Source: Thermococcus radiotolerans (GTDB lineage: Archaea > Methanobacteriota_B > Thermococci > Thermococcales > Thermococcaceae). Taken from it: DNA of 64,000 nt. Under the pieces are notes generated by a model. The model was not told the origin of the DNA. It searched no databases and saw only the letters and a list, made by a program, of their open reading frames with translations. The stretch's first letter is position 1; every line of letters begins with the position of its first letter. The DNA is taken from positions 1,674,001 through 1,738,000 of the forward strand of contig NZ_CP015106.1 in assembly GCF_002214565.1 (NCBI RefSeq). Reading direction: 5' to 3'. Both the position numbers and the translations under genes were made by a program. This document shows positions 1 through 64,000 of the stretch, piece by piece.

Positions 1-557
1 CCTACAGTCTGCCGATGTGGTGGACAGGAATGATGTTCCTCCTGATATTCGCATTCAAGCTCGGCTGGTTCCCGCTCAGCTCGATGTTTGACCCGCAGCT
101 CACCGGTTGGGAGCACGTTAAGGACGTTATCTGGAAGCTCGCCCTTCCGGTCTTCACCTACGTCTTCGTCGTCTTCGGTGGCTGGGCTTGGACGACCAGG
201 AACATCATGATCGGTACCCTCCAGGAGGACTTCATTATGGCCGCCAAGGCCAAGGGTGTCCCCGAGCACAAGATCATCTACGGCCACGCCCTCCGTGCCG
301 CTGCCCCGCCGATAGTCACCATGATCATCTTCGCCCTCCTCGGTTCGCTCGGAGGTGCCATCATCAGTGAGCTCGTCTTCAACTACCCGGGAATGGGCAG
401 GCTCTACTGGGTCGCCCTCCAGCAGAACGAGACCAACCTCCTCATAGGACTGACGTACTTCTTCACAGTGCTCTACCTTGCGGGAGTTGTCCTAGCGGAC
501 ATGGTCTACGGATTCCTCGACCCGCGTGTCAAGGTCGGTGCTTCCGCCAAGATGTGA
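1..557 (+). CDS. Oligopeptide/dipeptide ABC transporter permease (DppB type), 5' truncated by window
   Basis: This is the C-terminal part of a membrane permease that imports peptides or oligosaccharides together with the next three genes. The reading frame is open from the first bases, so the true start lies before the window. At least three hydrophobic segments are visible. The inner-membrane-component EAA-type loop reads EDFIMAAKAKGVPEHKIIYGH, the contact site for the ATPase, and a typical DppB ending (DPRVKVG) closes the protein. The stop codon is 11 bases before the next permease, which starts after a GAGGTGAT ribosome binding site, so the genes are one operon. Substrate cannot be told from this piece; in Thermococcales such systems carry peptides or beta-glucan oligosaccharides. 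Confidence 0.93.
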   Translation, partial: YSLPMWWTGMMFLLIFAFKLGWFPLSSMFDPQLTGWEHVKDVIWKLALPVFTYVFVVFGGWAWTTRNIMIGTLQEDFIMAAKAKGVPEHKIIYGHALRAAAPPIVTMIIFALLGSLGGAIISELVFNYPGMGRLYWVALQQNETNLLIGLTYFFTVLYLAGVVLADMVYGFLDPRVKVGASAKM

Positions 558-568
558 GGTGATTCACG

Positions 569-2029
569 ATGAGATGGGTCGACGTCAAAGAAGGATTTAA
601 GGAATTCCTTGAAGAGTTTAAGAGGGAGAAGACCGGCATAGCCGGTGTCGTTCTCCTCATCATCCTTGTCTTGGTTGCACTCACGGCTCCATACACCACC
701 ATGCCCGACCTCCCCGAGAAGTGGAGGAGCTCCGCCTACTGGGAGGACAACCCCAAGAACGTTCCTCCCGAGTGGTACAACATGTTCACCTCCCAGAAGC
801 TCGTTCCACAGCAGGTTTACTACGCCAACAATCTCAAAATCAGCCACCCGAGCGATACCGTGACCATGATTGAGGCCGATTATCAGTTCCCAGATGGGTA
901 CTACCTCGGACCCCAGGGAATAATCATAAGGGGCCTGAACGTCACGCTGAACGCTCCATCTCAGGCACCAACCATGGACATATACCTCCTGAGGCCAGAC
1001 GGAAAGACCATTCCGCTCCTCACCAACAAGCAGCTCAGCTCTAGCACCACCATCTCCATCGGTAGGGACAGCACCATCTCGGCCAATGTGTACATCTGGC
1101 TCGTGAACGTCACCGAGGGCAGGGAGATAACCATGTTCGAGGTTCCCCTCGAGACGATACTCATCAGCGACATGGTTGCTCCGATGTTCGCCAAGGTCGA
1201 GCCGGGAATGAACGTGAGCGACATAATAGGCAACCCACAGCCGCTCAACGGCCAGTACAAGCTCATACTCAAGATCAACAACCCCGCTCCCAAGTACAAC
1301 CAGGTCGTCTACGACAACCTCAAGGTCACCTTCCTTGGAAGGAGCTATGGAACCATGGGTACCGACTACCTCGGCAGGGATCTCTGGGCCGGAATCATCT
1401 GGGGTAGCAGGGTCTCCCTCGTCATCGGTATACTCGTTTCAGTCCTCAGCACCGTCATAGGCCTCATCTACGGAGTCACCAGTGCCTACCTCGGAGGAAA
1501 CGCCGACGAGTTCATGATGCGTATCAACGAGATATTCGCCTCAATACCGAGCCTGCCGATACTTATCCTCATAGGAGCCACACTCGGTCACGTAACCCTG
1601 ATGTTCATAGTGCTGCTGTTGGTCATCTTCGGATGGATGGGAATAGCGAGGATTGCGAGAAGTATGGCACTCCAGATCAAGGAGCAGACGTACATCGAGG
1701 CCGCCAGGGCCCTTGGCGCCGGCAACGGAAGGATCATATTTAAGCACATCCTTCCGCAGCTGCTGCCGTACGCCTTCGCGGTTATAGCCCTCAGCGTTCC
1801 GGGTGCGGTTATCGCCGAGGCTTCCCTGAGCTTCCTCGGTATCGGTGACCCGAGCGCGGTAACGTGGGGACAGATACTCAACGCGGCACAGGCGCAGTCG
1901 GCAACAACCAAGGGTTACTGGTGGTGGGTCCTCCCGCCCGGGCTCGGTATCGCTGTCGTCGGCCTTACCTTCGTCCTCATCGGTACGGCCCTCGATAAGA
2001 TACTCAACCCAAGGCTCAGGAGGCTGTGA
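569..2029 (+). CDS. Oligopeptide ABC transporter permease (DppC type) with large extracytoplasmic insert
   Basis: Second membrane subunit of the peptide-type ABC importer, 486 residues, far longer than the roughly 300 residues usual for DppC. A membrane segment lies at about residues 25-45. A hydrophilic, Asn- and Pro-rich stretch of about 210 residues follows and should lie outside the cell. The standard permease core then begins near GTDYLGRDLWAGIIWGSR. The ATPase-contacting loop is TYIEAARALGAGNGRIIFKH and the protein ends DKILNPRLRRL. The start follows GAGGTGATTCACG. The family and complex are clear. The extra domain resembles the extended ectodomains of archaeal DppC homologues and may contact the binding protein or the S-layer; that is inference. 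Confidence 0.95.
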   Translation: MRWVDVKEGFKEFLEEFKREKTGIAGVVLLIILVLVALTAPYTTMPDLPEKWRSSAYWEDNPKNVPPEWYNMFTSQKLVPQQVYYANNLKISHPSDTVTMIEADYQFPDGYYLGPQGIIIRGLNVTLNAPSQAPTMDIYLLRPDGKTIPLLTNKQLSSSTTISIGRDSTISANVYIWLVNVTEGREITMFEVPLETILISDMVAPMFAKVEPGMNVSDIIGNPQPLNGQYKLILKINNPAPKYNQVVYDNLKVTFLGRSYGTMGTDYLGRDLWAGIIWGSRVSLVIGILVSVLSTVIGLIYGVTSAYLGGNADEFMMRINEIFASIPSLPILILIGATLGHVTLMFIVLLLVIFGWMGIARIARSMALQIKEQTYIEAARALGAGNGRIIFKHILPQLLPYAFAVIALSVPGAVIAEASLSFLGIGDPSAVTWGQILNAAQAQSATTKGYWWWVLPPGLGIAVVGLTFVLIGTALDKILNPRLRRL

Positions 2030-2039
2030 GGTGGTATAA

Positions 2040-2999
2040 ATGGCTAAGAATGTACTCGAAGTTAAGGACCTCAAGATGTATTACTTCACCAGCAAGGGTG
2101 TCGTCAAGGCCGTCGACAACCTCACCTTCAACCTCAAGAAGGGTGAAGTGCTTGGACTTGCCGGTGAGAGCGGATGCGGCAAGTCCTCCCTTGGTTTTAC
2201 CCTTATGGGAATGCCAACCCCACCCGGCAAGATAGTCAGTGGAAGCGTGAAGATCGACGGAAGGGAGATAGTCGGCCTTCCCGAGGACGTCCTCAGGAAG
2301 GAGATTCGCTGGCAGAAGATATCCATGATATTCCAGGGTGCAATGAACGCCCTCAACCCGGTCTACACCGTCGGCTACCAGATGACCGAGCCGCTCATGC
2401 TCCACAAGGGAATGAGCAAGGAGGAGGCCCTTGACAGGGCCCAGAAATACCTCGAGCTCGTCGGTCTTGACCCCGAGATCGTCTACCGCTACCCGCACGA
2501 GCTCTCAGGTGGTATGAAGCAGCGTGTCATCATCGCAACCGCCCTCCTGCTTGAGCCTGAGGTCGTCATCGCGGACGAGCCGACAACGGCACTCGACGTC
2601 GTCGTTCAGGCGCAGATCATCAACCTCATGAAGAAGCTGAAGAAGGAGCTCGGCCTCTCGATGATATTCATCACCCACGACCTCAGCATCCTCGCCGAGA
2701 TCAGCGACAGGGTCGCGATAATGTACGCCGGTAAGATAGTCGAGATAGGTGACAGCGAGAAGGTCTACTATGAACCGGCCCATCCCTACACCCAGAAGCT
2801 CCTCGCGGCAATACCGAGGCTCCACGAGGACGTTGAGAAGCTGGAGTTCATCCCTGGACAGCCGCCCAACCTCATCACGCCGCCGAAGGGATGCCGCTTC
2901 CACCCGAGGTGCCCCTACGCAATGCAGGTTTGTAAGGAGCAGGAACCCGAGCTGAAGGAAGTTGATAAGGACCACTATGCCGCATGCTGGCTGCTGTGA
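2040..2999 (+). CDS. Oligopeptide ABC transporter ATP-binding protein (DppD type)
   Basis: ATPase subunit on the cytoplasmic face of the importer, 319 residues. It has Walker A GESGCGKSS, the ABC signature ELSGGMKQRV, Walker B VVIADEPTTALD, and the H-loop FITHDLS. The C-terminal oligopeptide-transporter tail contains CRFHPRCPYA and ends with further cysteines, the pattern proposed to bind an iron-sulfur or metal centre in this family. The start follows GAGGTGGTATAA and lies 10 bases after the permease stop. It should form a heterodimer with the next gene product. Nothing unusual was seen. Confidence 0.96.
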   Translation: MAKNVLEVKDLKMYYFTSKGVVKAVDNLTFNLKKGEVLGLAGESGCGKSSLGFTLMGMPTPPGKIVSGSVKIDGREIVGLPEDVLRKEIRWQKISMIFQGAMNALNPVYTVGYQMTEPLMLHKGMSKEEALDRAQKYLELVGLDPEIVYRYPHELSGGMKQRVIIATALLLEPEVVIADEPTTALDVVVQAQIINLMKKLKKELGLSMIFITHDLSILAEISDRVAIMYAGKIVEIGDSEKVYYEPAHPYTQKLLAAIPRLHEDVEKLEFIPGQPPNLITPPKGCRFHPRCPYAMQVCKEQEPELKEVDKDHYAACWLL

Positions 3000-3009
3000 G
3001 GTGTGAGAA

Positions 3010-4017
3010 ATGACCGAGCCGGTACTTAAAGTTGAGAACCTTAAGAAGTACTTCCCGATCAAGAGGGGATTCATAGACACGATCAAGGGTGCCCCGCAGA
3101 AGAAGGTCCACGCGGTGGACGGCATCAGCTTTGAGATATACAAGCAGCAGGTCTTCGCACTCGTCGGTGAGAGCGGTTGTGGTAAGTCCACCACCGGAAA
3201 GCTGATCGTCAAGCTCCTCGAGCCCACTGATGGCAGGATATACCTCGAGGGCAAGGACGTCACTGACATCAAGACCAAGGATGAGATCCTTGATTACAGA
3301 AGAAAGGTTCAGATAATCTTCCAGGACCCGTTCAGCTCGATGAATCCGAGGTTCAGGATATTCGACATCCTTGAGGAGCCGCTCCTCATACACGGCATAG
3401 GTGAAACCAAGGCCGAACGTGAGGAGCTCATCTACAAGGCCCTTGAGATGGTCAAGATAACCCCGCCGGAGGACTACGTCGGCAGGTTCCCGCACATGCT
3501 CTCTGGTGGTCAGAGACAGCGTGTCGCTATAGCCAGGGCCCTCATCCTCAACCCGACCTTCATCGTCGCCGACGAGCCGGTCTCGATGCTCGACGTTTCA
3601 ATCCGTGCCGAGATCCTCGAGCTGATGAAGGAGCTCAAGGAGAAGATGGGCGTCACCTACCTCTACATCACCCACGACATGTCAACAGCGAGGTACTTCG
3701 CCGACTGGATGGCGGTCATGTACCTCGGAAGGATAGTCGAGATGGGGCCGGTCGAGAAGGTCATCGACAATCCGCTTCACCCGTACACCAGGGCACTGCT
3801 CGCGGCCGTTCCAGAGCCGAAGCCTGAGCGCAGGAACATCATCAAGGAGCTGCCGATCAGGGGTGAGGTGCCCAACGCCGTTGACATCCCGCCGGGATGC
3901 CGCTTCCACCCGAGGTGCATCTACGCCCAGAAGGGACTCTGCGACACCAAGCACCCGCAGCTCGTCGAGTACGAGCACAACCACTGGGCCGAGTGCCACC
4001 TCGTTGGCAAGTACTGA
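3010..4017 (+). CDS. Oligopeptide ABC transporter ATP-binding protein (DppF type)
   Basis: Second ATPase of the importer, 335 residues. It shows Walker A GESGCGKST, the signature MLSGGQRQRVAIARA, Walker B FIVADEPVSMLD and the switch histidine in YITHDMS. The Cys-containing tail (CRFHPRCIYA, then GLCDT) is typical of the oligopeptide_HPY domain. It starts 10 bases after the DppD-type gene, behind GAGGTGTGAGAA. A T-rich tract (about 4019-4035) follows the stop and may end the operon transcript. The substrate-binding protein is not in the window and is expected upstream. Confidence 0.96.
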   Translation: MTEPVLKVENLKKYFPIKRGFIDTIKGAPQKKVHAVDGISFEIYKQQVFALVGESGCGKSTTGKLIVKLLEPTDGRIYLEGKDVTDIKTKDEILDYRRKVQIIFQDPFSSMNPRFRIFDILEEPLLIHGIGETKAEREELIYKALEMVKITPPEDYVGRFPHMLSGGQRQRVAIARALILNPTFIVADEPVSMLDVSIRAEILELMKELKEKMGVTYLYITHDMSTARYFADWMAVMYLGRIVEMGPVEKVIDNPLHPYTRALLAAVPEPKPERRNIIKELPIRGEVPNAVDIPPGCRFHPRCIYAQKGLCDTKHPQLVEYEHNHWAECHLVGKY

Positions 4018-4047
4018 CCCCTTCTTTTCTTTCTCTAGGTGATGCCG

Positions 4048-4524
4048 ATGGGAACGCTCAGGGACGCTATGGGATATCCTCTTCTGAGGGCCGGACTGAT
4101 AATGCTCATCCTTGCCCTGCTCATATCCATCGCGGGTTTCTACCGCGTTGATAAGTCCTACTCCGCGAGCGGGACCCTCGGGGAGGGCATGCACTACCTG
4201 GGGGACGACAAATTCGAGAGTGAGTACCTGTACCACAACAGAACCCTCGTTCTCTATTCCTCCAACGCGAACCTCTCCCTCCTCCAGGGAACCGAGATGA
4301 CCAACTACACGCTGGTGAACCGCGAGATAACGCTCCATCCAACGGAGAGACCGGTGATATATGTTTTTAACGGGAGCGTGAATTATACTTACAGTGCAAC
4401 CGCCGTTGACTACCCCTACGCGGTCTACTCCCTCTTTGCCTTCGTGCTGATGCTGGTGGGGGTCGTCATGGCGTTCCTGGGGTACTCCCAGTTCCTGAGG
4501 GACGTGAAGGAGGGTAAGAAATGA
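4048..4524 (+). CDS. Membrane protein of unknown function with two transmembrane segments
   Basis: A 158-residue protein that I do not recognise. A hydrophobic segment near residues 15-33 and a second near 127-147 flank about 90 hydrophilic residues with several Asn-X-Ser/Thr sequons, so the middle probably lies outside the cell. The C-terminus is short and charged. I chose the ATG at 4048 because a GGTGAT ribosome binding site ends 4 bases before it; GTG at 4039 and ATG at 4042 are in frame but overlap that site. The stop overlaps the start of nadE by 4 bases, so the two are probably co-translated, although no functional link is obvious. Confidence 0.75.
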
Positions 4525-5282
4525 GGGAGCTTGATTACGGCGCCGTCGTTGAGAGAATAAAGGAGTTCATCCGTGAGAAGGTCGAAGAGGCCGGTGTGGG
4601 TGGAGTCGTCGTTGGTGTAAGCGGGGGCATAGACAGCGCCACCGTCGCATACCTCGCCGCAGAGGCCCTTGGGAGGGAGAGAGTTCTCGGCCTGATAATG
4701 CCCTACTACGAGAACCGCGACCTCGACGACGCCAAGCTCGTCTGTGAGAGCCTGGGGATTGACTACAAGGTGGTCAACATAAAGCCCATCGTGGACGAGT
4801 TCGAGAGGGCCGTTGGAGGACTCGACACAAAGAGCAGGGGAAACGTCATGGCCAGGACGAGGATGGTCCTGCTGTACGCCCACGCCAACGCCATGAACCG
4901 CCTCGTCCTCGGAACCAGCAACAGGAGCGAGGTTCTCACTGGATACTTCACGAAATGGGGCGACGGTGCCAGCGACTACGCTCCGCTCATAAACCTCTAC
5001 AAGACCGAGGTCTGGGAGATAGCAAAGCTCCTCGGGGTTCCGGAGAGGATAATCGAAAAGAAGCCGTCGGCCGGCCTGTGGGAGGGGCAGACGGACGAGG
5101 ACGAGCTCGGGATAAGCTACCGCCTCCTCGACGAGATACTCTGGCGTATGATCGACCTCGGAAAGGAAAAGGCTGAAATAGCAAGGGAGCTTGGAATTGA
5201 CATCGAAACCGTCGAATACGTCGAGAGACTTGTGAAGGGCAGCGAACACAAGAGGCGCCTCCCGGTTGGTCCCGTCTTCTGA
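4521..5282 (+). CDS. nadE: NAD(+) synthetase, ammonia-dependent
   Basis: Final step of NAD biosynthesis: amidation of nicotinic acid adenine dinucleotide through an adenylate intermediate. The 253-residue length is that of the stand-alone synthetase domain, without the glutaminase domain of longer enzymes, so ammonia is the expected nitrogen donor. The PP-loop [15 protein letters not shown] near residue 31 binds ATP. Also visible are [20 protein letters not shown] and [18 protein letters not shown], both typical of NadE. The start ATGA overlaps the preceding stop, with GGAGGGTAAGAA upstream. The downstream DMT permease follows within 10 bases. Confidence 0.96.
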
Positions 5283-5291
5283 GGTGAGTCC

Positions 5292-6176
5292 ATGAAGCGA
5301 GGTTACATTTTCGTTTTTCTAGCCGCTTCCATGTGGGGGACGCTGGGCATATTCGCCAAGTACCTCGACGGCTTCGGGCTGACCCCCTTCACCATGGTGT
5401 TCTACCGCGTTTTCTTCGCCATAGTTCTGCTGGCGGCCTACCTTCGCCTCAGGGGCATAGGGTTCTCCCTCGAGCGCTCCCGCCTTAGGTTCTACGCCCT
5501 CTACGGCTTCTTCAGCATCTTCCTCTTCTACACGCTGTACTTCTACACGGTAACGATATCGTCGGTGTCCTTCGCCGTTCTGCTCCTCTACACCGCCCCG
5601 GTGTATTCGATAATCCTGGGCAGACTTGTGTTCAACGAGCCCCTGATGAGGGAGAAAATCGCCGCCCTAGCGATGGTTATGCTGGGCGTTCTCCTAGTGA
5701 ACTGGGGGGACATGCAGTTCTCCACCAAGGCACTGATATTTGGACTGCTGACCGGCCTGACCTACGCGCTCTACGGCGTTCTTGCGAAGTTCGCCGTCAG
5801 AGACGATGAGCCGGAGAAGGTACTCTTCTACACGCTCCTCTTCGGCATGCTGTACCTCCTGCCCTTCACGGACTTCTCGGTGCCCTCGGGCGCGGTTCCG
5901 TATCTCTTTGCCCTGGCGTTCTTTCCGACGTTCCTTGGATACGTACTCTACAACCATGCGCTGAGGGAGATTGAGGTCAGCAGGGCCAGCATAGTCGCCA
6001 CGATTGAACCGGTGGTTGCGATAACACTGGCGTTCCTGCTCTTCGGTGAGACCCTCACCCTCGAACAGCTAATCGGGGCTGCCCTCATAATAGGCGGCTC
6101 GACGTTGGTGCACCTGAGGGAGAAAGAAAAGCCCGAGGAAACGGTCCTCGAGGAGGTGCTCGAAGAGATCCACTAG
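5292..6176 (+). CDS. DMT superfamily (EamA) permease
   Basis: A 294-residue integral membrane protein with about ten hydrophobic segments in two similar halves, the pattern of EamA/RhaT drug/metabolite exporters. The N-terminus MWGTLGIFAKYL and the second-half signature (EPVVAITLAFLLFGE followed by a Gly-rich last helix) are typical. It begins 10 bases after nadE behind GAGGTGAGTCC. The acidic C-terminal tail runs into glutamine synthetase on the other strand, with a 4-base convergent overlap. The substrate cannot be predicted; amino acids or other metabolites are usual. It is one of three EamA proteins in the window, each in a different context. Confidence 0.9.
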   Translation: MKRGYIFVFLAASMWGTLGIFAKYLDGFGLTPFTMVFYRVFFAIVLLAAYLRLRGIGFSLERSRLRFYALYGFFSIFLFYTLYFYTVTISSVSFAVLLLYTAPVYSIILGRLVFNEPLMREKIAALAMVMLGVLLVNWGDMQFSTKALIFGLLTGLTYALYGVLAKFAVRDDEPEKVLFYTLLFGMLYLLPFTDFSVPSGAVPYLFALAFFPTFLGYVLYNHALREIEVSRASIVATIEPVVAITLAFLLFGETLTLEQLIGAALIIGGSTLVHLREKEKPEETVLEEVLEEIH

Positions 6177-7504
6177 ACGTGGAAGTACCTTTCCAGCTCC
6201 CACTCGGTTACCTTCTTTGTTCCCTCCGGGAGACCCTTGGCGCCGAGGTACTCTAGGTATCCCTCCCACTCGCGTTCCTTGTAAGCCATGAAGTTCCTGT
6301 ACGCCCCGCCCAGGGCTTTCCTGACAACTTTATCTTCCTTCAGCCACTCCAGGGCCTCTCCGAGGCTTTTGGGGAGCGTGTCTATGCCGAGGCTCTCACG
6401 CCTGGAGTCGTCCATCTCGTAGACGTTCTCCTCCACGTAGGCTTCGGGTTCGATTTTCCTTTTTATACCGTCCAGCCCGGCCATCAGTATCGCGGCAAAG
6501 GCCAGGTAGGGGTTTGCGCTTGGGTCCGGGCAGCGGTACTCTATCCTGGCACCGTTGCCCCAGAACGCCGGAACCCTTATCAGTGTGCTCCTGTTCCTGT
6601 ATCCCCAGCTTATGTACACCGGGGCCTCGTAGCCTGGAACGAGGCGCTTGTAGCTGTTCACCGTCGGGTTCGTTACCGCCGTCAGGGCTTTTGCATGGGC
6701 GAGTACACCCCCGAGGAAGTGGAGCGCCGTTTCGCTGAGTCCATCGTCGCCGATGAACGCGTTCTTCCCGTCCTTCCAGAGGCTTATGTGGAGGTGCATT
6801 CCGTTGCCGGGGAATCCGTAGAGGGGTTTGGGCATGAACGTGGCGTAGAGGCCGTGGGCCTCGGCGGTCGCCTTCACTATGTGCTTGAAGCTGATGATGT
6901 TGTCGGCCGCCTTGAGCGCCTCGTCATAGCGGAAGTCTATCTCGTGCTGGGCCTTCCCGACCTCGTGGTGGAGAACCTCCGGAACGAGCCCGAGGGCCGG
7001 CATGTGGAGCGCTATCTCCCTGCGTATACCCCTGGCTTTGTCGAGGGTCACCAGGTCGAAGTAGCCGCCGCTGTCGGGTATCTGAAGCTCCCAGGAGCCG
7101 TTCTTCCTGAAGAGGTAGAACTCGGGTTCTGGCCCTATGTACGCCTTGAATCCTGCCTTTTCAAGCTCTTCAAGGGTATCCCTGAGGACGCCCCTGGGGT
7201 CCGCGGGATAGGATTTATCTCCCTTGTATATGTATCCGTAGACCCTGGAGACGCCTTCCCATGGGACTTCGGCGTAGGTTGAGGGGTCCGCTTTGAAAAT
7301 TAAATCGCTGTCCTCTATTCCCTCGAATCCCGGAATCGAGGAGCCATCGAAGGCTATGCCGCCCTCTATAGCTTCGTCGTATCTTCCTATGGGAACCTCC
7401 ATGCCCTTCGGAACGCCGTTGATGTCCACGAAAATGAGCTGGATGAACATCATCCTCTTTGATTCAAGTCCGTGCCCCACGCCGGACATGCTCAAATCGT
7501 TCAT
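6173..7504 (-). CDS. glnA: Glutamine synthetase type I
   Basis: Makes glutamine from glutamate, ammonia and ATP, the main ammonium assimilation step; the cytosolic enzyme is a dodecamer. At 443 residues it matches archaeal GSI-alpha enzymes. Visible motifs are the beta-grasp segment IFVDINGVPKGMEVP, the Asp-50 loop region FDGSSIPGFEGI, GMHLHISLW with metal and ATP ligands, NSYKRLVPGYEAP, and the adenine-side segment containing SANPYLAFAAI. No adenylylation-type extension was recognised. The ATG at 7504 is chosen because GGTGATAAAG precedes it; an in-frame ATG at 7513 would lie upstream of that site. A TATA-like TTTTATTGG at about 7567-7577 on this strand leaves a leader of about 40 bases. Confidence 0.96.
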   Translation of the reverse strand: MNDLSMSGVGHGLESKRMMFIQLIFVDINGVPKGMEVPIGRYDEAIEGGIAFDGSSIPGFEGIEDSDLIFKADPSTYAEVPWEGVSRVYGYIYKGDKSYPADPRGVLRDTLEELEKAGFKAYIGPEPEFYLFRKNGSWELQIPDSGGYFDLVTLDKARGIRREIALHMPALGLVPEVLHHEVGKAQHEIDFRYDEALKAADNIISFKHIVKATAEAHGLYATFMPKPLYGFPGNGMHLHISLWKDGKNAFIGDDGLSETALHFLGGVLAHAKALTAVTNPTVNSYKRLVPGYEAPVYISWGYRNRSTLIRVPAFWGNGARIEYRCPDPSANPYLAFAAILMAGLDGIKRKIEPEAYVEENVYEMDDSRRESLGIDTLPKSLGEALEWLKEDKVVRKALGGAYRNFMAYKEREWEGYLEYLGAKGLPEGTKKVTEWELERYFHV

Positions 7505-7724
7505 CTTTATCACCTATTATTGCTTAAATGTTCAGCATTAACGCCATCTTATTGAACGATTAATCCAATAAAAGCCTTTTCACTGGATTTTTGTCATTAT
7601 GACGACGGTGCGCTTGAATCCTCCCTCGATTGACAAGAAACTGTTATTTTATCTGCTCTTCCTGACGATTTTTAACAAATTAATGTTAAGCAAAGGTTTA
7701 TTGGATTCGCGAGTAGGCACGAAC

Positions 7725-8132
7725 ATGCCGAAGGCAGAGGACATACTAAACAGGGAGATAGCCAGGGTGAACCTCCACCTTCCCGCCAGCAGGCCCACGC
7801 TGGGGGAGCTGCTCAACGAGGATGAGCCTAGGGTCAGACTGCGGGATGGGAGCTACCACTACTTCAAACGCTCCGAGCTGGAGTACCTTCTCTCCCTCCT
7901 CGATAGGGGCGAGGAGGAGCGTCTCAGGATACCGATAGTACTCGAGATAAGCACCCTCTACAGGGGGTACTTCAGGGTGAGGGGCCGTATTGAGGTTAAG
8001 GTTATGGACAAAATCCTCGGCACCTACGATATCCTGGAGGAGAAGGCGGAGGAGCTGTACCCCAGGTACCTCCTTCCGAAAATCAGAAAAGCCCTCCCGA
8101 CGACAACGACCTACGCCTTCATAACGGAGTGA
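7725..8132 (+). CDS. UPF0216 (DUF61) family protein
   Basis: A 135-residue archaeal protein of the DUF61/UPF0216 family, recognised from the N-terminus MPKAEDILNREIARVN and the segment RDGSYHYFKRSELEYL. Function is unknown. The frame is open upstream to an ATG at 7599. I place the start at 7725 because the extra N-terminus is AT-rich, and a TATA-like TTTATTGG at about 7696-7704 would put transcription start just before 7725, giving a nearly leaderless message. The next small membrane protein begins 6 bases after this stop, so the two are probably one unit. Confidence 0.85.
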   Translation: MPKAEDILNREIARVNLHLPASRPTLGELLNEDEPRVRLRDGSYHYFKRSELEYLLSLLDRGEEERLRIPIVLEISTLYRGYFRVRGRIEVKVMDKILGTYDILEEKAEELYPRYLLPKIRKALPTTTTYAFITE

Positions 8133-8137
8133 TGGGT

Positions 8138-8413
8138 ATGGACGAAGACCTCAAGGTTTTAAGGGACTACCTGGCCTTCACGGTTCCCCACGTCACGGTG
8201 CTTGCAGGAGCGCTCCTGGGGGTTCTCCTGATACTGGGGATTAACGTTAACACCGCCCTGGGAATATTCGCGATATTCTACGGCTTTATGCTCTTCGTGC
8301 TCGGTCTCGTCATAGGGCCCCACCTCTCCAGGCTCCTCTGGTACAGGCTCATGATGGCCGCCTTTGCCGGTTTGATGGTTGTGGGTGCCCTTATTCTGGT
8401 CTATGGAGAGTAG
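8138..8413 (+). CDS. Small membrane protein of unknown function
   Basis: A 91-residue protein with about three hydrophobic segments (after VPHVTVLAGALLG, around AIFYGFMLFVLGLVIG, and AAFAGLMVVGALILV) and an acidic start MDEDLK. Three in-frame starts exist: GTG at 8129, ATG at 8132 and ATG at 8138. GGAGTGAT sits 4 bases before the last one, which fits this genome's usual spacing. It is coupled to the UPF0216 gene. I do not recognise a family. The stop codon lies beside the TATA element of the next gene. Confidence 0.75.
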   Translation: MDEDLKVLRDYLAFTVPHVTVLAGALLGVLLILGINVNTALGIFAIFYGFMLFVLGLVIGPHLSRLLWYRLMMAAFAGLMVVGALILVYGE

Positions 8414-8423
8414 CCTTTATATG
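8414..8423 (+). promoter_or_regulatory. TATA-type promoter of the exported surface protein gene
   Basis: The element CCTTTATAT lies right after the preceding stop codon and about 37 bases before the ATG at 8456. Initiation about 25 bases downstream would leave a short leader containing GGTGGTGGG. Confidence 0.5.
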
Positions 8424-8455
8424 GGTGAAAACACAACTATTGGTGGTGGGAACGC

Positions 8456-10069
8456 ATGAGAAAGACAGCGGTTGCGTTTATCCTTTTGATGCTGGTCATG
8501 GCGCTTCTCCCCCGGTCCTCGGCTCAGTTCGTCAGTTTCACGACGAACGATGAGATAACCCTGCTGCGCGGCGACTACAGCAGCGGGACGATAATGCTGA
8601 CGAACGCCGGCGGCTTCAGCTTCAAGGTGGTCAGCTACCAGAAGTTCTGGGTCGAGGATGCGGACGGAAACAAGATTCCGGGCTTCAATCTAACTATCAA
8701 GCCAACGATATTCACCGACTGGACATCCCAGAAGACATACTCCGTGTCGTACAACATATCCTGCGTCTCCAACGTCTCCGGCGGAACCTACACCCTCTAT
8801 CTGCGTTTTCTGGCGTACACCGCCGACAACTCGATGTACATAGTTCACGCCACGGTTCCGCTCCACATAATCGAGAGCGCCCTGAACTTCGGGGTTGCCG
8901 ACGCCTACGTGAAGGAGAGGCCCGGCTCGTCCTACGCCCTCAACGGAGAAACCGTAGTGGTGTTCTCCCACGTCGACAACATCGGCCACTCGGACGTCAC
9001 TGTTGAGGCCTCCGTTTCCCTGTCCTCGAACGGCAAGGTCTACTTCTTCGAGAACAGAACGCTGGCTATGAAGCCCGGGGACAACCTGGTACGTTTCGAG
9101 GTTCCCGTTGGCTACGACCTCCCGGAGGGAACGTACAGGCTGGAGTACCGCATCGGGTACGACGGCGGAAGCTACAGGTACTCCCGCGAAATCCCGGTTC
9201 GTTTCGGGGTTAAACTCGTTGGCCTCTCCCTCCAGTCGGACGTCGTGAAGCTCGGTGAAAAAAACAGGGCCTACCTCACCCTCCTGTCGGAGAGGACGGT
9301 TGGCCTCAACCTGACCGTGGAGACCTACAGGAACGGAAGCCTCGTCTCGAACACCACGACACCGGTTACCGTTAAGGGCGGCACGGACGTGATTGAGGCG
9401 GAACTTCCGACCAACGTATCAGGAAACCTGACCTCTGTCATAGAGCTGACCTTCGATGGGAGGGTCATTGGAAGCGGTAAGGTCTCCTACAAGGTGCAGG
9501 CCCCGCCGGTCATCCGCAACGTGACCTACGAGAGGGTCTCTGACGAGGAGGTCCTGTTTAAAATCACGATGGAGAACCCCAACTACGAGGAGGTTCAGGG
9601 CGAATTCGGATACAGAATCGTCGCCGATGGCAACGTCCTCTACAAGGATTCGCTCCAGAGCGTGCTGAAACCGGGAACCAACGAGGTCTCCCTGAAGTTC
9701 GAACTGCCCGTGGGGAAGGTCGTCGAGTACGAGTTTACCCTGAGCGCGATGGGCGAAACCAGCACGTCCAAGGGAGAGCTGTACCTGCAGCCCCCTGCGC
9801 CCCCAACGACAACCACTACCACCACGACCACCACCGCTTCGAACACCACGACGACAACCCCGTCGGGAGCCTCCGGAGGCCTGTGGATAGGCCTCGTCAT
9901 CGTGGCCTTCCTCCTGCTCGTCGCCGGGGCTTTCTACTACACCCGCGAGGGCGGAAAATCCAAAAAACGCACCAGGCCCAAACCGAAGAGGCGCTCGCCC
10001 CTCGGAAGGTTCAGGAGGCCCAAGGAGCCCAAGTTCAAGGAGAACAAGGAACTCCCCAAGAAGAAGTGA
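8456..10069 (+). CDS. Exported surface protein with beta-rich ectodomain, Thr-rich stalk and C-terminal membrane anchor
   Basis: A 537-residue protein with a cleavable-looking signal peptide (hydrophobic residues 5-20, ending PRSSAQ). About 420 residues of Asn-glycosylation-rich, beta-strand-like sequence follow, resembling repeated Ig-like or CARDB-type modules (for example ETVVVFSHVDNIGHSDVTVE). Then comes a Thr-rich stalk near residues 445-470, a membrane segment (GLWIGLVIVAFLLLVAGAFY), and a strongly basic cytoplasmic tail. The start follows GGTGGTGGGAACGC, with a TATA-like TTTATAT at 8416-8422. No catalytic motif was found. It is probably a cell-surface adhesion or transport accessory protein; that is inference. 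Confidence 0.85.
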   Translation: MRKTAVAFILLMLVMALLPRSSAQFVSFTTNDEITLLRGDYSSGTIMLTNAGGFSFKVVSYQKFWVEDADGNKIPGFNLTIKPTIFTDWTSQKTYSVSYNISCVSNVSGGTYTLYLRFLAYTADNSMYIVHATVPLHIIESALNFGVADAYVKERPGSSYALNGETVVVFSHVDNIGHSDVTVEASVSLSSNGKVYFFENRTLAMKPGDNLVRFEVPVGYDLPEGTYRLEYRIGYDGGSYRYSREIPVRFGVKLVGLSLQSDVVKLGEKNRAYLTLLSERTVGLNLTVETYRNGSLVSNTTTPVTVKGGTDVIEAELPTNVSGNLTSVIELTFDGRVIGSGKVSYKVQAPPVIRNVTYERVSDEEVLFKITMENPNYEEVQGEFGYRIVADGNVLYKDSLQSVLKPGTNEVSLKFELPVGKVVEYEFTLSAMGETSTSKGELYLQPPAPPTTTTTTTTTTASNTTTTTPSGASGGLWIGLVIVAFLLLVAGAFYYTREGGKSKKRTRPKPKRRSPLGRFRRPKEPKFKENKELPKKK

Positions 10070-10076
10070 ATACCAA

Positions 10077-10088
10077 ACTTTTTTATCC
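10077..10088 (+). promoter_or_regulatory. TATA-type promoter of RNase P RNA
   Basis: The element ACTTTTTTATCC starts 8 bases after the preceding stop codon. Its centre is about 26 bases before the first base of the P1 helix at 10110, the distance expected from an archaeal TATA box to the transcription start. Confidence 0.6.
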
Positions 10089-10109
10089 CTCCTTTTCTAA
10101 CTCCCCTTC

Positions 10110-10433
10110 GGCGAGGGGGTCGGGGACTCTCGGGGCACTCCCGAGGAAGTTCCGCCCACCGCACCGGGGCCGCGGTGCCGCAAGGCACCTCCCGAGAGGG
10201 AGGGCAACGGCGCAGAAACGACACGTCCCGGCGGGCATGGGGATGAAAGCGGCGAAGGGCCCGGCGACGGTGCCCGAGCTAACCCGCAGACGACCCGTCG
10301 GGGACCGGTGAAACGGCCGTCCCGCGGGGTGCAAGGCCGAGGAAGGGGCGATGAGTTCCCGGTGGGAGCCCCGTGGTAGGCCGCTCAGTCGAATGTCCCC
10401 TTGAGACAGAAGGCGGGCTACGACCCCCTCGCC
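10110..10433 (+). ncRNA. rnpB: RNase P RNA (archaeal type A)
   Basis: Catalytic RNA of RNase P, which removes the 5' leader of precursor tRNAs. The ends pair perfectly over 13 bases: GGCGAGGGGGTCG at 10110-10122 with CGACCCCCTCGCC at 10421-10433 (helix P1). The conserved CR-I segment GAGGAAGTTCC starts at 10143, and the CR-V segment ACAGAAGGCGGGCTA spans 10406-10420. Together they form helix P4: AGTTCCGCC pairs with GGCGGGCT and leaves the single bulged U that is diagnostic of RNase P. The interior is very GC-rich with several local hairpins, as in Pyrococcus and Thermococcus. About 16 bases at the 3' end overlap the end of the DMT permease gene on the other strand. The protein partner Rnp2 is encoded at 48785-49153. 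Confidence 0.96.
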
Positions 10434-11266
10434 TTGATATCCAGCAGGGATGCAAGGAGTATCAGGGTCCCTCCAATCGCGGTTCTTATTCCCGGAACCT
10501 CCCCGAATATTAAAAAGGCGTAGACTATCGCGCTCATGGGGTCTAGGTAGCTCAGGAGTGCCGCCTCGTTGACCTCGACATCCTTGAGCCCGTCCATGTA
10601 GAGGAACAGCGCCAGAACTGTGTGAACCGCAACGAGAATGAAAATCGCCCACCAGGCAGGTTCTCCGGCGCCCGAGAGGGCCATAAACGGAGCGAGCACG
10701 AGCGATGCTATCGCGAGCTGGAGGAAAGTCAGCGTTTTGCCTTCGATTCCACGCAGGAACCTTCCGAGGTTCGGTATCAGGGCGTAGAAGAAGGCCGCCA
10801 CCAGGGCGAGCAGAATCCCTATGAAGTCCCTGTCGCCCAGGTCAACGTTCTGGCCGCTCATGATCAGGATAAGCCCGGCGAAGGCAGTGCCTATAAGGAG
10901 CCAGCTCTTCAGGCTCAGTTTCTCCCCCAGGAACTTCCACGAGATAACCGTCGCTATTATCGGGGCCAGGTAGTAGACGAGAACCGCGTTGGCTATGGTG
11001 GTGTAGTTAAACGCCGTGAACAGGAAGACCCAGTTCAGGGCGAGGGAAACGCCCAGAGCCAAGAGGGGCTTCCACCTGGCCTTCAGGAGGGGGAGGAGTG
11101 ATTGGAGCCATTCCCTCTTTCTCAGGAGGATGGCGAGGAGCAGGAGGGCGCCCAGAGACACTCTGAAGAAGGCGACCCCTAGGCCGGATAGGTTCGAGAA
11201 GCGTGCGAATATCCCCACGCTGCCCCATATCAGCATCGCCGTGGCTATCTTTATCCTTCCGTTCAC
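10418..11266 (-). CDS. DMT superfamily (EamA) permease
   Basis: A 282-residue membrane protein with about ten hydrophobic segments in two EamA repeats, beginning TAMLIWGSVGIFARF. Small-molecule exporters and importers of this family cannot be assigned a substrate from sequence. It starts with GTG, overlapping the PriS stop by 4 bases (GTGA), so it is the third gene of the priL-priS unit. Its 3' end overlaps the RNase P RNA gene in antisense. It differs clearly from the other two EamA proteins in the window. Confidence 0.9.
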   Translation of the reverse strand: MNGRIKIATAMLIWGSVGIFARFSNLSGLGVAFFRVSLGALLLLAILLRKREWLQSLLPLLKARWKPLLALGVSLALNWVFLFTAFNYTTIANAVLVYYLAPIIATVISWKFLGEKLSLKSWLLIGTAFAGLILIMSGQNVDLGDRDFIGILLALVAAFFYALIPNLGRFLRGIEGKTLTFLQLAIASLVLAPFMALSGAGEPAWWAIFILVAVHTVLALFLYMDGLKDVEVNEAALLSYLDPMSAIVYAFLIFGEVPGIRTAIGGTLILLASLLDIKARGS

Positions 11267-12336
11267 AGTTCATCCCCGTGCTCTTCCAGCCACTCCCCGT
11301 AGGCTTCCCTGACCTCTTTCCTTCTGAATCTGGGAACCGCATCCTCGAATGGGTTGAACCGCTCAAGTTTTTTCTCGTCCGGGCCGATGTAGGTCGTTAC
11401 GAGGCCGACTTTGGAATGGAGGCTCGATGGGAGGCGCAGGATTCTTTTAACATCAACAGTGACCCTTCCGTCAAAGTATGCCTTTGAGAACGTACTTGAT
11501 GCATTGAGGAGTATCATGAGGCCACTTCTTTTTTCGCCCTTTCGTGGAGGTCTTTTAAGGGAGCCAGGAAAAGACACGTTGGGAGATTTCGCGTTTAGTA
11601 CAAACTCCTTGTAGATCTTTTCTGTGTTCTCAAGGATGTCCTGAATCTGCTTTGGACTTAACCCAAAGTTCTCTAAGTGGTTTTTGTTAATTCTTTTTAT
11701 GAAGTATCCAAACCTCAGCCGAAACACTCGGTGGTAGCCGGAGGAGAGCATTATCATATTACTTTCAATGTCCTTCTTGTAGTTTAACTCTTCTGCGGCA
11801 CTGACGTAAGCCAGCACCTTCTCCCTGGCCTTTCCGTCAAGACCCAGTGCCCATTCATCCAGAACGCGGATGTGGTAGCCTCTCCCGGAGTATATCACGT
11901 GGACGTTCTCGAAGCCGAAGTCCTCCTTGAGAACCACCAGGGTGTCCCTCGCCAGTTCCTTTGCGTCCTCGAGGCATATCGGGCACACCTGGCCGTGCTC
12001 GTGAAGGTGGGAGCACCTCCTCAGCGGCAGGTCCTTCGCGTCTATGTCGAAGACGAGTTCGGCTCCCAGCCAGCCGCTCATGCCCTTGGGCTCCTCGTAG
12101 AGGGCGACGCTGGAGTATATCGCGTACGGGGCCGTTGCTCGTATGTAATCGCCCAGATCGCGAACATCAAGGAAGACGTTCTTTCTGTCGCTCGGTCCCT
12201 CTCCGGTGTGGTCGAAGCCGAACTCCCTGTTCTCCAAGGTTTCGACTATGAAGTCCGGGAGTTTCGCGGGGCTCCATTCCTTCGAGTAGTAGAGTTTCCG
12301 CTCCTTCAGCGTGGCCTCCCTGAACAGCTCAGCCAT
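11263..12336 (-). CDS. priS: DNA primase small (catalytic) subunit PriS
   Basis: Catalytic subunit of the archaeo-eukaryotic primase, which makes primers for replication. Of 357 residues, the N-terminal half is highly typical: EFGFDHTGEGPSDRKN, the catalytic DID triad region in ELVFDIDAKDLPLRRC, the zinc-binding His/Cys cluster CSHLHEHGQVCPIC, and VIYSGRGYHIRVLDEWAL. I use the ATG at 12336, where GGTGAGGAGA precedes MAELFREATLKERK; a longer frame opens at 12390 inside priL. The start overlaps the priL stop by 8 bases. Between about 11440 and 11790 the DNA is markedly poorer in GC than the rest, and the protein there is less familiar. The C-terminus (YFDGRVTVDVKRILRLPSSL) is again typical. Confidence 0.96.
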   Translation of the reverse strand: MAELFREATLKERKLYYSKEWSPAKLPDFIVETLENREFGFDHTGEGPSDRKNVFLDVRDLGDYIRATAPYAIYSSVALYEEPKGMSGWLGAELVFDIDAKDLPLRRCSHLHEHGQVCPICLEDAKELARDTLVVLKEDFGFENVHVIYSGRGYHIRVLDEWALGLDGKAREKVLAYVSAAEELNYKKDIESNMIMLSSGYHRVFRLRFGYFIKRINKNHLENFGLSPKQIQDILENTEKIYKEFVLNAKSPNVSFPGSLKRPPRKGEKRSGLMILLNASSTFSKAYFDGRVTVDVKRILRLPSSLHSKVGLVTTYIGPDEKKLERFNPFEDAVPRFRRKEVREAYGEWLEEHGDEL

Positions 12337-13546
12337 TCTCCTCACCGCCCTCGACGCTTTCCTTCTCGCCGGCTTTTCCTCTGTTTTCAAGGTAGAGACG
12401 TCTCAGATAGTACGTCAGCGGGTTCTTGATGTTCCTGCAGTGTCTGTCCGGCTTACAGAGCTGCGGGGCGTTTGCCCGTATCTTAGAGCAGTTTGGCGGG
12501 AAGTACCACGTGGAGTTTCCGCTGTCCTCGAGGGTTGGCTTGTCCGTCAGGCCGAAGCCGAGGTGATACCAGATGTTCTTGACCTCGTGGGGCTGGTCCT
12601 CGAAGAGTGGCGGGCTGCAGCGGTTGCCAGCCTCGATTATCACAGGAAGTATCTCCTTCTCAACGATGCTCAGGTCGCTCACGCAGTCCCTTATCCTGAC
12701 GTCCCTCCTGGGGGGATTGGGGCACAGCCTCGCGTAGCTCAGGAAGCTCGTGAGGAGAACCGTTATAGCGTAGTTCCTCAGTCCGGATGGAACGCCCCCG
12801 AGGGCGATTTTAACGCACGGAGGGAAGAGGTCAAAGCGCAGCGGCTGAGCTTCTGCCGAGCCCATCCTTTCGAGCCTTTCCTTGAAGTGCTCCCTCGCGA
12901 CCTCCCCGAGTCTCTCGTAGAGCCTGAGGTAGTACTCCGGAAGCTCGTCCCTCACCTCATAGAGCAGGTTCACCGCCCTTTCAAAGTTCCTCTCGAAGGA
13001 CCTCTCCCACAGCCTCAGTCCCTGTTCCTCCGTGAGGTAGGCGTAGCCTCTCCTGATGTACACCTCCTTGAGGCTGCCGTCCCACAGCTCCAGAAGCTTT
13101 CCGAGGGGTATTTTGTACTTCAGCCTGAGCCTCTCCCTCTCCCCCGGTGGGAGTTCCTGGTGGTGGGTTCTCTCAAGTATCGTTCTGTCCCTGGTGGGTA
13201 TCTCAGCTGTATCCACGCTCTCCAGGGCGATTGAGGTTCCCCTTATCCTCCCCGCCCGTCTAAGTCTCTCGGAGTATATCTTAGCGTTGCTCTCCTTTAC
13301 GAGCTCCATCTCTATGCCGTAGGGTGAAAACGCAAGGGCTCCCAGAAGGGCGTAGAACGTCAGCAGGTCCTGAACGTCTCCAAGTCCGAGAATCTCCTCC
13401 GGAATCTCGCCCGATTTCACCCACGAGACCCTCTCTATGGCCTGGTCTATTCCCACGTAGGAGGGGATGATTGAGAGCAGTTCGCTTATTCCACCGAACT
13501 CCTCCTTGACGAGCCGCTTGGCTCTATCTCCGAAGGGATCAAGCAT
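12329..13546 (-). CDS. priL: DNA primase large subunit PriL
   Basis: Regulatory subunit that binds the 4Fe-4S cluster and helps PriS start primers. It has 405 residues. An alpha-helical N-terminal domain precedes the C-terminal iron-sulfur domain, where four cysteines are visible in LFPPCVKIALGG, AGNRCSPPLF, FPPNCSKIRANAPQLC and the neighbouring DRHC. The start at 13546 has GAGGTGAAGCC before it; an in-frame ATG at 13561 lies upstream of that site. A TATA-like TTTTATG at about 13581-13588 on this strand fits. It is the first gene of priL-priS-EamA. Confidence 0.95.
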   Translation of the reverse strand: MLDPFGDRAKRLVKEEFGGISELLSIIPSYVGIDQAIERVSWVKSGEIPEEILGLGDVQDLLTFYALLGALAFSPYGIEMELVKESNAKIYSERLRRAGRIRGTSIALESVDTAEIPTRDRTILERTHHQELPPGERERLRLKYKIPLGKLLELWDGSLKEVYIRRGYAYLTEEQGLRLWERSFERNFERAVNLLYEVRDELPEYYLRLYERLGEVAREHFKERLERMGSAEAQPLRFDLFPPCVKIALGGVPSGLRNYAITVLLTSFLSYARLCPNPPRRDVRIRDCVSDLSIVEKEILPVIIEAGNRCSPPLFEDQPHEVKNIWYHLGFGLTDKPTLEDSGNSTWYFPPNCSKIRANAPQLCKPDRHCRNIKNPLTYYLRRLYLENRGKAGEKESVEGGEENG

Positions 13547-13748
13547 GGCTTCACCTCTCATCGATAGGTGGATGTTGGAGCATAAAACGGTTTCCGTGGT
13601 GGTTGTGGATTATACATTTCCCAACTACGGATTCTCCAAAAACCCTTAGGGCGGCCGTTTGTGGCGCTTGCAGCCCCAAATAGCGCGAACTTCCGAACAA
13701 TCCCCGGGATATATCGATTTAAACGTGAGTGGCCACTTGCACCCCAAA

Positions 13749-13760
13749 AGTTTTATATCT
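13749..13760 (+). promoter_or_regulatory. TATA-type promoter of the KaiC-like gene
   Basis: AGTTTTATATCT, preceded by a C/A-rich BRE-like stretch, lies about 70 bases upstream of the ATG at 13825. Initiation near 13782 would give a leader of roughly 40 bases. The stretch 13562-13748 between priL and this element holds no gene I can support. Confidence 0.6.
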
Positions 13761-13824
13761 CTTTGGTTCCAGATGTTATATTAGACAAAGGAGAGAGTTC
13801 GTAAAGATTTCACGGGTGATTTGG

Positions 13825-14574
13825 ATGGTCATGAAATACACCGTCAAAAGAGTAAAAAGCGGTATCCCTGGTTTTGACGATTTAATCGAGGGTGGTTTTC
13901 CCGCGGGGACGACCGTCTTGGTTACAGGGCCAACTGGAAGCGGTAAGACTACTTTTGGAGTTCAGTTCGTCTACAAGGGTGCCGCTGAGCATAACGAACC
14001 CGGAGTCATAGTCACCCTTGAGGAGAGGGCGCAGGACCTTAGAAGGGAGATGCTTGCCTTCGGATGGGACCTTGAAAAGTACGAGAGGGAGAGGAAGATA
14101 GCCATAGTGGACGGCGTCAGCGCGGTTGTCGGGCTACCCTCCGAGGAGCAGTACGTTCTCGAGGGCAACCTCAACGCCGAGGACTTTCTCCGCTACATAT
14201 ACCGTGTCGTCAAGGCGATAAACGCCAAGAGGCTGGTGATAGACTCGATCCCCTCCATAGCCTTTAGACTCCAGGAGGAGGGCAAGATAAGGGAGGTTCT
14301 TCTCCAGCTCAACACGATACTCCTCGAGATGGGCGTCACCTCGATACTGACCACCGAGGCTCCCGACCCTAGCAGGGGTAGAATAAGCCGCTATGGAATG
14401 GAGGAGTACATAGCAAGGGGCGTCGTCCTCCTGGACTTCGTTGAGAAGGAGGTCGAACTGAAGCGCTACCTCCTCATCAGGAAGATGCGCGAGACCAAGC
14501 ACTCCATGAAGAAGTACCCATTCGAGATCAACGAGGAAGGCATCGTCGTCTACCCGAGCGGCGAGGTCTACTGA
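13825..14574 (+). CDS. KaiC-like RecA-superfamily ATPase
   Basis: A single-domain KaiC-family ATPase of 249 residues. Walker A is GPTGSGKTTFG near residue 30, the catalytic glutamates follow in VTLEERAQDLRREM, and Walker B is RLVIDSIPSIAF. The N-terminus VKSGIPGFDDLIEGGFPAG is the classic KaiC opening. Archaeal members are linked to signalling, motility or DNA-related roles, but the role of this one is unknown. I use the ATG at 13825, 4 bases after GGTGAT; a longer frame starts at 13729 and would cross the promoter. It appears to be a single-gene unit. Confidence 0.92.
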   Translation: MVMKYTVKRVKSGIPGFDDLIEGGFPAGTTVLVTGPTGSGKTTFGVQFVYKGAAEHNEPGVIVTLEERAQDLRREMLAFGWDLEKYERERKIAIVDGVSAVVGLPSEEQYVLEGNLNAEDFLRYIYRVVKAINAKRLVIDSIPSIAFRLQEEGKIREVLLQLNTILLEMGVTSILTTEAPDPSRGRISRYGMEEYIARGVVLLDFVEKEVELKRYLLIRKMRETKHSMKKYPFEINEEGIVVYPSGEVY

Positions 14575-14640
14575 CCCTCTTCTTTTCCACCCCCACCGTT
14601 AATGGGGTAAGTTTTTAAGGTCCAATTCTTACTACCAAAC

Positions 14641-15807
14641 ATGGTGACAAATAAAAGACTGACAGTTGTTCTGTTGATTGGTTCGTTAGTGGTTCTGCTG
14701 GTCATGGCCCACATCGGCGCAACCACGGGAGGCTCCGACGAGTTCACCGGCGTCTGCGTGTACTCCTCGGGCTCCTTCTCGCTCCTGAGCGATGGACGGA
14801 CCACGGTGGGAGTGTACGCATCCCTTCAGGAGGGTCGGGTTTACCGGGCCGTGGGGAGGATGTACAACACGACCTCTGGAGCAAGGCTCAGGGATGCCCG
14901 AATAGAGCCGGCCGAGCCGGACTTTCCCCTCTCCACCGTGGAGGGCGCCTACTGGCCGTCATCGGACCTTTACATATTGACGCCCGAGAGGGTGAGGCTG
15001 GCGGTCGCTCTCCCCGTGGAAAAGGGTCGAATCGTGAGGATCGAGGGCATCTGGTATCGAAACAGGTTCTATCCCCTCAGATACAGGGTTCTTGGGTTTC
15101 CGGGGAAGCCCAGAGAGAGCATGCCATGGGTCGTCGAGGGAACCGTGATTTACAACGGCTCAAGAACCGTGATCTGGAACGGAAGCGAGGAGGTTGTTCT
15201 CTACCTCCCCTACGGCACAAGCCTCGAAGTTGGGGAGCGCGTGAGGGTGGTGGGAATAGTCAGGTTCTACTCAAAGCTTTCCCTCATCGTTGATTCGCCC
15301 GATGATGTTGTCGTAACGGGCCGCGCGGAGCGGGTTCCGGTTTCAGAGGCGTCCATCGGGGACATCGCCGTCGGTAACTGCACCGTAATTGCAGCCGGTC
15401 GCTCCCTGAAGCTCGACTGCACAGGGTTGAGGCTCCACAACTTCCGGGCCAGGGTCGGTGACAGGATTCACTTTGAGGCCGTCAGGAGGAGGTCTTCACT
15501 CCACTGCCTGAAGTGCGAAGTCATCGAGCCCAGGGAAGGGCTGCCCAACGGGATATGCTCCTTCTCTGACGGGGCCTTTGCAAGGATAGCCGGATGGGTT
15601 GAATGGCTCAGGGTTTACAGGAACGGCTTTGGACTGGCGAACGTCACCAACGGCGACTGCTGGGTTCTCCTCAAACTCAGGAAGTCACTCAACGTCTCCC
15701 TCGAGGCTAACGAGCCAGTAACGGCCTACGGATTCTTCACCACCTACAGGAACATGCCCGCCTTTGAAGTTGCTTCGGGTGATGACCTTTGCTCCGGGAA
15801 CTGCTGA
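14641..15807 (+). CDS. Exported protein with OB-fold-like repeats
   Basis: A 388-residue protein with an N-terminal signal anchor (residues 7-25, VVLLIGSLVVLLVMAHIG). It then has several modules of the type v.G.v.....l...vg..v.v.G.v.f, for example VVEGTVIYNGSRTVIW to GERVRVVGIVRFYSKLSLIV. This looks like repeated OB folds, but it is a pattern judgement, not a family match. Five or more cysteines occur in the last third, and the protein ends DDLCSGNC. A TATA-like TTTTTAAGG near 14610 sits only about 30 bases before the ATG, so the message is probably leaderless. The last 19 bases overlap the next gene, a permease, so the two are likely coupled. Confidence 0.8.
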   Translation: MVTNKRLTVVLLIGSLVVLLVMAHIGATTGGSDEFTGVCVYSSGSFSLLSDGRTTVGVYASLQEGRVYRAVGRMYNTTSGARLRDARIEPAEPDFPLSTVEGAYWPSSDLYILTPERVRLAVALPVEKGRIVRIEGIWYRNRFYPLRYRVLGFPGKPRESMPWVVEGTVIYNGSRTVIWNGSEEVVLYLPYGTSLEVGERVRVVGIVRFYSKLSLIVDSPDDVVVTGRAERVPVSEASIGDIAVGNCTVIAAGRSLKLDCTGLRLHNFRARVGDRIHFEAVRRRSSLHCLKCEVIEPREGLPNGICSFSDGAFARIAGWVEWLRVYRNGFGLANVTNGDCWVLLKLRKSLNVSLEANEPVTAYGFFTTYRNMPAFEVASGDDLCSGNC

Positions 15808-16916
15808 GCGGAGTCCTCGCGGGAACCATTAGCGGTATCCTCCCCGGAATCCACGTGAACACCCTTGGAGCTTTTTTAGCGACCGCGGGGATAGGCGGGA
15901 ACCTGCTGCTCTTCTCGATGGGTTTAACCCATACGTTCCTGGACGTCGTTCCGTCGGCTTTCCTCGGCGTTCCTGACGAGGGAACGGCCCTTGGAATCCT
16001 GCCGGCGCACAGGCTCGTTCTCCGCGGAAGGGCCATGGAGGTCGTTAGGATAGCGCTGTGGGCGAGCTTTCTGGCGGTTTTCATGACGATTCTCCTCTCC
16101 CCCGTCTATCCCGTGCTGGCGGGCGCTTACAATCCAAAAATTGGGAGGGCGGTCGTATGCTTTCTGGCCCTTCTCCTGATCCTCACCGAGAGGGGCCTGA
16201 AAAAGCTCCACGCGGCTCTGGTGTTCATTCTCTCCGGCCTTCTGGGAGTCCTAGCTTTCCGGCTCCCCCTGAGGCAGCCGTACTACCACCTATTCACGGG
16301 GCTCTTCGGTTTGCCTGTGCTCGTTATGGCGATCGTGAATGGGACCTGGAGCCTATCGGGAGGCGATGGAAAAATCAGAATGGACTTGAAACGCTTCATG
16401 GGCTTCTCCTTTCTGGGAACCCTCCTTGGGATGATGGCCTCGCTGATCCCAGCGTTCACCGCCTCTCAGGCGGCTCTGATTGGCTCTTTTCTCTCCAGGG
16501 ACGAGCGCTCGTTTCTGACGGTCGTTTTTTCCGTCAACACCGCCAACTTCCTGTTTTCGTTCGTGAACTTCCTGGAAACCGGGAGGGTGAGAAACGGCAT
16601 CGTGGCGCTCATGACCCCCGATGCCGTGGGATTCCTGCCGTACTACGCCCTGGCGGCCCTCTTCGTTTCCCTTCTGGTTCTGAGTTACGGCGAGCCGCTG
16701 GCGGCCATCATACTCAAGGCCCTGTCACGTGTGCCCTACAGGCTCCTGAACGGTACGGTTGTGGTTGCCCTCCTGCTTCTCTCCCTGTACTTCGACGGCC
16801 TCCTGGGACTCCTCGTCCTTACGGGGGGAGCCATGATAGGGCTTCTGGCAATGGCCCTCGGCGTCAAAAGAACGAACTGTATGGGGGTTCTCATGCTCCA
16901 AATAATAATCGGATAA
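15789..16916 (+). CDS. TctA/DUF112-family membrane permease
   Basis: A 375-residue integral membrane protein with about ten hydrophobic segments. The N-terminus LAGTISGILPGIHVNTLGA and the second-half SLIPAFTASQAALIG are the two Gly/Pro-rich repeats typical of TctA/DUF112, the large membrane subunit of tripartite tricarboxylate transporters. The TctB and TctC partners are not nearby, as is usual for archaeal DUF112 proteins. The start is a TTG at 15789 with GGTGAT 5 bases before it, inside the end of the preceding gene. The coupled exported OB-like protein may be its external partner; that is inference. Confidence 0.85.
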   Translation: MLRELLSGVLAGTISGILPGIHVNTLGAFLATAGIGGNLLLFSMGLTHTFLDVVPSAFLGVPDEGTALGILPAHRLVLRGRAMEVVRIALWASFLAVFMTILLSPVYPVLAGAYNPKIGRAVVCFLALLLILTERGLKKLHAALVFILSGLLGVLAFRLPLRQPYYHLFTGLFGLPVLVMAIVNGTWSLSGGDGKIRMDLKRFMGFSFLGTLLGMMASLIPAFTASQAALIGSFLSRDERSFLTVVFSVNTANFLFSFVNFLETGRVRNGIVALMTPDAVGFLPYYALAALFVSLLVLSYGEPLAAIILKALSRVPYRLLNGTVVVALLLLSLYFDGLLGLLVLTGGAMIGLLAMALGVKRTNCMGVLMLQIIIG

Positions 16917-16925
16917 GAAGAGGAA

Positions 16926-17234
16926 TCAGGGAGATTTCTCCTTCAGAATCCTCTGGAGTTCGTTGTAGTCCGTTACTATTCTCTTGTCGTCCAGCGTAGT
17001 GAAGTACGCCTTCTTGACCCGAATCTTCTTCGTACTTACGTACTTCTTCTCGGGCGGATCGTAAGAACCGGGCTCGACGACCTCGTCTTCGATCGTGTAC
17101 ATGCCGAGGTCGGGTTGGCCGACGTATTTCCAGACTTCGTAGAAGACCTCCGGCTCAAGGTGGATTTCGCCGTCAATCTCTATCCAATCCGCCCCTATTT
17201 CCTCGAGAAACTCTTTCACTACCTCGAAGTGCAT
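16926..17234 (-). CDS. Conserved hypothetical protein, 102 residues
   Basis: A small soluble acidic protein starting MHFEVVKEFLEEIGADWIEI with no signal peptide or membrane segment and no motif I can assign. The frame is open upstream to 17561, but that extension lies antisense to the methyltransferase gene. The ATG at 17234 has GGTGATTCT before it, and a TATA element at 17265-17275 gives a short leader. It shares this promoter region with the divergent methyltransferase gene. It resembles small Thermococcales-specific proteins of unknown function. Confidence 0.8.
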   Translation of the reverse strand: MHFEVVKEFLEEIGADWIEIDGEIHLEPEVFYEVWKYVGQPDLGMYTIEDEVVEPGSYDPPEKKYVSTKKIRVKKAYFTTLDDKRIVTDYNELQRILKEKSP

Positions 17235-17264
17235 AGAATCACCGGCATAATATAGGACGCTAAG

Positions 17265-17275
17265 GGTTATATACC
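17265..17275. promoter_or_regulatory. Near-palindromic TATA element serving two divergent genes
   Basis: GGTTATATACC lies midway between the starts at 17234 (minus) and 17305 (plus). Initiation about 25 bases to either side leaves short leaders, each containing a GGTGAT- or GGTGGTGAG-like ribosome binding site. One element may direct transcription both ways. Confidence 0.5.
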
Positions 17276-17304
17276 TATCGCCGAACTTCAACCGGTGGTG
17301 AGAG

Positions 17305-18495
17305 ATGGCGAAGGTGATAGTTGACGCCCAGGCCGCGAGGGCGATAGGAAAAGGCGCGATGATAGTCTTCAAAAAGGGTGTTGTGAGAACCGAGGGCGAG
17401 TTTTCACCCGGCGACGTTGTCGAGGTGTACACTCGGGGCGGCAAGTTCCTTGGAAAGGGATTCGTCAACCCCAACTCCAACATCATGATCAGGCTCGTTA
17501 CCAAGGACAGAGACGTTGAGATAAACAAGGAGCTCTTCCGCGAGAGGATTAGGAGGGCCAACGAGTACAGGAAAAAGGTCCTCGGCTACGACAGGGCATA
17601 CCGTATGGTCTACGGCGAGGCGGACTACCTCCCCGGCCTTATAGTTGACCGCTTCAACGAGATAGCCTCGCTCCAGATTTCGAGCATCGGGATGGAGAAG
17701 TTCAAGCTCGACTTGGCCGAGGCCATCATGGAGGCTGAACCTGAAATCGAGACCGTCTTCGAGAAGAACACGGGGAGGAGCAGGCGCAGGGAGGGCCTGC
17801 CAGAAATCGAGCGCGTCCTCCTCGGCAAGGAGAAGTACAGGACGATAATCAAGGAGGGGAAGGCGAGATTCATCGTCGATATGCGCGGCCAGAAGACGGG
17901 CTTCTTCCTTGACCAGAGGGAGAACCGTATTGCCTTAGAGAAGTACGTTAAACCCGGAATGAGGGTTCTCGATGTATTCACCTACACTGGCGGCTTCGCG
18001 ATACACGCCGCCGTCGCCGGGGCGGATGAAGTTGTCGCCGTCGACAAGTCCCCCTGGGCAATCAACATGGTGAAGGAGAACGCCAAGCTCAACGGCGTCG
18101 AGGATAGGATGAAGTACGTCGTTGGCTCGGCCTTCCCGATCATGGAGGAGATGATAAAGAGGGGCGAGAAGTTCGATATAGTGATCCTCGACCCACCTGC
18201 ATTCGTCCAGCATGAGAAGGACCTCAAGCGCGGGCTTAGGGCATATTTCAACGTGAACTATGCCGGTTTACAGCTGGTGAAGGAGGGTGGCATACTCGTC
18301 ACGGCATCGTGCTCCCAGCACGTTGACATGCAGGCCTTCAAGGATATGGTGATAGCGGCCGCGGCCAAGGCGGGCAAGTTCCTCAAGCTCATTGAACCCT
18401 ACAGAACGCAGGCTCCCGACCACCCGATACTCATGGCCTCGAAGGACACAGAGTACCTCAAGGCGCTCTTCCTCTACGTTGAGGACATGAAGTAG
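17305..18495 (+). CDS. Class I rRNA methyltransferase, RlmI-like (PUA plus Rossmann domain)
   Basis: A 396-residue enzyme expected to make 5-methylcytosine in rRNA with S-adenosylmethionine. The N-terminal PUA domain covers about residues 1-75 (GDVVEVYTRGGKFLGKG). The RlmI-type middle segment includes DRFNEIASLQ and GQKTGFFLDQRENR. The SAM-binding motif I is VLDVFTYTGGFAIHAA. Motif IV is ILDPPAFVQ, and the motif VI cysteine lies in TASCSQH. The start follows GGTGGTGAGAG. No sign of a shared operon was seen. Confidence 0.92.
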   Translation: MAKVIVDAQAARAIGKGAMIVFKKGVVRTEGEFSPGDVVEVYTRGGKFLGKGFVNPNSNIMIRLVTKDRDVEINKELFRERIRRANEYRKKVLGYDRAYRMVYGEADYLPGLIVDRFNEIASLQISSIGMEKFKLDLAEAIMEAEPEIETVFEKNTGRSRRREGLPEIERVLLGKEKYRTIIKEGKARFIVDMRGQKTGFFLDQRENRIALEKYVKPGMRVLDVFTYTGGFAIHAAVAGADEVVAVDKSPWAINMVKENAKLNGVEDRMKYVVGSAFPIMEEMIKRGEKFDIVILDPPAFVQHEKDLKRGLRAYFNVNYAGLQLVKEGGILVTASCSQHVDMQAFKDMVIAAAAKAGKFLKLIEPYRTQAPDHPILMASKDTEYLKALFLYVEDMK

Positions 18496-18638
18496 CCGCT
18501 CCGTCCGTGGGCGTCTCAGCACTCACGCCGGTCTCAGAGGAGGTGCTTTCTCTTCATCGCGGCCGTTAAAGATTGGGGGTTCACAATTAATGCTTTTTCT
18601 ACCCCCAACTTTATAGTGTTCACCGACAATCCTTAACC

Positions 18639-19442
18639 ATGTCCCTCCGGGTGTTGGTCTTCGATAGCGGCGACCCAAAGTTCGACCTGGCCTTTGAGGA
18701 GGCCCTGGCCAGATTGCGGGCTAGGGATAAGATTCCCGACACCCTTCGCCTCTGGAGGACTTCACGCTCCGTCGTTCTCGGGTACTTCAGAAGCGCCGAG
18801 GAGGACGTCAATCTCGACGTGGCCAGTAATGAGGGAATCCCCCTCATCAGGCGCTTCAGCGGTGGGGGTACCGTGTACCTAGACCGGGGCTGCGTGAACT
18901 ACTCAATAGTCATGAAGAGAGAGGTTGAGTTCCCCATATCGTACCTCTACGGGACCGTCCTCCAGGGCACGCTCACCGCCCTCGAGTCCCTGGGCCTCTC
19001 CCCTTACCTCAGGAACACGAACGACGTTGTCGTGAACGGAAGAAAGGTTTCGGGAACCGCCGCGAGCATCAGGTGGGGTGTTCTCTTTCTACACGGCTCT
19101 GTCCTGGTTGATGCGGATTTAATGACACTCCGGGCTCTACTCAGGGTCCCGGGGAGACTCAAGCCCTCCGTTGACCCTGTGAAGTACCGCGTGGCAAACC
19201 TCCTTGAGTTCGTTGAGGGACTCGATGTGGATAGTGTCATGGATGCTCTGATTGGAGGGTATTCCAAGGTGCTTTCGGAGGACGCTTACGTGGATGAGCC
19301 GTCGAAGGAGGAGCTTGACGTTGCCAGGATTCTCTACCGCTTCAAGTACTCTCACGAAGAATGGAACCTCAGGCTCCCCTCATCTCATCTGGCGAGTATT
19401 GAGGAAAACGTAGAAACGGAACTGAGAGGGCTGGGCCTCTAA
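18639..19442 (+). CDS. lplA: Lipoate-protein ligase A family protein
   Basis: Attaches lipoyl groups (from free lipoate and ATP, or by transfer) to the lysine of lipoyl domains. The 267-residue length matches the catalytic domain alone, as in Thermoplasma LplA, which needs a separate LplB accessory protein; none is seen here. Motifs are RRFSGGGTVYLDRGCVNYS near residue 68 and the lysine motif NGRKVSGTAA. A TATA-like CTTTATAG at 18609-18616 lies about 25 bases before the ATG, so the message is probably leaderless. The gene ends in a 4-base convergent overlap with the AcoX-like gene. Its likely clients are the two free lipoyl-domain proteins at 21254 and 26483. Confidence 0.92.
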   Translation: MSLRVLVFDSGDPKFDLAFEEALARLRARDKIPDTLRLWRTSRSVVLGYFRSAEEDVNLDVASNEGIPLIRRFSGGGTVYLDRGCVNYSIVMKREVEFPISYLYGTVLQGTLTALESLGLSPYLRNTNDVVVNGRKVSGTAASIRWGVLFLHGSVLVDADLMTLRALLRVPGRLKPSVDPVKYRVANLLEFVEGLDVDSVMDALIGGYSKVLSEDAYVDEPSKEELDVARILYRFKYSHEEWNLRLPSSHLASIEENVETELRGLGL

Positions 19443-20419
19443 CCCTCGAAGAAACCCCTCTCCGCCGCGAGCCTGAGGGTTTTCCTGTAGTCTATCACCC
19501 TCGGTCCCGTTCTTGTGAGTCTGGCGGTTATCTCGCCCTCCATCTCGACCTCCCTCTCGCCATCGAGGGCGAAGAGGGTTGGAGTGGTGCGTATCTCAAT
19601 CTCCTCCCCGAGGGCTACCTCCCTGACCTCACCTATAAGAACCCGCTTGAAGACTCCCGGTGCTATCGGAGCCTTTACCGGTCTGCCCTTTCCTATCTCA
19701 AGATACAGCCCGAAATCGTCCTCCTCCTTTACCTCCCTTAGGATTCCGGCGATGGAGCTGAGTCCGATGTTTGAGGGGGAGCAACGGCTGACCACGAGTT
19801 CCCGGAGATACTCCGGCTTCCACACGGCCTTTGAGCCGACAAAGGAGTGAGTCGTTGCGGCCGCGTCTACCAGGGCTATGTCCCTCAGCTCGCCGTTTTC
19901 GAAGAGCTCTATCCTCTTCGTCCTGTAGGTTCCTTCCTCCGGCGTTACGACTCCGGTCGCTATCGCCGCCACGGCTTCTCCGGCTATCGTGGCCTCTATC
20001 ATGTATGGGAAGACGTTGTTGGTTCCAGTGGAGATGGGCATTATCGGCGTGTCCCCGCAGGCCTTCGCCACTATCCTGTTGGTTCCATCGCCACCTATCA
20101 CCACGATGACCGACGCCTCCTCCCTGAGGTTTTCGGCCGCTTTGTAGGTGTCGCGCCAGTCCCCGAATATCTTCATATCCATCAGCTCGACCTCGATGCT
20201 CAGGTGCTCCTCCACGGCCCGCTTTGCGCCGGGGATTATCCCGAAGGTCTCGGGCATGCCGATTACCTTCTCCACCCCCAGCTCCTGGAGTATAAGGAGG
20301 AGCCTCTCGACTATGCTGACCTTCTCCATGTTGTCGAAGACGCTGGCGTGGGCGACCAGCCGCCTTATGTCCCTTCCGGATTCCGGATTGGCTATTATCC
20401 CGACGACTCCTTTCTTCAT
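19439..20419 (-). CDS. AcoX-like protein of the ATP-NAD kinase superfamily
   Basis: A 326-residue protein of the COG3199 (ATP-NAD/AcoX kinase) family. The N-terminus GVVGIIANPESGRDIRRLV and the glycine-rich VIVVIGGDGTNRIV are the nucleotide-kinase motifs, and MPISTGTNNVFP follows as in NAD and diacylglycerol kinases. In bacteria, acoX is found in acetoin dehydrogenase operons, and its function there is unknown. Here it is third in a leftward operon after the lipoyl-domain protein and E2, 11 bases behind E2. The context supports AcoX over housekeeping NAD kinase, which is normally encoded elsewhere in these genomes; the substrate is unproven. Confidence 0.87.
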   Translation of the reverse strand: MKKGVVGIIANPESGRDIRRLVAHASVFDNMEKVSIVERLLLILQELGVEKVIGMPETFGIIPGAKRAVEEHLSIEVELMDMKIFGDWRDTYKAAENLREEASVIVVIGGDGTNRIVAKACGDTPIMPISTGTNNVFPYMIEATIAGEAVAAIATGVVTPEEGTYRTKRIELFENGELRDIALVDAAATTHSFVGSKAVWKPEYLRELVVSRCSPSNIGLSSIAGILREVKEEDDFGLYLEIGKGRPVKAPIAPGVFKRVLIGEVREVALGEEIEIRTTPTLFALDGEREVEMEGEITARLTRTGPRVIDYRKTLRLAAERGFFEG

Positions 20420-20430
20420 GCTTCAGCCCC

Positions 20431-21249
20431 TCACAGGTCTCCGAAGACTTCTTCGGGGTTTTCCAGGTAGTGCTTCACCCGTCCCAAGAACCTCGCTGCT
20501 GGAGCACCGTCTATCGCCCTGTGGTCGAAGCTCAGGGACAGGGTCATGACCCTGGCCTTTTTTATCTCTCCGTTCCTCACAACCGGTTTTTCGGCTATTC
20601 TATTGAGGCCCAGAATCGCCACTTGGGGTGGGTTTATTATCGGGGTGAACGAGTCAACCTCCAGCATTCCCAGGTTCGTGACCGTGAAGGTCCCCCCGAC
20701 GAAGTCCTTTTCCTTCAGGAGGCCCTTCTTCGTCCGCTCCACGAGGTCGGAGTACTCATCGAGAAGTTCCTCAAGGCTTTTCTCGTCAACGTTCCTGATT
20801 ACCGGAGTTATCAGTCCTATCGGGCTGTCTATGGCCACATTTATGTTGATGTCGTCGTAAACCGTTATCTTGTCCCCGTCCATCGTTGCGTTCACGTCTA
20901 TGAAGTCCCTGATTGCCTTTGCCATGCACTTCAGCATGAGCACGGTGTAGGAGGGCTTCCTCCCGAGCTTTTCGGTAAGTTTTTTTCTCATCTCAACGAG
21001 CCCGTCCATCTCCACCTCCATGTTGATTGTGACGTGGACTGCCTCTCGGTAGCTCTCGGAGAGCCTTCCCGCTATCACCTTCCTTATCCCGATGAGCTTG
21101 ACCTCTCTCAGAACCTTCGGGTAGAAGTGCTCTTTGATGTACCTCTCAAGGTCTTCGAGGGTTACCTCGCCACCCGGTCCGGAGCCCTCAAGCTTCGAGA
21201 GGTCTATCTCGTACTGCTCCGCTATCATCCTGACCTCTTCGTCCGTCAT
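20431..21249 (-). CDS. 2-oxoacid dehydrogenase E2 acyltransferase core (peripheral-subunit-binding plus catalytic domain, no lipoyl domain)
   Basis: A 272-residue E2 core that would transfer the acyl group from a lipoyl arm to coenzyme A. Residues 1-38 form a subunit-binding domain (YEIDLSKLEGSGPGGEVT), the site that holds E1 or E3. The catalytic domain follows, with LIGIRKVIAGRLSESYREAV, SPIGLITPVIRN and the active-site histidine motif SFDHRAIDG near residue 242. No lipoyl domain or its Pro/Ala linker is present. That domain is encoded by the separate gene just upstream, whose stop is 4 bases before this start. It assembles as 24-mer or 60-mer cores in other organisms. Confidence 0.94.
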   Translation of the reverse strand: MTDEEVRMIAEQYEIDLSKLEGSGPGGEVTLEDLERYIKEHFYPKVLREVKLIGIRKVIAGRLSESYREAVHVTINMEVEMDGLVEMRKKLTEKLGRKPSYTVLMLKCMAKAIRDFIDVNATMDGDKITVYDDININVAIDSPIGLITPVIRNVDEKSLEELLDEYSDLVERTKKGLLKEKDFVGGTFTVTNLGMLEVDSFTPIINPPQVAILGLNRIAEKPVVRNGEIKKARVMTLSLSFDHRAIDGAPAARFLGRVKHYLENPEEVFGDL

Positions 21250-21253
21250 GCGA

Positions 21254-21499
21254 TCACTCTTCCGCCTCTATTATGGCTATAACCTCCCCGACGGGCACTT
21301 CTGCACCCACGTCGTGGAGTATCTCCACCAGGCGGCCGTCTTCGGGTGCCTCTATCTCACTGGTGAGCTTCTCGGACTGAACTACCGCGATGACCTCTCC
21401 TTTCTTGACGTGTTCACCGGCTTTCTTTTTCCATTCCACGATTTCTCCCTTCTTCATGGTCATGCCGAGCTTCGGCATTATTACGTTTACTTTTTTCAT
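21254..21499 (-). CDS. Free-standing lipoyl-domain protein 1
   Basis: An 81-residue biotinyl/lipoyl carrier domain: VIMPKLGMTMKKGEIVEW, then the modified lysine K44 in the turn QSEKLTSEIEAP, then the closing repeat VGAEVPVGEVIAIIE. The acidic residue before the lysine (SEK) is usual for lipoyl rather than biotinyl domains (MKM). It is the first gene of a leftward operon with E2 and AcoX, and it replaces the N-terminal lipoyl domain normally fused to E2. The start follows GGAGGTAATATT. A TATA element at about 21550-21558 on this strand fits a 30-base leader. Confidence 0.92.
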   Translation of the reverse strand: MKKVNVIMPKLGMTMKKGEIVEWKKKAGEHVKKGEVIAVVQSEKLTSEIEAPEDGRLVEILHDVGAEVPVGEVIAIIEAEE

Positions 21500-21660
21500 A
21501 ATATTACCTCCAAAATTTACAGATTACAAGGGCAATAGCTGGATTAACCTATATAATACTTGCGAAATACGTATATAGAGGTTTTTTCATTAGTATAGTG
21601 TTCAAATCTCTTCTTGGAAATAACCTGGTGAGTAATCTACGTTTTGAAGGAGGAAATGCC
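21500..21660. promoter_or_regulatory. Divergent promoter region between the two halves of the dehydrogenase cluster
   Basis: An AT-rich stretch in GC-rich surroundings. CTATATAATAC at 21549-21559 suits the leftward operon. CGTATATAG at about 21570-21578 suits the rightward one and would leave a leader of about 60 bases before the ATG at 21661. The palindrome ATACGTAT lies between them and is a possible operator. No regulator gene is encoded in the cluster. Confidence 0.5.
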
Positions 21661-22665
21661 ATGCCGGTTGAGGAAATACCTAGGGAAACCCTGCTGTGGA
21701 TGTACGAGACCATGGTGAGGATAAGGGTCCACGAGGAAAGGGTTGCGGAACTCTTCGCCCAGGGCAAGGTACCAGGCTTTGTACACCTATACGTCGGGGA
21801 GGAGGCCGTCGCCGTCGGTGTGATGGCCAACCTCCGGAGGGAGGACTTCATAACGAGCACCCACAGGGGGCACGGCCACTACATAGCCAAGGGCGGAGAC
21901 GTGAAGGCCTCGATGGCAGAGCTGTTCGGGAAGAAGACAGGAAGCGGAAAGGGAAAGGGCGGTTCGATGCACATAGCCGACCTCGACGTCGGCGAGCTGG
22001 GAGCCAACGGCATGGTTGGGGGAGGAATCCCACATGCCGTAGGCGCTGGCCTGGGAATAAAGCTCAACGGCCTCGATAACGTCGCCGTTGCCTTCTTCGG
22101 TGACGGTGCCTCGAACCAGCAGAACTTCCACGAGGGAATAAACCTCGCCGCCATCTGGAAGCTGCCCGTTGTATTCGTCTGTGAGAACAACCAGTACCAG
22201 ATATCCCTCTCCTACGACAAACAGCAGACGATAAAGAGCGTGGCCGAGAGGGCCAAAGCCTATGGAATCCCCGGTGTAAGCGTTGACGGACAGGACGTTC
22301 TGGCGGTCTACGAAGTCGCCAAGGAGGCCATCGAACGCGCCAGAAGGGGCGAGGGCCCCACCCTGATAGAGGCCAAGACCTACAGGTTCAGGGGCCATTT
22401 CGAGGGCGACCCGCAGGTCTACAGGTCAAAGGAGGAAGTAGAGTGGTGGAAGAAGAACAAGGACCCTATAAAGCTCTTCGAAGAGAAGCTTCTCGCCAAG
22501 GGGATCGCCACGAGAGAAGAGCTCGATGCAATCTGGGAGAAGGCCCGGAAGGAAATCGAGGAGGCAGTTAAGTTCGCTGAAGAAAGCCCGTGGCCGTCGA
22601 AGGAGGAGCTCCTTGAAGACGTCTTCTCCACGCCCACCAAGGGGGTGCTCGTATGGCAGTGGTGA
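21661..22665 (+). CDS. Thiamine-diphosphate dehydrogenase E1 alpha subunit 1 (acetoin dehydrogenase AcoA-like)
   Basis: A 334-residue E1 alpha that binds thiamine diphosphate and decarboxylates a 2-oxoacid or cleaves acetoin. The diphosphate/Mg motif begins FFGDGASNQQNFHEG and closes with VFVCENN. The substrate-side motif is STHRGHGHYIAKG, followed by GKGGSMHIAD. These match my recollection of bacterial AcoA more than pyruvate or branched-chain E1 alpha; that is a memory-based judgement. The frame opens at 21598, but the ATG at 21661 is preceded by GGAGG at 21649-21653. The next gene, E1 beta, overlaps the 3' end by 13 bases. Confidence 0.93.
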   Translation: MPVEEIPRETLLWMYETMVRIRVHEERVAELFAQGKVPGFVHLYVGEEAVAVGVMANLRREDFITSTHRGHGHYIAKGGDVKASMAELFGKKTGSGKGKGGSMHIADLDVGELGANGMVGGGIPHAVGAGLGIKLNGLDNVAVAFFGDGASNQQNFHEGINLAAIWKLPVVFVCENNQYQISLSYDKQQTIKSVAERAKAYGIPGVSVDGQDVLAVYEVAKEAIERARRGEGPTLIEAKTYRFRGHFEGDPQVYRSKEEVEWWKKNKDPIKLFEEKLLAKGIATREELDAIWEKARKEIEEAVKFAEESPWPSKEELLEDVFSTPTKGVLVWQW

Positions 22666-23636
22666 GGGAGATAACCTTCGCACAGGCGCTCAACGAGGCC
22701 TTGGACTACGAGATGGGAAAGGATGAAAAGGTCGTCGTGATGGGCGAGGACGTCGGACTCTACGGGGGAATCTACGGGGTGACGGCTGGGCTCTACGAGA
22801 AGTACGGGCCCGAGAGGGTCAGGGACACACCGATAGCAGAGAGCGGCTTCGTGGGCACCGCGGTTGGCGCCGCGGCGACGGGTCTGCTGAGGCCGGTCGT
22901 GGAGCTGATGTTCATAGACTTCCTCGGAGTTACCTATGACCAGATATACAACCAGGCCGCGAAGATGAGGTACATGTTCGGCGGAAAGGCGAGGATACCC
23001 ATGGTTCTCAGAACAACGTGCGGTGCTGGCTTCTCAGCCGCTGCCCAGCACTCTCAGTCGCTCCATGCCCTCTTCATCCATGTTCCTGGACTCAAGGTTG
23101 TCATGCCGTCCACGCCCTACGATGCGAAGGGACTGCTGATCTCGGCGATAGAGGACGACGATCCGGTAATATTCATAGAGCACAAGGGGCTCTACGCGGT
23201 TAAGGGTCCGGTTCCGGAGGAGCCCTACTCGATACCCCTCGGCGAGGCGGACGTGAAGAGGGAAGGAAAGGACGTGACGATAGTGGCAACGGCCGCAATG
23301 GTCCACAAGTCCTTGGAAGTTGCAGAGAAGCTCGCGGAGGAAGGTGTGAGCGTCGAGGTCGTTGACCCACGGTCGCTTGTACCCCTAGACACAGACACTA
23401 TCTTGAACTCCATCAAGAAGACCGGAAGGCTGGTCGTTGTTGACGAGGGCTACCCGAGGGCGGGCTTCGCCACGGACATAGCGGCACTCGCCGCCAGCAG
23501 GGCCTTTGAGCACCTGAAGGCGCCGGTCAAGATAATCACACCGCCGGCGACCCCCGTTCCATTCAGCCCAGCCCTCGAAAACGAGTGGATACCCTCCGCA
23601 GAGAGAATAGAGAACGCGGTCAGGGAGGTTCTCTGA
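22653..23636 (+). CDS. Thiamine-diphosphate dehydrogenase E1 beta subunit 1 (AcoB-like)
   Basis: A 327-residue E1 beta with the glutamate that activates thiamine diphosphate in VVMGEDVGLYGGIYG. Other conserved parts are RDTPIAESGFVGTAVGAAA, AAQHSQSLHALFIHVPGLKV and VVDPRSLVPLDTDTI. It overlaps the E1 alpha gene by 13 bases and starts after GGGGGTGCTCGT, so the two subunits are translated together as a heterotetramer. A run of eight T residues just after the stop (about 23642-23650) may weaken transcription into the next gene. Confidence 0.93.
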   Translation: MAVVREITFAQALNEALDYEMGKDEKVVVMGEDVGLYGGIYGVTAGLYEKYGPERVRDTPIAESGFVGTAVGAAATGLLRPVVELMFIDFLGVTYDQIYNQAAKMRYMFGGKARIPMVLRTTCGAGFSAAAQHSQSLHALFIHVPGLKVVMPSTPYDAKGLLISAIEDDDPVIFIEHKGLYAVKGPVPEEPYSIPLGEADVKREGKDVTIVATAAMVHKSLEVAEKLAEEGVSVEVVDPRSLVPLDTDTILNSIKKTGRLVVVDEGYPRAGFATDIAALAASRAFEHLKAPVKIITPPATPVPFSPALENEWIPSAERIENAVREVL

Positions 23637-23663
23637 CCTTCCCTTTTTTTTGGAGGCGAAACT

Positions 23664-23966
23664 ATGCTGAAGGCCGCTTTCATGTTCGTTGCACCTGAAG
23701 CAAACCCTAGAGAGCACAGAGCGATCATTAGGACTCCAATGGTGGAACTCCACGTTGTCGGCGTCAAAAACTACGACGAGGCCTGTGAAGTTGCAAAAAA
23801 GCTCGTTGAGGATGGGATTGCGGCAATAGAGCTGTGCGGAGGTTTTGGTCATATCGGTGTTGCCAGAGTCGTTGAGGCCGTAGGAGGAAAGGTTCCTGTG
23901 GGGGTCGTGAGGTTCGACGTTCACCCCGGTTTGGAGGGCAAAAGCGGGGATAGTATCTTCGGGTGA
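23664..23966 (+). CDS. DUF6506-like small protein
   Basis: A 100-residue soluble protein with VELHVVGVKNYDEACEVAKK, then GIAAIELCGGFGHIGVAR, and an end GGKVPVGVVRFDVHPG. I believe it belongs to DUF6506, small proteins of unknown function. The single cysteine lies in a Gly-rich turn that could bind a ligand. It begins 28 bases after E1 beta behind GGAGGCGAAACT and shares 4 bases with the OsmC-like gene that follows. Its position between two E1 pairs suggests a role linked to the complex or its substrate; no function is known. Confidence 0.82.
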   Translation: MLKAAFMFVAPEANPREHRAIIRTPMVELHVVGVKNYDEACEVAKKLVEDGIAAIELCGGFGHIGVARVVEAVGGKVPVGVVRFDVHPGLEGKSGDSIFG

Positions 23967-24409
23967 TAGTCTTGGAGGAATGGACGTTCTACGTAACCGG
24001 GAAGTCCCTCTCGGACACGAAACTGCTCGCGAAGGTCAGGGATTTTGAGGTTCTCGTTGACGAACCCGCCGAGATAGGGGGAACGGATGAGGGGCCGAAT
24101 CCCGTCGAGTACCTCCTCGTGGCGTTGGCTGGCTGCCTAAACGTTACCATCAGGGGAATCGCAGGGGAGAAAGGGATATCCGTGGAGTCGCTCGAGCTGG
24201 CCATCACCGGAAAGCTGAACCCTGCAAAGTTCCAGGGTGTCTCAGAAGAGGGACGTGCAGGCTTCACCGAAGTGACGGTCTCGGTTTATCTGAAGACCGA
24301 TGCCCCTAAGGAAAAGATTGAGGAGCTTTTGAAGGAAGTAGAGGAGCGCTGTCCTGTCACTGACAACCTAAAAAACAAAACTCCGATTCGGATAGTGCTG
24401 AAGGAGTGA
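23963..24409 (+). CDS. OsmC/Ohr-family peroxiredoxin-like protein
   Basis: A protein of up to 148 residues with the OsmC fold: GPNPVEYLLVALAGCLNVT carries the first cysteine and ERCPVTDNL the second, spaced as in OsmC/Ohr thiol peroxidases that reduce organic hydroperoxides. GTG at 23963 overlaps the previous stop (GTGA). A TTG at 23972, 4 bases after GGTGAT, is an equally good start and would remove three residues. Lipoylated proteins are known reductants of bacterial Ohr, so its place inside a lipoyl-dependent cluster may be functional; that is inference. Confidence 0.88.
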   Translation: MIVLEEWTFYVTGKSLSDTKLLAKVRDFEVLVDEPAEIGGTDEGPNPVEYLLVALAGCLNVTIRGIAGEKGISVESLELAITGKLNPAKFQGVSEEGRAGFTEVTVSVYLKTDAPKEKIEELLKEVEERCPVTDNLKNKTPIRIVLKE

Positions 24410-24463
24410 TCTTTTCTTTTTGCTCTTGTCCAGCTAAAATCAACGGAAAAGGCAGGTGAGAGA

Positions 24464-25468
24464 ATGGGAGTTGAGGAGATACCTAAGGAAACCCTGCTGG
24501 AGATATACAGGACTATGCACAAGATTAGGACGTACGAAGAGACGCTGGCGAAGTGGTACTACGAGGGAAAGAGTCCGCGCTTTGACATCTCGGCCGGTCC
24601 GATTCCCGGAGAGCTACATCTATCCTCAGGTCAGGAGTCGGCGGCCGTTGGCGTGTGCGTACACCTCAAGGACGAAGATGCGGTTATAGGAACCCACAGG
24701 GCCCACCACTTCGCGATAGCGAAGGGGGTCGACCTGAAGAAGATGACGGCCGAGATATTCGGCAAGGCCACCGGCCTATCGGGGGGCAAGGGCGGCCACA
24801 TGCACCTCTTTGACGCGGCCAAAAACTTCAGCTGTAGCGGTATAGTCGGTGCGAGCTTCCCGCAGGCCGTTGGGGTTGGCATCGCGGCCAAGCTGAAGGG
24901 TGAGGACTACGTGGCGGTTGCAGTCGGCGGCGATGGGGCGGCCAACCAGGGAACTTTCCACGAGGCGCTCAACCTTGCAGCCGTCTGGAAGCTACCGGTT
25001 ATATTCCTGATAGAGGACAACGGCTGGGCGATCTCCGTTCCGAAGGACAAGTCAACGGCCGTCGCCAAGAACAGCGAGAGGGCTAAGGCCTATGGTATTC
25101 CGGGGGTCAGCGTTGACGGTGCCGATGTTATAGCGGTCTACGAAGTTGCCAAGGAGGCCGTTGAAAGGGCGAGGCGCGGAGAGGGGCCGAGCCTCATAGA
25201 GGTCAGAACGTACAGGCTTAGAGGGCACTTCGAAGGTGACCCGCAGCTCTACAGACCGAAGGAGGACTTCGAGCTGGCGAAGGAGAAGGACCCGTTGGCC
25301 AACTTTAAGAAGTTGCTGCTCGAGAAGGGCATCGCCACGGAGGAAGAGCTGGCGAGGATCGAGGAAGCGAACGAGAAGGAAGTTCAGGAGGCCATAGACT
25401 TCGCCCTCAACAGCCCGTATCCTGAGCCGGAAGAAGCTCTGAAGGGCGTTTTTGCGGGGGGTGAGTGA
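24464..25468 (+). CDS. Thiamine-diphosphate dehydrogenase E1 alpha subunit 2
   Basis: A 334-residue paralogue of the E1 alpha at 21661. The diphosphate motif starts VGGDGAANQGTFHEA and closes with FLIEDNG. The two proteins share long blocks such as RAKAYGIPGVSVDG and YEVAKEA. They differ at the substrate side: here GTHRAHHFAIAKG replaces STHRGHGHYIAKG, and a longer N-terminal stretch contains FDISAGPIPGELHLSSGQES. A different substrate is therefore likely. The start follows GGTGAGAGA. It is 54 bases after the OsmC-like gene, with a T-rich tract between. Confidence 0.93.
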   Translation: MGVEEIPKETLLEIYRTMHKIRTYEETLAKWYYEGKSPRFDISAGPIPGELHLSSGQESAAVGVCVHLKDEDAVIGTHRAHHFAIAKGVDLKKMTAEIFGKATGLSGGKGGHMHLFDAAKNFSCSGIVGASFPQAVGVGIAAKLKGEDYVAVAVGGDGAANQGTFHEALNLAAVWKLPVIFLIEDNGWAISVPKDKSTAVAKNSERAKAYGIPGVSVDGADVIAVYEVAKEAVERARRGEGPSLIEVRTYRLRGHFEGDPQLYRPKEDFELAKEKDPLANFKKLLLEKGIATEEELARIEEANEKEVQEAIDFALNSPYPEPEEALKGVFAGGE

Positions 25469-25469
25469 A

Positions 25470-26474
25470 ATGGCGAGGAAGCTTCCCATGTACAAGGCGA
25501 TAGCCGAGGCGATAGCGCAGGAAATGGAGCGCGATGAGAACGTCTTCGTTATGGGCGAGGACATCGGTGCCTACGGTGGAATCTTCGGTGCAACTAACGG
25601 GCTCCTTGAGAAGTTCGGCCCCGAGAGGGTCAGGGACACGCCTATAAGCGAATCAGCTTTCATAGGCGCCGCCCTCGGAGCCGCATCGAAGGGCATGAGG
25701 CCGATAGTCGAGCTGATGTTCGTTGACTTCTTCGGTGTGGCGATGGATCAGATATACAACCACATCGCCAAGGCGCACTACATGTCGGGCGGACAGGTTA
25801 GGATGCCCATAGTCATAACCACAGCCATCGGCGGAGGCTACAGCGACGCGGCTCAGCACTCCCAGTGCCTCTACGGTCTGTTTGCCCACGTTCCGGGACT
25901 CAAGATAGTAATTCCATCCAACTCCTACGACGCCAAGGGACTCATGATATCCTCCATACGGGACGACAATCCGGTCATGTACTTCTTCCACAAGGGACTC
26001 ATGGGGCTCGGATGGATGCCTTCCCCTGATGAAGCCGCGGTTGAAGTGCCCGAGGAGCCCTACACAGTCCCCATCGGTGAGGCCAAGGTCGTGAGGGAGG
26101 GTGACGATGTGACCATAGCGACGGTATCTCGCATGGTCTACGAGGCCCTGTGGGCGGCCGAAGAGCTCGAAAAGGACGGGATAAGCGCCGAGGTCATTGA
26201 CCTGAGAACCCTCGTTCCCCTCGATAAGGAGACCCTCGTAAACTCCGTCAGGAAGACCGGAAGGCTTCTCGTCGTGGACGAGGACTACATGAGCTACGGG
26301 ATGAGCGGCGAGATAATAGCCACCGTCGTCGAGAGGATAGGGAACGAGCTCAAAGCCCTGCCGAGGAGGATAGCCTACCCGGACGTTCCGGTTCCGTACA
26401 GCAGGGTGCTGGAGAGGTTCGTTCTTCCTGACAAGGAGAAGATAGTGAGAACAGTGAAGGACATGGTCGGGTGA
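25470..26474 (+). CDS. Thiamine-diphosphate dehydrogenase E1 beta subunit 2
   Basis: A 334-residue E1 beta that pairs with the preceding E1 alpha 2. It carries FVMGEDIGAYGGIFGATNG with the catalytic-cofactor glutamate, RDTPISESAFIGAALGAA, SDAAQHSQCLYGLFAHVPG and VIDLRTLVPLDKETL. It has an insertion relative to E1 beta 1 near FHKGLMGLGWMPSPDEAAVE. The frame opens at 25452, but the ATG at 25470 lies behind GGTGAGTGAA, which contains the upstream stop, so the pair is coupled. The stop overlaps the leader of the next lipoyl-domain gene. Confidence 0.93.
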   Translation: MARKLPMYKAIAEAIAQEMERDENVFVMGEDIGAYGGIFGATNGLLEKFGPERVRDTPISESAFIGAALGAASKGMRPIVELMFVDFFGVAMDQIYNHIAKAHYMSGGQVRMPIVITTAIGGGYSDAAQHSQCLYGLFAHVPGLKIVIPSNSYDAKGLMISSIRDDNPVMYFFHKGLMGLGWMPSPDEAAVEVPEEPYTVPIGEAKVVREGDDVTIATVSRMVYEALWAAEELEKDGISAEVIDLRTLVPLDKETLVNSVRKTGRLLVVDEDYMSYGMSGEIIATVVERIGNELKALPRRIAYPDVPVPYSRVLERFVLPDKEKIVRTVKDMVG

Positions 26475-26482
26475 GGGGCAGA

Positions 26483-26716
26483 ATGGAGGTAGAGGTCAGG
26501 GTACCCCGGACGACGAAGGAGGAAAAGACCGGCGTCCTGCTGAGCTGGTACAAGAACGATGGCGATCCCGTCGAGGAGGGCGAGGAGATAGCGGAGGTCA
26601 TGATAGAGAAAGTCACCGTGCACGTTAAGGCCCCGGCGAGCGGGAGGCTTAAGATCCTGGTGAAGGAGAACGAGGAGGTGGCTCAGGACCAGGTGATAGG
26701 CCTTATAGTGACCTGA
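26483..26716 (+). CDS. Free-standing lipoyl-domain protein 2
   Basis: A 77-residue lipoyl carrier domain. The modified lysine is K43 in EVMIEKVTVHVKAPASG, and GVLLSWYKNDGDPVEEGEEI forms the first half. It is about as divergent from lipoyl protein 1 as two families of E2 lipoyl domains are. The start at 26483 has GGGTGAGGGGCAGA before it; an in-frame GTG at 26471 overlaps the E1 beta 2 stop. It is last in the rightward operon, so each E1 pair has a lipoyl protein in its own transcript or divergent operon. A T-rich tract follows in the convergent gap. Confidence 0.9.
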   Translation: MEVEVRVPRTTKEEKTGVLLSWYKNDGDPVEEGEEIAEVMIEKVTVHVKAPASGRLKILVKENEEVAQDQVIGLIVT

Positions 26717-26720
26717 CCTT

Positions 26721-27464
26721 TCATTTTTTCAGTATCAAACTGTGCCTCCACCGCGTTCCAGCTTTAAAGCGGACGTCCCTCACGGAGTAGCCCAGTTCTT
26801 CTCCCTTTTCTGTTATGGCCTTTATCAGCGGCTTTTTGTTCGGAAGAAAGAGAGCTACCTTTCCCCGGGGCTTCAGGTATTCCAGAGCCTCCTCGATGAG
26901 CCTTACAGAGAAGGCCTCGCCGTGTTCACCCCCTCCAACACCTTCCCTCTCCGTTAGAACGCCTTTTGTTGGTCTCTCGTAGTAGGGCGGGGCGGAGAAG
27001 ATGGCGTCAAAGCGCTCGCCCTCGGGAATTACCCCCCTGATTACCCCTCCGTCGCTCCTGATGAGCTTAACTCCGGCTCCGTTCCTCTCGATGTTCCTCC
27101 TCGCGTAATCAAAGAACTCCCCGTCGAGCTCCGTTGCGGTAACATCGCAGTTGAAGAGCTTCTCGGCCATGAGGGCCATCATGGCGGTGTGACCGGTTCC
27201 AATCTCCAGAACTCGCTCGCCGCCACGGATGAAGGTTTTCAGAAAGAGGTATCGGGAAACAGGCGTTGTCACGAGCCCGCGGGGATGGTACTCTATCTCC
27301 AGCCCGAAGACCGCCTTCGCTATAGCCCTGTTGTAGAGTATCCTCGCTTCTCTGTTTGAGAAGTCGAGCCTTCCGCGTTCGTCAAGGTAGTCCTTCAGCT
27401 CCGGAAACAGCTTCACGGCTTCTTTTACCGGCAGTCCGAGCTTTCCATCCTTCCATGCTGGCAT
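26721..27464 (-). CDS. SAM-dependent methyltransferase, RlmF/METTL16-like
   Basis: A 247-residue methyltransferase. SAM-binding motif I is VLEIGTGHTAMMALMAEK, the acidic residue after strand 2 is in VTATELDGEFFDYA, and the catalytic motif is FSAPPYYERP, an (N/D/S)PPY/F type seen in N6-adenine methyltransferases. Together with FSNREARILYNRAI this recalls RlmF/METTL16, which methylate adenosine in structured RNA. The target is not known. It is convergent with the lipoyl-domain gene, 4 bases apart, and unlikely to be part of the dehydrogenase cluster. Confidence 0.87.
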   Translation of the reverse strand: MPAWKDGKLGLPVKEAVKLFPELKDYLDERGRLDFSNREARILYNRAIAKAVFGLEIEYHPRGLVTTPVSRYLFLKTFIRGGERVLEIGTGHTAMMALMAEKLFNCDVTATELDGEFFDYARRNIERNGAGVKLIRSDGGVIRGVIPEGERFDAIFSAPPYYERPTKGVLTEREGVGGGEHGEAFSVRLIEEALEYLKPRGKVALFLPNKKPLIKAITEKGEELGYSVRDVRFKAGTRWRHSLILKK

Positions 27465-27495
27465 GAAAAGAGTTGGGGGTGGGGGGCTTAAAAGC

Positions 27496-28776
27496 TCAAC
27501 CCCTCGGGTCCATCAGCCTGCCCATGAAGAGTACCGCCCCCGTTTCCCTGTCCACTATGAGGAACAGGAACGGATGGTCTGCTTTGAATACTTTGTACTC
27601 CGGCTCTTCCCCGGGTGCGGAGGCGGCCGTAATTATAACCGCCGTCGCCGCGGCCGCCTCGGTACCGTTCTCGGCAACGCTTATGAAGGTCTTGTGTATC
27701 ACGTCGCTTATGAAGAGCCTCTCGGCGTCGGTGATTCCCGAGAAGTTCGCCCCACCGCTGAAGGCCTCCCCCATGCCCATGTCGATGAGCGGCTTCTTCA
27801 GCGAGTAGCTCGCTTCAAACCTGAACTTGGGAACCGTCACGTCGACGAGCTCCGGCTTCATGCTCTCCCTGAGCTCCCGGATGAACTCCGGCGTGAGCTT
27901 TCCCTCGATGCCTGTGGGGGAGTTGTCCCGGGGCAGTATTATCAGCATACTCAGCCTTCCCCCTTCGTAGGGCATCTCGAGGGCCTGGAGCTCGTCGTTC
28001 TCGGTGTAGTTGAAGGTTCCCCTCTGGTGCATCATGGGCGCGATTACTTTTTCGCCCGAGGCGAGGGTGAAGCTCTCGTTGGCCGTGTCCCCCGGGTCGA
28101 ACCTCCTCGACCAGTTAGCCCTGAAGTATATCGCGTTGGTTATCACGAGCCTTGTGTACTCGTTCAGCACTCCTTTCTGGATGAGGTCCTTTATCCTGCC
28201 CCTCGTCCGCTCCTCGGCCCAGCTGTTTATCTCCTCCGCCGCTCCGTCCGGGTCCCTAACGAAGTCCACGTTCCTCACGTCGCCCAGGTAAAACTCCCTG
28301 ATTATCCAGAGGTACCGCTCGTTCACGGGGTAGCCCTTCTGCACCCAGAGCGCGTTGGCGGTGCTGAGGACGTAGGGCCCATTCGATGGATTAAGGGAGA
28401 GTATCAGGTATCTGAAGCCCGTCCACCTGGCCTCGTCGTCCCCGGGCAGGTGCAGGACCCTTTCCATCTCCTCCCGCGTGCTCCCGTTCGCCCCCTCGTA
28501 GGCCATCGCCAGGGCGACCTCCACGCTGTAGGGCGAGAAGAATACGTTCCCCCCATCTGCGCTCAGCTCGCGGTACAGGTCGAAGGTAAAAGCATTTAGG
28601 CCCTCAACAACCGCCTTTTCCTGCCCCTCTTTCAGAACGTCGTTCCCGGTCATCGGAGGGGTAAACGTCTCGCTTGAGGAGTTCTGGGGGATGGTTGACG
28701 TTCCGTTACCCCCGCCGGCTATGCAGCCGGACGCAACGACCATAAAGATGACCAGGACTGCCAGTACGTATCTCAT
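27496..28776 (-). CDS. Serpin-family protease inhibitor, predicted lipoprotein
   Basis: A 426-residue serpin, a suicide inhibitor of serine proteases that works by inserting its reactive loop. It has a signal peptide with lipobox VVASGC, so it is probably lipid-anchored outside the cell after a short Ser/Thr linker. The serpin fold is visible in FFSPYSVEVALAMAYEGA, VITNAIYFRANW and ADHPFLFLIVDRETGAVLFMG. The hinge ENGTEAAAATAV is that of an inhibitory serpin; counting from the hinge puts Ala at P1 and Ser at P1', which suggests an elastase- or subtilisin-like target. The ATG at 28776 follows GGTGAACCGC. Confidence 0.93.
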   Translation of the reverse strand: MRYVLAVLVIFMVVASGCIAGGGNGTSTIPQNSSSETFTPPMTGNDVLKEGQEKAVVEGLNAFTFDLYRELSADGGNVFFSPYSVEVALAMAYEGANGSTREEMERVLHLPGDDEARWTGFRYLILSLNPSNGPYVLSTANALWVQKGYPVNERYLWIIREFYLGDVRNVDFVRDPDGAAEEINSWAEERTRGRIKDLIQKGVLNEYTRLVITNAIYFRANWSRRFDPGDTANESFTLASGEKVIAPMMHQRGTFNYTENDELQALEMPYEGGRLSMLIILPRDNSPTGIEGKLTPEFIRELRESMKPELVDVTVPKFRFEASYSLKKPLIDMGMGEAFSGGANFSGITDAERLFISDVIHKTFISVAENGTEAAAATAVIITAASAPGEEPEYKVFKADHPFLFLIVDRETGAVLFMGRLMDPRG

Positions 28777-28864
28777 GCGGTTCACCCTGGGTTATGTTGG
28801 GCGGGATGATATAAATGGCTGGCGATGGTTTCAATCGCGTTTGAAACAAAATGGGAAGAGGGGA

Positions 28865-30130
28865 TCAGAGAAGAGCCAGGGCCGCCATGACCTTGGCGTC
28901 CTCGACTAGGTTCTTTATCCAGGCGTACTCGTTGGGCTGGTGGGCCATCTCGTCAAGCGTCGCCCAGACAACCGCTGGAATTCCGAGCTTTCTGAAGTAT
29001 GCCGCGAAGGTTCCGCCGCCTATTCCTCCGACCTTGGCTTCCTTTCCGCGGAGCTTCCTGAGCGCCTCCTGGAGGAGCTTCACTATCTCGCTGTTCGGGT
29101 CGGTTGGCTCCGGGGCGTCCATGCGCTGGAGGATCTCGAACTCTATCTCCGGCAGAACCTTTCCATCGAACTCCTTTCTGTACTTCTCTTTGATCTCCTC
29201 GGCCAGCCTCTCGGCGTCTTTCAGAATTTCGTCTATGCTGTACCTCGGCAGAATCCTGCAGTCGAAAACTACTTCGTGCTCGCCGGGAGCTATGTTCGGG
29301 CTGTCGGCCGGGCCGTGAACCATCGTCGGCTCGAAGGTGCTCTCCGGTGGGTCGAAGAGCTCGTCTCTCTCGCCGTACTTCTCGTGGAGGAGTTTGTCGA
29401 GGTGGTAGGCGAAGTCAAGGGCGACGCGGTGGGCGTTCAGGCCTTTGTCGGGCATGCTGGCGTGAACCTGCTTGCCCCTAACCTTCACCCTGAGCCAGAG
29501 GATGCTCTTCTCGGCTACCTCGATGAAGGTTCCGTCCTCGTTTCCGCCGTCGGGCACCAGAACGAGGTCGTCTTTTCTGAACAGCTCCGGGTGCTCCCTC
29601 ATGAGCCACTCGACGCCGTACTTGCTGCCGGTCTCCTCGTCGCTGACGAATGCCAGGATGACCGTTCTCTTCGGCCTTATCCCGAGGTTCATCATGGCCT
29701 TTACCGCGTAGAGTGAAGCCACCAAGCTCTGTCCGTTGTCCTCGCTTCCGCGCCCGTAGACCTTGCCGTCCTTGACGATCGGCTTGAAGGGCTCCGTGAC
29801 CGTCCACTTGCTCATGTCCCCGGGCGGAACGACGTCTATGTGGGTAAGAATCCATATTCTCGGGCTCTTCTCGCCGTCCCGGCCGTAGTAGTAGGCCAAA
29901 ATGCTCGGCCTGACGCCGTTCTTGGCCCTTTCATCGGGTGCGTTGTAGACCTCAACCTTGTCGAAGGGCCAGTCCTTGATTATCTCGAGCAGCTTCTGGG
30001 CCTTGTCGTACTCACCCTCATAGCCGTAGTCCGGGCTTATGGCGGGGATTTTAATCAGTTCGACGAGGGTGTTAACCATCTCGTCCTGGAGCTTCTCAAT
30101 CTCCTTTGAGATTTTTTCAAGCTCTGTCAT
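28865..30130 (-). CDS. M20 family metallopeptidase
   Basis: A 421-residue zinc peptidase of the M20 (ArgE/DapE/carboxypeptidase) family. Metal ligands and catalytic residues lie in THIDVVPPGD, YGRGSEDNGQS and VSDEETGSKYG, with a lid domain in the middle and a conserved late histidine in LDEMAHQPNE. A diaminopimelate role is improbable in this group, so a di- or oligopeptidase or acylamino-acid hydrolase is likely. The ATG at 30130 lies 4 bases after GGTGAT. It overlaps the PqqD-like gene by 14 bases and is the third gene after an OPT-family peptide transporter. Confidence 0.92.
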   Translation of the reverse strand: MTELEKISKEIEKLQDEMVNTLVELIKIPAISPDYGYEGEYDKAQKLLEIIKDWPFDKVEVYNAPDERAKNGVRPSILAYYYGRDGEKSPRIWILTHIDVVPPGDMSKWTVTEPFKPIVKDGKVYGRGSEDNGQSLVASLYAVKAMMNLGIRPKRTVILAFVSDEETGSKYGVEWLMREHPELFRKDDLVLVPDGGNEDGTFIEVAEKSILWLRVKVRGKQVHASMPDKGLNAHRVALDFAYHLDKLLHEKYGERDELFDPPESTFEPTMVHGPADSPNIAPGEHEVVFDCRILPRYSIDEILKDAERLAEEIKEKYRKEFDGKVLPEIEFEILQRMDAPEPTDPNSEIVKLLQEALRKLRGKEAKVGGIGGGTFAAYFRKLGIPAVVWATLDEMAHQPNEYAWIKNLVEDAKVMAALALL

Positions 30131-30479
30131 TCCTATCACCACCGTAGATTAGCTCGTTTCCGTTTTTAAACTCAACTAGGTACCTTTTCCCCAGTTCGAA
30201 AAGAAACGTTATCAGACGCTCGTAAAGAGGCTCAACTTCGTCCCCAAAGCGTGCCTTCAGGGCCTTTCCTATTTCTTTGACGGTTCTCCGCCCGTCGCAG
30301 AGCTCCCACGTGTAGGCCCCTATCTCATCGAGCTCTATCCTTCTGTGCTCGCCGTGGAGCTTCCTCGCCAGAAAGTCAAGCTTGGATTCCATCGGTATGA
30401 GAAGGTAGTACTTTCCCTCGATCTTCTTCAGCTCGACCTTCTCGTTGCGCACTGGCACGAGGTTCATGTATTCCTCCAT
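30117..30479 (-). CDS. PqqD-like protein
   Basis: A 120-residue protein with a PqqD-type winged-helix segment: LDEIGAYTWELCDGRRTVKE and then ALKARFGDEVEPLYERLITF. PqqD domains are RiPP recognition elements that hold a precursor peptide for a radical SAM enzyme, but no precursor or radical SAM gene lies next to this one. The start at 30479 has GGAGGA 6 bases before it; in-frame starts at 30485 and 30500 are less well placed. It overlaps the M20 peptidase start. The neighbours suggest peptide uptake and processing. Confidence 0.85.
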   Translation of the reverse strand: MEEYMNLVPVRNEKVELKKIEGKYYLLIPMESKLDFLARKLHGEHRRIELDEIGAYTWELCDGRRTVKEIGKALKARFGDEVEPLYERLITFLFELGKRYLVEFKNGNELIYGGDRNDRA

Positions 30480-30532
30480 GCTCATTCCTCCGGCGTTCAA
30501 AATTTAAAGGTTGGGAAAGGGAAAAGAAGAAA

Positions 30533-32407
30533 TCACTTCTTCTTGCCGGTCATGTAGAGCCAGACCGCTATTCCGGCCAGAAGGACGACACCGAGGACGT
30601 TGCTGCTGAAGCCGAAGCTCGGTGCCACGCCTGCAACGATGAGGGCGGCGAAGAATATGCCCATGAGGGCCTCACCAGCGATGAGTCCGGCCGCGCCGAG
30701 GACTCCTGGGTCGGTCGGGCTCTCCTCGTCGCTGCCCCTGGCCTTGCCGACGAAGTGTCTGACGAGACCGCCGATGAATATCGGAACGCCGAGGCTGAGC
30801 GGCAGGTAGATACCGACCGCGACCGGCATGACAGGGGTCCTGAACTTGGAGCCCTTCATGGCGAGTATCTCGTCGAGGATTATGAGGATTATGGCTATTC
30901 CTGCGCCGATGTATATCATGTTCCACTCGAGGTTGCCGGTGAAGACACCCTCGGTGACCTTGGCCATGAGGAACGCCTGCGGGGCAGCCAAGGCGTTCTC
31001 CTTTGCCGTCGGGGTTCCGGCTATACCGTAGGCCTGGATGAGCAGGTTGAGCACCGGGGCCATGACGAGGGCCGCGAAGAAGGTTCCGACTATCTCGAAG
31101 ACCTGCTGCCTCTTGGGGGTGGCGCCGACGAAGTAACCGGTGGCGAGGTCCTGCATAGTATCACCGGCTATAGCTGCAGCGGTACATATGACGGCCGCGA
31201 CGAGTATGGTCGCTGCCATGCCCTCCATTCCGCTGAGGCCGAGCCCCTTGAGGACGAATGCCGTGAAGAGCAGGCTCATGATGGTGATTCCAGAGACCGG
31301 GTTGTTGGAGGAACCAACGACACCCGCGAGGTAGCCGGCTATCGAGCTTCCGAGGAAGCCGACTATGAGGAGTATCACCGCCATTATTGCCGCGATTCCG
31401 ATGGAGCCGATGATGTGGAAGTAGAGCAGGAACAGCGGAACGACGAATGCTCCTATGAGCACCAGCACGTAGTTGAGCGGAAGGTCCTCCTCGGTCCTGA
31501 GTATGGCCTCTCCCGACTGCTTCCTCTTTGCAACCTCAAGGCCTGCCTTGATACCCCTCTTTATCGGGTTCCTGAGCTTGATGAGGCTCCAGAGACCACC
31601 GACGACCATCGCACCGACACCCATGTAACGGATCTTGGTGCTCCAGATGGTCCACGCGAGGTCAAGCGGGCTGAGGTCTGTGTGACCCATCTGGCCCGCG
31701 TAGAGCGGGATGGCTATGAACCAGGCTATGGCACCTCCGAGGAAGACGAGGAATGCTATGTTGAGGCCGACGATGTAACCGACGGCTATGAGCGCCGCTG
31801 AGAGGTCGCTTCCGAGGTAGTAAACGCGAGAACCGACCATCTTTGCGGCCTCGACGGTTCCAGACCAGAGGCCCGAGCTTCCGAAGAGCTTGAAGATGCC
31901 GCCGAAGATTCCACCGTAGAGTATCGGCTTGGCGTGGCTTCCGCCCCTGTCACCCGCTATGAGAACCTCTGCACAGGCGGTACCTTCAGGATATGGGAGC
32001 CTCTCCTCGACGATGAAAGCCCTCCTCAGCACGATGGTGAAGAGCGCACCGAGGGAACCGCCGAGCGCTGCTATCAGCGTCACGATGTAGTACGGGAAGG
32101 TCGTGTAGTAGCCGAGAACGACCAGCGCCGGGAACGTGAAGATTACTCCCGCCGCGAGCGACTCACCGGCTGAAGCGGCAGTCTGGACCATGTTGTTCTC
32201 CAGGATGTTTCTGTCCTTGAACGCGAAGAGTATGGCCATTGAGATGACTGCCGCTGGAATGCTGGCGCTTACCGTCATTCCCGCGTACATTCCAAGGTAG
32301 GCGTTCGCTGCGCCCATTACTATCGAAAGGACTATACCCAAAATAAAAGCCTTGACGGTGTATTCTGGGAGTGATTTTTCAGGTGGTATGTACGGTTTTA
32401 ACTCCAT
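30533..32407 (-). CDS. OPT family oligopeptide transporter
   Basis: A 624-residue integral membrane protein with about 15 hydrophobic segments. Typical OPT features are AANAYLGMYAGMTVSASIPAA near residue 33, PYPEGTACAEVLIAGDRG and GSSNNPVSGITIMSLLF. The family imports small peptides or metal chelates, driven by ion gradients. The start has GGGAGGTGTAGGTT before it. The PqqD-like and M20 peptidase genes follow closely downstream on the same strand, suggesting imported peptides are then hydrolysed. It ends with a short Lys-rich tail. Confidence 0.93.
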   Translation of the reverse strand: MELKPYIPPEKSLPEYTVKAFILGIVLSIVMGAANAYLGMYAGMTVSASIPAAVISMAILFAFKDRNILENNMVQTAASAGESLAAGVIFTFPALVVLGYYTTFPYYIVTLIAALGGSLGALFTIVLRRAFIVEERLPYPEGTACAEVLIAGDRGGSHAKPILYGGIFGGIFKLFGSSGLWSGTVEAAKMVGSRVYYLGSDLSAALIAVGYIVGLNIAFLVFLGGAIAWFIAIPLYAGQMGHTDLSPLDLAWTIWSTKIRYMGVGAMVVGGLWSLIKLRNPIKRGIKAGLEVAKRKQSGEAILRTEEDLPLNYVLVLIGAFVVPLFLLYFHIIGSIGIAAIMAVILLIVGFLGSSIAGYLAGVVGSSNNPVSGITIMSLLFTAFVLKGLGLSGMEGMAATILVAAVICTAAAIAGDTMQDLATGYFVGATPKRQQVFEIVGTFFAALVMAPVLNLLIQAYGIAGTPTAKENALAAPQAFLMAKVTEGVFTGNLEWNMIYIGAGIAIILIILDEILAMKGSKFRTPVMPVAVGIYLPLSLGVPIFIGGLVRHFVGKARGSDEESPTDPGVLGAAGLIAGEALMGIFFAALIVAGVAPSFGFSSNVLGVVLLAGIAVWLYMTGKKK

Positions 32408-32698
32408 AACCTACACCTCCCGAATGGTGGCGTAGTGAGTGAACACTTCTGATGTTAAAAATGTTTTGCTAAATCGGCATTTTTACAAGTTCTACAAAAT
32501 ATTTGTCATTGTAGTGTAACATTTAGTAATACAAGCAGATGTAGTCATGTATACCCTTGGACCAAATGTTATAATGTACTCATCTGATCCTAACTTATGT
32601 GTCAAAAAATTCATATTGGTCTCAGCGGCATGGGGTAATGCCTTATATACCCTCACTGTGATACCCCTACGTCTGCAAAAGAAATCGGGGGTGTATGG
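32408..32698. other. AT-rich intergenic region with two divergent promoters
   Basis: These 291 bases between the OPT gene (minus) and the MBL-fold gene (plus) contain no supportable gene. TTATATACC at 32643-32651 is a good TATA element for the rightward gene. An AT-rich stretch near 32450-32520 probably holds the leftward promoter. Base composition is much more AT-rich than the flanks. Confidence 0.5.
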
Positions 32699-33514
32699 GT
32701 GATTGAGATAACCTTCCTCGGCAGTGGGGGCGGTAGGTTCATCACGATAACGCAGTTCCGCTCCACCGGGGGCTTCCACATCCGCGCCAGCAGGAACATC
32801 TACGTTGACCCGGGGCCTGGTGCACTGGTTCGCTCCTGGCGCTACAAACTCGACCCCAGAAAGCTCGATGCCATCTTCGTCTCCCACCGGCACGTTGACC
32901 ACTGCAACGACGTTGAAGTTCTGATCGAGGCCATGACGGGTGGTGCACTCAAAAAGCGTGGCATGCTGATAGCCTCGAAGAGCGTCGTCTACGGCGACGA
33001 TACTCATACTCCCGCGGTCAGCAAGTACCACATGGACGTCCTTGAGAGCATACACATTCCCGAACCTGGGAGCAAGATAGCAATCGGCGAGGAGGAGTTC
33101 ATAATAACTCCAACCGTTCACTCCGACCCAACCACCATAGGCTTCCGCATGAAGACCCGCTGTGGGGATATATCGTACATCCCGGACACGGCCTACTTCG
33201 ACGAGCTCTTGGAGTGGCATGACGGCTCAAGGCTGATAATCGCCGCCGTAACGAGGCCCAGGGACATGGGGATTCCATACCACCTGAGCACAGACGACGT
33301 CGTCACGATGCTCAAAAAGATGGAGGAAAAGCCTGAAACCCTGATCATGAGCCACATCGGCATGAAGATGCACTTCGCGAACCCCTACAAGGAAGCCAAG
33401 TACATCGAGACCGTCACCGGCGTCAAGACGTACGTCGCCAAAGAGGGCTTCAAGGTAATGGTGGAGAAGAACGAGATATCGGTGAGAACGCTGAGGCCGG
33501 CGAGGTTCGTTTGA
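32699..33514 (+). CDS. Metallo-beta-lactamase fold hydrolase
   Basis: A 271-residue MBL-fold metal-dependent hydrolase. The zinc motif is VSHRHVDHCNDVE, with further ligand histidines in PTVHSDPTT, an aspartate in SYIPDTAYFD and a late histidine in LIMSHIGMKMHF. No RNA-processing beta-CASP domain is present. It could act on an ester, a lactone or a phosphodiester; the substrate is unknown. The start is a GTG with GGGGGTGTATGG upstream, and a TATA element is at about 32643-32651. It stands alone. Confidence 0.88.
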   Translation: MIEITFLGSGGGRFITITQFRSTGGFHIRASRNIYVDPGPGALVRSWRYKLDPRKLDAIFVSHRHVDHCNDVEVLIEAMTGGALKKRGMLIASKSVVYGDDTHTPAVSKYHMDVLESIHIPEPGSKIAIGEEEFIITPTVHSDPTTIGFRMKTRCGDISYIPDTAYFDELLEWHDGSRLIIAAVTRPRDMGIPYHLSTDDVVTMLKKMEEKPETLIMSHIGMKMHFANPYKEAKYIETVTGVKTYVAKEGFKVMVEKNEISVRTLRPARFV

Positions 33515-33641
33515 TTGTATTTGGCCGATACGGGGGTTCTTGCCTTCATTTTTCCTTTTCTCTCTTGTCCCTCGATTCCCCTCAGATTTTTAGAGTCGTT
33601 TTGATGCTCGAGACATGATCTACAAGTAAAAGAACAAAGGC

Positions 33642-35006
33642 TCAGCCCTTTCTCATGGCTTCCTCGGCGGCTTTTCTGACCGTTTCATAGGCCAGCTCGA
33701 AGAGCTCGTCGCGCCTCTTCTCGCTCGGCGCCTCGACGACGACGCGGATCTTCGGCTCCGTGCCGCTCGGCCTCACGAGGACCCACGAGCCGTCTTTCAG
33801 CTGGAAGCGGTATCCGGAGATCGTGAGAACTTCCTTCGTTTCATCCATGAGCCTCTCTTCGAGGACCTTGTAGGCCCTCTCCAGGGTAGCCTTCTTGAAC
33901 TCGTCCGGGCACTTCACGTTCTTCTTTGTGAGGTAGTAGGTCGGTATCTCCTCCCGGATTATCTGGGAGAGCGGCTTTCCGCGCTCGTCTATGAGCTTTA
34001 TGAGCAGCCCCATGGTCACGAAGCTGTCTATCCACGGCCCGAACTTCGGGTGGACCAGCTTCCACGGCTCCGCCGCGAATATGGCCCCATACTTCTTTAT
34101 TCCATCGTGGGGCTGGCCGAGGGGAACCCTAACGACCCTCCCTCCAGCGTTCTCAACGACGTGGTCTATCCTTGAGCCCGTATCTATGGAAACGACCACC
34201 GTCCCCCCGCCGTGCTCCTCCACGTAGAGCTTCGCGAAAAGGGCTATGACGGTGTCCTCGTTCACGTACTGGCCCTTCTCATCGAAGATCGCTATCCTGT
34301 CGGCGTCTCCGTCCTGGGCGACGACGAGGTCAACGCCGAGCTCCCTCGCCAGCTCGCCGAGGTAGGCTATGTTCTCGTACCTCGGTTCGGGTTTTCTTCC
34401 AGGGAAGTGGCCGTCAACGTGGGCGTTCACGCTTATAACTCTCGCCCCCATCTCGCGGAGCAGGTATGGGGCAAGAACGCTTCCCGCGCCGTTGGCGCCG
34501 TCGTAGAGAACTTTGAGCTCAGTCTCGTGATTCACGAAGTCGAGAACGGCCCCAATGTACTCGTCGATCACATCGAGGGTTTTTACGGTCTTTATCTCAT
34601 TCCATGCGGCCTTCCTGAAGTTTCCGGAGAAAACAAGTTCCTCAAGCTCCTTCTCCTGCTCCACATAGAACTCGGTTCCATCGCCATTGAATACCTTTAT
34701 CCCGTTGTCGGTAGGCGGGTTGTGGCTCGCCGTAATCATCACGCCCGCGTCGCCGTTTTCCCTGGTCGCCCAAGCTAAAGCTGGCGTTGGGATTAAATCA
34801 GCATCGAGAACCTCCGTTCCCGTCGAGAGGAGTCCCGAGATGAGGGCGTTCTTGAGCATCACGCTGGATGTCCTTCCGTCCCTCGCAACGACGACGGTTT
34901 CTCCCTCGATGTACGTCCCCACTGCCTTTCCAATGTCCATCGCGAGATTCGGGGTGACCTTCTCCCACAGGGTGCCCCTAATTCCAGCGGTACCGAAGAG
35001 CCTCAT
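33642..35006 (-). CDS. Phosphohexomutase (phosphoglucosamine/phosphomannomutase family)
   Basis: A 454-residue enzyme that moves phosphate between C6 and C1 of a hexose or hexosamine phosphate. The phosphoserine loop is GVMITASHNPPTDNG. The metal-binding loop is QDGDADRIAIFD. The sugar-recognition segment near EPWKLVHPKFGPWIDS and the phosphate-binding RPSGTEPKIRVVVEA are also present. Whether it acts on glucosamine, mannose or glucose cannot be told safely. It lies between a UPF0146 gene and an MBL gene and is not clearly part of the mal operon, though glucose phosphate would link them. Confidence 0.92.
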   Translation of the reverse strand: MRLFGTAGIRGTLWEKVTPNLAMDIGKAVGTYIEGETVVVARDGRTSSVMLKNALISGLLSTGTEVLDADLIPTPALAWATRENGDAGVMITASHNPPTDNGIKVFNGDGTEFYVEQEKELEELVFSGNFRKAAWNEIKTVKTLDVIDEYIGAVLDFVNHETELKVLYDGANGAGSVLAPYLLREMGARVISVNAHVDGHFPGRKPEPRYENIAYLGELARELGVDLVVAQDGDADRIAIFDEKGQYVNEDTVIALFAKLYVEEHGGGTVVVSIDTGSRIDHVVENAGGRVVRVPLGQPHDGIKKYGAIFAAEPWKLVHPKFGPWIDSFVTMGLLIKLIDERGKPLSQIIREEIPTYYLTKKNVKCPDEFKKATLERAYKVLEERLMDETKEVLTISGYRFQLKDGSWVLVRPSGTEPKIRVVVEAPSEKRRDELFELAYETVRKAAEEAMRKG

Positions 35007-35035
35007 ATCACCACCATGACTACTTGGGAGGCGAC

Positions 35036-35440
35036 TTAAATACCTTTAGCCACGTAGATTGCCAGCCCGCGGTAGTTCACCAGCCTCATCCCCCGGGGCA
35101 TCGTATCGCCCGCCAGGGGCAGGATGTAGACGGGGAGTCCGAGCCTTTTTCCGAGGTTCAGGATTGGTCTCACTATCTCCGGCGTGGGTCTGACCGAGTA
35201 GAGGGCGTTGGCGTTCCTGTACAGCTCAAGCCTCGGGGTGAATAGGTCATCTCGAACCGCGTTTATACCCAGTTCCTCGGCCCTCTTAACCGACTCGGGG
35301 TTCCAGTCCACTGCCAGAACGTCGTATCCAAGCTCCTTTAATCTGAGTGCGACCTTGAACTGGAAGCCTATGCCCAGCTCCACAATCTTTCCCTTGGGCA
35401 CTTCTCTCGCGAGAAACTCCGCGAAATTCTCAATGTGCAT
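35036..35440 (-). CDS. UPF0146 family protein
   Basis: A 134-residue archaeal protein of UPF0146. It has a short Rossmann-like pattern KGKIVELGIGFQFKVALRL and LAVDWNPESVKRAEEL similar to SAM-dependent methyltransferases, but it is truncated compared with them, and catalysis has not been shown as far as I know. It lies 32 bases after malK on the same strand and 29 bases before the phosphohexomutase. It may be read through from the mal operon, without a known role there. Confidence 0.88.
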   Translation of the reverse strand: MHIENFAEFLAREVPKGKIVELGIGFQFKVALRLKELGYDVLAVDWNPESVKRAEELGINAVRDDLFTPRLELYRNANALYSVRPTPEIVRPILNLGKRLGLPVYILPLAGDTMPRGMRLVNYRGLAIYVAKGI

Positions 35441-35472
35441 GGAAGAAAATGGGAGAGGAAGTTTAAAAAGCT

Positions 35473-36591
35473 TCAGAACACCGCTTTTCCGGTGTCTTTT
35501 TTGAAGACGTGGGCTTTGTTCATGTCGAAGACTACGTCGATCTCGTGTCCTTCCCTGACTTTTGACTCTGACCTGAATGCACCCAAAAACGTCACTTCCC
35601 CAACGTGAAGGTGCACAATTTTCTCGCTTCCCAGGTTCTCGATGATGTCAACCATTGCCCTAGTCATGTTCTCCCCCGGAATCTTGACCTGCGCGAACAT
35701 TGCGTCATAAATGTCCTCCGGGCGAATTCCAAAGATGACCTCCTTTCCGATCAGGTTTTCTTCCCTCAAAACTTCAACCTGGTTCGGCAACAGTTTGAGC
35801 TTGAACTCTCCGAAGTCTGCAAAACCGTCCTCGGTGATTGTCGCGTCCATGAAGTTCATCGGCGGGCTTCCGATAAAGCCTGCAACGAAGGTGTTCGCCG
35901 GTTTGTCGTAAACTTCCTCTGGCGTGCCCACCTGTTGGAGGACTCCAGCGTTTATCACTGCGATCCTGTCGCCCATCGTCATTGCCTCGACTTGATCGTG
36001 GGTGACGTAGATGGTTGTGACCCCGAGTTGCTTCTGAAGTCTCTTTAATTCCGCGCGCATTTTCACCCTGAGTTTGGCGTCCAAGTTGCTGAGTGGCTCG
36101 TCCATGAGGAAAACCTGAGGTTTTCTCACGATTGCCCTGCCCAGGGCGACACGTTGCCTCTGGCCGCCGCTTAATTCTCTGGGCTTTCTCTTGAGGAGTT
36201 CGGTTAATCCGAGCATTTCGGCAACTTCTCTAACGCGCTGGTCAATCTCCTGCTTGGGGACTTTTCTCAGTTTAAGCGGGAAGGCAATGTTGTCGTAGAC
36301 AGTCATGTGCGGGTATAGAGCGTAACTCTGGAAGACCATGGCGATGTCTCTATCCTTTGGTGGGATGAAGACACCTTTCTCCGGATCTGCGACGAGTTTA
36401 TCCCCAATGTAGATTTGGCCTTTGGTTGGTTCTTCTAAACCGGAAATCATTCTCAGCGTCGTTGTTTTTCCGCAACCGCTCGGCCCGAGGAGGATCATGA
36501 ACTCCCCATCCTTAACGTGAAGATTCATATCCTTAACAGCCGTGAAATCACCGAACTGCTTCCACACGCCGATGAGCTTTACTTCCGCCAT
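35473..36591 (-). CDS. malK: Maltodextrin ABC transporter ATPase MalK
   Basis: ATPase of the maltodextrin importer, 372 residues. Walker A is GPSGCGKTTTLRM, the signature RELSGGQRQRVALGRA, Walker B VFLMDEPLSNLD, and the H-loop VTHDQVEAMTMGD. A C-terminal OB/MOP-type regulatory domain of about 130 residues follows, as in MalK/UgpC. The ATG at 36591 has GGGGTGAGAGC before it; an in-frame ATG at 36606 is less likely. It is the last gene of malE-malF-malG-apu-malK. Confidence 0.96.
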   Translation of the reverse strand: MAEVKLIGVWKQFGDFTAVKDMNLHVKDGEFMILLGPSGCGKTTTLRMISGLEEPTKGQIYIGDKLVADPEKGVFIPPKDRDIAMVFQSYALYPHMTVYDNIAFPLKLRKVPKQEIDQRVREVAEMLGLTELLKRKPRELSGGQRQRVALGRAIVRKPQVFLMDEPLSNLDAKLRVKMRAELKRLQKQLGVTTIYVTHDQVEAMTMGDRIAVINAGVLQQVGTPEEVYDKPANTFVAGFIGSPPMNFMDATITEDGFADFGEFKLKLLPNQVEVLREENLIGKEVIFGIRPEDIYDAMFAQVKIPGENMTRAMVDIIENLGSEKIVHLHVGEVTFLGAFRSESKVREGHEIDVVFDMNKAHVFKKDTGKAVF

Positions 36592-36622
36592 GCTCTCACC
36601 CCTCAAAGGGAAAAGTAGGAGG

Positions 36623-39600
36623 TCAGCGCCTCCTCTTGAGGAGGAGCGGTATCAGGGCCAGGCCCGCTATGATGCCCGGACCGCAGATTCCTCCGCCCGG
36701 TGTGGTCGTGGTTGTTGAGCTCGAGCTGGTGGTCGTTGGAGCCGTGGTGGTTGTTTCGCTGGGAGTGGTTGTCGTCTCGCTCGAGGTAGTGGTGGTTTCC
36801 GTTGGGGTCTCCGTCGGCGTTGGCTGCTCACCGCCGGTTCCTTCAACGAGCGGTATCATGAGCACCGTCGCCAGGGTCTTCTTCTCAAGGTCGTAGCTGC
36901 TGAGCTGCTCCTCCTGAGTTGGCTTGAAGCCCTCCGGCACGAGTTCGTCAACGACCCTCGGTGCGAGGTTGTCTATGACCGCCTGCGGATCTGCTCCGCC
37001 CAGCTTCCACTGCTCTGCCTCAACAGCTACCGGCCTCCACTTGTCCGGACCGTAGCCGTCCTGGGAACCAACGATGACCGCGGTGTAGAGTCCGTAGTCG
37101 GATATGTTCAGGTACTTCTTCGGGACTTTTACTATTATGGCGTTCTTGACCGGGTCGGCCGAAATCTGCATCTCACCCTGGTAAACAGTTCCGTCAGGGA
37201 GGACTATCAGGTTTCCGTAGTCCCAGCCGGCTATTCTCAGCGCGAGGTCCCACGGGTGGTTCGGGTCGAGCTGGACGTTGCTTCCCGGCCCATCCGGGAA
37301 CATCTTGATGGCGCTCGTGTTGCCGCCCTCCTTGAAGTCGAAGTAGGCCTCGATTATCTGGAGGCTGAAGCCGTTGGGTCCGTTCCACGGGTTGCCTCCA
37401 AGCTCTTTGAAGTAGAACTCCAGCGTCCAGTCGTCGCTTCCCTCGACCATCTTGAACTTGAGCAGGTCGAGGTGGCCCGGAACGAAGACCTTATCGGTGG
37501 CGTGGGTGTAGGTTCCCGGCCCGTGGTCGTCTCCCTCAGGGTCGTTCACGACTATGCCCTGCTTGAGAAGCGGCAGTGCCTTGACCGTGGCGAGCTTTAT
37601 CTCGTTGGCGTCGTAGCTGCTCAACTGCTCCTCCTGGGTCGGTTTGAAGTTGACGGAAGCGAGGAGGTCCAAGACGCGCGGGGCAACGTTGTTGATTACA
37701 GCCTGTGGATCGGCACCTCCAACCTTCCACTGCTCGGCTTCGACTGCAACGGGCCTCCACTTGTCCGGACCGTAACCGTCCTGGCTTCCTGTGAGGACAA
37801 CTCCCCAGAGACCGTAGTCCTCGTTTATCCCGATGTACTTCTTCGGGACTTTTACTATGATGGCATTCTTGACCGGATCGGCTGAAATCTGCATCTCACC
37901 CTGGTAAACAGTCCCGTTCGGCAGAACTATGAGGTTGCCGTAGTCCCAGCCCGCTATTCTGAAGGCGACGTCCCATGGATGGTCTGGATCGAGGTTAACG
38001 TTGGCTCCCGGTCCGTCGGGGAACATCTTGATGGCCGAACTGTTTCCGCCGTCCTTGAAGTCGAAGTAGGCCTCGATTATCTGCAAACTGAAGCCGTTCG
38101 GCCCGTTCCAGGGGTTACCTCCGAGGTCCTTGAAGTAGAACTCCATGACATAGCTGTCCGTCTGCTCGAGCATCCTAAAGCGGAGGAGGTCGAAGGCACC
38201 CTCAACGAAGACTTTGTCCGTCGGGTATGTGTACGTTCCAGGCCCGTGATCGTCGCCCTCCAGGTCCGTTATGTCTGCTATGACGACTCCCTTGACCTCG
38301 GTCGGGAGCTTGAGCTCCACCGGGGTGCTTATCACCTCAAGGTTTCCGTTCTTGACCGTCGAGACCGCGAAGTAGAAGTCAGAGGGGGTTTCTATGTAAT
38401 CGAAGGGAAGGACAACTTCGATTCCCTCACTCGTCTCCTTAACTGCGGCATCCCCGAGCTTCTCGCCCTTCTCGTAGTCGGTCGCACCGTAGATTTCCGC
38501 CTTACCGTTTCGGTAAACGATGTGCTTGGTTATCATCAGGCCGACGCTGTCCTTTGAGAACGGGAACATGGAATAGCGCAACTCGCTCGGCTTCTCCTGG
38601 AGGAGCGTGAAGGTGTTTCCTGCCCTCTTGCCCTTCTCCCAGATGCTCACCTCGAACTTGTCCAGGCTGCCCTTAACGACGAAGTGCACCCCATCACCAT
38701 CGAAGTAAACGCTCACGCCGCTTGAGCTTGGTGACATGCTGGAGAAGTTCTTTACCTCTCCCTCCTTGAGCCCGACCAGGCCCCTCGTGGTGTAGGGCTC
38801 GCCGTCCGGGAAGTAGTTTCCGAAGAGGTAGCTCGGCGGCTCGACTCCAGCCAATTTGTACATCTCATAGAGGTAGGTCTTCAGGTAGCGGTCGAAGGTG
38901 TAGTCCTGCCCGCTGTCCTGGTCGCTTCCGTACCACCAGAACCAGTCGCTCGCTTCAGCCCTCAGCAGGTACTCATAGGCCTTGTTCCAGTCGGCCTGGC
39001 TCATTTCCCCCTTGTTCTCCATCAGGGTCTTTCTCGCCAGGTAGAGCCAGTACCAGCCGTAGTTCTCCTGGGGCTCGCCTATCCACGTGGAGAGGGTTCC
39101 GTCTATCCAGCTGCTCTCGGGCCACTGCATCTCCTCCTTGACCCCTGTCATGTCGTAGAGCTCGCCGAGGCTCTGGGCTTTGAGGAGGGCGTTAACGTTG
39201 TCGCCCGTGAGGTTCAGCCTTTCCATCATCTGGGGCGTGAGCTTGTTGGCCTTGTCACCGTAGAGCTGGATGTACTCGCTCGGGGTGAGGGTTCTTATGA
39301 GGCCCTGCTCCTGGAGTTCGGTCAGCTTCTTGTAGAGCTCGGTGAGGAAGAGCTTGCCGTCGTACGGGTAGTGCTCCCACGGGTTCTCGCCGTCGAGCGT
39401 AACCACATAGACGAGGCTGCCATCGTAGTTCTGCTTCTGGAGCTTGAGGAGTTCGTTGACGAAGTCCTCAACGGCCTGGTACTGGTTCATTCCGCCGTAG
39501 GTGAAACCAACACGGTCGCTGAGCGCGTGGTCACGCGGGAAGAGGTAGATCTTCTTTCCATTGAACTCGGCCACCCAGGGCTTGTAGTAGTTCTCGACGG

Positions 39601-40654
39601 TTCCCTCGATTCCGAGCTTTCCGAGAACCAGCTGGTCGGTCATGACCCACTCCCAGCCGTTGTCGGCGAGTATTTCGAGGGTCTTGTCGTTGAGGGCGCT
39701 CTCAGCCGCCCATCCCCCCTTTGGAACCGCGGTTCCGCCGCCAAGGTACTGTTTGTACAGCTCGTCCGCCTTCTTGACCTGGTCGTTGAAGTCGCTCTCC
39801 CATCCGAAGTCGTTGAGTATCGGGCCTATCGGGTGCGCGTAGGGAACTACCGTAACCTCGACGTTGCCGTTTCCGAGGAGGAGGTTTATCTCCTCGTGCT
39901 CCTCGAAGGTGTGGTTGAGGAGCCACATCTGGGCGTCAAGAACGGTTTTGACGTCCGCCCTTGTATAGCCGCCCTCGTCAACCTTGTCGTAGAGGGCCTT
40001 GAGCTCGGGGTGGGTCATTATGTAGTTGTAGTCTATCCAGGCGAGGTTGAAGAGCACGGCGAGGTCTATGTAGTCCTGCTCTGTGAACTCGTTCGTAACT
40101 GCCACCTTCTGCTCCTCAAGTGGCAGATTGGCGTACTTTGCCTTCGCCTGAAGCATCTTGTTCTTCAGCTCGGTGTAGCGGTTCCAGAAGTCCCTTATCG
40201 GGTTGCCGTTGGGGTCGGTTATCGGCTCGCCGTTCCAGGGGATGGTGTGGTCGAAGAACCCTCCCGGTGCCTGGAGCATGAACCACTTCTCGTCAACCGT
40301 CAGGGGTTCTCCGTTGGCTATCTTCTCGGTGACTATCTGATAGTTGTCCTTGGCACCGTTCATGTAGTCCGCCAGCTGGGCTATGAGGGAGCCCGATAAA
40401 TCAATCGTGGCGTGAACGTCCGGATACTGGCTGAGGTAATAGGCCATCTTCCAGTAGTTGTTCGCCGCGTGAAGCCTGACCCACGGTCTTGTATATATCC
40501 CCTGAATCGGGTCGTAGTAGTAGGGCTGGTGCTGGTGCCACACTATTATGACGTTGAGCGGCTTCGGCTCCGCCGCTCCAACGGTCTTAACGTTCGCTCC
40601 AACGATGCTTCCAAGCATCAAAATTGCAATAAAGAGGGCAACCACCCGTCTCAT
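36623..40654 (-). CDS. apu: Extracellular amylopullulanase, GH57, with tandem C-terminal domains and CGP-CTERM anchor
   Basis: A 1343-residue secreted enzyme that cuts alpha-1,4 and alpha-1,6 bonds of starch and pullulan. After a signal peptide (to about residue 28) comes the GH57 catalytic domain, with the opening motif VIVWHQHQPYYYDP. From about residue 790 there are two tandem copies of a domain of some 240 residues, each containing DDHGPGTYT, ELGGNPWNGPNGFSLQIIEA or close variants, and GSQDGYGPDKWRPV. A Thr/Ser/Pro stalk then leads to GICGPGIIAGLALIPLLLKR, the CGP-CTERM sorting signal of Thermococcales. It is fourth in the mal operon, so the product is made with its uptake system. Confidence 0.96.
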   Translation of the reverse strand: MRRVVALFIAILMLGSIVGANVKTVGAAEPKPLNVIIVWHQHQPYYYDPIQGIYTRPWVRLHAANNYWKMAYYLSQYPDVHATIDLSGSLIAQLADYMNGAKDNYQIVTEKIANGEPLTVDEKWFMLQAPGGFFDHTIPWNGEPITDPNGNPIRDFWNRYTELKNKMLQAKAKYANLPLEEQKVAVTNEFTEQDYIDLAVLFNLAWIDYNYIMTHPELKALYDKVDEGGYTRADVKTVLDAQMWLLNHTFEEHEEINLLLGNGNVEVTVVPYAHPIGPILNDFGWESDFNDQVKKADELYKQYLGGGTAVPKGGWAAESALNDKTLEILADNGWEWVMTDQLVLGKLGIEGTVENYYKPWVAEFNGKKIYLFPRDHALSDRVGFTYGGMNQYQAVEDFVNELLKLQKQNYDGSLVYVVTLDGENPWEHYPYDGKLFLTELYKKLTELQEQGLIRTLTPSEYIQLYGDKANKLTPQMMERLNLTGDNVNALLKAQSLGELYDMTGVKEEMQWPESSWIDGTLSTWIGEPQENYGWYWLYLARKTLMENKGEMSQADWNKAYEYLLRAEASDWFWWYGSDQDSGQDYTFDRYLKTYLYEMYKLAGVEPPSYLFGNYFPDGEPYTTRGLVGLKEGEVKNFSSMSPSSSGVSVYFDGDGVHFVVKGSLDKFEVSIWEKGKRAGNTFTLLQEKPSELRYSMFPFSKDSVGLMITKHIVYRNGKAEIYGATDYEKGEKLGDAAVKETSEGIEVVLPFDYIETPSDFYFAVSTVKNGNLEVISTPVELKLPTEVKGVVIADITDLEGDDHGPGTYTYPTDKVFVEGAFDLLRFRMLEQTDSYVMEFYFKDLGGNPWNGPNGFSLQIIEAYFDFKDGGNSSAIKMFPDGPGANVNLDPDHPWDVAFRIAGWDYGNLIVLPNGTVYQGEMQISADPVKNAIIVKVPKKYIGINEDYGLWGVVLTGSQDGYGPDKWRPVAVEAEQWKVGGADPQAVINNVAPRVLDLLASVNFKPTQEEQLSSYDANEIKLATVKALPLLKQGIVVNDPEGDDHGPGTYTHATDKVFVPGHLDLLKFKMVEGSDDWTLEFYFKELGGNPWNGPNGFSLQIIEAYFDFKEGGNTSAIKMFPDGPGSNVQLDPNHPWDLALRIAGWDYGNLIVLPDGTVYQGEMQISADPVKNAIIVKVPKKYLNISDYGLYTAVIVGSQDGYGPDKWRPVAVEAEQWKLGGADPQAVIDNLAPRVVDELVPEGFKPTQEEQLSSYDLEKKTLATVLMIPLVEGTGGEQPTPTETPTETTTTSSETTTTPSETTTTAPTTTSSSSTTTTTPGGGICGPGIIAGLALIPLLLKRRR
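36870..38290 (-). repeat. Tandem duplication inside the amylopullulanase gene (period about 724 bases)
   Basis: The domain encoded at about 38290-37560 is repeated at about 37560-36870. Matching blocks such as those encoding GGNPWNGPNGFSLQIIEAYF and QGEMQISADPVKNAIIVKVP are identical or nearly so at the protein level, and long DNA stretches also match. The copies differ most at their ends. Confidence 0.85.
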
Positions 40655-40663
40655 GATATCACC

Positions 40664-41932
40664 TCATTCCTTCAGGCCTCCGATCGTGAGGCCGCTCCTT
40701 ATGTAGTTCTGGGCGAGCATGAACATCACGAACACCGGCAGGGCGAATAGCAGCGCAGCCGCTGCGAAGTAGCTCCAGTCTATTCCCCTGCCTATGCCGC
40801 CCATGAGCAGGTATATCCACACGGAAAGCGGCTGGTTCTTCTCCGTCAGGAGGAGGCTTGCCAGGATGAACTCGGTCCAGCCGCCTATGAAGGCGAATAT
40901 TGCAACGGTCGCTATTCCAGGCAGTGCCATCGGAAGGAGCACGTGCCGGATTATCTGGAGGTAGCTGGCGCCGTCGACCAGGGCTGCCTCGTCGAAGTCC
41001 GGGCTGATTGAGTCTATGTAGCCCTTCAGGAGCCAGGTGTTGAAGGGAACGCCACCCGCGGCGTAGATGAAGGACAGCACCGGCAGCTTGTCGTATAGAC
41101 CGAGCTTGACGATCATACCGTAGAGAGCTATCAAGCCCGCTATGCCGAGACCCCCGGCGACCTGGGTGAACATCAGGTAGAAGTACAGCACGTGGTCCCT
41201 TCCGAAGAACTTCATGCGCGAGAAGGCATACGCTGCCGGGACGACGAAGATGAGGGTCAGCAGTACCGCCAGGCCGGCTATTATGAGGCTGTTCTTGAGG
41301 TAGCCGAAGAACAATGAATTGACGAACATCCCTATATGGGTGAAGGTTACCTTTCCGGAGTTCCTGACTACGATGTAGTCCCTCCCGGTCGGTCCCTTGA
41401 GGAGTATCCCCGAGAAGGACGTTCCGTCGAGCTCGCCGCTCGTAAGCTCAAGGTTTCTGACGAGTCCAAAGCCGATGCTCCCGTCGTCGTTGACCTTGGT
41501 GAGTACGAAAAGTCCCTTAACGTTCCCCTTCAGCTGTCCCTGCACGTTTTCGCCCGCGGAGACCTCGAAGACCGCACTGGACAGCGGTATCTCAAAGGTA
41601 AGCCCCGTGAAAGGTCCGTATTTGACCTTCCCTATGAGCTTGCCGTTGATAACGTAGAGCTTCCCGTCCTCTATGTGGGCCGCCCCTTCGATGGTTCCCG
41701 TGAAGTTCTCGCTTATCCTGCTGCCCTTGAAGCCGAAGAGCACATCCCTGTAGGAGTCGAGGCTAACGTTCTGGGGTATGAGCCGGAACTCCGTTGTGGC
41801 CAGGGTCGAGCCCGGCGTTATTGAGACCACGAATATGTAGTAGACCGGGAAGAGTATTATGAACATGACGAACACTGCCAGTGCCGTGAGCACGAGGCTC
41901 CTCAGAGCCTCACCCTTTCTCATGCCCCTCAT
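40664..41932 (-). CDS. malG: Maltodextrin ABC transporter permease MalG with large ectodomain
   Basis: A 422-residue permease, against about 280-300 in most MalG proteins. The first membrane segment is at about residues 14-36. A hydrophilic domain of about 140 residues follows, including TGTIEGAAHIEDGKLYVING, and must be outside the cell. Five further membrane segments and the ATPase-contacting loop EAALVDGASYLQIIRHVLLP complete the core, ending with GLTIGGLKE. The start ATGA overlaps the malF stop by 4 bases. Confidence 0.95.
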   Translation of the reverse strand: MRGMRKGEALRSLVLTALAVFVMFIILFPVYYIFVVSITPGSTLATTEFRLIPQNVSLDSYRDVLFGFKGSRISENFTGTIEGAAHIEDGKLYVINGKLIGKVKYGPFTGLTFEIPLSSAVFEVSAGENVQGQLKGNVKGLFVLTKVNDDGSIGFGLVRNLELTSGELDGTSFSGILLKGPTGRDYIVVRNSGKVTFTHIGMFVNSLFFGYLKNSLIIAGLAVLLTLIFVVPAAYAFSRMKFFGRDHVLYFYLMFTQVAGGLGIAGLIALYGMIVKLGLYDKLPVLSFIYAAGGVPFNTWLLKGYIDSISPDFDEAALVDGASYLQIIRHVLLPMALPGIATVAIFAFIGGWTEFILASLLLTEKNQPLSVWIYLLMGGIGRGIDWSYFAAAALLFALPVFVMFMLAQNYIRSGLTIGGLKE

Positions 41933-42828
41933 CCTTTGGCACCCTCCTGGAGCTTGGTTATCCTAACGTTGACGTACATGTAGACCGCCAGAACGAGGGT
42001 CGCTATTATCATGACTGCCGCTGCCCTTCCGTAGTGGGGCGTTGCGCCGAAGGCCTTCCTGAAACCGTAGAGCAGTATGAACTTGTCCTCGAAGAGACCG
42101 GCGTTGTAGATATAGGGCACCATGAAGTACTGGAAGCTTGCCGCGCTGGTGAGTATCGTCGCGAAGGCTATCGGTTTTCCAACTATGGGCAGAACCACGT
42201 GCCTTATTCTCTGCCAGTAGCTGGCGCCGTCTATTATCGCCGCCTCGACAAGCGTATCTGGAACCGACTGGAGTGCGGCGGTTATGACGGTTATCATGAA
42301 CGGGTACGCCAGCCATACCTCGATGATGTTCAGGGCCAGAAACGCCCAGAGCGGATCGTTAATCCAGTTTGGGAGCGTTTGAACCCCCAGGGATTTGAGC
42401 ATCTGGTTTATGGGTCCAAAAATGGGGTCAAACATGAACTTCCACACGGTGACGGAGAAGAGCAGGGGCAATGCCCAGGGAATTATCAAAAGCGAGCGGT
42501 ATATCATCTTGCCCTTCACGTACTTGTTGTTGTAGAGCAGACTGAGGAAGATTCCGGCGAGGACCTTGAGGGTGACGCTCGTCAGCACGAACAGCCACGT
42601 CCAGAGGAAGGCGCTCCTGAACTTCTCATCGCTCAGTATCCACCTGAAGTTGTCCAGCCCCACGAAGGTCAGCTTCGGAGCCTGCGGCGCCTGAATCGGG
42701 AAGTTTCCGAGCTGGGCGTTAGTGAAGGCGAGGTATATCGAGTAGATTATCGGCCACAGGTTGAAGAAGAGGAACGCTGCTATTCCTGGCAGGATTAGAA
42801 ACAGGGCAATCGTTGTGGTCTTTTTCAT
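41929..42828 (-). CDS. malF: Maltodextrin ABC transporter permease MalF
   Basis: A 299-residue permease with six hydrophobic segments. The EAA loop is EAAIIDGASYWQRIRHVVLP, which binds MalK. Unlike enterobacterial MalF it lacks the large P2 domain, as is usual in archaea. The ATG at 42828 lies 7 bases after GGAGG; an in-frame ATG at 42834 is too close to that site. It follows malE by 38 bases and overlaps malG. Confidence 0.95.
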   Translation of the reverse strand: MKKTTTIALFLILPGIAAFLFFNLWPIIYSIYLAFTNAQLGNFPIQAPQAPKLTFVGLDNFRWILSDEKFRSAFLWTWLFVLTSVTLKVLAGIFLSLLYNNKYVKGKMIYRSLLIIPWALPLLFSVTVWKFMFDPIFGPINQMLKSLGVQTLPNWINDPLWAFLALNIIEVWLAYPFMITVITAALQSVPDTLVEAAIIDGASYWQRIRHVVLPIVGKPIAFATILTSAASFQYFMVPYIYNAGLFEDKFILLYGFRKAFGATPHYGRAAAVMIIATLVLAVYMYVNVRITKLQEGAKG

Positions 42829-42866
42829 CCTCATCCCTCCAAAAAGGTAGGAAAAGGGAAAGGACT

Positions 42867-44237
<1,371 letters not shown>

Positions 44238-44257
44238 CTAGATTTTGGGTGATATAG

Positions 44258-44280
44258 TATCATCGGCAGTGATATATATA
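44258..44280 (-). promoter_or_regulatory. malE promoter with overlapping TrmBL1/Tgr operator
   Basis: On the minus strand the TATA box TATATATA covers 44273-44280, behind a BRE-like CAAGG. TATCAC-TGCCG-ATGATA (44258-44274) starts at its downstream edge. It matches the consensus TATCAC-N5-GTGATA at 11 of 12 positions. In Thermococcales, binding downstream of the TATA box represses, so this fits repression of mal genes without sugar. Confidence 0.8.
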
Positions 44281-44345
44281 CCTTGCGCTTTCCTGTTCAA
44301 CCTTGTTGGGCATGAGCACGATGGGGCCTCAATGAAAAGATAGGT

Positions 44346-46295
44346 TCATTTGGTCAGCACGATGAACGACCATGGCGCCAGTTCTATGCGTTTGCTTCCG
44401 TTCTTCGCTGGGGTGTACTTCTCGGGGATTTCGATCGCTGCCCTCTCCCCCGAGTAGTTTATTCCCACGAGAACGCTATCGTCGCCGTGAACCCTCTCGT
44501 AGAGAAGGAGTCCGTTTTTGAAAGATATGGGCCTGAACTCACCCCGCTGGAGGGCTCGGCTCTCCCGCCTGAGCCTGATTAGCTCCTTCGTGGCCTTCAG
44601 TAGGCTGAGATTCCACTCTCCCTCGTCCCACTTCATCGGTGTCCTTCCGGCGCTCAGGCCCTCGCCGCCGCCGTTTAGGCCAATCTCATCGCCGTAGAAT
44701 ATAGAGGGAATTCCCCTGTACGTCATCAGAAAGGCCAGCGCGCAGAGGTATTTCTTTTCATCGCCGACTAAATCGATGAAGCGCTCTGTGTCGTGGTTGT
44801 CGAGGAAGTTGTACATCGCGTACTCCGCGGGCCCCAGGTGAACGCTCAGCAGCTCCAGCCCGTTGAGAAACTCCTCCGTGGTTATTTCGCCCTCCACGAA
44901 GAAGCGCAGAATGAGCTCGTAGAGTGGGTAGTTCATGGTGCCGTGAAAGACGTCAAAGAGCCAGAGCCTCGCGTCGTCCATGACCTCCCCAACGAGGTAT
45001 GCATTTCCCGGCATGGCTTTTCTTATCTCCCTCCAGAGCTCGGGAGGAACGCCGTGGGCGACATCAAGGCGCCAGCCGTCAGCGCCCCTCTCGAGCCAGT
45101 GTCGCATAACATCTTCTACTAACTGTCTAACCTCCGGGTTGTCGTGGTTCAGCCTCGGCATCAGCCAGACGGAGTAGAAGCTCTCGTAGTTCCATTTCAG
45201 CCCCTTGAGCTTCCTGTACCTCTCCGGCCAAGGCTCGCTCGATTTCAGAACCTCCAGGAATTCCTCAGAGACAACAGGGAAGCCGGTAACCCTGTAGAAG
45301 TCCCGGTACCGGCTCTTTTCTCCGTTCAGGATGACGTCTTGGAAGTAGGGATGGAAGAAGCTCGTGTGGTGGAAAACCCCGTCGAGAATCAGCCTGATGT
45401 CCCTCTTTTTGAGCTCCTCCACAAGCTTCCTGAAAACTCCCCATCCGCCGAGCTTTCTGTCGACCCTGAAGTAGTCCGTAACGTCGTAGCGATGGTACGT
45501 CATGGACTCGAATATCGGGGTGAGGTAGAGCGCGTTTACGCCGAGACCCTCGATGTGGTCGAGCCTCTTTATTATCCCGGCCAAGTCTCCGCCGTGGAAT
45601 CCCTCGCCCCTGAATGCCCTCCCCCTGGGCGTCCCAGGCAGGCCTCTATCGAACCGGTCGGGCATTATCTGGTAGAAAACCCGACCAAAAACCCATTCCG
45701 GAGTCTCGGACTTGTAGGGTTCGGCATCAAACGGGCCGTATTCGATGGTTTTTCCTTCGCATTCTACGAGGAAGGAATACTCGATTGGTCCCTCACCGGG
45801 TAGAACTGCCTCGAAGTACTCGAAGAGGTCATCGTGCGCCTTGAGCCTCATCTCGATTTCCTTGTCTCCGGTTCTTAGAACAACCCTTGGAGCCTTTCCC
45901 CTCAGTGCGCGGAAAACCACGTGGGTTCTCCCGGCGAAGGAGTAAAGATAGGTGGCGCTCGGCCTGTGGAAGAATTTCCCCTTCCCGATTATTCTCGCCA
46001 CGCTTACTTTCTTCTCGAACTTGTACGAGAGGCGTCGGTAGGTTGCCTTCTCCGGATTTTCCGGGTCGGGCAGGAACTCCCCGTCCACCGAAAAGCCGTA
46101 GTGCCAGATTCCCTCGGGGAGCTCCAGCTTTACGCTCCATCTTTCCCCTTTCTGCCTCATTCGAAAGCTTCCCTCGTTGAAGGCGTTGAAGCTTCCCAAG
46201 AGATAGGTGTAGCTTCCCTTCGCGGGTATTGAGAACTCCACCTCGGCGACCCTGCCGAAGCGGTCGTCCGGTTTGAACCCGAAAATTTTATACAC
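44346..46295 (-). CDS. GH13 pullulanase/cyclomaltodextrinase-type alpha-glucan hydrolase
   Basis: A 649-residue GH13 enzyme without signal peptide, expected to hydrolyse imported maltodextrins, cyclodextrins or pullulan in the cytoplasm. An N-terminal carbohydrate-binding-like domain (about residues 1-110, with VEFSIPAKGSYTYLLGSFNA) precedes the barrel. The conserved regions are ILDGVFHHTS, WRLDVAHGV with the nucleophile Asp, LVGEVMDDA with the acid Glu, and NFLDNHDTERF. The GTG at 46295 gives the usual VYKIFGFK start with GGTGGGGAAG before it; a longer frame to 46772 runs antisense to the regulator gene. A TATA element (46323-46330) leaves almost no leader. Confidence 0.92.
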   Translation of the reverse strand: MYKIFGFKPDDRFGRVAEVEFSIPAKGSYTYLLGSFNAFNEGSFRMRQKGERWSVKLELPEGIWHYGFSVDGEFLPDPENPEKATYRRLSYKFEKKVSVARIIGKGKFFHRPSATYLYSFAGRTHVVFRALRGKAPRVVLRTGDKEIEMRLKAHDDLFEYFEAVLPGEGPIEYSFLVECEGKTIEYGPFDAEPYKSETPEWVFGRVFYQIMPDRFDRGLPGTPRGRAFRGEGFHGGDLAGIIKRLDHIEGLGVNALYLTPIFESMTYHRYDVTDYFRVDRKLGGWGVFRKLVEELKKRDIRLILDGVFHHTSFFHPYFQDVILNGEKSRYRDFYRVTGFPVVSEEFLEVLKSSEPWPERYRKLKGLKWNYESFYSVWLMPRLNHDNPEVRQLVEDVMRHWLERGADGWRLDVAHGVPPELWREIRKAMPGNAYLVGEVMDDARLWLFDVFHGTMNYPLYELILRFFVEGEITTEEFLNGLELLSVHLGPAEYAMYNFLDNHDTERFIDLVGDEKKYLCALAFLMTYRGIPSIFYGDEIGLNGGGEGLSAGRTPMKWDEGEWNLSLLKATKELIRLRRESRALQRGEFRPISFKNGLLLYERVHGDDSVLVGINYSGERAAIEIPEKYTPAKNGSKRIELAPWSFIVLTK

Positions 46296-46309
46296 CTTCC
46301 CCACCCAAG

Positions 46310-46330
46310 TATCACTACTGATGAATAAAC
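46310..46330 (-). promoter_or_regulatory. Pullulanase-gene promoter with degenerate TrmBL1/Tgr-like site
   Basis: On the minus strand GTTTATTC (46323-46330) is the TATA-like element. ATTCAT-CAGTA-GTGATA (46310-46326) follows and matches the operator consensus at 9 of 12 positions, with a perfect right half-site. It also lies upstream of the regulator's own gene on the plus strand. Confidence 0.5.
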
Positions 46331-46367
46331 TATTGCGAGTGAAACTTAAAAGTTTGGAGGTCTCGGT

Positions 46368-47390
46368 ATGAAGGAAGAGGAAATCATTGAAAAGCTTCAG
46401 AAGCTTGGTCTCACCAAGTACGAGAGCCTGGCGTACATAACCCTTCTCAAGCTCGGCCCGAGCAAGGCCACGGACATAACGAAGGAGAGCGGCATTCCCC
46501 ACACGAGGGTTTACGACGTCCTGAGCTCCCTCCACAGAAAGGGATTCGTTGACGTCATGCACGGCTCTCCGAGGCTCTACAAGCCGGTTAACCCCGGGGT
46601 GGTCCTTGAGAAGATAAAGGAGGACTTTATAGAGGACATCGAGAACCTCAAGGTGGCTTTTCTCGACCTCTACCGTGAGGTTCACGGGGAGGAGCTGCCC
46701 GAGATTTGGACTATTCAGGGGTTCGACAACACCGTTGAGAGGGCCGAGTACGTCATAAGAACCGCCAAGCACGAAGTTCTCATAAACACGCCCTTCGAGT
46801 TCCTCAAGCTCCTCAAGGGCGAGATACGCGCAAGGAAGGACATAGTGTTCGTAATCATAAGCAACTTCGAGGAGATACCCGACTGGCTGAAGAGGGACAA
46901 CATAATACTCGCCAGAACCGGCGGCGCCCCCTGGCTCATGGCCAGCTGGATAATCGGCGACCTAAACTACGCCCTCTTCTTCGGCGCCCTTCCGAGGGAC
47001 AAGAGGCGCGAGAAGTTCTACTCCTTCTGGGCGAAGAGTCCCAAGATAATCCAGAACTACATGCACTGGTTCTACACCATTTACTTCGACAACAGTGAGA
47101 TGGTTAAGCCAATCAACTACGAATCCCTGCCTAAGCCGCTCTCGCTCGTGAACATAAGGACCCTGATAACCCTCCTGAAGTTCGTTGAGCTCCCCAAGAG
47201 GGCGGAGATAGTCGGAAGGCTCGTGGACACCAAGGAGCCGGTAACCCTGGACGGGGAGATAATCGCCTACGAGTACACGCCGCTGATGGCCAACGTGACG
47301 GCCAGAGCCGACGGCAGAGAGTGGAAGGTCGGTGGCATAGGCAGCTACTTCGAGGACATCGAGGGGGAGAAGTTCATCCTCCTCGAGTGA
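46368..47390 (+). CDS. trmBL1: Sugar-responsive transcription regulator TrmBL1/Tgr
   Basis: A 340-residue regulator of the TrmB family. Residues 1-80 are a winged helix (KLGLTKYESLAYITLLKLG, SGIPHTRVYDVLSSLHRKGF), followed by a short coiled-coil and a C-terminal sugar-binding domain of about 220 residues. In Pyrococcus and T. kodakarensis this protein represses sugar-uptake and glycolytic genes and activates gluconeogenic ones through TATCAC-N5-GTGATA, and maltotriose-type sugars release it. It sits divergently from the pullulanase gene and just upstream of glgA. The start follows GGAGGTCTCGGT. Confidence 0.95.
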   Translation: MKEEEIIEKLQKLGLTKYESLAYITLLKLGPSKATDITKESGIPHTRVYDVLSSLHRKGFVDVMHGSPRLYKPVNPGVVLEKIKEDFIEDIENLKVAFLDLYREVHGEELPEIWTIQGFDNTVERAEYVIRTAKHEVLINTPFEFLKLLKGEIRARKDIVFVIISNFEEIPDWLKRDNIILARTGGAPWLMASWIIGDLNYALFFGALPRDKRREKFYSFWAKSPKIIQNYMHWFYTIYFDNSEMVKPINYESLPKPLSLVNIRTLITLLKFVELPKRAEIVGRLVDTKEPVTLDGEIIAYEYTPLMANVTARADGREWKVGGIGSYFEDIEGEKFILLE

Positions 47391-47435
47391 AGTTCTCCTT
47401 TTCAATTCATTGATTCACGGGAGTTGGTGATGCCA

Positions 47436-48788
47436 ATGCGGATTCTTATCCTTGGGTTTGAGTATTTGCCCGTTAAGGTTGGCGGCCTCGCCGAGGCTGT
47501 GACGAGCATAGCCGAGGGACTCGTTGAACTGGGAAACGAGGTCGTCGTTTTCACCCCCGACCACGGTAGAAACCTCGGTGAAGTCGCCGGCTCCTTCAGG
47601 GTCTTGGCCTTTGGGGAGCCTGTCACTGTAACCGTCAGGAAGAGGGAGCAGAACGGGGTGGTTGTCTACTCCCTCGGCGGGGGGCTTCTTAGTGAGGCCG
47701 ATGTTTACGGCCCGAGCTGGGACGATCTGCTCAGGAAAACCGTTCTCTTTGGAAAGGCGAGCGTCGGACTGATGAACGAGCTTATCGAAACCTTCAAGCC
47801 GGATGTAATCCACTCCCACGACTGGCACACCGTCTTCGCCTTCGGCCTCTTGAAGAAGTACTTCGGTATAAGGGGCGTTTTCACGGTTCACAGGCTCAAC
47901 AAGGCCAGGATTCCGGGCCACTACTTCCACGACGCGAATCTCGGCGAGCTTGCACCGTATCCGGACATAGACCCCGAGCACACCGCCGGGTACATAGCGG
48001 ACGTCGTAACGACCGTCAGCAGGAGCTATCTGTGGGAGGAGTGGGATTTCTTCAGGCACTTCGAGGGCAAGGTTACGCACGTCTTCAACGGCATAGACTG
48101 CTCCTTCTGGAACGAGGAGCTCATGGAGACGAAGGACCTCCCCAGAGAGGAGAGACGGAGGCGCGTCTTGGAGCGCTTCGGTCTGAGCGATGGGAAGGCT
48201 TTCATGTTCATAGGGCGCTTTGACAAGGCCCAGAAGGGGGTTGACACCCTTCTAAGGGCGATAGAGGTTCTCTCGGCGGATCCGGCCTTTAGGGAGATGA
48301 GGTTCATCATAATCGGCAAGGGCCATCCCGAGCTTGAGGCGTGGGCGAAGGCCGTGCAGAACCGCTTCCCCGAGAACGTCAGGGTAATTACCGAGCTCCT
48401 CAGCAGGGAGACCGTTCGCGAACTGTACGGCTCGGTGGACTTCGTGATAATCCCGTCGTACTTCGAGCCCTTCGGTCTGGTGCAGCTTGAGGCCATGTGT
48501 CTCGGCGCGGTTCCCATAGGCAGCGCCGTAGGTGGGATAAATGACACGATAATAGACCTCAACTCCGATCCGGAGAACGCCACGGGACTGCTCGTTCCCC
48601 CGAGGGACGCCTTTGCCCTCGCCAGGGCGATGGTTCTCGCCAAGGAGCTGGACGATGCGACCTTGAGAAAGCTCAGGGAGAACGGGAAAAAGAGGGCAAG
48701 GAAGGACTTCACGTGGGAGAATGCCTGCAGGAGATACATGAAGGTTTACGAGGGGGCCGTTGACAAGGCCGTTCCTTTCCTCCGCTAA
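47436..48788 (+). CDS. glgA: Glycogen synthase (GT5)
   Basis: A 450-residue glucosyltransferase that extends alpha-1,4-glucan from ADP- or UDP-glucose. The N-terminal motif [12 protein letters not shown] holds the K-x-G-G loop. HSHDWHT and [14 protein letters not shown] follow. In the C-terminal domain [16 protein letters not shown] binds the donor, and [17 protein letters not shown] contains the conserved Glu. I chose the ATG at 47436, 4 bases after GGTGAT; ATG 47430 and GTG 47427 overlap that site. It is 46 bases downstream of the regulator gene. The end overlaps the Rnp2 gene by 4 bases. Confidence 0.94.
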
Positions 48789-49153
48789 CGCCAGCCGTAC
48801 TCGGCTAAAAATTTCTTTTTCAGCCTTTTTATCGTTCCGGAAACACCGAGGGTTCTGAAGATGGCCCTTGAGCCGTTTATGTGGGTGACCAGCGTCAGGG
48901 CGAAGCGCAGCTCCTCCACGTGCTTCCTGTCGACTCTTACAATTCCTGTCTGGCTCTTCTCGTCGAACTTGATGAACCAGGGTTTTGCCCTCGCCGAGCC
49001 GAGGGTTCCCAGCGTTGAGAGGCTCGCGTCCCATATGGCCCTCTTTATCTCATCCTTCTTAAACGGCCTCTCCCCGATGACCTGAAAGGCTATGTAGCGG
49101 TGCTTGTCCCTCAGGGTGGGCGGCAGGTACTTCGGCTTTTCCCTCATAGGCAT
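48785..49153 (-). CDS. rnp2: RNase P protein component 2 (Pop5/Rnp2)
   Basis: A 122-residue protein subunit of RNase P, which together with Rnp3 activates the RNA at 10110-10433. Recognisable segments are [19 protein letters not shown], the [20 protein letters not shown] stretch and the terminal [16 protein letters not shown] element at 49175-49185 puts transcription start at about the ATG (49153), so the message is probably leaderless; the in-frame ATG at 49147 is the alternative. The frame upstream of this is a shadow of the radical SAM gene. Confidence 0.94.
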
Positions 49154-49174
49154 CTGGACAACTTTGCCCGCCAA

Positions 49175-49185
49175 CCTTTTTAAGC
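49175..49185. promoter_or_regulatory. Shared TATA element for rnp2 and the radical SAM gene
   Basis: CCTTTTTAAGC sits between the starts at 49153 (minus) and 49220 (plus). Reading both ways gives a TTTTTAAG or CTTAAAAA box about 25 bases from a plausible start site on each side. Confidence 0.5.
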
Positions 49186-49219
49186 TCTCCCCCGCGTTTA
49201 GGGTTAGCGAGGTGAGTCG

Positions 49220-50305
49220 ATGGTCTGGGAGACGCCTTACTTTTCGTACGCTGTGAGAGAGCTCCCCAGGGGCTGCCAGCTCTGCGTTAGGGGTGAGAAG
49301 CTCGTCCTCTTCACGACGGGGGTCTGCCCGAGGGACTGCTTCTACTGCCCGCTGAGCGAGATGAGAAGGGGAGACGTTGTCTACGCCAACGAGAGACCCG
49401 TCAAAAGCCTGGACGACGTGATCGAAGAGGCCCTTCTGATGGAGGCCAAGGGGGCAGGCGTTACGGGCGGAGACCCGCTGGCGAGGCTTGACAGGACGGC
49501 TGAGTATATACGGGTTCTCAAGGAGGCCTTCGGCGAGGACTTCCATGTTCACCTCTACACCACCGGAGCTTTGGCCACGAAGAAAAACCTCGAAAAGCTC
49601 TACGATGCCGGCCTGGATGAGATACGCTTTCATCCTGATCTCTTCAACCCGAACTCGAAGCTCTTCAAAGTCGAGATTGAGAATATGAAAAACGCCTTCG
49701 ACTTCGAGTGGGACGTCGGCGGCGAGATTCCATCGATTCCGGGGCAGTTCGAGAGGATGAGGTGGTATGCCGAGTTTCTCGATAATCTCGGAGCGAAGTT
49801 CCTCAACGTGAACGAGCTTGAGTTCAGCGAGACGAACCTGAGGGCTATTCTCGACAGGGGCTACAGGCCGATAAGCGACGAGAGCGCCGCCATAAAGGGT
49901 TCCCTTGAGCTGGGCCTGAAGCTCCTTGAATGGGGCGAGGAGAACACCTCGCTGAGCTACCACCTGTGCACGGCCAAGCTGAAGGACGCCGTCCAGCTCA
50001 AGAACAGGCTGAGGAGGATGGCCAAGAACGTGGCCAGACCCTATATGGAGATAACCGAGGACGGGACGCTCCGGTTTGGCATAGCTGAATACGACGACCT
50101 CGACGAGCTCTACGCGCTCCTCGTGGAGGAGGCGGAGGTTCCGCCGGAGTGGCTGTATATCAACAGGGCGAAGGGCAGGATAGAGATGCCGGAGGAGGTC
50201 GCTGTCGAGCTGGCTGAGGCAATAGAGGGCGATGTGAGGTTCTTCATCGTCGAGGAGTACCCGACCTTTGAGGGGATTGAGGTCGAGAGGATCCCGCTGC
50301 CTTGA
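49220..50305 (+). CDS. Radical SAM protein of unknown substrate
   Basis: A 361-residue radical SAM enzyme. The 4Fe-4S motif [10 protein letters not shown] (CxxxCxxC) is at about residue 35, and an extra Cys pair lies before it in GCQLCVRG. The glycine-rich segment [16 protein letters not shown] matches the SAM-binding GGEP-like motif. The C-terminal 150 residues include [19 protein letters not shown], a possible second cluster ligand. Archaeal homologues of this arrangement exist, but I cannot name the reaction. The start follows GAGGTGAGTCG. Confidence 0.87.
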
Positions 50306-50335
50306 ATTTCTCTTGGTTTGTTCTTTTGAGTTGTT

Positions 50336-50372
50336 ACTTATGGGGGCGTAAGTAACTTACGGGGGCATAAGT
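50336..50372. repeat. Two 18-base imperfect palindromes in tandem
   Basis: ACTTATGGGGGCGTAAGT (50336-50353) and ACTTACGGGGGCATAAGT (50355-50372) are separated by one base. Each has ACTTA/TAAGT arms around a GGGGGC core. The two differing positions are swapped between the copies, so arms also pair perfectly across copies. They lie in the convergent gap between the radical SAM gene and ileS. Confidence 0.8.
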
Positions 50373-50435
50373 TCAGGCACCAAGTGCGATCCTGAGGTCT
50401 ACTGAGGTAATACAGAAGAAGGAAATGAGAGGGCC

Positions 50436-53400
50436 TCAGCCCTCGACCTTCTCAATCCCTATCTTTGCCTGAACCTCGGGCCACTCGACGATGTAGCCCT
50501 TAGCCTGGCCGAAGATTACTTCCACAGCTCTCGTCTCCCTCATTATGTAGTTGAGGTTCTCCTCGAGCAGTTCGCGGTTCTCGTCGGTGGTCTCTATGGT
50601 GACGACTATCCTGTCGTTGACGTCGAGGTCGAGCCTCTTCCTCATCTCCTGTATCCTTCTGACGAACTCCCTGGCGAGTCCCTCGGCGAGGAGCTCCCTC
50701 GTGAGGGTCTTGTCCACGAAGACCCTTCCGCCCTCGAACTCTTCGCTCACGAAGAAGTCCGGCAGCTTCTCCTCTATGCTCAGGTGCTCCCTCGTGAGGT
50801 GGAAGGTCTTGCCCTCGATTTCCACGTCCATCTCGCCGGCCTCGTAGAGTTCCCTGCCGTGCTCGGCTATCCACTGGGACACGAGCCTGGCGTCGCCCTT
50901 GAACTCTGGGCCAACTTTCGCGAAGTTGGGCTTGATGAGGAGCTCGCGCTCGACTTTGCCGACGATTACTTCCTTGGCGTTGAGCTGGTCGCGCAGGATT
51001 CTGTTGAGCCTCTCGACGGCTTTTGCAACGGTCTCGTCCTCGGTCTCGACGATTATCCTCCTGACGGGGTAGCGGAGCTTTATCCTGGCCCTCTGCCTTG
51101 CTGAAGAGCCGGCCTCGACTATCCTCCTGACGTACTCCATCTCCCTCTCAAGCTCCTCGTCCCTTGCCTCTTCCTCGACCTCCGGCCAGTCGAGCATGTG
51201 GACGCTCTCCACGCCGAGGAACGGCCTGAGCATGTTCTGGTATATCTCCTCCGCTATGTACGGGGTAAACGGTGCCATGAGCCTCAGCAGGACGTCGAAG
51301 ACCTTCCAGACGGTGTAATAAGCTGCCAACTTGTCCGGGTCGTCTCCTTCAACCCACATGCGCTTCCTGATGAGCCTCACGTACCACCTGCTTAGATCCT
51401 CAACGACGAAGTGGTATATCGCTCTCGTCGCCTTTGTGAGCCTGAAGGTCTCTATGCCCTCGGTGACGTCTCCCACGAGGCTGTTGACCCTGCTGAGTAT
51501 CCACCTGTCCTCCTCGCGGAACGGCAGTTCCTCGGGCTTGAGCTTCGTCGGGTCAAAGTTGTCGAGGCTCATGTAGGTGGCGCTGAGAACGTAGACGTTC
51601 CAGAGTATGTTGAGCATCCTCTTGACTTGCTCAAGGCCCTTCCAGCTGAAGCGCAGGTTCTCCCACGGGTTGGTGGCCCAGAGCATGTAGAACCTGAAGG
51701 GGTCTCTTCCCTCCTTCTGGACGACCTCCTCAGGCCTTATGATGTTGCCGAGGCTCTTGCTCATCTTGTCGCCCTTTTCGTCGAGGACGTAGCCGTGCAT
51801 AGCCACGTGCCTGTAGGGGACGGTGTCGAAGGCTATAACCGAGGCAGCCTGCTGGGAGTAGAACCACTTGGTGACTTGGTCCTCACCCTCAACTATGAAG
51901 TCCGCCGGCCAGAGCTTCCTGAAGTTCTCTTCCGTTCTCGGGTAGTCGAGGGAAGCCCAGCTCGCTATTCCGCTGTCGAACCAGACGTCAACGACGTCCT
52001 TTACACGGCGCATCTCCTTGTCGTTGACCTTTATGACAAAGGCATCGACGTAGGGCCTGTGGAGGTCCTCCGGGCCGAGCTTCTCCTCTATGACCTTGAG
52101 CTTCTCCTCGTAGTCCTCAGGGAGGTCTATCCTCTCGCCGTTAACCTCTATCGCAACGCTGAGCTCTACCAGCTCCTTGAAGCTTCCAACGACGTGTATC
52201 TCGCCGTCCTCGCTCTCCCATATCGGGAGAGGTATTCCCCAGTAGCGCTGCCTGCTTATGACCCAGTCGCCGGAATTCATGACGCCGTTGTCGTAGCGCA
52301 CCTTGACCCAGTCTGGGTACCAGGTCACCTTCTCGTCGTTCTCCTTGATTATGAGGTCCTTCACCTTGCTGACCTTGAGGAACCACTGGTCTGTTGCACG
52401 GAATATGAGCGGGGTCTTACAGCGCCAGCAGTGTGGGTACTTGTGCTCTATCGTTCCGGCCTTCACGAGGTAGCCCTTCTCGCGAAGGTGCTCTATTATC
52501 TCCGGATCGGCGTCCTTGACGTAGGTTCCCTTCCAGTAGCCCTCGGTGTAGCGTCCCTCGTCGTCGACCGGGCTGTAGACCGGCAGGCCGTACTGTCTTC
52601 CTATCTCGAAGTCCTCCTCACCGTGACCTGGGGCGGTGTGGACAAGGCCGGTACCTTCTCCCAACGTCACGTGCTCGCCGAGGATTACGCGGTGTGCCCA
52701 CTCGTACTTCTCGCGGAACTCCTTCTGGGTTGGATACTCGTCCATGAGGACGTGGACGTAGCGGAGCCCCTCAAGCTCCTCTCCCTTGAACTCCTCAACT
52801 ATCTCGCCCTTAACTCCAGCTTCGCTCAAAACCCTTTCAACGAGGGCCTTCGCTATTATCCAGTACTCCTCTCCGTTCTCGGTCTCGACCCTAACCTTGG
52901 CGTAGTCGTAGTCTGCGTGAACGGTGACGGCAAGGTTGGCCGGGAGAGTCCACGGTGTCGTCGTCCAGATGAGAAGGTACTCGTTCTCCTTCCCCTCGAC
53001 CGGGAACTTGACGTATATGCTCGGGTCCTCCCTTATCTTGTACTCGCCGCGGACCTCGTGTTCAGCCAAAGCCGTCTCACAGCGCGGGCACCAGTGGAGG
53101 ACGCGCTTGTCCTTCTCCAGAAGTCCCTTCTCGTGGGCCCTCTTGAGCGTGAACCAGCCTGATTCGATGTACTCGTTCTTTATGGTCATGTAGGGGTTGT
53201 CCCAGTCCATCCAGACGCCGAGCATCTTGAACTGCTCCGTCATGACCTTGAGGTTGTTGAGAGCGAACTCCTTGCACTTCCTTATGAACTCGTCAACGCC
53301 TATCTCGGTCTCTATGTCCTTCTTTATCTTGAGCCCGAGCGCCTGCTCGACTTTGACCTCTATCGGGAGGCCGTGCATGTCGAAGCCCGGCTGTCTGCGG

Positions 53401-53639
53401 ACGTTGTAGCCCTGCATGGTTCTGAACCTTATCACCATGTCCTTGATTATCTTGTTCCAGGCCGTTCCGAGGTGTATTGCACCGCTGACGTACGGGGGCC
53501 CGTCGAGGAAGTAGTACTTCGGTCCCTTTGCCCTGTTTTCCTTCACCTTCTCATAGGTGTTGTTCTCCTCCCAAAAGCGCTCGACCTTTTCCTCAAGCTT
53601 CCCTGGGTTATACTCCCTAAACTCCGGTTCCTTTATCAT
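50436..53639 (-). CDS. ileS: Isoleucine-tRNA ligase
   Basis: A 1067-residue class I synthetase that charges tRNA-Ile. The HIGH motif is GAIHLGTA near residue 56 and the KMSKS loop KGDKMSKSLGNII. The CP1 editing domain contains the WTTTPWTLPANLAV stretch. Zinc-type cysteines (VLHWCPRCETALAEHE and PHCWRCKTPLI) are visible. The anticodon-binding and C-terminal parts are complete. Archaeal/eukaryotic-type length is normal. The start follows GGAGGGTTTTGAC. A leader of up to about 110 bases is possible. Confidence 0.97.
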   Translation of the reverse strand: MIKEPEFREYNPGKLEEKVERFWEENNTYEKVKENRAKGPKYYFLDGPPYVSGAIHLGTAWNKIIKDMVIRFRTMQGYNVRRQPGFDMHGLPIEVKVEQALGLKIKKDIETEIGVDEFIRKCKEFALNNLKVMTEQFKMLGVWMDWDNPYMTIKNEYIESGWFTLKRAHEKGLLEKDKRVLHWCPRCETALAEHEVRGEYKIREDPSIYVKFPVEGKENEYLLIWTTTPWTLPANLAVTVHADYDYAKVRVETENGEEYWIIAKALVERVLSEAGVKGEIVEEFKGEELEGLRYVHVLMDEYPTQKEFREKYEWAHRVILGEHVTLGEGTGLVHTAPGHGEEDFEIGRQYGLPVYSPVDDEGRYTEGYWKGTYVKDADPEIIEHLREKGYLVKAGTIEHKYPHCWRCKTPLIFRATDQWFLKVSKVKDLIIKENDEKVTWYPDWVKVRYDNGVMNSGDWVISRQRYWGIPLPIWESEDGEIHVVGSFKELVELSVAIEVNGERIDLPEDYEEKLKVIEEKLGPEDLHRPYVDAFVIKVNDKEMRRVKDVVDVWFDSGIASWASLDYPRTEENFRKLWPADFIVEGEDQVTKWFYSQQAASVIAFDTVPYRHVAMHGYVLDEKGDKMSKSLGNIIRPEEVVQKEGRDPFRFYMLWATNPWENLRFSWKGLEQVKRMLNILWNVYVLSATYMSLDNFDPTKLKPEELPFREEDRWILSRVNSLVGDVTEGIETFRLTKATRAIYHFVVEDLSRWYVRLIRKRMWVEGDDPDKLAAYYTVWKVFDVLLRLMAPFTPYIAEEIYQNMLRPFLGVESVHMLDWPEVEEEARDEELEREMEYVRRIVEAGSSARQRARIKLRYPVRRIIVETEDETVAKAVERLNRILRDQLNAKEVIVGKVERELLIKPNFAKVGPEFKGDARLVSQWIAEHGRELYEAGEMDVEIEGKTFHLTREHLSIEEKLPDFFVSEEFEGGRVFVDKTLTRELLAEGLAREFVRRIQEMRKRLDLDVNDRIVVTIETTDENRELLEENLNYIMRETRAVEVIFGQAKGYIVEWPEVQAKIGIEKVEG

Positions 53640-53791
53640 GTCAAAACCCTCCAGAAATGATCTTTAGGATGGACTACCCTAGAACAGGGGGACTCAAGCC
53701 GCGAAACGGGCGAAGCGAAGGATAAAACACTCCCCCCTCATGGGCATCGGGGCAAAATTGGGAACTTCCCTTATAAGGTTTTTGGGTGGGG
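53640..53791 (-). promoter_or_regulatory. Region upstream of ileS with two TATA-like elements
   Basis: On the minus strand CTTATAAGG (53769-53777) and GTGTTTTATC (53721-53730) are TATA-like. They lie about 130 and 85 bases before the ileS ATG. The remaining sequence is partly GC-rich with short inverted repeats; no protein gene is visible. It might hold a structured leader or a processed downstream part of the H/ACA transcript. Confidence 0.4.
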
Positions 53792-53850
53792 TGTGCCCTC
53801 CCCGACCGACCCCAGGTCACTTCTCCCCGGGGCGTGAGGGGGAGGGCCCG
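53792..53850 (-). ncRNA. Candidate box H/ACA guide RNA
   Basis: Read on the minus strand, GCCCTCCCC (53847-53839) pairs over 9 bases with GGGGAGGGC (53803-53795), and ACA follows directly at 53794-53792. Inside, CTCAC and CGGTC form an internal loop. An 8-base upper stem (GCCCCGGG with CCTGGGGT, two G-U pairs) is capped by GAGAAGTGA, which carries the GA and UGA elements of an L7Ae kink-loop. The distance from the upper stem to ACA is 14 bases, as the family requires. The guides predict the target GACCG-UN-GUGAG. This equals the archaeal 23S segment GACCGUCGUGAG as I recall it, with the modified U at about E. coli position 2593. A TATA element is at 53873-53878. Confidence 0.85.
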
Positions 53851-53870
53851 GCTGAATTTAAGGTGAGGGT

Positions 53871-53880
53871 GATTTAAACC
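53871..53880 (-). promoter_or_regulatory. TATA-type promoter of the H/ACA RNA
   Basis: GGTTTAAATC on the minus strand overlaps the stop codon of the preceding gene. Its centre is about 26 bases before 53850, the predicted 5' end of the RNA. Confidence 0.5.
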
Positions 53881-54239
53881 TGGCGCTCCTCCTCGGGCTC
53901 GCCTTTACGCCTGCTCTCGTTCTTTATGACCTGAATCACGTAGTCTATGAACTTCCTGACCTCCTCGAGGTCCTCCTCCGGAATATCCTGGATTTTCTTG
54001 TTCTTCGTCTTGTACGTCAGCAGCTTGAGGAGGGCCAGCCTTCCCAGCGCGGTCTTTGTTCCTATCTCTCCCTCCTTCCAGTCGTGCCAGATGGCGTTGG
54101 CTATGCCGTAGAACTCCGGGATGCTGTCGAGCCCGGGGTCACCGACGTCTATGACCTCCTTTCCGAGGTACTTGTAGCGCTTCTCCTTGTCCTCCTTCGA
54201 AAACTCCTTAGTCCTCTCCTTGATGTACGCGTGCACCAT
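53874..54239 (-). CDS. Conserved hypothetical protein, 121 residues
   Basis: A soluble, charged, largely helical protein with no motif I recognise; a segment EFYGIANAIWHDWKEGEIGTK is followed by a Lys-rich helix and an acidic tail. I use the ATG at 54239, 4 bases after GGTGAT; in-frame starts at 54245 and 54248 overlap that site. The H/ACA RNA follows immediately downstream on the same strand, and its promoter overlaps this stop codon. Confidence 0.78.
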   Translation of the reverse strand: MVHAYIKERTKEFSKEDKEKRYKYLGKEVIDVGDPGLDSIPEFYGIANAIWHDWKEGEIGTKTALGRLALLKLLTYKTKNKKIQDIPEEDLEEVRKFIDYVIQVIKNESRRKGEPEEERQV

Positions 54240-54363
54240 GGCCATCACCTCCGGGAGATAATTTTCCCCAAGAATTTATTAACTTTTTGTTTCTAAATCT
54301 TTCCCAAAGGCTTATATTCACGCTTAAATTGAAATATTATAAAGGGCCGTGGCGGGAACTGGC

Positions 54364-54981
54364 ATGGGCATTGAGAATCTGATAGCCAAACTGCTTGCCT
54401 CCGGTGCTGACCTGAGCACGAGGAGTGCCGTCAGGGCGGTTCTGTCTCTCATGGGCGAGGATGAGGAGCTGGCCGACCAGATATACATCGAACTCAAAAA
54501 CAGGGCCTACGCCGAGGATTTTGCAAAAGTTCCCCCTGAGAAGAGGGCTGTCTTCATTCCCCAGTGCCTCAGAAACTTCCGGGAGTGCCAAGCCGAGCTT
54601 GGGGAGTACGGCTTTGAGTGCGTGAAGTGCGGGTGCTGTCCGGTTGGTTCAATAATCGAGCTCGGTGAGAGGCTTGGTTACAAGCAGTTCTACATAGCCC
54701 CCGGAGGGAGCCTCGTCAAGAAGATTCTCAAGTCAAAGGTTCCGAAGGGAGAGATCAAGGCGGCGGTTGGAATCGCCTGCTGGCCGGAGCTTGCTGAGGC
54801 TGCCGAGAAGCTCTCCCATCTCAGAATCCCCCTCCAGGCAGTGCCTCTCCTTCGTGCCGGTTGCATCAGCACTCTCGTGGACGTCAAGCGCGTGGAGCAG
54901 ACCCTCAGTCTTGGCATAGGGTCTGGGGTGCGGGGGAGTAAGGTGCCCTCCATCGAGTCCAACCCTACCCCTGGTTTCTAA
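54364..54981 (+). CDS. DUF116 family protein
   Basis: A 205-residue protein with the Cys-rich DUF116 core: IPQCLRNFRECQ and then FECVKCGCCPVGSIIELGER, followed by YIAPGGSLVKKIL and further cysteines in GIACWPE and RAGCISTLVD. The pattern suggests a metal or iron-sulfur site; function is unknown. The frame opens with GTG at 54349. I prefer ATG at 54364, about 30 bases after TATA-like ATTATAAAG (54334-54342), which gives a leaderless message. The last 17 bases overlap the convergent EamA gene. Confidence 0.83.
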   Translation: MGIENLIAKLLASGADLSTRSAVRAVLSLMGEDEELADQIYIELKNRAYAEDFAKVPPEKRAVFIPQCLRNFRECQAELGEYGFECVKCGCCPVGSIIELGERLGYKQFYIAPGGSLVKKILKSKVPKGEIKAAVGIACWPELAEAAEKLSHLRIPLQAVPLLRAGCISTLVDVKRVEQTLSLGIGSGVRGSKVPSIESNPTPGF

Positions 54982-55795
54982 TCTCGTTCCAGATTCCCGC
55001 CATTATCAGCGCCGCACCCAGGTAGCCTTTGGCGCTTAGGATTTCCCCTATCGTTATGAACGCCGCTATGTGGCCGAATATTGGTTCCGCGGAGTAAATC
55101 AGCGCCGCCTTGTGCGCCCTCGTGTTCCTCTGGTGCTTCACCTGGAGTGTGAACGCTATCACCGTGGCGAAGATGGAGGTGTAGAGCACCCCTGCCCACG
55201 GCAGCGGGTCCGTGGGGAAGGTGAACGGCTCGGCTACGAGGGCGAAAACCAGCGAAAAGACGAAGTTCCATGTTATCTGCCAGAAGGCTAAGCTTAGGTA
55301 GTCCCTTTCCCCGAACTTCTGGACTAGGACTATCTGGAAGGCGAAGCTGAGGGCGCAGAGGACGGTGAGCATGTCACCGTAGTTGAAGTTCAGGCTCGCC
55401 CCCGAGATGAGGTAGAGGCCGGTTAGCGCTATTGCGAGTGAGGCGGCGTCCCTGAGCTTGAGCCTGTCCCTAAGCAGGAAGTAGGCTATGAAGGGCGTGA
55501 AGACGACGTAGAGGGACGTTATGAAGGCCGAGTTCGAGGCTGTGGTGTATTTGAGCCCGACTATCTGGAAGCCGTGACCGAAGAAGAGGGTAAGCCCGAG
55601 GATGAAGCCCTCCTTGAACGTTTCTCTCCTGAGGACCTTCGAGCGGAAGAGTATGAGCATCAGGAGGGACGCTATTCCGAAGCGATACGCTAGGAAGAGA
55701 ATCGGGGGGAGGTAGTCGAGACTAACCTTCATAGCGGGGAACGTGAAGCCCCATATCGCAGTGATGCCGAGAAGCACTAGTTCGGAGCGGTTCAT
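54965..55795 (-). CDS. DMT superfamily (EamA) permease
   Basis: A 276-residue, ten-segment EamA permease starting LVLLGITAIWGFTFPAMKVS. The second repeat contains SAEPIFGHIAAFITIGE. The substrate is unknown. A TTTAAATCC element at about 55816-55824 lies roughly 25 bases before the ATG, so the message is probably leaderless. It overlaps the DUF116 gene end to end by 17 bases. Confidence 0.9.
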   Translation of the reverse strand: MNRSELVLLGITAIWGFTFPAMKVSLDYLPPILFLAYRFGIASLLMLILFRSKVLRRETFKEGFILGLTLFFGHGFQIVGLKYTTASNSAFITSLYVVFTPFIAYFLLRDRLKLRDAASLAIALTGLYLISGASLNFNYGDMLTVLCALSFAFQIVLVQKFGERDYLSLAFWQITWNFVFSLVFALVAEPFTFPTDPLPWAGVLYTSIFATVIAFTLQVKHQRNTRAHKAALIYSAEPIFGHIAAFITIGEILSAKGYLGAALIMAGIWNEIRNQG

Positions 55796-55825
55796 CGCAT
55801 GGATTAAGGGAGAGGATTTAAAAGA

Positions 55826-56134
55826 TTATTCACCTGGCCCGTTGACGCAGGACATGTTCATCGCCAGAAGGCTTTCCACGTACCCTGACTCGAGGTTTTC
55901 CTTTATTTTGTCGGCCAGTGCTTTGAACTCCTCGAGGGTGAGAGGTCTTTTGGTCTTCAGCCACTTGATCTTCCCGTCGTTCTTGTCAAGGATCACTATC
56001 TCCCCTTCCGTGATGAGGGGCACGTAGTTCATCTTTATCCCGTACAGCTCCTCGGCGAAAGCTAGCTTTGCCCTCATGAGCTCGAGGTAGTTGGCCAAGT
56101 CTTCGCCCAGAATCTTCCTGAATTCGCGCTCCAT
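55826..56134 (-). CDS. Conserved hypothetical protein, 102 residues
   Basis: A small soluble protein starting MEREFRKILGEDLANYLELM, with alternating charged helices and a strand-like part VPLITEGEIVILDKNDGKIK. No known motif was found. It starts after GGTGGGAAG and is followed by the TATA element of the EamA gene, so the two are separate transcripts. Confidence 0.72.
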   Translation of the reverse strand: MEREFRKILGEDLANYLELMRAKLAFAEELYGIKMNYVPLITEGEIVILDKNDGKIKWLKTKRPLTLEEFKALADKIKENLESGYVESLLAMNMSCVNGPGE

Positions 56135-56239
56135 CTTCCCACCGTTGGAATCTTAATGCACAGGTTTATTAATCTATCGGACATATCTGGGTAAAAATGC
56201 CCTCCAATTTCTCCGAAACCCAAATAAGTGTCCGCGATG

Positions 56240-56256
56240 TATCACTCTCGGTGAGA
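56240..56256 (+). promoter_or_regulatory. Candidate TrmBL1/Tgr operator upstream of the GH57 gene
   Basis: TATCAC-TCTCG-GTGAGA matches the consensus TATCAC-N5-GTGATA at 11 of 12 positions and ends 2 bases before the ATG at 56259. A TATA-like CAAATAAG lies at about 56221-56228, so the site is downstream of it, the repressing arrangement. The right half also serves as ribosome binding site. Confidence 0.6.
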
Positions 56257-56258
56257 CA

Positions 56259-57986
56259 ATGCGGATGAAGTACGCGCACCACTTCCACGCCTACCAGCCC
56301 GGTGATATCGTCTACGTTAAGGACGGCGACGGCTCAAAGCCGATAGAGTACGAGGAGAGGAAGAGCCCCGTCGCGATAAAGATCCGTGGAGAGGAGGTCA
56401 GGGGCGAGAACTGGACGAGGGCGATGCTCTATTCCTACGAGCACATAGCCGACACCCTCTCGCGCATGAAGGGGGTGAGCATGGACATAGAACCTTTCAC
56501 GTTTCTGATGCTCCTCCGTTACCATAAGGGTGCATTTGAAGAGACCGTCGAGCTTCTCAGGAGGTTTGACGCCGTCCCCACAACGCCGTTCCACCCGATA
56601 GTTCCCCACCTCGACGAGTTCGAGCAGAGGATTCTGGCGAGGGTTTCCTTCGACTTCTACTCCCCGCTGATTGGGGACAAGCCCGTAATCGGCTACTGGC
56701 TTCCTGAGGCTGTGATAACGAGAAGAACCGCTCAAATAATTGAATCCTTAACGGACAAAAAGCTGGTATTTCTCCTCGATGAGAGACAGCTCCTTTACGA
56801 CTTTCCCCAGGCGAAGCACTCCTGCAACCGCTATTCAAATTCCTTCGTCTTCGGAAGGGAGTGGGGCATAAGCGACGCCTTTGCCTTCAACACCCTCGAC
56901 GTTCAGGGTTTGGTCTCGGCGACCCTATCCTACCGCGATGACCACAAGGAGAACCTCGGCGTTCCCTATCTAATCTTCACCGCCAGCGACCTTGAGAGCC
57001 TCCTCGGAAATCCGGCACAGCTCGACCGCTTCACCGCCTGGATGGAGGGGCTTGAGAGTAACGGCGTGGAGAGGATTTCCGCCATGGAGTTTGTGAGGAG
57101 GAAGCTCTCGGGCGAGTTCAAGCGCCTCGACGGCGAGTGCTCCTTCGAGATGGGGGTTAAGGACTACTCCTCCTGGAGCGACTACTTCGATTTAAGCCTC
57201 GACGGAAAGACGAGCGATTCCCGGTGGCTCGGCTACCGCAGGGCCGACGGGAAGGTTTTTGAGAGGAGAGTGAACGGCAGGAAAATCTCCCAGCTCTGGA
57301 AGGTGGCCTTCACCAGGCTCTTCGAGGAGCTCAACAGAACCATCCGCCTCGGCGTCCTGAAGGGCCTCGTGGAGCTTGGGGCCAATGCTAAGGAGTTCCT
57401 CGTCCGCTACGCGAGGGTTTTCTTCAGGGACTACTACGACTACTTCGGCATGGAAACGTCTCCCGATTACGTGCTTGAGCCTGCCAACGGCGAGGGGAAG
57501 GCCTTCAAGCTCGGCAGGATTTACTATCTTGCCCTCCTCGCCAACCACTCCTGCCCGCGCTTCTGGGAGAACTTAGATACACGCGTCGCCTTCGGCAACG
57601 TCTCGGTCATGGCGAAGGCCCTCATTGAGCTGATGGAGTACTTCGACGGCAGTGAACTTCAGAGCCTCTTCATCGAGGCCTATCTAAGGCTCCTCAACTT
57701 TGAGAACCTCTACCACCTCTGGAACCTCGGAGCAATGCCCTCCCTGCAGGGCTGGGAGACGGGCGAGAAAGCGTGGCTCGATGCGTTAAAGCCCGAGGTT
57801 CCCAACAGCGGCTACAACGTCGTGGCGAGGGCGGCCCTCTACGTTGGAGAGCGCGACCTGCGGGGTGAGCTGAGGAACCTGATAGGGCACTACAACCTCG
57901 ACTGGGCCGTTGCGGATACCGGCCACATCCCGGGCGAGGTTCACGGTGACTGGGAGAATCGCAGGTGGTGTGAACACAGGGGATGA
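56259..57986 (+). CDS. Glycoside hydrolase family 57 protein
   Basis: A 575-residue cytoplasmic GH57 enzyme. The opening motif is HHFHAYQPGDIV, and the region with the presumed nucleophile is GYWLPEAVITRR. A long alpha-helical second half (VKDYSSWSDYFDLSL, RVFFRDYYDYFGME) resembles the C-terminal part of GH57 alpha-glucan enzymes. Unlike the amylopullulanase it has no signal peptide. The activity could be an amylase, glucanotransferase or alpha-galactosidase; I cannot decide. It stands alone behind a predicted sugar-regulated promoter. Confidence 0.9.
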   Translation: MRMKYAHHFHAYQPGDIVYVKDGDGSKPIEYEERKSPVAIKIRGEEVRGENWTRAMLYSYEHIADTLSRMKGVSMDIEPFTFLMLLRYHKGAFEETVELLRRFDAVPTTPFHPIVPHLDEFEQRILARVSFDFYSPLIGDKPVIGYWLPEAVITRRTAQIIESLTDKKLVFLLDERQLLYDFPQAKHSCNRYSNSFVFGREWGISDAFAFNTLDVQGLVSATLSYRDDHKENLGVPYLIFTASDLESLLGNPAQLDRFTAWMEGLESNGVERISAMEFVRRKLSGEFKRLDGECSFEMGVKDYSSWSDYFDLSLDGKTSDSRWLGYRRADGKVFERRVNGRKISQLWKVAFTRLFEELNRTIRLGVLKGLVELGANAKEFLVRYARVFFRDYYDYFGMETSPDYVLEPANGEGKAFKLGRIYYLALLANHSCPRFWENLDTRVAFGNVSVMAKALIELMEYFDGSELQSLFIEAYLRLLNFENLYHLWNLGAMPSLQGWETGEKAWLDALKPEVPNSGYNVVARAALYVGERDLRGELRNLIGHYNLDWAVADTGHIPGEVHGDWENRRWCEHRG

Positions 57987-58083
57987 TGTACTGTCCTTCC
58001 CGGGACGTTTGGTTATTTAATTTTGTTAGCCTAATCTTTAAAACTGGGCCAACCCCATACAGAAACGACCCAGAGATGGAGGG

Positions 58084-58308
58084 ATGGGATTGGAGGAGAA
58101 GAAACGTCGTGAGGAGGAGTTGTCCATCCTTGGTCCCGTGTTGATGAAGCTCGGTGGGAAGGAGTACCTGAGGCTCAAGCGCATACTCGAGGACGCGGAG
58201 AAGAAAGGGGTGGGTAAGAAAACCCTCCTGCTAGCCCTTCAGATTCCACTTCTCTCTGCTCAGGAAGAGGTAGGCCTCGTCCTCCAGCTCCTTCGGGACG
58301 TAGTCTAG
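58084..58308 (+). CDS. Small hypothetical protein, 3' end antisense to cca
   Basis: A 74-residue ORF starting MGLEEKKRREEELSILGPVL, mostly charged helix. A TATA-like CTTTAAAA near 58037-58044 and GATGGAGGG just before the ATG support expression. The last 78 bases lie antisense to the end of the CCA-adding enzyme gene, an unusually long convergent overlap. The final 20 residues may therefore be run-on after loss of an original stop. Confidence 0.45.
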   Translation: MGLEEKKRREEELSILGPVLMKLGGKEYLRLKRILEDAEKKGVGKKTLLLALQIPLLSAQEEVGLVLQLLRDVV

Positions 58309-59598
58309 CATTATCTTGGCGTTCCTGATGTTTTCCCTAACGCTTTTCCCCATGGCAACCTGGTTCTTCTCCAGGAGTTCGAGGATAACCTCTGCTATGT
58401 CTTCCTTCACGGTCTTTTCCGCGAAGAGCCTCTTCCCGATGATCCACACCCTTTCGTTCTTCCTGTAGAAGTCCTGGCCCCTCTCGGTGAAGAACTCGGG
58501 TCCGGGCTTTATCCTCACCTTTTCCCTTTCCCTCCTGTCCACCTCGAGCATTATGAAGGCTTTGCTGCCCTCGTGCCCAACGTTCCAGCCGAGGACTTTG
58601 AAACCCTCCCTTGAGAGGGCCTTCTCAAAGCCCCGGGCGCTCCTCTCCAGCTGGGGGAGCAGAATGTCCTCCACAAGGTCAGGGGCCCCAAAGACCAGCG
58701 TCACGAGGTGGGTTCCCTTCCGCCTGAGTTCCGCGAGATAGCTTCCACTTTTCTTAGCTCTCCCAAAGAAGAACCCCTCGGATGGCTTCTCCAGGAACTG
58801 ATGTGCCTTGAAGTAGAAAACCCCATAGCGCTCCCAGCTCAGGTTTGCCGCGACATTTCTCCTAGGGTCAACGGGGTCGATGACTATCAGAGGCCTATCC
58901 GCCTCGGCCTCGCGCCTAACGGTTCTCATGGCTACCTCGTGTTCATGCTTGAGCCAGTTTCCGGGGTCTATTATCTTCCGTCTCAGCATGAAATCGGCGT
59001 TTTTGAGGACTTCGAGGAATGAGCCGTACCTGATGACGAGGATCTCGGCAAGGTAGCCGGAGAAGCCGCGGATGTATATCTCGCTCCCGTAGGCGTTTAT
59101 ACCCTTCAAAAAGCGCTTGAGCAGTCTGACCTCGTTGTTCCTGCCCTCGAGGTTCTTAATGACCCAGCGGTTGTGGAGTATCGAGCGGTCCACGGCCGTC
59201 TTCACGTCCCTCCAGCTCTCCACGTCGTAGCATGGGACTATGTCGACCTTTACGCCCTTATATCTCGCCCTCACGTAGGGATGCTCGGCGTAGGCGATTT
59301 CGTAGGAGCCGAGCCTCTCGGCGATGGCCCTGCCGAGTTCCAGACCCTTCTCCCTGAGCTCTTCCAGTGGGGTATCGAGGGGAAAAGCTAGGAAGAGGTC
59401 AACGTCGTGGTCTCCGGCTAAATACGTATCCTTCGCGAGCGAGCCGACGAAGTATGGCTTAACGTCGAGGCCCAGGCTTTCGGTGGTCTCCTCAGCTATA
59501 CCCCTCAGTTCTCCCATCAGGCCTTCCACGAAGGCCCTCTCCTCGTCCGTCGGGCGTATTCTCTGGAGAACTTTTTGAAGCACGGCCTCGACGTCCAT
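58231..59598 (-). CDS. cca: CCA-adding enzyme (tRNA nucleotidyltransferase, archaeal class I)
   Basis: A 455-residue enzyme that adds or repairs the 3' CCA of tRNA. The nucleotidyltransferase signature is VGSLAKDTYLAGDHDVDLFL, with both metal-binding Asp residues, and the third is in VKVDIVPCY. The archaeal palm, neck and tail follow (RGFSGYLAEILVIRYGSF). The ATG at 59598 has GAGGTGTGAAA before it; a GTG at 59604 is an alternative. It lies 9 bases after thpR and is probably transcribed with it, a sensible pair for tRNA end metabolism. Confidence 0.96.
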   Translation of the reverse strand: MDVEAVLQKVLQRIRPTDEERAFVEGLMGELRGIAEETTESLGLDVKPYFVGSLAKDTYLAGDHDVDLFLAFPLDTPLEELREKGLELGRAIAERLGSYEIAYAEHPYVRARYKGVKVDIVPCYDVESWRDVKTAVDRSILHNRWVIKNLEGRNNEVRLLKRFLKGINAYGSEIYIRGFSGYLAEILVIRYGSFLEVLKNADFMLRRKIIDPGNWLKHEHEVAMRTVRREAEADRPLIVIDPVDPRRNVAANLSWERYGVFYFKAHQFLEKPSEGFFFGRAKKSGSYLAELRRKGTHLVTLVFGAPDLVEDILLPQLERSARGFEKALSREGFKVLGWNVGHEGSKAFIMLEVDRREREKVRIKPGPEFFTERGQDFYRKNERVWIIGKRLFAEKTVKEDIAEVILELLEKNQVAMGKSVRENIRNAKIMLDYVPKELEDEAYLFLSREKWNLKG

Positions 59599-59607
59599 TT
59601 TCACACC

Positions 59608-60162
59608 TCACTCGGCCAGCTCGAACCTCGCAACGGTTTCGTAGATCGGCCCCTTCGGCGTCAGCGTGCTCTTCTTCAGCTCTATGGCCTCAACATCGAA
59701 CTCTCCGAAGTCCTCGTTGGCAAGGTCTTTGAGCGCCATCGCCAGCTCCAGTTTGTCCCTCACGAACTTGACGCGGCCGATGGTTATGTGGGCCACGAAG
59801 TCCTTCTCCTTCTTGAAGCCCAGCCTTCTCATCTCCCGCTCAACGTCGGCCGCTATCGCCTTTATCCCCTCGTCGTTCTCTATTCCAGCCCAGATTACGC
59901 GGACGTAGTTCGGGTTCGGAAAGACTCCTATCCCCTTAACCCTGGCGCGGTGCTTCTTGTGCTTCTTCGCTATCTCCTCCAGGGCCCTCTTGACTTCCTC
60001 TGCGGTGACTTCGTCGATCTCTCCGAGGAACTTGAGCGTGACGTGGAAGTTCTCGCGCTCGACAAACTTTATTTTGGCCGATTTGCTCCCTATCCTCTCC
60101 TGGGCCTTCAGAAGGTTGTCGCGGACTTCGTCGTTAACCTCAATGGCTATGAACGCCCTCAT
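59608..60162 (-). CDS. thpR: RNA 2',3'-cyclic phosphodiesterase (2'-5' RNA ligase family)
   Basis: A 184-residue 2H phosphoesterase. The two catalytic HxTx motifs are HVTLKFLG near residue 43 and HITIGRVK near residue 128. The family opens 2',3'-cyclic phosphates and was first found as 2'-5' RNA ligase on tRNA halves. It starts after GGTGGTGAT-like sequence and is followed closely by cca, so RNA end repair is the likely shared theme. Confidence 0.95.
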
Positions 60163-60201
60163 ATCACCACCGAGAAAAGTTGGGGGAGGAGGTTAAAGAG
60201 G

Positions 60202-60666
60202 TTACTCCCTGACAACGACCGGGAACTCCTCCCAGGGGAAGACTATCCACTTGTCGGTGCGGAAAACGTAGAAGTCGGGAACCACCTTCGTCCAGGGCTT
60301 CATGCTGAGGCAGGCGATTCTGACGTCTTCCGCGCCGGCCTTCTTGACCTCCTCGATGACGACTTCGAGGGTCTTCCCCGTGTCGCTGACGTCGTCGACT
60401 ATGACGACCTTCTTGCCCTCCAGCGAGCCGTGGAGGGGTATCGTTATGACCGGCTTCTCCATCCTCTCGTCGATGTCCTTGTAGAACTTGACGTCGATGA
60501 CCTTGACCTCTAGGTCACCGAGGATGTGGCTGAGTCTCACTGCCGGAATCAGGCCACCCCTCGCGACTCCGACTATGACATCGGGCACAAAGTTCTTTCT
60601 AAGTTCGTCCGCGAGCGAGAATATTGCCCTGTCCACCTGCCACCAGGTGAGGTAAACTTTGTCCAT
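60202..60666 (-). CDS. Purine-type phosphoribosyltransferase
   Basis: A 154-residue phosphoribosyltransferase. The PRPP motif is VVIVDDVSDTGKTL, and VGVARGGLIPAVRLSHIL forms the PPi loop. WKIVF-like aromatic residues near the end (TDKWIVFPWEEFP) match xanthine-guanine or hypoxanthine transferases of archaea. The probable role is salvage of guanine, xanthine or hypoxanthine. The ATG at 60666 follows GGAGGTGTTGAG; an in-frame ATG at 60705 is less likely. thpR lies 39 bases downstream on the same strand. Confidence 0.9.
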   Translation of the reverse strand: MDKVYLTWWQVDRAIFSLADELRKNFVPDVIVGVARGGLIPAVRLSHILGDLEVKVIDVKFYKDIDERMEKPVITIPLHGSLEGKKVVIVDDVSDTGKTLEVVIEEVKKAGAEDVRIACLSMKPWTKVVPDFYVFRTDKWIVFPWEEFPVVVRE

Positions 60667-60813
60667 CTCAACACCTCCGAATAGCGTGAGCTCTGAAGGC
60701 CACAACTTAAGGCTTTCGGCTGATGGGTAGAAGTTAAAGTCCTTCGCTTAAAAAGCCTCCGTTGGCAGAAAAATGTTAAAAGCATTGAATGAAAATATGA
60801 ACTTGGGAGGCCT

Positions 60814-61182
60814 ATGAGGGAGGGCATAGGTAGCGTGGTTGCTGTGTATCCCCTTCTCCTGGTGATTTTTACAGCGTATGTGATATTTGTCCCAACTGCG
60901 GAGAGATGGCCGGACGTTGGAAACTTTATGCTATGGGCCGTTCTTGCTGTTGTAATTGTGTACGTCGTTAATTCATTAAGGGACGATAAGCTTCACGGGG
61001 AACTCGCGGCAAAGTTTCGTAACAGTGAAAGAACTATGATTACTGGGGCGATTCTTACCTTCTTGTGGGCAATCCTTCCTATCCCTGCCAGATACTCGTT
61101 GCCCGTTCTTTGGACGTTGATCGCCTTTTCATTCTACAGGACTTATAAAATACGCCTCGAAGAAATGGGGTATAAAGGCTGA
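60814..61182 (+). CDS. Small membrane protein of unknown function
   Basis: A 122-residue protein with about four hydrophobic segments (VVAVYPLLLVIFTAYVIFV, FMLWAVLAVVIVYVV, and a hydrophobic pair from about residue 77 to 106) and a charged C-terminus. The start follows GGGAGGCCT. The DNA is more AT-rich than the neighbouring genes, as is the 100 bases upstream. It is convergent with nrdJ, 8 bases apart. No family was recognised. Confidence 0.72.
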   Translation: MREGIGSVVAVYPLLLVIFTAYVIFVPTAERWPDVGNFMLWAVLAVVIVYVVNSLRDDKLHGELAAKFRNSERTMITGAILTFLWAILPIPARYSLPVLWTLIAFSFYRTYKIRLEEMGYKG

Positions 61183-61190
61183 GGATGACC

Positions 61191-64000
<2,810 letters not shown>

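Follow-up and report, generated by a model that had tools for sequence, protein, structure and literature searches.

A conserved gene cluster of Thermococcus radiotolerans encodes a lipoyl-less E2 core, two free-standing lipoyl proteins and two E1 pairs

Textbooks explain channelling in 2-oxoacid dehydrogenases by the tethering of the lipoyl swinging arm. Lipoyl domains that have been relocated to E1 or E3 are known, and so are the free lipoyl carriers GcvH and LbpA. Acetoin dehydrogenase clusters typically contain AcoX, and the aco cluster of Pelobacter holds a gene of the methylmalonyl-CoA-epimerase family (PMC3543383). For Thermococcus, PMC3904984 lists the E2 in three species as well as a class of single-domain lipoyl proteins; its main text does not describe a pairing of the two. 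No description of a split lipoyl protein/E2 system was found in the open literature, subscription papers being outside the search, and a conserved E2 system with free carriers only and several E1s is, as far as this literature goes, apparently undescribed.

Here we present such a system from T. radiotolerans, located in a stretch of 64,000 nucleotides of its genome (positions 1,674,001 to 1,738,000 of NZ_CP015106.1; hereafter the window, to which all coordinates refer). It shares with the pyruvate, branched-chain and 2-oxoglutarate dehydrogenases (PDH, BCKDH, OGDH) the E2 core fold and a full set of E1, lipoyl domain, peripheral subunit-binding domain (PSBD) and 2-oxoacid_dh domain. It differs from them in that the lipoyl domain is untethered, basic residues of the PSBD are lost and a canonical E3 is absent from the genome. 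With acetoin dehydrogenase (acoXABC and acoL) it has in common an E1 alpha/beta pair, an AcoX homologue and a lipoate ligase nearby, and a lipoyl domain that fits the acetoin E2 model best; unlike there, the lipoyl domain is free, E2 consists of PSBD and acyltransferase, and neither cluster nor genome contains an E3 gene. As in the glycine cleavage H protein and LbpA the lipoyl group would be borne by a small separate protein, whereas the lipoyl proteins described here, unlike H protein, are bare E2-type domains of 81 residues.

The E2 gene (20431..21249, minus strand) encodes 272 residues. In a Pfam search residues 6-35 matched E3_binding (3.2e-8) and residues 48-269 matched 2-oxoacid_dh (3e-80), and no lipoyl domain was detected in the protein. 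Upstream of the ATG the frame stays open for 6 codons only. The DHRxxDG active-site motif of 2-oxoacid dehydrogenase E2s is present as DHRAIDG, which is invariant among 18 aligned relatives. The predicted structure resembles E2 catalytic cores in the PDB, although with a pLDDT of 69 the model serves as a fold check only. The E2 carries the sole 2-oxoacid_dh domain of the genome. LD1 (21254..21499, minus strand), whose stop lies 4 nt before the E2 start, is a free-standing lipoyl protein of 81 residues; it matches Biotin_lipoyl (7.9e-20) and consists of that domain alone. Its AlphaFold model (pLDDT 91) has an all-strand fold, in which the lipoyl lysine K44 is placed at a turn between strands 36-42 and 45-50, as in lipoyl domains. 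A sequence-only reading of this DNA had described an E2 that has the subunit-binding domain and HRAID and lacks a lipoyl domain, with an 81-residue lipoyl protein encoded 4 bases upstream. Pfam and the motif alignment agree with the former, and the coordinates, length and domain of LD1 with the latter.

The short distance between LD1 and E2 could point to a sequencing or assembly frameshift that broke a fused E2 gene; nothing else speaks for it. We searched 94 Thermococcaceae genomes for 2-oxoacid_dh and found the domain in 20, once in each. The short lipoyl-less E2 frame was present in all 20, in two cases cut by contig ends, and a lipoyl gene was located directly upstream of E2 in all 19 genomes where this region is visible, the window included. 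Stop and start are there separated by a few bases or overlap shortly, varying with the start codon that is chosen. Relative to LD1 the E2 frame is shifted by +1 in most of these genomes and by +2 in three (L031, L033, L035). Two genomes from outside the family, a Thermotoga MAG (L073) and one of Thermoproteota (L174), have both genes in the same frame with a stop codon between them. In fused E2s tens of residues link the lipoyl domain with the PSBD, whereas a hypothetical fusion at this junction would have almost no linker. We therefore give a broken gene practically no chance: the junction error restoring one fused frame, which the sequence-only reading had named as fatal to the split, is ruled out by the conserved separation in relatives and the differing frame offsets. 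Across the E2-bearing Thermococcaceae species, identity to the window copy is 76-98% for E2 and 71-96% for LD1.

Divergent from LD1 and E2, on the plus strand, follow E1 alpha (21598..22665; E1_dh, 2.9e-97) and E1 beta (22653..23636; Transket_pyr and Transketolase_C) of a first pair, a DUF6506 protein (23664..23966; 5.8e-40), which is a conserved member found in most related clusters, and an OsmC-like protein (23963..24409; OsmC, 6.3e-25), found in some of them only. A second pair comes next, again E1 alpha (24464..25468; E1_dh, 1e-88) and E1 beta (25452..26474; Transket_pyr and Transketolase_C), so that two E1 pairs with strong matches to thiamine-diphosphate enzyme domains are present. The start of a second free-standing lipoyl protein, LD2 (26471..26716, plus strand; 81 residues; Biotin_lipoyl, 1.4e-13), overlaps the stop of the second E1 beta. 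On the other side of E2 are an AcoX-like, NAD-kinase-related protein (19439..20419, minus strand; NAD_kinase, 4e-10) and the catalytic part of a lipoate-protein ligase, LplA (18639..19442, plus strand; LplA-B_cat, 5.9e-44). The genome thus holds one E2, two E1 pairs and two free lipoyl proteins, one beside or after each pair. The layout is kept in relatives, with LD2 in the equivalent position, and in G084 (L032) a third lipoyl protein and a third E1 pair still accompany a single E2.

The ligase is the second LplA copy of the genome. In 19 of the 20 E2-bearing Thermococcaceae genomes a ligase of this type shares a contig with E2, and in the remaining one, which is fragmented, it lies on a different contig; among Thermococcaceae genomes without E2 a second strong LplA is rare. 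We infer from these sequences that the cluster LplA is probably dedicated to lipoylating the carriers of the cluster. A match to the Lpl C-terminal domain lies elsewhere in the genome, outside the cluster.

Several variations were seen around this common layout. A Lin0512-family gene is situated between E2 and AcoX in several relatives; it is missing from the window (20419-20431) and from the closest relatives (L039, L041, L046). At L032:1056-6240 genes of a TRAP transporter are enclosed by the third lipoyl protein and E1 pair, which suggests that an organic acid is taken up as substrate. In G016 (L046) E1 pair 1 is absent, the second E1 beta is truncated and LplA is broken, while LD1, E2 and LD2 remain; this cluster seems to be decaying. 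A glyoxalase-fold protein is encoded between the E1 genes and DUF6506 at L035:12462-14109 and at the equivalent site in L034, L043, L045 and L047, and in these five Thermococcaceae clusters it is accompanied by a membrane protein without Pfam match. This glyoxalase-fold gene is comparable to the methylmalonyl-CoA-epimerase-family gene of the Pelobacter aco cluster; the pair of proteins is absent from the cluster in the window. Further downstream, at 27496-28785, is an ORF of 429 residues that by eye resembles serpin-family protease inhibitors and is near the cluster in three relatives too.

Both lipoyl proteins are bare lipoyl domains without an extra docking segment. LD2 keeps the EK context of the lipoyl lysine, and E43-K44 was invariant in 29 LD1/LD2 sequences. 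The best matches of both are E2-type lipoyl domains; to the full GCV_H fold (about 120-130 aa) the 81-residue LD1 shows a match of the shared core only, with 24 bits. Nowhere in the system was a lipoyl domain found tethered to E2, E1 or E3; the domains occur as separate proteins only. Five frames of the genome gave biotin/lipoyl matches, namely LD1, LD2 and frames of 605, 164 and 140 residues, of which by score and size we judged the first two to be of biotin type and, by its size, the 140-residue frame to be of GcvH type. The presence of this GcvH-size protein, together with LbpA, a free lipoyl carrier of sulfur oxidation (PMC6067878), would fit carriers of the H or LbpA kind that serve another process, the lipoyl-less E2 working differently or being a relic. 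We consider this very unlikely, since in archaea and bacteria alike the lipoyl genes adjoin those of E2 or E1, the proteins match E2-type lipoyl domains best and the active-site residues of E2 are invariant.

By analogy with H protein it is plausible that the lipoyl protein diffuses freely. The split might alternatively exist at the level of the genes only, with LD1 and LD2 bound tightly and non-covalently to E2 or E1 beta and channelling little changed. LD1 and E2 are indeed adjacent and closely spaced, LD2 overlaps E1 beta 2 as would be expected of partners made together, and E2 still has a PSBD. However, no docking segment has been added to the two 81-residue domains, and a single E2 gene serves two or three lipoyl proteins. 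We regard such a non-covalent complex as unlikely, though less so than carriers for another process.

Outside Thermococcaceae, a GTDB scan for the same E2 type identified it in Desulfurococcales (L070, L080), Fervidicoccus (L078) and a Thermoprotei MAG (L079), and among bacteria in a Thermotoga MAG (L073), Coprothermobacter (L076, L077) and an unclassified bacterium (L072). None of these relatives has a fused lipoyl domain (the left flank of L078 is missing), and the gene company is similar. A maximum-likelihood tree was built from 58 catalytic domains; in it 17 of the split E2s form one supported clade (97/90), the neighbours of which are archaeal E2s, mostly fused. The simplest reading of these sequences would be one origin followed by transfer among thermophilic archaea and bacteria. 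Beside this E2 only E1-1/LD1 was found in L073 and only the E1-2/LD2 type in L070, L076 and L077, some of the contigs being short. As these clusters hold only one type, either E1/LD pair is suggested to work with this E2.

Acyltransferases lacking both lipoyl domain and PSBD were found beside a free lipoyl protein and an E1 pair at L177:2231-3179, L178:4754-5755 and L183:5060-5992, in genomes that we judge to be Sulfolobales-like (G229, G205, G259). They resemble the window system in that the lipoyl domain is encoded apart from the acyltransferase and next to E1 genes, and differ from the window E2 in having no subunit-binding domain. In the E2 tree they fall elsewhere than the split clade, from which it follows that lipoyl detachment occurred more than once. 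At L179:1562-6093, in a Thermoproteota genome with long contigs, an acyltransferase-only E2 has as neighbours homologues of E1 pair 2, a weak homologue of AcoX and a lipoyl protein, which looks like another detachment. Further acyltransferase-only homologues of 218-266 aa were seen in L180, L181, L182 and L184; no lipoyl or E1 gene was found nearby.

The PSBD of the split clade was aligned with that of fused E2s, mostly archaeal, and of the Bacillus stearothermophilus E2 (3duf_I). In the split clade the first arginine (chain index 136) is retained, whereas basic docking residues are lost at three positions. Index 137 is basic in 25 of 25 fused and in 0 of 25 split sequences; index 140 is basic in 18 of 26 fused and acidic in 23 of 25 split ones, and index 157 basic in 22 of 26 and acidic in 23 of 25, respectively. 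The split sequences are closely related, so these counts represent one evolutionary change seen many times and not many events. In B. stearothermophilus, residues of this surface make the salt bridges to E3 and E1. The substitutions fit a split-clade PSBD that would no longer dock a standard E3.

A canonical E3 with the CxxxxC disulfide was not found in the complete T. radiotolerans genome, either with the lipoamide_DH, Pyr_redox_2 and Pyr_redox_dim profiles or with an active-site codon pattern. The best lipoamide-dehydrogenase match scored 147 bits, the cut-off being 409, and at the site of the E3 CxxxxC the three proteins with the dimerisation domain have just one redox cysteine. The codon pattern occurred no more often than its reversed control, and none of its matches coincided with one to Pyr_redox_2. 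None of the 94 Thermococcaceae genomes reached the family cut-off, and in 13 of the 20 E2-bearing ones, 8 of them at least 95% complete, nothing rose above the background E3 match. Some Thermococcaceae carry a stronger relative, with up to 402 bits. Those of L081-L090 combine the disulfide GTCVNxGC with a C-terminal PCC pair and are presumably mercuric reductases; matches of 446 aa are present in G075, G079 and G084. By eye no E3 was recognised among the ORFs of the relatives' clusters. Outside Thermococcaceae a strong E3 match was absent in G094, G097, G100, G101 and G232, whereas G095, G096 and G099 hold this E2 type and an E3 in the same genome. A rule by which a split E2 implies the absence of E3 was therefore rejected. 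E3 is also present in G229 and G205, whose E2 is acyltransferase-only. The T. radiotolerans genome encodes a thioredoxin-reductase-like protein with CATC, which is a candidate for the re-oxidant of the dihydrolipoyl group.

Of the sequence-only reading, the split between lipoyl protein and acyltransferase core stands and is conserved, while the second lipoyl protein with its E1 pair and the sharing of a single E2 had gone unnoticed. Together with the absent E3 and the altered PSBD these missed parts strengthen the case and alter what it means.

Judged from homologues, the most likely substrate would be acetoin or a short 2-oxoacid. The first E1 alpha is 56% identical to that of an Enterococcus operon containing lpdA and 2,3-butanediol dehydrogenase. 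The AcoX homologue near the E1 genes of the cluster shares about 38% identity with homologues on plasmids, of which one belongs to an acetoin dehydrogenase operon. In Caballeronia the AcoX homologue is accompanied by E1 genes, a lipoate ligase and an acetoin E2. Acetoin is not secure, because the nearest solved E1 structures are pyruvate dehydrogenases.

Taking this together, we think it rather probable that the cluster encodes an aco-type acetoin or 2-oxoacid dehydrogenase, whose single E2 core is shared by interchangeable pairs of E1 and lipoyl carrier and whose re-oxidation proceeds without a docked E3. Each E1 pair would decarboxylate a 2-oxoacid or cleave acetoin on thiamine diphosphate and acylate its own lipoyl protein, pair 1 LD1 and pair 2 LD2, after lipoylation of the carriers by the cluster-encoded ligase. 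Isolated lipoyl domains are substrates of E1 while free lipoic acid is not (PMC6270654), which makes acylation of a free lipoyl protein chemically reasonable. The acyl-lipoyl protein would then move to the single lipoyl-less E2 core, where the acyl group would be transferred to CoA. Re-oxidation of the dihydrolipoyl protein would take place away from the complex and not by a canonical E2-docked E3; a thioredoxin-reductase-type or other disulfide flavoprotein, common to the glycine cleavage H protein, would be the leading re-oxidant. The freed carrier would let one E2 serve several E1 modules. Only tentatively do we propose an E3-independent system as a whole, in which the E1s charge their own diffusible lipoyl proteins, E2 is shared, an undocked disulfide oxidoreductase, which may be thioredoxin reductase, or another acceptor takes the electrons, and the cassette has been transferred between hyperthermophilic archaea and thermophilic bacteria; this is possible rather than probable.

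The free lipoyl proteins of Thermococcus and its archaeal and bacterial relatives give the textbook rule of tethering a conserved, putative exception. In Thermococcaceae they also draw attention to the re-oxidation of lipoyl carriers, the H protein of glycine cleavage among them. A natural system with an untethered arm makes the need for tethering testable with native parts, and it hints at how several E1s can share a single E2.
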